In this document: piece after piece, positions 1-24,743 of the stretch | How the letters are laid out: the number at the start of each line of letters is the position of its first letter | Position numbering within the stretch: the first letter of the stretch is position 1 | DNA from: a virus | DNA length: 24,743 nt | Strand: one strand, 5' to 3' | IMG/VR virus record: IMGVR_UViG_3300007540_000098 | Coordinates: 1 to 24,743 of that record | The notes under the pieces: model-generated | Seen by the model: the letters and a program-made list of their open reading frames with translations, nothing else | Database searches by the model: none | What the model was told of the DNA's origin: nothing | Program-made: the position numbers and the translations under genes

Positions 1-28
1 ACATTATACATTATACATTATACATTGT
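1..28. repeat. Short tandem repeat, period 7
   Basis: Three exact copies of ACATTAT followed by a fourth with one change (ACATTGT) fill the left edge. On the minus strand this reads as repeated TATAATG, so it could supply several -10-like hexamers beyond the last gene of the minus-strand block. It may continue outside the window. Confidence 0.8.
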
Positions 29-47
29 CTATAGAATATTTAAATTA

Positions 48-311
48 TTATTTTACTTCTTCATATGTTTCGTGAAAAATATCTGATTTACATGGATAAT
101 ATTCACCCTTTATACCTTGAATAATCCAATCTCCATCACTGGCAATATGTTTAACTTGATGATTGGAACCATCTTCCAATGTTTTAATTTCCAATTCACC
201 AATCATTTCTCTACCCATATGTGCACCCAACCAAGATTTTAGAAAGTTAGAGGCAGGAAAGTTGTATTTCCATGCCTCTATTTCTACAGGTTTTTTAACA
301 AATTTAGTCAT
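48..311 (-). CDS. Small conserved phage protein of unknown function
   Basis: An 87-residue protein in the style of a widespread phage family: an N-terminal KPVEIEAWKY segment and a C-terminal segment GDWIIQGIKGEYYPCKSDIF. I know this layout from many tailed-phage hypothetical proteins, and no function is established. The longer frame begins at GTG 320, but ATG 311 is preferred because it overlaps the stop of the upstream gene (ATGACTAA junction) and has AGGTG just upstream. It is the last gene of the leftward small-gene block. It has no membrane segment or catalytic motif that I can see. Confidence 0.7.
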   Translation of the reverse strand: MTKFVKKPVEIEAWKYNFPASNFLKSWLGAHMGREMIGELEIKTLEDGSNHQVKHIASDGDWIIQGIKGEYYPCKSDIFHETYEEVK

Positions 312-570
312 CAACAACACCTATAAATGCATATCGAATAGCAAAATTCGAGAAATGATTTTTCAATAAACTATTCATCATAGGATAAGAATCCTCTAAT
401 TCTCTTTCATGAGAATCCCATAAAAAACTATCATGATCAATTAACATGTTAGTAACTTCTTCTCTGACTCCATCACTAACATTATCCAATGTTATATTGA
501 GTGTTACTTCTGGTGTAACACCCGGTAGTAATACATCTACATTTGTGAAAAGTGTTTGTAATTCACCCAT
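304..570 (-). CDS. Hypothetical protein
   Basis: An 88-residue acidic protein starting MGELQTLFTN. ATG 570 is chosen because it shares one base with the stop of the upstream gene (TAATG), typical of translational coupling in this block; the frame itself remains open to 591. The C-terminal part (NHFSNFAIRYAFIGVVDD) is hydrophobic and may pack as a strand-rich end. I do not recognise the family. It lies between a WYL_2-like gene and the small phage protein at 48-311, so it is probably co-transcribed with both. Confidence 0.6.
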   Translation of the reverse strand: MGELQTLFTNVDVLLPGVTPEVTLNITLDNVSDGVREEVTNMLIDHDSFLWDSHERELEDSYPMMNSLLKNHFSNFAIRYAFIGVVDD

Positions 571-848
571 TAAATTGCATCCTCTATCCACAAAATTTCA
601 CCAGAAACCAAACCCTTGAAGTTAAAAGATCGCCATGCATCACTTTCAACATCAAACACTGTTACCAAATCTTCATTTTTTGATTTAGCTCTGGGTACTT
701 TTGTTGGATCGGCTGGTTTACGTTCTGGTAAAAATGCAGGATGAAGACTACCATACATAACCCTATGATCACCATTAGATTTTTCAAATTCAAACTTAAC
801 CACACCTGATTTTAAATCATGTGTTATCTCTTCAATTCTAGTATACAT
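570..848 (-). CDS. WYL_2 / DUF2693-like Sm-fold protein
   Basis: A 92-residue protein resembling the phage WYL_2 (DUF2693) family, small SH3/Sm-like beta-barrel proteins. Visible family marks are F-E-K-S-N-G-D-H-R-V-M-Y-G-S-L in the first half, a Pro-rich link, and a closing strand with TVFDVESDAWRSF, where the D-x-E-x-x-x-W-R-S-F pattern is the strongest. The family is common in T4-like phages; a nucleic-acid or ligand-binding role is suspected but unproven. AAGGAG lies upstream of the ATG. It is coupled to the next gene through TAATG. Confidence 0.65.
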   Translation of the reverse strand: MYTRIEEITHDLKSGVVKFEFEKSNGDHRVMYGSLHPAFLPERKPADPTKVPRAKSKNEDLVTVFDVESDAWRSFNFKGLVSGEILWIEDAI

Positions 849-866
849 TTCTCGTTCTCCTTTTAA

Positions 867-1139
867 TTAACCATTAAGAACGTTTTTAATCGCTCCATTT
901 TCAATTGTATAACTCTCATTAATTTTCGCTTTTAGTTCATCAAGACCACCAATCCAAACTCCATCATAAATTACAGCTGGAACGGTTTTAATCTGTGCAT
1001 TAACATTTTCATGCAACCATTCAACTGCTTCTGGAGTATCAACCAATTTATATTGATACCCAATACCATAATTTTCACATGCCAGCTTTGCTAATTCGCA
1101 ATATGGACAATCATTTTTACCATAGATTTCAATTGACAA
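867..1139 (-). CDS. Glutaredoxin
   Basis: A 90-residue glutaredoxin with the thioredoxin fold. The CPYC redox active site is at residues 11-14, the cis-proline motif TVPAV at about 52-56, and GG follows at 64-65, the glutathione-binding pattern. T4-like phages carry such proteins (for example NrdC) as electron donors for ribonucleotide reductase, though no reductase gene is in this window. The start is TTG at 1139, with GGAG about 7 bases upstream; no ATG is available nearby. It overlaps the end of the upstream gene by 11 bases, so the two are probably coupled. Confidence 0.88.
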   Translation of the reverse strand: MSIEIYGKNDCPYCELAKLACENYGIGYQYKLVDTPEAVEWLHENVNAQIKTVPAVIYDGVWIGGLDELKAKINESYTIENGAIKNVLNG

Positions 1140-1359
1140 ATTTTATCTCCTCTAATTTGGTTAAATTTTTCTTGTATTCATTCCACAATTCACTGAATAT
1201 ATTATTCAGTTCCTTATGTTGTTTTGATTTTCTCATAATTTTACTGAATGTTTTCTCATCTAACGCTGGATCACCCTGTATATTCAATTCAATTGAACAT
1301 AACGCATAAAACTTGGATTTGATTTGTAGTATATTGGCAAGTATAAAACTCTCAGTCAT
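1129..1359 (-). CDS. Hypothetical protein
   Basis: A 76-residue, lysine-rich, probably all-helical protein starting MTESFILANIL. ATG 1359 is preferred over the longer frame (1383) because it overlaps the upstream stop in an ATGACTGA junction, matching the coupling seen at the neighbouring junctions. The sequence KIMRKSKQHKELNNIFSELW suggests amphipathic helices. I recognise no family or motif. It sits between a CxxC protein and glutaredoxin. Confidence 0.55.
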   Translation of the reverse strand: MTESFILANILQIKSKFYALCSIELNIQGDPALDEKTFSKIMRKSKQHKELNNIFSELWNEYKKNLTKLEEIKFVN

Positions 1360-1561
1360 TATAAAACTCCGCAGTGCATTCAAACTTTCTAAAACATGAT
1401 ATACATTTGATGTATAATTTAATTTTATATTTTCTCAGTTTCTTATCATTCATTAATATCAAAGAATTTGGTTTATGACATACTCCACAATCTCCCTCTA
1501 AAAACAATAATTCACCATCTACATCATCTTCTGAATAGTGTTTATTAAACTTTAAGTCCAT
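1352..1561 (-). CDS. Small protein with two CxxC pairs, likely zinc ribbon
   Basis: A 69-residue protein with CGVC at residues 25-28 and CISC at about 53-56, spaced as expected for a zinc ribbon. The segment between them is basic (KKLRKYKIK), so nucleic-acid binding is possible. ATG 1561 lies inside the last codons of the upstream GIY-YIG gene with AGAGG a few bases before it. No specific family is recognised; the zinc-ribbon reading rests only on the four cysteines. Confidence 0.6.
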   Translation of the reverse strand: MDLKFNKHYSEDDVDGELLFLEGDCGVCHKPNSLILMNDKKLRKYKIKLYIKCISCFRKFECTAEFYND

Positions 1562-1964
1562 CTAAACCTCTTGAGGTAATTTTAGCACTTATCCAAGAAT
1601 TGTAATAATCATCACTCAATAACACACCCCGGTTGAATTGTTCTTTTGTTTCTAAATAAGCCATTTCGGTTTTATTTTTACAGAGATATAGTATCTCTCT
1701 TTTATAATCAGATTCATCACCGACTAACAATTCCTCTTTCAGAACTTCATTGGAGCCATAATATTTCTGCCAATCAGAATTAACCTTTGTAATACGTTTG
1801 CGTTTTTTACCTTTTAGTGGTGGTCTTTTGATTGTGTTGAAGAATATTTTTTTACCAATATATTTTCGAGATGTCTTAAGATTTGTTATACAATAAACAA
1901 AACCTAAAACATCATCTGGGATATCATTTTCTGTAAATACATTATCATTTAAATACCATGTCAT
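1545..1964 (-). CDS. GIY-YIG endonuclease-like protein (SegE-like)
   Basis: A 139-residue protein with a GIY-YIG-type start: GFVYCITN at about 21-28 stands for the GIY strand and RKYIGKK at about 33-39 for YIG. A basic stretch follows, then WQKYYGSNEVLKEEL and, near the end, EMAYLETKEQF with the candidate catalytic glutamate. T4-like phages carry related Seg-type or free-standing nucleases, some of them homing endonucleases. I see no separate DNA-binding module, so it may be a domesticated relative. There is no good Shine-Dalgarno before ATG 1964, but CATAAATA, a near match to the late-promoter motif, lies directly upstream. Confidence 0.65.
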   Translation of the reverse strand: MTWYLNDNVFTENDIPDDVLGFVYCITNLKTSRKYIGKKIFFNTIKRPPLKGKKRKRITKVNSDWQKYYGSNEVLKEELLVGDESDYKREILYLCKNKTEMAYLETKEQFNRGVLLSDDYYNSWISAKITSRGLDGLKV

Positions 1965-1980
1965 ACATTATTTATGCAGT

Positions 1981-2250
1981 TTATCTAGGTGGCATTCCAT
2001 ATTTTTCACCAAGATAAACACTTAATGCTGCAATTTCTCTAATATGCTCCATCGTAATTTGATAATCATTTTTTGGTGAATCAGAGTACCAACTTGCAAG
2101 AACCTTACCTAAATTAACTTGAATAGCTAGTATTGCTTCACCCATAACCAACTCATGATATTCATTATATATTTCGTTATTATTATTTACCATTTCTTGA
2201 TATTCTCTTTCTGTATCAATATTCTTATAAACTTCATATCTACTATACAT
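1981..2250 (-). CDS. Hypothetical protein
   Basis: An 89-residue, acidic, mostly helical protein. The Asn/Tyr/Glu-rich N-terminal third (MVNNNNEIYNEYHELVMGEA) is followed by an amphipathic segment and a C-terminal helix (MEHIREIAALSVYLGEKYG). The start ATG 2250 has AGGAG upstream. I do not recognise the family. It sits just downstream of the metallophosphoesterase in the same block. Confidence 0.6.
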   Translation of the reverse strand: MYSRYEVYKNIDTEREYQEMVNNNNEIYNEYHELVMGEAILAIQVNLGKVLASWYSDSPKNDYQITMEHIREIAALSVYLGEKYGMPPR

Positions 2251-2259
2251 TATATACTC

Positions 2260-3462
2260 CTAAAAAAAATGTGTTAATCTAGCTATTTGTCCATTTTTAT
2301 GATGATGTATAAAAGCTTCAATTGCTGCCTTATTTACGTAACCATTTCTAGAATGCCAACCATCAGGTGGTGATGGGCTTCTAACCGTTTCAATATAAAC
2401 ACCATGATCTGAATTTATATGTGTTGATGGTGATAATACAGTGATTCCAATATGATCTTTTTCAATTCTATGTTTAGATGTATCTGTAACAAATTTTCTA
2501 TCAGCATGGTGTGTGTGATGAGTATACATGTACGCATGTGTGGTTTTTCCCCACATTTCCCTTGCTTCATATTGCATCAAATTGGGAATGTCTTTTTCTT
2601 TAGCTCCATCACCATGTGTAAAACCGATAAGATTTGACCCATATACAATATATTTTCTATGGTTTATGGAAATGCTCTTGTTATCTTCACCAAAATGAAC
2701 ATTACCATTATTAGCAAACCATGATGAAATAGTATCAGCCAACATCCAACCAGATACATAATCATGATTTGATGGGCAAAATACAACATGTACATCAGCT
2801 AATGGTATCAATCGTTCAATAGCCTTAATATAACACATCTTAGCGGCCAAATACATATCCCACCATTGACCATCTGTATCTTGTGGTGTACCTGATGTTG
2901 TTGTCCTGCGAGCATTGTCAATATGTAGAACATCATTACCAATTACAAAAACAATTTTTTCTGGATTGTAGAATTGTGATTGCACAACTAACGCTTCAAT
3001 CGCTTCTTCAACTCTCTTAACAGCAATATCAATATTATACTCATCAAACCCCGTTTCATAAGTCCTACATAATTTGCCAACATGGATATCAGCTGCATCA
3101 ATAATAAGTAAATTTTGTTCTAAAAATGTTGATCTTGAAATTGGTTTATATACAGGTGCATATTTCACCATTTCTTCAATTAATTGATCCCTGATTTCAG
3201 TATATGATAAAACACCATCTGACTTCTTCCAAAGCATCGATACTTCATCATTCTTAATCCAAGCCATATTGATATCATCATATGGAACTCTGTTTTCTTT
3301 AGCGTTTCTATAGATTATGGCTTCAGGGTCTTTATGATAGTGTTTAATTCGTCTATATAAAGCACTTGTAGTAATACCCAAACTCTTTGCAGCATCTACC
3401 TTTGTATCATATAATTCAACTGCTTCAAATGCTTTAATAGCTTCATCTCTTGTAATAATCAT
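2260..3462 (-). CDS. HTH-metallophosphoesterase fusion
   Basis: A 400-residue protein with two parts. Residues 1-45 read as a helix-turn-helix (AAKSLGITTSALYRRIKHY). Residues about 115-345 are a calcineurin-like phosphoesterase with all metal-binding motifs visible: DIH (125-127), GND (175-177), NHD (232-234), THGD near 282-285 and a His-rich THHTHH block near 314-319. The family hydrolyses phosphodiesters with a two-metal centre and includes nucleases; the exact substrate is unknown. Tethering to an HTH suggests action on DNA at specific sites. ATG 3462 overlaps the upstream HAD stop (ATGA), so the two are translationally coupled. It is separate from the Mre11-type gp47 at 15773. Confidence 0.8.
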   Translation of the reverse strand: MIITRDEAIKAFEAVELYDTKVDAAKSLGITTSALYRRIKHYHKDPEAIIYRNAKENRVPYDDINMAWIKNDEVSMLWKKSDGVLSYTEIRDQLIEEMVKYAPVYKPISRSTFLEQNLLIIDAADIHVGKLCRTYETGFDEYNIDIAVKRVEEAIEALVVQSQFYNPEKIVFVIGNDVLHIDNARRTTTSGTPQDTDGQWWDMYLAAKMCYIKAIERLIPLADVHVVFCPSNHDYVSGWMLADTISSWFANNGNVHFGEDNKSISINHRKYIVYGSNLIGFTHGDGAKEKDIPNLMQYEAREMWGKTTHAYMYTHHTHHADRKFVTDTSKHRIEKDHIGITVLSPSTHINSDHGVYIETVRSPSPPDGWHSRNGYVNKAAIEAFIHHHKNGQIARLTHFF

Positions 3463-4070
3463 TTATACCTTTCTAAAAAGTTTTCCCAATCAGTTCCATA
3501 ACCAGAATTTATTAGGCGGTGATCTTTATTATGTGGTTGAATGAATAGATATGATTCAATATCACACTTAATACCATCCAAAATATGTGCTGGTTTATCA
3601 TCAACAAAACAAACATGCTCTTTTTTATATTTATTGCGATAGTGTTTTAAAAATGATGTTTTACTCTCATTTAATCCAACACGATGATGTCTATAAAATG
3701 TAGTTTTTTTGAAAAATTTATCTAGATTTGACTTTCGTAATTCATCCACAAGAGGATCATCTGAATAAGATGAAATAGTACTTATAATCCAACCATTAGA
3801 AACAAGTTTATCCATTGCCTTTCTGGCATTTTTTATTGGTAGTAAATGCGAAAAATGTATTGATTGATTAAAACCCTTGATATAATAAATCATTTCCGCT
3901 TCAGATATACCATACCTATCATGCATTGCATAAGAGATACAATTGAATTTTTCTTTGGATTCCTTGATCAATTCAACGTCTTTTGGATGCATATTATTTT
4001 CCAACCAGAAATCAAAATTATCTTTCCAGTTAAGTAAAACTCCATCCACATCCACCAATAATATATTCAA
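3459..4070 (-). CDS. HAD-superfamily phosphatase
   Basis: A 203-residue HAD-fold hydrolase. D7-V-D9-G is the catalytic motif I, ISTISSY near 97-103 fits motif II, the lysine of NESKTSF near 137 fits motif III, and VCFVDDKP with D157/D158 fits motif IV. Substrates of such phage HAD proteins may be nucleotides or 3'-phosphate ends; which one cannot be decided here. The start is TTG at 4070, with AAAGGGG about 8 bases upstream and no ATG in place. It is coupled to the downstream phosphoesterase. It could act with the kinase and RNA ligase further along, but that is only an inference. Confidence 0.75.
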   Translation of the reverse strand: MNILLVDVDGVLLNWKDNFDFWLENNMHPKDVELIKESKEKFNCISYAMHDRYGISEAEMIYYIKGFNQSIHFSHLLPIKNARKAMDKLVSNGWIISTISSYSDDPLVDELRKSNLDKFFKKTTFYRHHRVGLNESKTSFLKHYRNKYKKEHVCFVDDKPAHILDGIKCDIESYLFIQPHNKDHRLINSGYGTDWENFLERYK

Positions 4071-4138
4071 ATATATTTCCCCTTTCTATTATACTTTTTC
4101 TTCGAAATTATTACTTTGCATTTGTAACATTTATGGAT

Positions 4139-4179
4139 GAGGGAATATGCAATTGGATTTTTCTTTTTCATATTCCCTC
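4139..4179. other. 11-bp inverted repeat (hairpin)
   Basis: GAGGGAATATG (4139-4149) and CATATTCCCTC (4169-4179) are perfect inverted copies around a 19-base spacer. The hairpin lies in the gap between the 45-aa ORF and the HAD gene. Neither strand has a T-run directly after it, so it looks more like a processing or attenuation hairpin, or an operator, than a standard terminator. Confidence 0.7.
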
Positions 4180-4185
4180 TCCTGA

Positions 4186-4323
4186 TTAAATTTTTGGATA
4201 AGATGCTATAGGTTTCGCTACTGTAGCAAATCCAAATTTTTCAACAACTCGATAAACAATAATTTTTCCTGATTTTGCAACTTCGAAAAAATCACCCGGA
4301 ATTACGAATGGAAACGTCTTCAT
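4186..4323 (-). CDS. Small ORF, 45 residues
   Basis: The frame runs ATG AAG ACG TTT CCA to TAA and encodes a 45-residue peptide beginning MKTFPFVIPGDFFEVAKSGK. GAAAGGA lies 6-7 bases before the ATG. The start overlaps the stop of the upstream 28-residue frame (ACATGA), which supports real translation of both. The composition (beta-prone, with Val/Ile-rich repeats) suggests a small SH3-like strand protein; no family is recognised. Confidence 0.55.
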   Translation of the reverse strand: MKTFPFVIPGDFFEVAKSGKIIVYRVVEKFGFATVAKPIASYPKI

Positions 4324-4406
4324 GTAAACATCCTTTCAAGAAATAGAAGTGTAAAAAATCCAATTTCAGTATATTGAAAATGGGCAAGATTAAATAGAAT
4401 CCACAT
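4320..4406 (-). CDS. Tiny ORF, 28 residues, hydrophobic
   Basis: A 28-residue frame with a very strong ribosome-binding site (AAGAGGAG, 6 bases before ATG 4406). The peptide is hydrophobic and aromatic throughout (MWILFNLAHF at the start, FFTLLFLERMF near the end), consistent with one membrane span or a leader peptide. Its TGA overlaps the ATG of the 45-residue frame, so it could couple or regulate its translation. It heads the leftward small-gene block. Confidence 0.5.
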   Translation of the reverse strand: MWILFNLAHFQYTEIGFFTLLFLERMFT

Positions 4407-4476
4407 ATTTTTCTCCTCTTAATTGCATTAGTATCAATATACATTATTTATTACAGATAGTAAACCCCTATATTCA

Positions 4477-4484
4477 TATAAATA
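4477..4484 (+). promoter_or_regulatory. T4-type late promoter (TATAAATA)
   Basis: An exact TATAAATA, the -10-only motif recognised by gp55-type late sigma, lies 17 bases before the ATG of the plus-strand gene at 4501. About eight exact hits are expected by chance in a window this AT-rich; the position is what supports this one. Confidence 0.65.
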
Positions 4485-4500
4485 TTAAAAAGGAGTTTAA

Positions 4501-4845
4501 ATGAATAATACTGATTACGGAAGAGGGTTTTCTACCCTAAACATAAACTTTTCCAACACCAAACCAAATGAAAATACCAAAATAAGCGGCACACACATTA
4601 ATTTCAGAGGTAAAATTGTTGGAAGTCCATCTCAAAATATTACCATCCAAGGTGGTGATGATAAGGGAATATATGCAGTAAATTCAAATGAAGCTGGTGG
4701 TTTTTATATGACACAAACCCAAAGAATAACACTTATGGAAATTCTTAAGGGTATGGCAGCAACTTCAGATAATGGCAACATCTCTTCAAATAACGGTCAA
4801 CTTGAAGAGATGTGTAACACCATATATAAGAACTATTGTAATTAG
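4501..4845 (+). CDS. Hypothetical late protein, probable virion component
   Basis: A 114-residue protein and the only plus-strand gene in the left 11 kb. The first two thirds are rich in Asn, Gly, Thr and Ser with beta-strand spacing (NINFSNTKPNENTKISGTH), and a repeat-like TKISG/NITIQGG pattern; the C-terminus is helical (LEEMCNTIYKNYCN). It follows an exact late-promoter motif and a strong AAAAAGGAG site. Expression with late genes suggests a structural or decoration role, but I do not recognise the family. Its stop overlaps the stop of the convergent endolysin gene. Confidence 0.65.
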   Translation: MNNTDYGRGFSTLNINFSNTKPNENTKISGTHINFRGKIVGSPSQNITIQGGDDKGIYAVNSNEAGGFYMTQTQRITLMEILKGMAATSDNGNISSNNGQLEEMCNTIYKNYCN

Positions 4846-5723
4846 ACTGCTACTAAATATTTACCAAACACCCAACCACGATGTCCATTTGGTGTTTCCA
4901 TATAAACCCAACCAGATTTATTTTTAAGAATCGTTACTAATGTACCTTCTGGTATAGAACCAATAATTCTACCTTTAATATCATCACGTACATTTAAATT
5001 CGAATCATCTGTAATACCATATACTTGAGCAGTAGTCTTTTTGATATGTGATTCTGGTGGAGTAGTGACAATTTCTTCATCATCTACATCAATACGACCT
5101 TCAAAAATTGACCACAATGAATCAGGACAACATGGACCCGGATCAATCTTTCTAGAAGGTGCAATATCATCATGACCAACAACTTCCTTGATGTTGTAAT
5201 GTTCAACTAAAATTGGAACCAATTCTGATAATACTTCAATTTGTTTAGAAGTAAATCCAGCCCACCATTTTTCTGGTCCACCATTCTTATGTTTAGCCTG
5301 TACAAAATTCCATTTTGGTGCAGCATCTTCATATAGTTTTGCACCATACCAAGTTTTGAATGTTCTTACTCCACCCTCTGAACCAATATATTCAACAGGA
5401 CCGGGACAAGTAACCTCAATTCCAAGAGAATACTTATTCAAACCATTTCGATTGCGCCACTTTGATCTTCCTGCATGCCACAATGCATCATTCAAATATC
5501 CAATTTGGGTAATCTCACCTTCTGGGCTTAATACAAGTTGACAAGATGCTTGTGCAGATGATGTAGATAATGTTCTAACATCAGCATCATAATTTGCACT
5601 TGCAGTATAATGAATAACTATATATTCCATTGCACGTACTTTTCCAGACCTTTTATCTGTTCCAACATATGCAATATGCTCAGTTGAATCAGTAGCAACT
5701 AATTTATTATTAACAACTTTCAA
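4842..5723 (-). CDS. N-acetylmuramoyl-L-alanine amidase with SH3 domain (endolysin)
   Basis: A 293-residue lysis enzyme. Residues about 30-205 are an Amidase_2 (T7-lysozyme type) domain. VIHYTAS carries the first zinc histidine (about H38), VGHDDIAP the second (about H184), and RKIDPGPCC the closing ligand region. It cleaves the amide bond between muramic acid and L-alanine in peptidoglycan. Residues about 230-290 form a bacterial SH3 domain (NLNVRDDIKGRIIGSIPEGT, then GWVYM and GWV) for cell-wall binding. The start is set at TTG 5723, with AAGGAG 6 bases upstream; the longer TTG frame at 5750 would overlap the preceding gene and lacks a site. There is no signal peptide, so a holin encoded elsewhere is expected. 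Confidence 0.88.
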   Translation of the reverse strand: MKVVNNKLVATDSTEHIAYVGTDKRSGKVRAMEYIVIHYTASANYDADVRTLSTSSAQASCQLVLSPEGEITQIGYLNDALWHAGRSKWRNRNGLNKYSLGIEVTCPGPVEYIGSEGGVRTFKTWYGAKLYEDAAPKWNFVQAKHKNGGPEKWWAGFTSKQIEVLSELVPILVEHYNIKEVVGHDDIAPSRKIDPGPCCPDSLWSIFEGRIDVDDEEIVTTPPESHIKKTTAQVYGITDDSNLNVRDDIKGRIIGSIPEGTLVTILKNKSGWVYMETPNGHRGWVFGKYLVAV

Positions 5724-5734
5724 TTGTATCTCCT

Positions 5735-6034
5735 TTAAATTTCTCTCCAAAGATAGACGCTATTAAGTGTCCTAAACTCAATGGTTAAAACACCATCAAT
5801 AACCTCTTCTCGTAGAATTTCTTGAATTTCTGTAGTGGTCCAATAATCTTGATCACTATAACTTCTAGCATAAATGCTACCAACTCTCATACGAACCCCA
5901 ACTCTGGGTTTTGCATTATCTTCTGCAACAGCCTTTCCAACTTCATTACGAAAAATTGCTTGACTCATCATACCAGAATCACCTTTCCGATTAATCGGAG
6001 TGCCATTATGATCTAATGCATACATCCATGCCAT
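5735..6034 (-). CDS. Hypothetical protein
   Basis: A 99-residue protein starting MAWMYALDHNGTPINRKGD. The open frame extends upstream to 6271, but that part is the shadow of the GapR-like gene, so ATG 6034 is chosen; it begins two bases after that gene's stop and has GAGG upstream. The Arg/Val-rich centre (KPRVGVRMRVGSIYARSY) and the end (GVLTIEFRTLNSVYLWREI) look beta-rich. I do not recognise the family. It sits between the nucleoid-type protein and the endolysin. Confidence 0.65.
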   Translation of the reverse strand: MAWMYALDHNGTPINRKGDSGMMSQAIFRNEVGKAVAEDNAKPRVGVRMRVGSIYARSYSDQDYWTTTEIQEILREEVIDGVLTIEFRTLNSVYLWREI

Positions 6035-6035
6035 A

Positions 6036-6296
6036 TTATACCTCATCACCATCTGCCATACCAATTGCCTGAAGATACAAATCAAGAATTGCTTCTTGTT
6101 CAGCACGTTCATCAGCATCCAGTTTACGAATTTGAATAATCTTTTTGATTGCCTTTGTATCAAATCCGGTAGCCTTGGCTTCACCATATACTTCCTTGAT
6201 ATCATCACTAATAGTTTTCTTGTCTTCTTCCAAATGTTCAACACGTTCAATAAAAGACTTAAGTTGTTCATGTGCTACAGTTGCAGTATTATTCAT
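6036..6296 (-). CDS. GapR / DUF2312-family DNA-binding protein
   Basis: An 86-residue protein that closely follows the DUF2312 (GapR) pattern: [18 protein letters not shown], then [21 protein letters not shown], then [16 protein letters not shown] and a final [10 protein letters not shown]. In Caulobacter, GapR is a nucleoid-associated protein that binds overtwisted AT-rich DNA and stimulates topoisomerases. The family is largely alphaproteobacterial and its phages carry copies. In the phage it could relieve torsion during replication or act on the host nucleoid. ATG 6296 is chosen, with GGAG 8 bases upstream; the earlier part of the frame lies in the kinase gene. It overlaps the kinase stop, so it is coupled to it. 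Confidence 0.88.
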
Positions 6297-6807
6297 GTTT
6301 TTCTCCATTTTTGATTCTGATGATTTTATCAAAACCTTCATCTTCAGTTACATCTTCAAAATTATTGTACATACTTTCTATTATATCAAGTCCAATAATT
6401 TTATCTGGTCTATTTTCAACCATCCTGTTATGAAGGAGAGTAGGACTCTCTTTCTCAAAGACAATTGCATAAGTCTCAAATTCATCTTTGTTAATTTTAT
6501 CAAACTTCTGTTTGCGTGACTTAGATGTAAGATTGGTTTGATCCCAAAATACAAATTCAACATCAGCAGCCAAAGCCTTTTCAAGAGCTTCGTACATAAT
6601 TCTGGTTGAATCCTTAATATGGTTTTTGAAAATTTCATTATAAGTTTTACCACACTTTTTTGCGATATCTTCAATATATGCATCAGTACTCAAAACAGTG
6701 ATATTACTCATATGGACACCATCATCTAGCAAAGACTTAACCATAGTCCATAATGCGGATGATTTTCCAGATGCAGGTAGACCGACAAACATAAAAAAGA
6801 ATTTCAT
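6289..6807 (-). CDS. Polynucleotide-kinase-like P-loop protein
   Basis: A 172-residue kinase of the T4 Pnk / AAA_33 type. GLPASGKS (residues 9-16) is the Walker A loop, STDAY near 40-44 contributes a catalytic aspartate, and [16 protein letters not shown] (about 87-102) matches the D-x-T-N-L strand and the following basic segment of this family. Its likely reaction is transfer of phosphate from ATP to a 5'-OH end of RNA or DNA. T4 Pnk continues into a HAD 3'-phosphatase domain, which is absent here: the protein ends right after the kinase. Its neighbours are a tRNA gene and RNA ligase 1 upstream, which supports a role in tRNA repair. The start has AAGGA 8 bases before the ATG. Confidence 0.78.
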
Positions 6808-6825
6808 AATATATCCTTATTTAAT

Positions 6826-6901
6826 TGGAGCTTCTAGATGGACTCGAACCATCAACTCAAATTTAGAAGATTTGTGTTATATCCAGTTTCACTATAGAAG
6901 C
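6826..6901 (-). tRNA. tRNA-Arg (anticodon UCU)
   Basis: A 76-base cloverleaf on the minus strand. The 5' acceptor strand GCTTCTA pairs with TAGAAGC, then discriminator T and an encoded CCA. The anticodon stem is CAAAT/ATTTG around loop CTTCTAA, giving anticodon TCT. The T arm is GATGG-TTCGAGT-CCATC. The D stem GTGA/TAAC has one G-A mismatch. It reads AGA and AGG, codons favoured in AT-rich phage genes. It lies between the RNA ligase and kinase genes, on the same strand, with its own promoter-like sequence at 6910-6938. Confidence 0.93.
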
Positions 6902-6909
6902 GTATTATA

Positions 6910-6938
6910 TTTATACATCATATTCTCTAAGTTGTAAA
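6910..6938 (-). promoter_or_regulatory. Sigma70-like early promoter for tRNA and kinase
   Basis: On the minus strand TTTACA (6938-6933) and TATAAA (6915-6910) are 17 bases apart, just upstream of the tRNA. The -10 region also contains an exact TATAAATA (6915-6908), so the same site could serve late sigma. It shares TTTACAAC and AATATGAT with the promoter at 8401-8429, which supports a phage-specific early promoter. Confidence 0.6.
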
Positions 6939-6977
6939 CGGATAATTTCATTGTATATCCTTAGTTAAGAAATGGAA

Positions 6978-8129
6978 TCACCAATCAAGGGTGATTCCAT
7001 TTGCTTTCTTGAAGTCAACCCATTTCCTACCAGATGATGTATTGTTGATAACACCATCTTTGATTATATCATTAATATTGTCTACGATATAACCAAAATC
7101 ATCAAAATATTTAAACATCACTGATCGAACAAAATGATGAACATTTTTAGATGAAAGAGCAAAACCCTTTTTATCTAATTTTTCACGTTCAACTCTATCT
7201 ACCTCAGAACATATTCCAACATACAAATTAACATATAATTCATCATTCAATTTTTGAGAAAATACATTAACTTTTGATTGTTGATTTTCATCCAACATTG
7301 GAATCAAATCATCGATATCACCTTGCATGATAAGCTTAACAACATCCTTTTCATAATCAAAATATGACTTCACCTTATGAAGCTGGCAATACCAATCACT
7401 CTTAATTTTGAATCTATGTCCATCTTCAAAAACAATAACATAACCCTCTTCAGTAGTTAACCCACGTGTATGAGTCATGAGTTTTTCCATGTTCTCAAAT
7501 GTACCATCATAAGCTTTCACACATGGCACTCCATAATATTCAGCCAATGCTTTCATCTCATTATATGCCATATATTCACCACTATTCTTACTACGAATAC
7601 CAGTAAGAACAAGTTGTGGTACGTCATATCCAATAACGATTCTGTTGTTTGGCCCCATCCATTCAAAGATAGGCTGATTCATTGGCAGGCAGTCAGATAC
7701 CATATCAACATAAGATGGAGTTACAAATGCAGCAACCTCATCATGGAAATCAATAGCACCAACCTTTGTTGCCCAATATATGGAACCATCATCAAGAGAA
7801 AATGGGGCAATCATAGACCCATCCAATTTTTCCAAAATTACATGCTTCTTATCCAAATCAATGGATTTTGTTTCTTCACGCTCATCAACATTGAAAAATT
7901 TATGATATGCTCTACGCGCAATAAAACCATCCTTGTAAAAGATAAGACCACGAAATTCACGCAATACTGCAGTATCCCAATCGGTAACTGGTGGAAACGT
8001 ATCGGTAAATGCTACGACATAATCAATAACATCAAAATCATCTTTCTCATAAAGACGAAAATCATCTCTATCTTCAAGCAGATGTTTCACTTCATCGATA
8101 TGAGTGATTACTGGAAATGCATAATTCAT
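6978..8129 (-). CDS. rnlA: RNA ligase 1 (T4 RnlA-like)
   Basis: A 383-residue ATP-dependent RNA ligase close in length to T4 Rnl1 (374). Motif I is E-K101-L-D-G-S, whose lysine takes the AMP; REFRGLIF near 57-64 and EWMG near 156-159 fit further conserved positions. EEGYVIVFED fits motif IV and FKIKSDWYCQLHK motif V. The C-terminal part, about 260-383, matches the all-helical tRNA-specificity domain of Rnl1. The enzyme seals 5'-phosphate and 3'-OH RNA ends and in T4 repairs tRNA cut by host anticodon nucleases. It is followed on the same strand by tRNA-Arg and a kinase, forming a compact repair cassette. Confidence 0.9.
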   Translation of the reverse strand: MNYAFPVITHIDEVKHLLEDRDDFRLYEKDDFDVIDYVVAFTDTFPPVTDWDTAVLREFRGLIFYKDGFIARRAYHKFFNVDEREETKSIDLDKKHVILEKLDGSMIAPFSLDDGSIYWATKVGAIDFHDEVAAFVTPSYVDMVSDCLPMNQPIFEWMGPNNRIVIGYDVPQLVLTGIRSKNSGEYMAYNEMKALAEYYGVPCVKAYDGTFENMEKLMTHTRGLTTEEGYVIVFEDGHRFKIKSDWYCQLHKVKSYFDYEKDVVKLIMQGDIDDLIPMLDENQQSKVNVFSQKLNDELYVNLYVGICSEVDRVEREKLDKKGFALSSKNVHHFVRSVMFKYFDDFGYIVDNINDIIKDGVINNTSSGRKWVDFKKANGITLDW

Positions 8130-8140
8130 AATATTCTTAC

Positions 8141-8371
8141 CTATTCTGGGAGATAATCAAATTCTACTGGATCAAATTCTTGAATTTCACTATAGTCAAG
8201 TTCCTGATCATAAGAGTATGCATACATCCAACAACCTTCAGTGCATGGATATTCTGTAGTCCATCGAATCACTCGATATTCATCATATTTATTTCGACCA
8301 AACAACCACGGACCAGTATAGTAATCATCATTTTTTGGTGCTTCACTTATTGGTTTCCAATCAACTTTCAT
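8141..8371 (-). CDS. DUF551-like hypothetical protein
   Basis: A 76-residue protein beginning MKVDWKPISEAPKNDD, the W-x-P-I-x-x-A-P-K signature of short phage proteins near DUF551, followed by an aromatic-rich body (GCWMYAYSYDQELDY) and an acidic C-terminus. Function is unknown. AAGGA lies upstream of the ATG, and a clear promoter at 8401-8429 directly precedes it, so it probably heads the transcript that includes the RNA ligase. Confidence 0.6.
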   Translation of the reverse strand: MKVDWKPISEAPKNDDYYTGPWLFGRNKYDEYRVIRWTTEYPCTEGCWMYAYSYDQELDYSEIQEFDPVEFDYLPE

Positions 8372-8400
8372 AATCTCATTCCTTTGTTTCTCTTATGATT

Positions 8401-8429
8401 AATATATCATATTCTAAACCCGTTGTAAA
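8401..8429 (-). promoter_or_regulatory. Sigma70-like early promoter with extended -10
   Basis: On the minus strand TTTACA (8429-8424) and TATATT (8406-8401) are spaced by 17 bases, and TGA directly precedes the -10 (extended -10). It lies 30 bases before the ATG of the DUF551-like gene. It matches the tRNA promoter in TTTACAAC and AATATGAT. Confidence 0.7.
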
Positions 8430-8442
8430 GTGAATATAACAA

Positions 8443-8691
8443 TTATGCGAGTCTCAATGGACCTTTATTTAAAAATCTTATATTATCTTTAATACTTAAA
8501 GCCAATTCTTCTTCTAAAATTTTCATAATTTCTGTATTTTTAGTAAAAGTTTCGAATGTAGTTCCAGTTTCCAATTCAACACGAGGTGACAACTTTACCT
8601 GAGCACTTCTAATGAATGTGTAAAAATATACATAATTACCTTCTTGTATATGTTCTATATCGAAATTTCTATAATCTATTTCTATATTCAT
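8443..8691 (-). CDS. Hypothetical protein
   Basis: An 82-residue protein with a strand-rich first half (NIEIDYRNFDIEHIQEGNYVYFYTFIR) and a helical, acidic second half (NTEIMKILEEELALSIKDNI). GGAG lies 5 bases before the ATG. No family is recognised. It lies directly after thyX, 19 bases away, and is probably co-transcribed with it. Confidence 0.6.
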   Translation of the reverse strand: MNIEIDYRNFDIEHIQEGNYVYFYTFIRSAQVKLSPRVELETGTTFETFTKNTEIMKILEEELALSIKDNIRFLNKGPLRLA

Positions 8692-8710
8692 TTTATCTCC
8701 ATGTTAATAA

Positions 8711-9403
8711 TTAACTTTTCTTGAGTGAATCCCACGAATATGGAAACAATTCACTAATCACTTTATCCCAATCTTTAGCCAATTCTTGAATTTCAAGTTG
8801 TGCATGTGGATCACTTCTCTGTTTATATGCGTTAGCCCATGCATATAGAGAACCAGTAACATGATATGATGTGTACATGCTTTGTGGTAACACCATTCTG
8901 GCTTGTTCAGGTGCTACATTATTTTCAATCATAGCATTATAAACCAATTCAGCATGTAATAATAGATTTTCATATACATCACTAATAGATGTATCAAATT
9001 CTTCATAACCAAAACCCTTTCCATAGATAGGGTCAACAATTTCAAATTTTAGTCTGGTAATTTCATCCAAACCACTACCCTGCTTAACACTACCAACTGG
9101 AGCACTTCGCCATTTAAGCGGTGTATAAAACTCTGGTTTGTCTGATACATATCGTCTGGAAACCTCATTATAACTCCAACCCACCGTATGTTTAAACCTC
9201 TGTCGAGCTACAAAAATTGGTACAGTTTCGCGCATAGTGATAACAGCATGAGCAAATGGTGTCCAATGTCCATGTGATGCTAGATAATCAATAAGCTTTT
9301 CATCCTTAGCATCCAAAACTTCACTTTTCTTATTAAATGAAACTCTAGCAGCATTTACTACTGTCAAATCACTTCCCATATGGTCTATATATTCAGCTTG
9401 CAT
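8711..9403 (-). CDS. thyX: FAD-dependent thymidylate synthase ThyX
   Basis: A 230-residue flavin-dependent thymidylate synthase, which methylates dUMP to dTMP using methylene-THF, NADPH and FAD. The family signature appears in a variant form, RQRFKHTVGWSYNEVSRRY, in place of the classical RHRxxxxNExSxRY; this variant is known from other phage ThyX proteins. The upstream HWTPFAHAVITMRETVPIFVARQ and the downstream PEFYTPLKWR also fit. ATG 9403, with AAAGGG 6 bases upstream, is preferred to the ATG at 9457, which would lie beyond the gp32 terminator. It supplies dTMP for phage replication. Confidence 0.88.
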   Translation of the reverse strand: MQAEYIDHMGSDLTVVNAARVSFNKKSEVLDAKDEKLIDYLASHGHWTPFAHAVITMRETVPIFVARQRFKHTVGWSYNEVSRRYVSDKPEFYTPLKWRSAPVGSVKQGSGLDEITRLKFEIVDPIYGKGFGYEEFDTSISDVYENLLLHAELVYNAMIENNVAPEQARMVLPQSMYTSYHVTGSLYAWANAYKQRSDPHAQLEIQELAKDWDKVISELFPYSWDSLKKS

Positions 9404-9431
9404 TTTAACCCTTTCATTATATTGATGTAAA

Positions 9432-9454
9432 AATGGGCGGAAAAACCGCCCATT
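9432..9454 (-). terminator. Rho-independent terminator of gp32
   Basis: A perfect 9-bp stem AATGGGCGG/CCGCCCATT around five bases, followed on the minus strand by a short T stretch. It lies 23 bases after the gp32 stop, so it ends the gp33-59-32 transcript before thyX. Confidence 0.85.
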
Positions 9455-9476
9455 CAAATTTAATTCAAATCATAGA

Positions 9477-10472
9477 TCAATATGGAATCCCATCATCTTC
9501 ATCTTCATCATTGCTGAATTTTGAGAAGAAATCATCTTCATCTTCATCATCTTCAATGAGTGATTCTTCATCATCTTCATCTGGTTCAGGTTCAGATTTA
9601 ACCTTATCCTTTACCTTTTCTTTTTTAGTTGTTTTATTGGCTTCTTCTCTAACTGGCTCATCATCTTCATCAGATTCTTCACCAAGCCATGCTGCCAAAT
9701 CGGCCTTCTGTTTTGCAACTGGTTTATACATCTTGTTTTCTGGATCGACAAGATATTTCAAATCATATTGCTGTTTCCAAATTGCTTCCATTTCTTCTTC
9801 TGTATCAGCCATAGGACTAATTGGGCCAAAAGTAGAAGAGCTATAATCAGGCATCTTAATTCTCTCTACCGTTTTAGAGATAATTTTAATTTTTAGATCA
9901 CAACCTTCAATAGCGTCCCAAGGATCACATTTTACATATTCATCATCATCAAATGGTGGATTTGTATTCTTTCTATCCATAATCAACTTGAAGATTTGTG
10001 GACCCATATCAAATTTAAAAACTTTCCCATTATTTGAAGGTTCTGCAGGATCATCAATAACACGAATATTCCATACGTAATGCTTCTGTCTACGGATTGT
10101 CAATTTCTTTTTTTCATCATCGGTTAATGATTCATTACCATAGATTTTACCATTATAATCATAGGCTGGATCATCCAAATCCTTATCATACGAATGATGT
10201 GAAGCATGGACATACCATTTACCAGTTTTTTTATTTTTTTGAAAATAGCTTAGGTACATTTTAAATGGTTCATCATCACCCATACTAGGTGGAAGCAATC
10301 TAATTGTTGCCTTACCATTACCATCATCACCCCGAAGGTGACTTAGTGTCCAAAAAGTTTCATCTGGACCATCATCATAAGACTTCTTGGTTTGAAGTTC
10401 TTCAATCTTTTTAGCCATTTTTTGGGAGTTTTTCTTACGGTTTTTTAGTAGTTGTGCGAATGTATCAGACAT
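9477..10472 (-). CDS. 32: gp32 single-stranded DNA-binding protein
   Basis: A 331-residue homologue of T4 gp32, which coats ssDNA in replication, recombination and repair. The basic N-terminal segment (KNRKKNSQK, about 10-18) fits the cooperativity region, the OB-fold core carries KATIRLLPPS, GKWYVHAS and NNGKVFKFDMG in the T4 order, and the C-terminus is extremely acidic (EDEDDFFSKFSNDEDEDD), the tail that binds partner proteins. The zinc ligands of T4 gp32 (one His, three Cys) are all missing: the CPVC segment is replaced by a region with no cysteine. The acidic tail produces a spurious Ser-rich frame on the other strand. It is preceded by a repeat-bearing leader. Confidence 0.93.
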   Translation of the reverse strand: MSDTFAQLLKNRKKNSQKMAKKIEELQTKKSYDDGPDETFWTLSHLRGDDGNGKATIRLLPPSMGDDEPFKMYLSYFQKNKKTGKWYVHASHHSYDKDLDDPAYDYNGKIYGNESLTDDEKKKLTIRRQKHYVWNIRVIDDPAEPSNNGKVFKFDMGPQIFKLIMDRKNTNPPFDDDEYVKCDPWDAIEGCDLKIKIISKTVERIKMPDYSSSTFGPISPMADTEEEMEAIWKQQYDLKYLVDPENKMYKPVAKQKADLAAWLGEESDEDDEPVREEANKTTKKEKVKDKVKSEPEPDEDDEESLIEDDEDEDDFFSKFSNDEDEDDGIPY

Positions 10473-10483
10473 TGTTTTCCTTT

Positions 10484-10521
10484 GTTTTAAATCGGTTTAA
10501 GTTAAGTTTTAGTCGGTTTTA
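10484..10521 (-). promoter_or_regulatory. gp32 leader with imperfect direct repeat, possible translational operator
   Basis: Two 16-base imperfect repeats, on the plus strand GTTTTAAATCGGTTTA (10484-10499) and GTTTTAGTCGGTTTTA (10506-10521), sit 12-49 bases before the gp32 start; the rest of the leader is A-rich and unstructured up to AAAGGA. T4 gp32 represses its own translation by binding such a leader, so an operator role is likely here but unproven. Confidence 0.45.
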
Positions 10522-10530
10522 ATATGACCT

Positions 10531-11109
10531 TTAACGATCATTATTATTTATAGATTTTTTCACTATTTCCATGACTTTTTTATCATCTATTTCAATAAAA
10601 CTATCATATTTCCTTATCAAGAGGAATAAATCATCAAACAAAAATCTAGCTTTTATTCTCGATTCCCAATAGGATGTAACAGCATATACATGCTCCAACA
10701 CCACCAAAGTCTCTAATTCCAATCTACCTGATAAGTATAAATTCAAAATTTTAGAACTACCATCAATTATTTTTATTGCATCTCTAATATCTTTAAACTG
10801 TTTTATGTCATTTGTAAAGTAATAATATAACGCATTGTTGATTTTTTTATATCTATGATAATTAGCATCATTAAAAGTATCAGGGAACGCTTTTGGGTCT
10901 ATTATTAGATTTGCAAATATAAAACCAAATGGATCATTTCGCTTACTTATGATATTAAACACATGCTTATCATCACGCTTTTCATAAGAATCATACCCAC
11001 CTTTTGTGTGGCCTTTCTGTTCAATAAAATCATATTTTACACTAGTCAAATGTAGTCTCATAGCTATATAAAACTTCCAACATTTGAATGGAGTCTTAGC
11101 TGTTGTCAT
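10531..11109 (-). CDS. 59: gp59 helicase loader
   Basis: A 192-residue homologue of T4 gp59 (217 residues), which loads the gp41 helicase onto gp32-coated forks and recombination intermediates. The N-terminal pattern FKCWKFYIAMRLHLTSVKYDFIEQKG and YEKRDDKHVFNIISKR align well with T4's KLYLMIKQHMNGKYDVIKYN and KRRDKYFFQKLSEKY, followed by a mostly helical C-terminal domain. Its place between gp33 and gp32 is the T4 order and strengthens the call. Its start overlaps the gp33 stop. A TATAAATA near its 3' end (10545-10552) could drive late gp32 expression. Confidence 0.85.
   Translation of the reverse strand: MTTAKTPFKCWKFYIAMRLHLTSVKYDFIEQKGHTKGGYDSYEKRDDKHVFNIISKRNDPFGFIFANLIIDPKAFPDTFNDANYHRYKKINNALYYYFTNDIKQFKDIRDAIKIIDGSSKILNLYLSGRLELETLVVLEHVYAVTSYWESRIKARFLFDDLFLLIRKYDSFIEIDDKKVMEIVKKSINNNDR
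10545..10552 (-). promoter_or_regulatory. Possible late promoter for gp32
   Basis: An exact TATAAATA on the minus strand in the last codons of gp59, about 73 bases before the gp32 start. T4 gene 32 is also transcribed late. A chance occurrence is possible. Confidence 0.35.
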
Positions 11110-11305
11110 TAGGTAGTCTATTCAACCTTTCAACCATCCTCAATCCTTCAGCTTCTTCATATAATTCGGCCTTCAGACCCTGTAATTTTTGAATTGCTGA
11201 TGCAATACTTTCTGGTTCATAATTGTTGTATTCACAGTATATAATTAATGCTTCCATAACTGTGACATTTTTATTTTTCATTACTCTTCTTATGATTTCT
11301 TCCAT
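11096..11305 (-). CDS. 33: gp33 late-transcription coactivator
   Basis: A 69-residue protein, shorter than T4 gp33 (112). The core MKNKNVTVMEALIIYCEYNN and QGLKAELYEEAEGLR aligns with T4's EEFGMSYLEATTAFLEENS and IIEKIQSEAIDENLLR. gp33 binds the RNA polymerase flap and links it to the sliding clamp for late transcription. Gene order 33-59-32 is as in T4. ATG 11305 with AAGGAA upstream is chosen. It ends RLNRLPNDNS and lacks the hydrophobic LDFLL clamp-binding end of T4 gp33. Confidence 0.72.
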   Translation of the reverse strand: MEEIIRRVMKNKNVTVMEALIIYCEYNNYEPESIASAIQKLQGLKAELYEEAEGLRMVERLNRLPNDNS

Positions 11306-11348
11306 TTTGTTTCCTTGATAAATATAATTAAAGTGTAAGGATAGGATA

Positions 11349-11837
11349 ATGAATACAAATTTTCTTGAAAATGTAAACTTCTCTCTGGTTTTAAAAAGAG
11401 CACCCAAAGTTGAATTTTTTGGTAAAGGTATAACCTTACCATCAATTAGTATATCACCAGTTCTTTTACAAAATCAATTTTCAACTATAAAAGAGCAAGG
11501 TGATCATATGACATTTGCTCCATTGGATGTTACTTTTCGAGTTGATGAAAATCTTGAAAATTACAAAGAAATATTCAACTGGATGAAAAGCATAGCATTT
11601 CCCGAAAACTTTGAACAATACGGAAGACCAAAATCTTCATGGAAAAATGCTGATCCTATTAAATCAGATATAGAAATTCTCCTCTACTCTTCTAAAAATA
11701 ATGTCATTCAAACTATAACGTATAAAGATGCATGGCCTACCGATCTATCATCATTCATTGTTGATATTGAACAGGAACAGGTTGTGTATCCTGAAATCAC
11801 AGCTACATTTGAATATGATACATTCGATATGGTCTAA
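11349..11837 (+). CDS. Tail-tube-like virion protein
   Basis: A 162-residue protein resembling T4-like tail-tube / baseplate-family proteins of marine myoviruses. Key parts are FSLVLKRAPKVEFFGKGITLP, QGDHMTFAPLDVTFRVDENL and ENYKEIFNWMKSIAFPENF, in which the D-E-N-L-x-N-Y-x-E-I-F-N-W-M pattern is the most telling. A beta-sandwich tube fold with an exposed helix is expected. AAGGATAGG precedes the ATG; GATAAATA (11317-11324), one base off the late motif, is upstream. Which virion part it forms is not clear from sequence alone. Only 43 bases separate it from the divergent gp33. Confidence 0.68.
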   Translation: MNTNFLENVNFSLVLKRAPKVEFFGKGITLPSISISPVLLQNQFSTIKEQGDHMTFAPLDVTFRVDENLENYKEIFNWMKSIAFPENFEQYGRPKSSWKNADPIKSDIEILLYSSKNNVIQTITYKDAWPTDLSSFIVDIEQEQVVYPEITATFEYDTFDMV

Positions 11838-11846
11838 TATAGCATC

Positions 11847-11854
11847 TATAAATA
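11847..11854 (+). promoter_or_regulatory. T4-type late promoter before uvsY
   Basis: Exact TATAAATA 33 bases before the uvsY start, in the gap after the virion gene. T4 uvsY is itself expressed both at middle and late times. Confidence 0.6.
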
Positions 11855-11886
11855 TTACTATACAGTGAAACTTTGGAGATGTAAAG

Positions 11887-12324
11887 ATGAAAATTGAAGA
11901 TATTATAAAAATGTGGTCTGAAGATTCGAATATAGATAAGAATGATACTATAGAAGAAAGCGTTAGAACCATAAGACTACATGCAAAATACTATGAAATA
12001 TTCATTAGAGAAAGACTAAAACTAGCTCAGATGGATGAAGAGAAAAACACCATCTTGTATTTGAAGAATGAATACTACAATGGTGATTTAGATTTTGAAA
12101 CGCTTAAAGAACATGGTTGGCCTCAATTCCAAAAGAAAATTCTAAAAAGTGATATTGAACGACATATAAAGGCTGATAAAGATGTAATAAATTTCAACCT
12201 AAAATATGCAGTTCAAAAAGAAAAAGCACTTGCATTACAAGAAATAATCAAGTCGTTAAACCAGAGAACATTCCACATCAAAAATATAAATGATGCTAAA
12301 AAATTTGCAGCGGGAGAATATTAA
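11887..12324 (+). CDS. uvsY: UvsY recombination mediator
   Basis: A 145-residue homologue of T4 UvsY (137). It is helical and charged, with the T4-like end RTFHIKNINDAKKFAAGEY (T4: FAIKHIQDMRAFEAGK) and LYLKNEYYNGDLDF and SDIERHIKADKDV in the middle, matching T4's LKARLDYYSGRGD and SADKDV. UvsY helps load the UvsX recombinase on gp32-coated ssDNA and acts in recombination-dependent replication. It is followed by uvsW after one base; the two form a T4-like pair. UvsX itself is not in the window. Confidence 0.88.
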   Translation: MKIEDIIKMWSEDSNIDKNDTIEESVRTIRLHAKYYEIFIRERLKLAQMDEEKNTILYLKNEYYNGDLDFETLKEHGWPQFQKKILKSDIERHIKADKDVINFNLKYAVQKEKALALQEIIKSLNQRTFHIKNINDAKKFAAGEY

Positions 12325-12325
12325 A

Positions 12326-13843
12326 ATGTCAGTAATGGATGCAGATATTGTAATTAAACAAGTTGATGAAGTACATTGTAAGATAATTGGTGATAAAGCT
12401 GATCTGTTACCTATTCAGGAACATTTTACATTTTTTGCTGAAGATTATAGATGGCATCCAAGGTTTAAAAGTGGGTTCTGGGATGGTAAAATCCGTCTTC
12501 TGAATATGAATACGAAATTGTTACTCAAAGGTCTTATTCCAAATTTGATTAAATTCTGTGATGATAATGACATAACATACAATCTTGATGATAATTTGTT
12601 TCCTGAAGTCAACTATGAATTAAATGATGCTGATATAGTAAAAATGTATGAGACATTAAAGGCTCCATATACACCAAAAACATATCAGATCGATGCAGTT
12701 AAACAATCAATTAATTCAAATAGAGGAATCATTTTATCTCCAACTGCATCAGGTAAATCATATTTCTTATATGGTATTGCAAGATTCTATCAAAAAATGG
12801 GACTTAAGGTTTTAATATTAGTTCATAGAGCTGGTCTTGTAAAACAGTTAATTGATGATAATTTTTGTGAAGAATACGATTGTAACAGAAATTCCTTTAC
12901 ATCACATAAAATATATGCTGGTAAAGAAAAGGATGTTATTTGTGATATAACTGCTTCAACATGGCAATCTATCTATAAAATGCCAGCAGATTTTTATCAC
13001 AAATATGATGTTGTAATAGCAGATGAAGTTCATGCATGGACTTCGAAATCATGTATAGCAATCATGGAAGCCTGTAAGCATATTGTTTACAGACATGGTA
13101 CATCTGGTACACTACAAGATATCAAAGAAAAAAGACTTAGTCTTGAAGGTTTATTTGGACCACCTATCAAAGTTGCAGATACGGTTGAATTGATGGAAAG
13201 TGGAGATATAGCCAAACTTAAGATCAAGGGTTTAATTTTCAATTATCCATTGGATGAATGTAAACATATTTCAACACCTATTATATTAAAAAATGATGAT
13301 AGTGGACGAAAAGCCAAATCCGTTGCACAAAAAATGTATGTTCGTGAAACAAAGTTCATTGAAGAGCACCCAAAAAGACATAAAGTTTTAATAGATTTGA
13401 TAAACAAATATAAAGGTAATACACTTGTGGCCTTTGTACATACTGATCATGGTAAACGAATTTATGATGATATCAAGGGTGATAAATTTTATATTGATGG
13501 TAGTGTACCAATCGAAAAGAGAGCACAATATCAAAAATATATGGATACTCATAATAATGTTACAGGTGTTGTTTCAATAGGTACATTTGCTGAAGGTATA
13601 AATATTAAGAACGTCAACAGAGTTATATTAGCTGGTTTATTAAAATCTAAAGTCAAACTATTACAATTGATAGGTAGAGGATTAAGACTATCTGCTATTA
13701 AATCAGCAGTGATATTCATCGATATTGGTGATAATTTAAGATATAAAAAACATAACAATTATGCTCTTAATCATTGTATTGAACGTTATAAGAGATACAA
13801 AGAGGAAAAATTTGAACTAGAAATTATAGAAAAGGATATTTAA
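12326..13843 (+). CDS. uvsW: UvsW DNA/RNA helicase
   Basis: A 505-residue SF2 helicase matching T4 UvsW in length (about 503). An N-terminal domain with RWHPRFKSGFWDGKIRLLN is typical of UvsW. Motif I is SPTASGKS (about 138-145), motif II DEVH (about 233-236), and QLIGRGLRLS is motif VI. UvsW unwinds R-loops and branch-migrates recombination intermediates, switching T4 from origin to recombination-driven replication. ATG 12326 begins one base after the uvsY stop; the frame's upstream part lies inside uvsY. It overlaps the downstream gene by one base. Confidence 0.93.
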   Translation: MSVMDADIVIKQVDEVHCKIIGDKADLLPIQEHFTFFAEDYRWHPRFKSGFWDGKIRLLNMNTKLLLKGLIPNLIKFCDDNDITYNLDDNLFPEVNYELNDADIVKMYETLKAPYTPKTYQIDAVKQSINSNRGIILSPTASGKSYFLYGIARFYQKMGLKVLILVHRAGLVKQLIDDNFCEEYDCNRNSFTSHKIYAGKEKDVICDITASTWQSIYKMPADFYHKYDVVIADEVHAWTSKSCIAIMEACKHIVYRHGTSGTLQDIKEKRLSLEGLFGPPIKVADTVELMESGDIAKLKIKGLIFNYPLDECKHISTPIILKNDDSGRKAKSVAQKMYVRETKFIEEHPKRHKVLIDLINKYKGNTLVAFVHTDHGKRIYDDIKGDKFYIDGSVPIEKRAQYQKYMDTHNNVTGVVSIGTFAEGINIKNVNRVILAGLLKSKVKLLQLIGRGLRLSAIKSAVIFIDIGDNLRYKKHNNYALNHCIERYKRYKEEKFELEIIEKDI

Positions 13844-14211
13844 TGTCAAATATTAAGTGTTATAAACTAATTAATGGTCTTACTATTATAGGTGAACATA
13901 TATCTAGAAATATTTTTAATTCAAAAATTAAGTTTCCAATAGCTGTAGATATATCACTAACTGAAGGTTATGATACAATGATTATGATTGATAAGTTCTG
14001 TAAATTTGATGGCAGTGATGATAGTAAGTATAACATTAAAAACAATCATATTATAGTATCATATGAACCATCTGAAAGTATGATTCAGAGTTATTATAAA
14101 TTTAAAACTAATATCATTAATAGTTATGATAAATCAGTTACATCTGTACTTAATAGTTATTTAATACAAACAGATAACGTTGAATCTGAATCTATATCAA
14201 CTATTCATTGA
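13843..14211 (+). CDS. Hypothetical protein, possibly Sm-like
   Basis: A 122-residue protein whose start, CYKLINGLTIIGEHIS, resembles the opening strand pair of phage Sm-like folds (x-L-x-N-G-x-x-I-I-G-E). The remainder is strand-rich with Ile/Asn/Ser runs, ending in a helical segment. It starts at the stop of uvsW (TAATG), so it is translationally coupled. No function is established. It is the last gene before the non-coding island. Confidence 0.6.
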   Translation: MSNIKCYKLINGLTIIGEHISRNIFNSKIKFPIAVDISLTEGYDTMIMIDKFCKFDGSDDSKYNIKNNHIIVSYEPSESMIQSYYKFKTNIINSYDKSVTSVLNSYLIQTDNVESESISTIH

Positions 14212-14218
14212 CGATAAT

Positions 14219-14236
14219 AAGACCGCTTGCGGTCTT
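14219..14236. terminator. Bidirectional hairpin terminator
   Basis: AAGACCG and CGGTCTT pair around CTTG, a 7-bp stem with 4-base loop just after the last uvsW-operon gene. The T-run on either side is weak. It could stop plus-strand transcripts of the uvsW operon and minus-strand transcripts from the promoter at 14562-14591. Confidence 0.7.
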
Positions 14237-14240
14237 CATT

Positions 14241-14269
14241 ATATTCATGGAACGTAGTGGAATGAATAT
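14241..14269 (+). repeat. Conserved-core hairpin element, copy 4 (plus orientation)
   Basis: ATATTCAT (14241-14248) pairs with ATGAATAT (14262-14269) around the 13-base core GGAACGTAGTGGA. It has the same 8 + 13 + 8 layout as the other copies but a different stem sequence, and the core lies on the opposite strand. Confidence 0.8.
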
Positions 14270-14301
14270 TTTCATAAAAACTTTATACATACTTATATAA
14301 C

Positions 14302-14373
14302 AATTTATTGGTATATTATACTTATTTAATAGTTTTGTTGTAATGTTATTGTTCCACTGCGTTCCACAATAAC
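14302..14373. repeat. 72-base direct repeat, copy A
   Basis: Identical to 14412-14483 over 72 bases. The 5' part is AT-rich and the 3' part is the conserved-core hairpin at 14345-14373. The two copies start 110 bases apart. Confidence 0.95.
14345..14373 (-). repeat. Conserved-core hairpin element, copy 3
   Basis: GTTATTGT (14345-14352) and ACAATAAC (14366-14373) form an 8-bp stem. Read on the minus strand the 13 bases between are GGAACGCAGTGGA. Confidence 0.85.
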
Positions 14374-14411
14374 CCTCGCTACGCTCAGATTTGATTTAGA
14401 TTTATACTTTG

Positions 14412-14483
14412 AATTTATTGGTATATTATACTTATTTAATAGTTTTGTTGTAATGTTATTGTTCCACTGCGTTCCACAATAAC
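14412..14483. repeat. 72-base direct repeat, copy B
   Basis: Exact second copy of 14302-14373, carrying its own conserved-core hairpin (14455-14483). A partial third unit follows: the hairpin at 14492-14518 and CTTATTTAATAG at 14523-14534. Confidence 0.95.
14455..14483 (-). repeat. Conserved-core hairpin element, copy 2
   Basis: An 8-bp stem, GTTATTGT/ACAATAAC, around the minus-strand core GGAACGCAGTGGA, identical to copy 3. Confidence 0.85.
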
Positions 14484-14491
14484 AAGCGTGT

Positions 14492-14518
14492 TTATTGTTC
14501 CACTGCGTTCCACAATAA
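14492..14518 (-). repeat. Conserved-core hairpin element, copy 1
   Basis: TTATTGT (14492-14498) and ACAATAA (14512-14518) form a 7-bp stem around the same core; the eighth pair is lost. It lies closest to the minus-strand promoter. Confidence 0.82.
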
Positions 14519-14561
14519 CCAGCTTATTTAATAGATTTGATTTTATTGTTTTTATTTAAAT

Positions 14562-14591
14562 ATTATAATCTTTATACAATTCGCCTGTCAA
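14562..14591 (-). promoter_or_regulatory. Consensus sigma70 promoter with palindrome at the -35
   Basis: On the minus strand an exact TTGACA (14591-14586) and an exact TATAAT (14567-14562) are 18 bases apart. Transcription would start near 14555 and run left through all four hairpin elements to the hairpin at 14219-14236. The -35 hexamer lies in the centre of the inverted repeat ATTCGC/GCGAAT (14579-14584 and 14592-14597), a natural operator position. Confidence 0.75.
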
Positions 14592-14666
14592 GCGAATATG
14601 CATTTTTGTTTTATGCATTGTATATGTAAACCTATTTAAAGGATTAAGGCAGGCCCGGCGAATTGT
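14576..14666 (+). other. Long-range inverted repeat with competing local hairpin
   Basis: ACAATTCGCC (14576-14585) pairs perfectly with GGCGAATTGT (14657-14666), and the latter is followed by CCTTTTTATT. The 5' arm can instead form a local hairpin, ATTCGC/GCGAAT (14579-14597). The two structures exclude each other. An inner hairpin ATGCAT/ATGCAT (14598-14618) lies between the arms. Confidence 0.65.
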
Positions 14667-14905
14667 CCTTTTTATTACAGTATTTTCGGGCGCAATCATT
14701 ATCTTAGCTTATACAACAACTAAGTGATTTGTAGGGTTTGTATCACTACTCTCTGGAGACTTTTATTTTAAGGTTCTTGTCTACCTTCAGAACCACTATA
14801 TATCTTACTATAGAATTTTTAGGAAGCCGTCTCGTATTCGACTTGATGTACATCTCATTAATTGCCTGCACCAGCATGATATTTAAGTATATTTGTATTT
14901 TTTGC

Positions 14906-14934
14906 TTTACATTCATAACATAAATGTATATATT
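14906..14934 (+). promoter_or_regulatory. Sigma70-like promoter before the 31-aa ORF and gp55
   Basis: TTTACA (14906-14911) and TATATT (14929-14934) are 17 bases apart, 25 bases before the ATG at 14959. It probably drives the membrane peptide and the gp55-47-46 operon. Confidence 0.6.
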
Positions 14935-14958
14935 AGTCTATAGAGAAAGGAATAAAAA

Positions 14959-15054
14959 ATGATGTATTTCATATTTGTAGGATTTTTATTCACATTATCA
15001 ACGTTTGTTGGAGCCTATCTTTTATATTATCATGGAGACAGCGACATCCTATAA
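14959..15054 (+). CDS. Small single-span membrane peptide, 31 residues
   Basis: The frame ATG ATG TAT TTC to CTA TAA encodes 31 residues. Residues 3-24 are hydrophobic (FIFVGFLFTLSTFVGAYLLY) and form one likely membrane span; the end HGDSDIL is short and polar. AAAGGA lies 8 bases before the ATG and a promoter sits at 14906-14934, so translation is likely. Its role is unknown; small membrane peptides in T4-like phages include lysis and superinfection modulators, but nothing identifies this one. Confidence 0.6.
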   Translation: MMYFIFVGFLFTLSTFVGAYLLYYHGDSDIL

Positions 15055-15057
15055 GTT

Positions 15058-15065
15058 TATTTATA
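15058..15065 (-). promoter_or_regulatory. Possible antisense late promoter
   Basis: An exact TATAAATA on the minus strand in the gap before gp55, pointing left across the membrane peptide gene and the non-coding island. It could give a late antisense transcript, or be a chance match. Confidence 0.3.
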
Positions 15066-15088
15066 GTAAAATCACGAAAAGGAGATGA

Positions 15089-15619
15089 ATGTTAGTTAAA
15101 AAAACAAGAAAAAGACTAAAAAACAGGGATAAATCTAGGGATTATGTGGATGGTCCTACATTACAGAAAAATTTAGTTGATTGGTACGAATCTGGTGAAA
15201 AAGAAGCACCAATGATCGTATATAATGCATTATTACAGATAATTAATAGATTAGCAAGTAGTGGTAAATTTTCTGGTTATTCATATATTGATGAAATGAA
15301 GGAAGATGCAACTGTGGCTGTACTCGCTGCTTTGATGCATAAAAAATATAAAATAAATCATGAAAATCCAAATCCTTTCGCATATTTTACACAAATTGCA
15401 TTCAATGCTTTTATTAATGTTATAAATATCGAAAAGAAACAATCATATTTAAAACACAAATCGTTGTTAATACATCAGCATGAATCATATATGAATAATG
15501 AACCAACAAATAAATATGACGATATACTTGATTATGATTTAATTGAGAAATTTGAAAAAAAGAAAGAAAAGAAGCCTAAAAAAGTAAAAAATGAATTGGC
15601 TAATTTTGAAGGAGATTAA
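15089..15619 (+). CDS. 55: gp55 late sigma factor
   Basis: A 176-residue homologue of T4 gp55 (185), the sigma-like factor that directs RNA polymerase to TATAAATA late promoters. The match is clearest at KFSGYSYIDEMKEDATVAVLA (about 60-80; T4 [21 protein letters not shown]) and NPNPFAYFTQIAFNAFINVI (about 93-112; T4 [20 protein letters not shown]). The C-terminus is very basic (KKKEKKPKKVKNELANFEGD) and lacks the SLDFLYE clamp-binding end of T4. AAAAGGAG precedes ATG 15089; an overlapping ATG at 15085 leads to a stop at once. Adjacent gp47/46 follow the T4 order. Confidence 0.88.
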   Translation: MLVKKTRKRLKNRDKSRDYVDGPTLQKNLVDWYESGEKEAPMIVYNALLQIINRLASSGKFSGYSYIDEMKEDATVAVLAALMHKKYKINHENPNPFAYFTQIAFNAFINVINIEKKQSYLKHKSLLIHQHESYMNNEPTNKYDDILDYDLIEKFEKKKEKKPKKVKNELANFEGD

Positions 15620-15620
15620 T

Positions 15621-15776
15621 ATGAATATTTCTAATGAACATCTAATTCCAATGCCTGTACTCGACATTGGAGATAAACTTAAGAATACAAGAATTACGGA
15701 AAGTGAAAAATTCCAGTTAAGGGGTAGAGTATTTGCAATCAAAGAATATTGTGAAAAGGTATTGAAAAATACATGA
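15621..15776 (+). CDS. Small hypothetical protein between gp55 and gp47
   Basis: A 51-residue protein starting MNISNEHLIPMPVLDIGDKL. GAAGGAG lies 7 bases before ATG 15621; the open frame extends further upstream but only as an overlap with gp55. The end (ESEKFQLRGRVFAIKEYCEKVL) is an amphipathic helix. Its TGA overlaps the gp47 ATG (ATGA), so the two are coupled. I recognise no family. Confidence 0.65.
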   Translation: MNISNEHLIPMPVLDIGDKLKNTRITESEKFQLRGRVFAIKEYCEKVLKNT

Positions 15777-16789
15777 AGTATGTCTTGATAACTGATCAAC
15801 ATTTTGGATTAAAAAATGAGTCTGAGAAATTCCATGAGAATTTTCAGTTGTTTTATGACAAAGTTTTTTTCCCATATTTAGAGAAATCTGGTATAAAGAA
15901 TATCATTCATTTGGGTGATGTTTTTCATGCCCGTAAGAAAATTGACACACAAACTCTAGCTCTTGCTAAAAGGTATTTTTTCGATAGATTGGAAGCGATG
16001 GATATTAAGGTTGATATCCTACTTGGAAACCATGATGTATACTACAAAGAATCCAATGTTCCAAATGCACCAGCACTTGTGTTGAAAAATTACAAAAATG
16101 TCACAGTCTATGATAGCTATTATGAGTTGGGTAATATACTTCTACTCCCATGGATAAACAAGAATAATGCTGAAGATGTATATGATATTTTGAAATCCAC
16201 AAAATGTAATGTAGTGATGGCACATCTGGAGCTTAAGGGTTTTAAGTTAAATAAAAAAACAACAACAGATTTTGGTATGAGTCCTAAGATATTTTCAAGA
16301 TTTGATATGGTGTTATCTGGACATTTTCATACAAAACATTCAATAGATCATATTCATTATTTGGGCGCTCCGACTGAACACACTTGGATTGATGTTAATG
16401 ATAAGAAAGGGTTTCATGAATTTGATAGTAAAACACTTGATTTAAAATTCATTGAAAACCCTTATACCATGTTCACTATCATGAAATATGAAGAGAATGT
16501 TGATATTGATTTAACCTTGGTTGAAAATCGATATGTGAAGTTATATGCTGATGGTATAGAGGATAGAACACATTTAAACTCTTTGGTTGATAAAATAGAA
16601 AAAGTATGTTATGATCTTACATTGATTGAAGATAGTAATGTGGACCTTAGTACAGTAGATTCAGAAAATATTGAGGTTGAAGACACCAGTGAAATTATTA
16701 AAAATTACGTGCTTCAACTGGAAAATATACCACATCAGGCTATATACGATTTAATGAATAAAGCATATTTGGAAGCTAATAGTATATGA
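15773..16789 (+). CDS. 47: gp47 recombination nuclease subunit (Mre11-like)
   Basis: A 338-residue phosphoesterase matching T4 gp47 (339 residues). Metal motifs in order: DQHFG (residues 8-12), HLGDVFHARKK (about 46-56), LLGNHD (about 83-88), MAHLE near 150 and SGHFHTKH near 183-190. With gp46 it forms a nuclease that trims DNA ends to make recombinogenic 3' tails and helps degrade host DNA. Its stop overlaps the gp46 start (ATGA), as expected for an obligate partner pair. Confidence 0.93.
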   Translation: MKYVLITDQHFGLKNESEKFHENFQLFYDKVFFPYLEKSGIKNIIHLGDVFHARKKIDTQTLALAKRYFFDRLEAMDIKVDILLGNHDVYYKESNVPNAPALVLKNYKNVTVYDSYYELGNILLLPWINKNNAEDVYDILKSTKCNVVMAHLELKGFKLNKKTTTDFGMSPKIFSRFDMVLSGHFHTKHSIDHIHYLGAPTEHTWIDVNDKKGFHEFDSKTLDLKFIENPYTMFTIMKYEENVDIDLTLVENRYVKLYADGIEDRTHLNSLVDKIEKVCYDLTLIEDSNVDLSTVDSENIEVEDTSEIIKNYVLQLENIPHQAIYDLMNKAYLEANSI

Positions 16790-18495
16790 TTAAATTTAAA
16801 AAAATAAGATATAAGAACTTTTTTAGTGTTGGTAATTCGTTTGCCTCATTTAATTTAAATAAAGTACCAAACACACTTATAGTTGGTAAGAGTGGAGAAG
16901 GTAAATCCACTCTTATTGATGCGTTGACATTTGCCCTATTTGGTAGGGCTTATAGAGACTTGAATAAAAAGCAACTTGTGAATAGCATCAACAAAAAGGG
17001 TTTGTTGGTTGAATTGGCATTTGATGATTATGTTATCAGACGTGGTATTGGTCCCAATGTTTTTGAGATTTATAAAAACAAGGAACTTATAGAGCAAAAA
17101 GCTGATGTAAGAGAATATCAAAAGTATCTTGAAAAGGATATTCTTAAGATGAATTTCAAAACATTTTCACAGATTATCGTTTTGGGGTCTGCATCATTCA
17201 CACCATTTATGAAATTGACTCCAGTTAATAGAAGAGATGTAATTGAAGAATTACTTGATCTGCATATTTTCAGCACGATGGGTTCAATTATCACAAATAA
17301 TATGGATGAGGTAAAAAGAGATTTATCCAAAATTAATACTCAAGTTGAAGTCCTTAAATCAACGATTAGAACTCTAGAAGATGTTATAAAACGTCAAGAT
17401 TCATCTAAGGATTTTTCAAATATAGAAGAAAACATAAAGAATAAGAAACAAGAGATTGCTGAACATGAAGTAGAAGTAGCTAAACTTACTAAAATTAAAG
17501 ATAAAATTAAAAGTAAAATTGATAAATTTCCTGCAACACATACGGATATACAATCAAAACTCAAGATGTATACCAAAAAGATAACAGAGTTGAATACTGA
17601 AATCAATCTATTACTTAAAACAAATAATTTTCTAGATGATAATGATAACTGTCCGGTTTGTAAACAGGGTATTGAAATAAGTCATAAGTCTGATATTAAA
17701 TCAAATAGCACAAAAGTAATTCTCGATCTAGAAAGTAGCATAGAATTAAGTAAAGAAAAACAGAAAAAGGTTAATGATATTCTAACCAAACTCACTGATT
17801 TGGAAGATAAGTATGATGATATAAAAAAGAATATTGCAATCATACATAACTCTATTTCAATAGCTGAAAATTCAATTTCCAGAGATGAAGATAAAATTGA
17901 AATTTTATCTAAAAACGTAGAGAATGAAAACATCTCAACTACTGAACTGGATAACGCAAAATCTGAGATTACAAAATATAATAAAAAATATGAAGAGGTT
18001 AAAACTGATCTGAATAATTTGAAAATATGCAAAGATATTCTTAAGGATTCTGGTATCAAAACCGTAATAATTTCTAAGTATATTCCATTACTTAATGCAT
18101 CTATCAATAAATATTTGGAGCAATTTGATTTGTTTGTATCATTTGAATTGGATGCGGAATTTAATGAAACTATCAAATCAAGGCATAGGGATGCATTTTC
18201 ATACAATTCATTTTCTGAAGGTGAGAAAAGAAGAATTGATTTTTCAATACTCTTGGCCTTCCGGGATATCGCATATAAGAGAAATTCAATTTCAACCAAT
18301 GTATTGATTATTGATGAGTTATTGGATGGTCTGGATGATGATAACAAAGAGAATCTAGAAGAGATAATGAAATGTTTTAAAGACACGAATACAATTTTCA
18401 TATCACATTCAGAGGAAATAAAAAATAAAGATATCTTCAATGTGACGTTTAAAACACAAAAAATTAGCGGATTCACACACTACGAAGAAGTGTAA
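16786..18495 (+). CDS. 46: gp46 recombination nuclease subunit (Rad50-like)
   Basis: A 569-residue SMC/Rad50-type ATPase matching T4 gp46 (560 residues). Walker A is VGKSGEGKST (about 33-42), long coiled coils fill about 175-440, and they are interrupted by the zinc hook CPVC at 289-292. The ABC signature YNSFSEGEKRRIDFS lies near 470-484 and Walker B is VLIIDELLDGLD near 507-518. It powers and regulates the gp47 nuclease. A 264-residue frame on the opposite strand is only its shadow. Confidence 0.94.
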   Translation: MIKFKKIRYKNFFSVGNSFASFNLNKVPNTLIVGKSGEGKSTLIDALTFALFGRAYRDLNKKQLVNSINKKGLLVELAFDDYVIRRGIGPNVFEIYKNKELIEQKADVREYQKYLEKDILKMNFKTFSQIIVLGSASFTPFMKLTPVNRRDVIEELLDLHIFSTMGSIITNNMDEVKRDLSKINTQVEVLKSTIRTLEDVIKRQDSSKDFSNIEENIKNKKQEIAEHEVEVAKLTKIKDKIKSKIDKFPATHTDIQSKLKMYTKKITELNTEINLLLKTNNFLDDNDNCPVCKQGIEISHKSDIKSNSTKVILDLESSIELSKEKQKKVNDILTKLTDLEDKYDDIKKNIAIIHNSISIAENSISRDEDKIEILSKNVENENISTTELDNAKSEITKYNKKYEEVKTDLNNLKICKDILKDSGIKTVIISKYIPLLNASINKYLEQFDLFVSFELDAEFNETIKSRHRDAFSYNSFSEGEKRRIDFSILLAFRDIAYKRNSISTNVLIIDELLDGLDDDNKENLEEIMKCFKDTNTIFISHSEEIKNKDIFNVTFKTQKISGFTHYEEV

Positions 18496-18510
18496 ATATA
18501 AGGAAAATAA

Positions 18511-18996
18511 ATGACATATGAATTAGATGATACGCTTTTACAAACTAAAATGGATGATTTTGATTTTGATAATCCACCAATCGAACCAGTACAACTTGCT
18601 AAAGACCTAAGTGAGTTAATGCTTAGTAAAAATGGTATTGGGTTAGCAGCAAACCAAGTAAATTTACCACATAAAGTATGTGTTATTAGAGGAAATCCAA
18701 TAATAGCTATGTACAATCCACGAATAGTAGACTATAGTGGTAATCAAGTGTATATGGAGGAAGGTTGTCTTTCATATCCAAATCTGATTGTGAAAATTAA
18801 AAGACCAGAGAAAATACGCATAAGATTTGCATATCCAAATGGTGATATTCATACTGAGCAATATACGGGTATGACTGCAAGGATCATGCAACATGAGGTT
18901 GATCATTTGGATGGTATTGTTTTCTATTCAAGGGCTAATAGATATCATAGAGACAAGGGGTTTAAGGATTGGAAGAAGATGAATGCCAAAAAATAA
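18511..18996 (+). CDS. def: Peptide deformylase
   Basis: A 161-residue polypeptide deformylase, which removes the N-formyl group from new proteins. All three motifs are present: GIGLAANQ (42-49), EGCLS (84-88, metal-binding Cys86) and HEVDH (128-132, two metal His and catalytic Glu). Phage-encoded forms are known in marine T4-like phages, where they may sustain synthesis of host photosystem or phage proteins. It is full length for the compact phage type. It is followed by a small overlapping gene. Confidence 0.93.
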   Translation: MTYELDDTLLQTKMDDFDFDNPPIEPVQLAKDLSELMLSKNGIGLAANQVNLPHKVCVIRGNPIIAMYNPRIVDYSGNQVYMEEGCLSYPNLIVKIKRPEKIRIRFAYPNGDIHTEQYTGMTARIMQHEVDHLDGIVFYSRANRYHRDKGFKDWKKMNAKK

Positions 18997-19157
18997 TAAA
19001 AGAATTTTTTGATGTTTTTGATCAAATAGAAACAACTGACAATGATCGTGAAGTTAGGGTGTTTACAATAACCAGCATTAGATGTTTAGAAACACCTAAA
19101 TTACATACAGCAATGGAAAATTTAAGAAATTTAATAAAAGGAGAAATAAATGAGTAA
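18969..19157 (+). CDS. Small hypothetical protein
   Basis: A 62-residue acidic protein whose core (KEFFDVFDQIETTDNDREVRVFTITSIRC) looks like a phage family of unknown function. No ATG fits: the frame opens with TTG at 18969 inside the deformylase gene, with AAGG almost touching it, so the true start is uncertain. The stop overlaps the MazG start. The C-terminal TAMENLRNLIKGEINE is helical. Codon use resembles its neighbours. Confidence 0.6.
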   Translation: MEEDECQKIIKEFFDVFDQIETTDNDREVRVFTITSIRCLETPKLHTAMENLRNLIKGEINE

Positions 19158-19563
19158 AAATTGGGCTGCAGATATTGCAGCAATGCATAATCATTATGGT
19201 GTTCATGATGCAACAAAGGATTTTACTGTAGAAAAATGGTGGAAGTTCGTTGAATTTAGGGTTAAGTTTCTAGAAGAGGAATTAACAGAGCTTAAAGAAG
19301 CGGCTGCTAATAAAGATGCTGAAGAAGTTGTTGATGCTTTAACAGATATGAACGTTGTATCAATTTCAACATTGGATTTGCTTTTGGTTGATGCGGGTAA
19401 GGCATGGGATGCAGTACATAAGACAAACATGAATAAAGCAGTTGGTATCAAAGAAAGCCGACCAAATCCATTAGGTCTACCGGACTTGATTAAACCAGAT
19501 GATTGGGTTGGTCCAAGCCATGATGATAATCATGGAGTGTTGGGTGTGGAAAATGACACCTAA
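19150..19563 (+). CDS. MazG-like nucleotide pyrophosphohydrolase
   Basis: A 137-residue all-alpha NTP pyrophosphohydrolase, which cleaves NTPs to NMP plus PPi. The metal-binding pattern is visible in FLEEELTELKEAAANKDAEEVVDALTD (about 40-66), the E-x-x-E plus E-x-x-D arrangement of MazG-type enzymes. The C-terminal NKAVGIKESRPNPLGLPDL is typical of the phage and PRA-PH-like branch. It may clean the dNTP pool or affect host (p)ppGpp; substrate unknown. AAAGGAG precedes the ATG. Confidence 0.85.
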   Translation: MSKNWAADIAAMHNHYGVHDATKDFTVEKWWKFVEFRVKFLEEELTELKEAAANKDAEEVVDALTDMNVVSISTLDLLLVDAGKAWDAVHKTNMNKAVGIKESRPNPLGLPDLIKPDDWVGPSHDDNHGVLGVENDT

Positions 19564-19765
19564 AGAAAAATATATGGAGCGTAGACGTTTGAGGGCTGAA
19601 CGTCTACTGAAACGAGAACAAGATTATGTAGCCACTGAAGAAAAACATCGAAATGCGAATAAAGAAGATGAAGAAATGCACGATCAAATGAAACGGGCAT
19701 TCACTGCACTTGATCGCATTGCTGATGTTATGGAATTGTGGGCGGATAAACAGGATATATTATGA
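19553..19765 (+). CDS. Small coiled-coil hypothetical protein
   Basis: A 70-residue, very highly charged protein (MTPKEKYMERRRLRAERLLK at the start), probably one long helix followed by a coiled-coil stretch EDEEMHDQMKRAFTALDRIAD. ATG 19553 lies in the last codons of the MazG gene; the longer frame from 19499 is rejected as its upstream part overlaps MazG. Its stop overlaps the next gene (ATGA). No family is recognised. Confidence 0.6.
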   Translation: MTPKEKYMERRRLRAERLLKREQDYVATEEKHRNANKEDEEMHDQMKRAFTALDRIADVMELWADKQDIL

Positions 19766-20058
19766 CAGATAAAGTAAAACAAGAAAGTGTTGACACCATA
19801 GAATCATTGAAAGAACAGATATTAGATTATCAAAGTCTAATAGATGCTTGGGTTTCTACAAATACTACATCTAAAAGTATGTTGAATGAACAGTTTATGG
19901 ATTATGTCAAGGGTTATCTACGCACATCTGTAAATGGTGGTATGCCTGTAGAAGATGCTGATATGGTTATTAGCGTGATTGAGGATATGATACGATTGGG
20001 TTATATATCTACTCTTATAATGGAAATAGTTAATCACTTACGTATAGAAGAAAAATAA
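19762..20058 (+). CDS. Hypothetical protein
   Basis: A 98-residue acidic helical protein with segments ESLKEQILDYQSLIDAWVS and DADMVISVIEDMIRLGYIST. ATG overlaps the stop of the preceding gene (TTATGA), indicating coupling. I see no catalytic motif and do not recognise the family. It is part of the small-gene run between MazG and the methyltransferase. Confidence 0.6.
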   Translation: MTDKVKQESVDTIESLKEQILDYQSLIDAWVSTNTTSKSMLNEQFMDYVKGYLRTSVNGGMPVEDADMVISVIEDMIRLGYISTLIMEIVNHLRIEEK

Positions 20059-20080
20059 ATCAATTTATGATGCAAAGAAA

Positions 20081-20338
20081 ATGGATGGTATTGAAATGTT
20101 AAGAAGAGAAACGTTGTTAATGAGAGCTGTATTTGATGATCTAGCTTTTAATATTGAAAGTGGGACATCTGATAATATATTATCTCATGAAGATGTAATT
20201 GACTTTCTTGTTAATAAAATTAAAGGTATTAATTGGGAATGTTTTGATATTTTAACCAATGAAGAACTTTGTTATCGAGTTGGTCATATTATACAATCAC
20301 AAACATCTACAACTTGTTTTTATTGTGGTGCAACATGA
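20081..20338 (+). CDS. Hypothetical protein with C-terminal CxxC
   Basis: An 85-residue protein. Residues 1-60 are helical and acidic; it ends with TTCFYCGAT, a lone CxxC pair that could join another chain in metal binding. No good Shine-Dalgarno precedes ATG 20081, and ATG 20096 (MLRRETLLM) is an alternative start. Its TGA overlaps the start of the methyltransferase gene (ATGA). The family is not recognised. Confidence 0.55.
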   Translation: MDGIEMLRRETLLMRAVFDDLAFNIESGTSDNILSHEDVIDFLVNKIKGINWECFDILTNEELCYRVGHIIQSQTSTTCFYCGAT

Positions 20339-20982
20339 AGTCAACAACTCTTTCAGATGTATATAGTAAAGTCAATAAAAAATCAAAAACAAGAAGAGTT
20401 AATGATTTATATTCTACTCCGCCATTGGCAACATTTGCTTTAATTAAGACACATGAACCACCAGAGAATATCATTGAACCTTGTGCTGGTATGGGTTATA
20501 TGTCTAAGGAATTGCAATTAAATGGTCATAATGTATGGTCATTTGATTTATTTGAATATGATAATACATTGGTAGATATTAGCACATCCTATGATTGTTT
20601 GGATCATGATTATTCTTTATATGATGGTGTAATCACAAACCCACCATACAAAGATGATATACCACAAAAACTGATAAATAAAACTATAAGTAAGTGTAAT
20701 TTTACTGCCATGGTTCTAAGGACTACATTTCTTGAAAGTGTTGGTAGGAATGAGTTATTCAAATCTAATCCACCTACAGCAGTTTATATTTTATCCGATA
20801 GAATGAATTGTGAATTTGAACATGATTTAAAGAATAAGCAAATCGGTGGAATGGTGTCTTATTCATGGTTTGTTTGGGATAAATCCAAGGATTATACAAA
20901 TCGTATTGAGTGGATTAAATTAAGAGATTTTTATGATGAATGGATGAGATTATCATATAATGCTTACAATACAACAATTTAA
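20335..20982 (+). CDS. DNA adenine-N6 methyltransferase-like protein
   Basis: A 215-residue SAM-dependent methyltransferase. IIEPCAGMGYMSKEL (about 46-60) is the SAM-binding motif I, D71 closes the second strand, and TNPPY (101-105) is the catalytic motif IV typical of amino-methyltransferases acting on adenine (N-P-P-Y). It is small, with no evident target-recognition domain, like phage orphan Dam-type enzymes. It may protect phage DNA from restriction. A long frame starting at 20269 overlaps the previous gene; ATG 20335 is preferred for its ATGA coupling. Its 3' end is overlapped by 23 bases by a GIY-YIG gene. Confidence 0.75.
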   Translation: MKSTTLSDVYSKVNKKSKTRRVNDLYSTPPLATFALIKTHEPPENIIEPCAGMGYMSKELQLNGHNVWSFDLFEYDNTLVDISTSYDCLDHDYSLYDGVITNPPYKDDIPQKLINKTISKCNFTAMVLRTTFLESVGRNELFKSNPPTAVYILSDRMNCEFEHDLKNKQIGGMVSYSWFVWDKSKDYTNRIEWIKLRDFYDEWMRLSYNAYNTTI

Positions 20983-21301
20983 AGATTGGCGAATTAGTCT
21001 ACATGAAAATCTACAGGGTATTTCATGTATTTATATGATAGAAATAGAGAATAAATTTTATATAGGTCTAACAACAGACATATATAAAAGAATGAAAAAT
21101 CATATTGGTGATGTAAATAAGAGACAACACTACCCGTTATATAAAGCAATTAAGAATAATGGTTTATCAGACTGCAAGGTGTATATTTTACATACTTGTG
21201 ATGATTTTGAAGAGCTTAGAAAATTAGAAATAGAAGAAATTGAAAATAGAAATACCTTATATCCATATGGTTTAAATGCAAATCGTGGTGGAGCATGTTA
21301 G
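20960..21301 (+). CDS. GIY-YIG family nuclease
   Basis: A 113-residue GIY-YIG nuclease domain protein. CIYMIEIENKFYIGLTTDIYKRMKNH (about 23-48) carries the GIY strand in the form CIYMI, the YIG strand FYIG, and the conserved Arg of YKRMKNH. HYPLYKAIKNNG follows as in the family, and ELRKLEIEEIENRN brings the catalytic Glu. It ends YGLNANRGGAC without a DNA-binding module such as NUMOD. Free-standing homing endonucleases of this type are frequent in T4-like phages. It starts inside the methyltransferase gene, 23 bases before its stop. Confidence 0.78.
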   Translation: MLTIQQFKDWRISLHENLQGISCIYMIEIENKFYIGLTTDIYKRMKNHIGDVNKRQHYPLYKAIKNNGLSDCKVYILHTCDDFEELRKLEIEEIENRNTLYPYGLNANRGGAC

Positions 21302-21308
21302 AAAATAC

Positions 21309-21316
21309 TATAAATA
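21309..21316 (+). promoter_or_regulatory. T4-type late promoter
   Basis: Exact TATAAATA in the gap after the GIY-YIG gene, 33 bases before the ATG at 21349, the same spacing as before uvsY. Confidence 0.5.
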
Positions 21317-21348
21317 TATAGTAACATATAGATAATGAAAGGTGATTA

Positions 21349-21819
21349 ATGACAGATTTTGATATAGCAAGTGCTATTAATAAACGTTTAGAGCGAATGG
21401 ATTCTGAAGAATTTAAGAAATATGGTGATAAAACGATTCCTAAATCCCCACTCACTACAAACCCGAAATTGAATATTGCAAGTAAAAAAAGAGGATTTGC
21501 AAATGTTCCACCATCTGCATATATTTACTTAGCGCAAGCTATGGACAACGGTTCTGACAAATATGGTCAAATGAATTGGCGCAAATCAAATGTAATTTCA
21601 TCAATTTATATAAATGCTGCAATGCGCCATTTACTTTCATGGGCTGATGGTGAAGAATTAGCAGAAGATTCAAAGGTACATCATTTAGCACATGCTATGG
21701 CATGTTGTGCAATTGTACTAGATGCAAAACGTTTGGGTGTCTTGGAAGATGATAGAAGTGAGCCGGGTGATTTTGCTCAATTTTTAGAGGAGGAATATGA
21801 TGCGTTACAAGACGGGTGA
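21349..21819 (+). CDS. dATP/dGTP diphosphohydrolase-family protein (DUF5664)
   Basis: A 156-residue protein matching the DUF5664 family, annotated as dGTP/dATP diphosphohydrolase N-terminal type. The key stretches are KYGQMNWR (71-78), SIYINAAMRHLLSWADGEEL (85-104) and DSKVHHLAHAMACCAIVLD (107-125). The His and acidic residues in the last two form a helical metal site. Phage members hydrolyse dNTPs and in some phages remove a nucleotide to allow base replacement in DNA. It stands close to methyltransferase and Mom-like genes, which fits nucleotide or DNA modification. GAAAGGTG lies 6 bases before the ATG. Confidence 0.75.
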   Translation: MTDFDIASAINKRLERMDSEEFKKYGDKTIPKSPLTTNPKLNIASKKRGFANVPPSAYIYLAQAMDNGSDKYGQMNWRKSNVISSIYINAAMRHLLSWADGEELAEDSKVHHLAHAMACCAIVLDAKRLGVLEDDRSEPGDFAQFLEEEYDALQDG

Positions 21820-22261
21820 TTTAACTGAAGCAACAGAAAAATATATTGCACATGGTTGTAATTCACATGGTGTTATGGGTTCTGGTGTAGCATTAGCAAT
21901 CAAAAATAAATTCCCAGAAGCATTTAAATCATATAAAAAATTTATCAAAGAATGTGATAGATTAGGTAAAAACCCACTTGGTTTGTGTCAATCTGCTCTT
22001 ATAGATGATGGCAAATCATGGGAAAATTCAAAGGTAATTTTGAATTTAATAACACAATACGGTTATGGAACTGATGGAACTAGGTATGCAAGTTATGACG
22101 CTATAGATGATGCTTTACGCGATACTGGTCTAAGAAATGAAGAAATTGCTATATCCCTTATTGGGTGTGGTTTAGGTGGTGCACGTTGGAGTGTGGTTGA
22201 AATGATCATTAAGGAATATGAACAAGATTCAGGTAATAGATTTACCGTATATCAACAGTAA
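21797..22261 (+). CDS. Macro-domain ADP-ribose-binding protein
   Basis: A 154-residue macro domain. IAHGCNSHGVMGSGVALAIKNKFP (about 17-40) is the ADP-ribose-binding loop, and ISLIGCGLGGARWSVVEMII (about 120-139) is the second glycine-rich loop. Members remove or bind ADP-ribose on proteins, nucleic acids or small molecules (for example ADP-ribose-1''-phosphate). In a phage it could undo host ADP-ribosylation defence or process products of tRNA repair. The start uses a strong AGGAGG; a second ATG follows one codon later. It overlaps the DUF5664 gene by 23 bases. Confidence 0.82.
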   Translation: MMRYKTGDLTEATEKYIAHGCNSHGVMGSGVALAIKNKFPEAFKSYKKFIKECDRLGKNPLGLCQSALIDDGKSWENSKVILNLITQYGYGTDGTRYASYDAIDDALRDTGLRNEEIAISLIGCGLGGARWSVVEMIIKEYEQDSGNRFTVYQQ

Positions 22262-22270
22262 AGGAATAAA

Positions 22271-23107
22271 ATGGAATTTAAGATAGATTTAGACGGACTT
22301 AAAAAAAGTGGATTATTTGTTGCAGTGCCAATGTTTGGTGGAATGTGTAATGGATCAACAGCACGTGCGCTTATGGACCTAACTGGAATTTGTGCTCAAA
22401 ATGGTATCAAACTACAGACGTATTTCCTCTTTAATGAGAGTTTGATTCAAAGAGCTAGAAATTATTGTGTTGATGAGTTTTTGCGTTCTGAGTGTGATAC
22501 TTTCATGTTTATTGATGCTGATATTGGATTTAATGCCAAGGACATTTTAGCAATGTGGCATTTACAGTTGACGGAAAAATATGATATATTAACTGCACCA
22601 TACCCAAAGAAGTGTATTGCATGGGAGAAGATCAAAACTGCAGTTGATAAGGGGTTTGCTGATAAAGACCCAAATGAATTGGAAAACTTTGTTGGTGATT
22701 ATGTCTTTTCGGTTGTAAAACCCGGTAACATTGATTTGAGTAAACCAGTTGAAGTGTTAGAGGCTGGAACAGGGTTTATGATGGTTCGTAGAGAATCATT
22801 CAATAAATTCAAAGAAGTATTTCCAGAATACTCATATAAACCCGATCATCCACGTACAAAGAATTTCGATGGAAGTACTGAAATCCATACATTCTTTCAC
22901 TGTGAAATTGATCCAAAATCCAAAAGATATTTATCTGAAGATTATTGGTTCTGTCAAAAATCTAGGGAGGCAGGGTTGAAAACTTGGTTATGTCCTTGGA
23001 TTCAGTTACAACATACGGGTAGTTATATTTTCAAGGGTAGCCTACCACATATCGCTGCTATTGGTGAATCCATTAATATTGATAGGGATAAGGTTCCAAA
23101 AAAATAA
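22271..23107 (+). CDS. Glycosyltransferase-like protein (GT-A type)
   Basis: A 278-residue protein in the style of phage GT-A glycosyltransferases. VAVPMFGGMCNGSTARALM (about 17-35) opens the nucleotide-sugar domain, FIDADIGF (80-87) holds the D-x-D metal site, and AGTGFMMVRRESF follows near 165-180. SEDYWFCQKSREAGLKTWLCPW near 230-250 is the usual acceptor-side motif of this group. It is common in T4-like phages of marine bacteria; it could decorate phage DNA, capsid or host polysaccharide. It is preceded by AAAGGAAT. It is the last gene before the Mom-like cassette. Confidence 0.7.
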   Translation: MEFKIDLDGLKKSGLFVAVPMFGGMCNGSTARALMDLTGICAQNGIKLQTYFLFNESLIQRARNYCVDEFLRSECDTFMFIDADIGFNAKDILAMWHLQLTEKYDILTAPYPKKCIAWEKIKTAVDKGFADKDPNELENFVGDYVFSVVKPGNIDLSKPVEVLEAGTGFMMVRRESFNKFKEVFPEYSYKPDHPRTKNFDGSTEIHTFFHCEIDPKSKRYLSEDYWFCQKSREAGLKTWLCPWIQLQHTGSYIFKGSLPHIAAIGESINIDRDKVPKK

Positions 23108-23120
23108 TACTTGTGTATTT

Positions 23121-23160
23121 TTATATATACTATGATATAATGAATACCTAAAGGAGAAGT
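23121..23160 (+). repeat. 40-base direct repeat, left copy (promoter + RBS)
   Basis: Identical to 23747-23786. It holds the extended -10 TGATATAAT (TATAAT at 23136-23141) and AAGGAGAAGT. The repeat stops right after the ribosome-binding site, and the ATG of the Mom-like gene lies about 10 bases beyond GGAG, longer than usual. Confidence 0.95.
23136..23141 (+). promoter_or_regulatory. Extended -10 promoter of the Mom-like gene
   Basis: TATAAT with TGA directly upstream, giving TGNTATAAT. No good -35 is seen. A second identical copy precedes gp45 at 23762-23767. Confidence 0.65.
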
Positions 23161-23166
23161 GAAGCT

Positions 23167-23733
23167 ATGATTAAATCTATAAAATTCAAAGCTTCTGATT
23201 ATGAAGTTCGTTCGATAAAACATTCTATTGGAAAATCTTTCATAATTGAACACCATTATGCTAAAGGATGTTCAAATACGCAGGTTTATGGTCATGGTCT
23301 TTTCAAAAAGGGTGAAGAAGAATTGTTAGGTGTTGCTATGTGGTTGCCACCAACAAGGGTTGCTTGTGAAAGTGTGAATCGCGAAGATTGGAAAAAAGTT
23401 CTTTCACTCACTAGACTGGCAATTCATCCGACTGTACCAACTAATGGAGCATCATTCCTAATAGCATCTTCGATTAAATTAATAAAAAAGGACGGAAGAT
23501 TCAAAACTTTAGTTACTTATGCTGATGAAAGTCAAAATCATAAGGGTATGATTTATAAAGCAACGAATTGGGTTTATGTTGGTAGGACCGGACCTTATGT
23601 TAAATGGGTTAATGGTGAAGGTAAACAAACTTCTGCAAAAGCTACTAAAAATAGAACCGTTGCTGAAATGATATCTCTAGGAATGAAACGTGTTGGATCA
23701 TATCACAAACATAAATTTGTGATGCATCTATAA
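23167..23733 (+). CDS. Mom-like DNA-modification protein (GNAT fold)
   Basis: A 188-residue protein resembling phage Mu Mom and its relatives, GNAT-fold enzymes that make N6-methylcarbamoyl-adenine in DNA. Seen in order: EHHYAKGCSNTQVYGHGLF (28-46), VLSLTRLAIHP (78-88), NGASFLIASSIKLIKKDG (93-110), LVTYADESQNHKGMIYKATN (115-134) and WVYVGRTGP (135-143). The Y-A-D, H-x-G-x-x-Y-x-A-x-N-W and R-L-A patterns are the family marks. It is shorter than Mu Mom (231). It may protect phage DNA from restriction. It is bracketed by the 40-base direct repeats, as a cassette between the glycosyltransferase and gp45. No Com-type regulator is seen beside it. Confidence 0.75.
   Translation: MIKSIKFKASDYEVRSIKHSIGKSFIIEHHYAKGCSNTQVYGHGLFKKGEEELLGVAMWLPPTRVACESVNREDWKKVLSLTRLAIHPTVPTNGASFLIASSIKLIKKDGRFKTLVTYADESQNHKGMIYKATNWVYVGRTGPYVKWVNGEGKQTSAKATKNRTVAEMISLGMKRVGSYHKHKFVMHL
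23702..23723 (+). other. Hairpin at the end of the Mom-like gene
   Basis: ATCACAAA (23702-23709) pairs with TTTGTGAT (23716-23723) around a 6-base loop within the last codons of the Mom-like gene, just before the right repeat. No T-run follows, so termination is uncertain. Confidence 0.5.
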
Positions 23734-23746
23734 AACAATGTATACT

Positions 23747-23786
23747 TTATATATACTATGATATAATGAATACCTAAAGGAGAAGT
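23747..23786 (+). repeat. 40-base direct repeat, right copy (promoter + RBS)
   Basis: Exact copy of 23121-23160, offset 626 bases. Here the AAGGAG is 5 bases before the gp45 ATG, an ideal spacing, so this copy looks like the native one. TATAAT is at 23762-23767 with TGA before it. Confidence 0.95.
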
Positions 23787-23787
23787 T

Positions 23788-24462
23788 ATGAAACTAAGTG
23801 ATAATACTATAGCGATACTTTCTTCATTTTCAACCATCAATAACTCTATTTTTATTGAAGCTGGAAATGTTGTTAAAGTGAAACCAGCGTTATCATCTTC
23901 ACCGACTGCAAAGGCAGTTCTTGAAGATGATTTTCCAGTAGATTTTGGAATCTATGAAGTTAAGAAGTTACTCACATTACTTAAGTTGTTTAAACAACCA
24001 GAGTTGGAATTTGAGGGTAATGTATTACGTATTTCAGATAGCAGGATGAAGGCTGTTTTTAGGTCAACACCAAAAGAGCATATTTCACATCCAAGCTACG
24101 AAAAAGATTATAAGCTTCCAAGTGTTGATGTGTCATTTAAATTAGAAGAAAATGATTTGTCAACTGTGTCAAAATCTGCAGCTATTCTTGGAATGCCTAA
24201 TATTTCATTTATAGGAGATGGGAGTAATATATTCCTATCTACATACAATTCAAATTTACCCAAAAATCAGAAGGATAATGATAACCTCAAAATTAATGTT
24301 GGTGAGACAGACCGAACATTTAATATGATTTTCAATCTTGATGATTTGATGTTTATTAAAAATAATTATGATGTTGAATTATGTTTTAAAGGCATTACGA
24401 AATTTAATGCGGATGAAATCACATATTGGGTGTCGCCAAACGGGAAGAGTACATATGACTGA
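23788..24462 (+). CDS. 45: gp45 sliding clamp
   Basis: A 224-residue homologue of T4 gp45 (228 residues), the trimeric ring that tethers DNA polymerase and activates late transcription. It opens MKLSDNTIAILSSFSTINNS like T4's MKLSKDTTALLKNFATINSG, carries DFGIYEVKKLLTLLKL (T4 DFDVAIYDLNGFLGIL) and ends with a strand-rich domain closing WVSPNGKSTYD. AAGGAG 5 bases before the ATG lies in the right copy of the 40-base repeat. Its stop overlaps the gp44 start by eight bases. Confidence 0.93.
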   Translation: MKLSDNTIAILSSFSTINNSIFIEAGNVVKVKPALSSSPTAKAVLEDDFPVDFGIYEVKKLLTLLKLFKQPELEFEGNVLRISDSRMKAVFRSTPKEHISHPSYEKDYKLPSVDVSFKLEENDLSTVSKSAAILGMPNISFIGDGSNIFLSTYNSNLPKNQKDNDNLKINVGETDRTFNMIFNLDDLMFIKNNYDVELCFKGITKFNADEITYWVSPNGKSTYD

Positions 24463-24743
24463 TCATGTAATTTGGGTAGAAAAATATAGACCAACAAAGG
24501 TAGAAGATTGTATTTTACCATTCAAAATCAAAAAGATTTTCATGGAGTATGTTAATATTGGATATATTTCAGATAATTTAATTTTAGCTGGTCCATCGGG
24601 ATTGGGTAAAACCACTGTTGCACTTGCATTGATGAATGAGCTTGATTGTGAATACATGTTGCTTAATGCATCTTTAAAGGGTAATATTGATACACTTCGA
24701 TATGAGGTTCAGAGTTTTGCATCAAAATCATCTTTGGATGGTA
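24455..24743 (+). CDS. 44: gp44 clamp-loader ATPase, N-terminal part
   Basis: The first 96 residues of the gp44 clamp loader; the gene continues beyond the window. It begins MTDHVIWVEKYRPTKVEDCI, with the W-V-E-K-Y-R-P motif of clamp loaders and T4's YRPSTIDECILP at the same place, and has Walker A GPSGLGKTT at 46-54. VQSFASKSSLDG corresponds to T4's TNFASAASFDG. gp44 with gp62 opens the gp45 clamp using ATP. The start ATG 24455 overlaps the gp45 stop, a T4-like coupled arrangement. Confidence 0.92.
   Translation, partial: MTDHVIWVEKYRPTKVEDCILPFKIKKIFMEYVNIGYISDNLILAGPSGLGKTTVALALMNELDCEYMLLNASLKGNIDTLRYEVQSFASKSSLDG

Follow-up and report, generated by a model that had tools for sequence, protein, structure and literature searches.

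What is encoded in the long gene-free gap ahead of the late sigma factor gene of a T4-like phage, and from which strand is it read? The initial annotation of this DNA had placed there a consensus minus-strand promoter, from which a regulatory RNA some 335 nt long would be read. The stretch analysed (the window) comes from a T4-like phage contig, which is a virus record of 24,743 bases. Its left part is mostly minus strand, and its right part is a run of plus-strand genes in the order tail tube, uvsY, uvsW, a small ORF (phrog_527), a gap of 877 bp, gp55, gp47, gp46, and others. The uvsW helicase occupies 12290–13843 (+). The small conserved ORF follows it at 13843–14211 (+) and converges on the RNA proposed below, and the gp55-like late sigma factor (PHROG 234, E 1e-24) lies at 15089–15619 (+). 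A hidden gene in the gap was ruled out, as no frame was conserved beyond the core that is conserved as DNA. ARAGORN called no tRNA or tmRNA in the gap, and Rfam searches of the gap in the window and in three relatives returned only sub-threshold chance matches. When the window was scanned at the Rfam gathering threshold, the sole match was a tRNA at 6829–6901. It may be noted that, by sequence reading, a candidate polynucleotide kinase-like gene, a tRNA-Arg(TCT), and an adjoining RNA-ligase-like gene lie at 6289–8129, as in tRNA repair.

The promoter of the initial annotation consists of a -35-like TTGACA (14586–14591, minus strand) and a -10-like TATAAT (14562–14567, minus strand) separated by 18 bases. 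It was correctly regarded as uncommon: the minus-strand site at 14591–14562 matched the consensus hexamers at 12/12 positions and was the only such sigma70-type site with a spacing of 16–18 in the window, about 0.047 being expected per window from hexamer counts, with 0 found in 40 Markov simulations. Sites near the consensus are common in AT-rich sequence (77 found, 78.5 expected). The promoter is indeed directed into a repeat array, made up of a 72-nt direct repeat present twice and a 36-nt hairpin unit present three times, and no minus-strand ORF of more than 29 amino acids lies wholly inside 14200–14555, in agreement with the absence of an evident frame. The site does stand amid plus-strand core genes, as the initial annotation had it, but a transcript from it would converge on the uvsW operon. 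The -10 box lies in the palindrome ATTATAAT, and so the same TATAAT exists on the plus strand at 14564–14569. In the three related lineages described below, the minus-strand 12/12 site had no counterpart, the best match in the same interval being 9/12. Elsewhere in the window, two different genes are preceded by exact copies of one 41-bp stretch that contains a TATAAT box and a ribosome-binding site (23120–23160 and 23746–23786).

The array (14345–14518) contains the hairpin GTTATTGT-TCCACTGCGTTCC-ACAATAAC at 14345–14373 and again at 14455–14483, with a shorter copy at 14492–14518; these three copies are accompanied by the 72-nt duplication, which is exact. At 14242–14268 there is a fourth hairpin, whose loop is of the same type, runs in the reverse orientation, and sits on a different stem; the hairpin AAGACCGCTTGCGGTCTT at 14219–14236 closes the region. 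The loop GGA-ACGNAGT-GGA, a GNA triloop with GGA/GGA flanks, is thus carried on stems of differing sequence within 14242–14518. The same loop stands on two long unrelated stems in the contig L034, so that the loop is kept and not the stem; a search of viral contigs with a 14-mer of the array loop gave mostly chance matches in genes, and the same loop only in L034. Between the nearly identical genomes L124 and L128, the array hairpin TCGCT(G/C)CGTAG(C/G)AGCGA shows a compensatory C-G to G-C swap. At 4834–4860 of L128, a hairpin loop is inverted relative to L127 (TCTTCATGG vs. CCATGAAGA) within identical arms, which suggests strand switching at the palindrome.

Could the array itself be the RNA, read early from the sigma70 promoter at 14591–14562 as a regulatory transcript of ~335 nt? 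The perfect hexamers, for which chance predicts only 0.05 sites, and an array that folds better than its shuffles (z -2.9) are what such an RNA would lead one to expect. We nevertheless find it quite improbable: no equivalent promoter was present in three lineages, the array aligned with its counterparts in other lineages without any common sequence, and its palindromes fold on both strands. The hairpin at 14219–14236, taken in the initial annotation as the end of the transcript, makes a weak minus-strand terminator, as its tail ATTATCGTC lacks a U-run on that strand. The scan for intrinsic terminators listed it for the plus strand only, and the region scanned had no more such sites than its shuffles. 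Nor was a start near 14555 supported; the promoter lies at the 3′ end of the conserved body described below and is itself not conserved. Nothing was found in favour of a sponge or a decoy. More probably, the repeat array is a bidirectional terminator facing the converging uvsW operon, and the TTGACA/TATAAT site has either arisen by chance or serves the array as an additional promoter in this lineage alone. The most eye-catching promoter of a sequence is not necessarily the functional one.

Relatives were sought by uvsW, gp47, and DNA-pattern searches, the window's own record being left out of the pattern searches. Three further lineages were obtained: L123 (IMGVR 3300038701_002693), the group L124/L127/L128, and L213 (3300038701_003553). 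The order uvsW, small ORF, long gene-free gap, gp55 operon is common to all four lineages; the gap ahead of the gp55 unit measures ~520–780 bp in the three relatives and is usually shorter outside this clade. Alignment of the gaps revealed a conserved gene-free block of ~310 bp at 14576–14885, which we propose to be the body of a minus-strand RNA, and which sits upstream of the TTGACA promoter in the minus direction. Its conserved parts are a core at ~14645–14686 and a segment at 14824–14884. The core (plus strand TTAAGG..CCTTTTTATTACAGTATTTT) is the most conserved sequence; the conserved position and this core are direct observations. Patterns of 20 fixed bases each were searched in 2.9 million viral contigs, where the block-core pattern matched only L123 and the L124 group, and the pattern from the gp55 side only L213. 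A looser core pattern matched ~20 further contigs, none of which encoded uvsW, gp55, gp47, or gp46, and these were taken as chance matches. In the best of them, the only one checked in detail, the match fell within a long reading frame that probably belongs to a tape-measure gene. No match was obtained for the gap DNA among 50,697 phage records, or for the core pattern in GTDB genomes.

The close pair L127 and L128 allowed the block to be compared with its surroundings. Over 425 nt, the block was 98.8% identical, vs. 89.5% for uvsY, 90.7% for uvsW, and 94.4% for the small ORF. The array region was 92.9% identical with 51 gapped columns, and the 72 bases behind the block were 88.9% identical. 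Recent local exchange may have added to the identity of the block, because a HAD-like ORF beside it was also 98.6% identical. The simplest account of the gap would be that it is drifting AT-rich DNA with a chance promoter and terminator hairpins only, and holds no RNA gene. The abundance of near-consensus sites, at just the number expected, fits this account. It is hard to square with a block that is more conserved than the genes around it and is found at a conserved position only, and we regard it as very improbable.

On the side of the block away from the array, a perfect box TATAAATAA was found on the minus strand between the block and the downstream gene in 4/4 lineages (window 15065, L213 5548, L123 3324, L128 5394). 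Late promoters of T4 carry TATAAATA at -13 to -6, where it is recognised by gp55 (PMC1524935). In the window, the box TATAAATA, followed by A, occupies 15065–15058, and the expected start is near 15052; the same T4-type late box was directly observed at the homologous sites in three lineages. The joint probability of these boxes in shuffled sequence was 8.6e-6 for four short intervals and 6e-4 for whole gaps, in a test devised after the box had been seen. Among 128 other T4-like gp55 loci, none had TATAAATAA on that strand within 320 bp upstream, many of these loci having short gaps and hence less AT-rich sequence in which the box could occur. The box lies ~170 nt from the block in the window, vs. 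roughly 45–60 nt in the relatives. It is separated from the block there by a hydrophobic 31-aa ORF at 14959–15054 (+), found between the block and gp55 in the window lineage only. A one-mismatch box, TACAAATA, lies nearer the block at 14890–14897 (minus strand), and may provide an alternative start in the window lineage. Late boxes also precede uvsY, a gp32-like SSB, and other genes of the window; the box at 10552–10545 (minus strand), upstream of the gp32-like SSB, and one at 1188 (minus strand) in L213 have almost identical contexts.

The gp55 unit has a promoter of its own. A sigma70-like plus-strand site with 10/12 matches and a spacer of 17 (TTTACA-17-TATATT, 14906–14934) recurs in all four lineages at the same place before the gp55 unit. 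In the window, the late box faces this promoter, whereas in the three relatives the pair stands back to back.

The folding of the block was examined as minus-strand RNA. At 14824–14844, the hairpin AAGUCG-AAUACGAGA-CGGCUU has a nine-base loop, and its counterpart in L213 is UAAUGG-AAUACGAGA-CCAUUA. In this comparison the stem covaries: the loop is identical at 9/9 positions and 6/6 pairs are kept, with three double changes and one change from U-G to U-A. The same search gave six pairs on the minus strand vs. 2–3 on the plus strand. Mononucleotide shuffles reached six pairs in 0/500 cases in one run and 1/200 in a repeat, and a 3′-letter shuffle, a weak test with two sequences, reached the observed value in 60/500. 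An 8-bp hairpin of L127/L128 shows one compensatory pair and a change from U-U to U-G, and is paired only on the minus strand; with two sequences, the 3′-letter shuffle reached its observed value in 253/500. The covariation evidence thus comprises two helices, one with three double changes and the other with one, from two sequences each. The hairpins of the window, L123, and L127 have U-G pairs where the plus strand would have A-C. They favour the minus strand, which we infer with moderate support.

Further local structures were found in the block. A hairpin beside the core motif (14693–14731, minus strand) is replaced by a hairpin with a different stem at this place in other lineages (combined z -3.8, a post hoc value computed on the plus strand). 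The segments 14576–14585 and 14657–14666 are perfect complements (ACAATTCGCC/GGCGAATTGT) and could form the two arms of a 10-bp long-range helix on the minus strand. A hairpin scan placed ATTCGCTTGACAGGCGAAT at 14579–14597, at the 3′ end of the proposed RNA, and this hairpin holds the TTGACA. The folding energy of the whole block on the minus strand, relative to shuffles, was moderately low in L213 (z -2.6) and L123 (-2.4), but did not stand out in the window (-0.36) or in L128 (-0.8). No consensus fold was obtained by automatic alignment of all lineages, because the sequences are too divergent. RNA structure is therefore supported locally but not globally.

These results bear on two other readings of the block. 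It could be a plus-strand RNA, or a long leader, made from the TATAAT at 14564–14569 upstream of gp55. The palindrome ATTATAAT would put this -10 box six bases before 14576, just where the 10-bp long-range helix begins, and the core motif is readable on either strand. Yet the best plus-strand -35 was only 9/12, no plus-strand start is conserved, and the U-G pairs speak for the opposite strand. The gp55 unit has its separate promoter after the block in four lineages, and a HAD-like gene intervenes between the block and gp55 in L124/L128. A plus-strand reading had initially been taken from the palindromic TATAAT and was dropped on the evidence of the late box and the U-G pairs; we consider it unlikely. 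A function at the level of DNA, for instance as an origin of replication or a recombination site, would account for a conserved, gene-free block adjoining uvsY/uvsW and gp47/gp46, for the strong palindromes of the array, and for the loop inverted between L127 and L128. It would not be expected to bring strand-biased U-G pairs and a late box, and the GC-skew switch of the window lies near 11–11.5 kb and not at the gp55 gap. This reading is likewise unlikely.

We judge, with moderate confidence, that the gap between the uvsW operon and gp55 carries a leftward, late, gp55-dependent noncoding RNA gene, specific to one clade of T4-like phages. The relatives thus support a minus-strand noncoding RNA in the gap as first annotated, but with another start, timing, and extent (late box 15065–15058, body ~14885–14576). 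Late in infection, RNA polymerase with gp55 would start at the minus-strand TATAAATA just ahead of the gp55 gene and read through the conserved block. Transcription would then pass the hairpin with TTGACA, in the 3′ part of the RNA, and stop in the array that follows (14518–14219), where the converging uvsW transcript would also be stopped. Transcription, both RNA ends, and any function are proposed here from sequence comparison. A folded, stand-alone RNA acting in trans late in infection is favoured over an antisense RNA, because the conserved part is intergenic and the RNA would end before any conserved coding gene. Transcription may run head-on into the sigma70-like promoter of gp55 in the window lineage; such an arrangement is not conserved, because the promoters are back to back in the other lineages.

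A bolder version of this proposal is tentative and rather doubtful. The RNA would represent a new family of structured phage RNAs of ~300–500 nt. Its promoter, which directly adjoins the gp55 gene, would be turned on by gp55, and the RNA would act in trans during late infection; its transcription might also, in the window lineage, shut off the early promoter of gp55 head-on. Possible roles in trans would include assembly, packaging, or the disarming of host defence. Few noncoding RNAs are known in T4-like phages, though these are among the best studied phage groups, and a gene for a late RNA, retained next to the late sigma factor in divergent lineages, would, if real, be a new component of the phage life cycle.

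No description of this RNA was found in the open-licence literature. GOLLD and ROOL often occur in phages or prophages. Together with OLE, they are among the long structured bacterial RNAs treated in PMC12286853; the RNA proposed here is shorter, lies in another position, and has no Rfam match. The eight-base box in the window is identical to that of T4 late promoters (PMC1524935), but faces leftward into a gene-free block. In T4 and its relatives, a conserved bidirectional terminator follows uvsW.1 between converging transcripts (PMC1524935), and here, too, hairpins would end the uvsW operon between converging transcripts; there, however, it is a protein gene that is transcribed from the opposite side, whereas here it would be a noncoding RNA gene, and repeated hairpins in an array would make up the terminator. 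The nearest known kind is CfrI of cyanophage S-PM2, an RNA of ~225 nt that lies antisense both to psbA and to a gene for a homing endonuclease (PMC2984593). Unlike CfrI, the present RNA would lie between genes, next to gp55, and would not be antisense to any conserved gene. Like CfrI, which is expressed in infection (PMC2984593), it would be a noncoding RNA of a T4-like phage.
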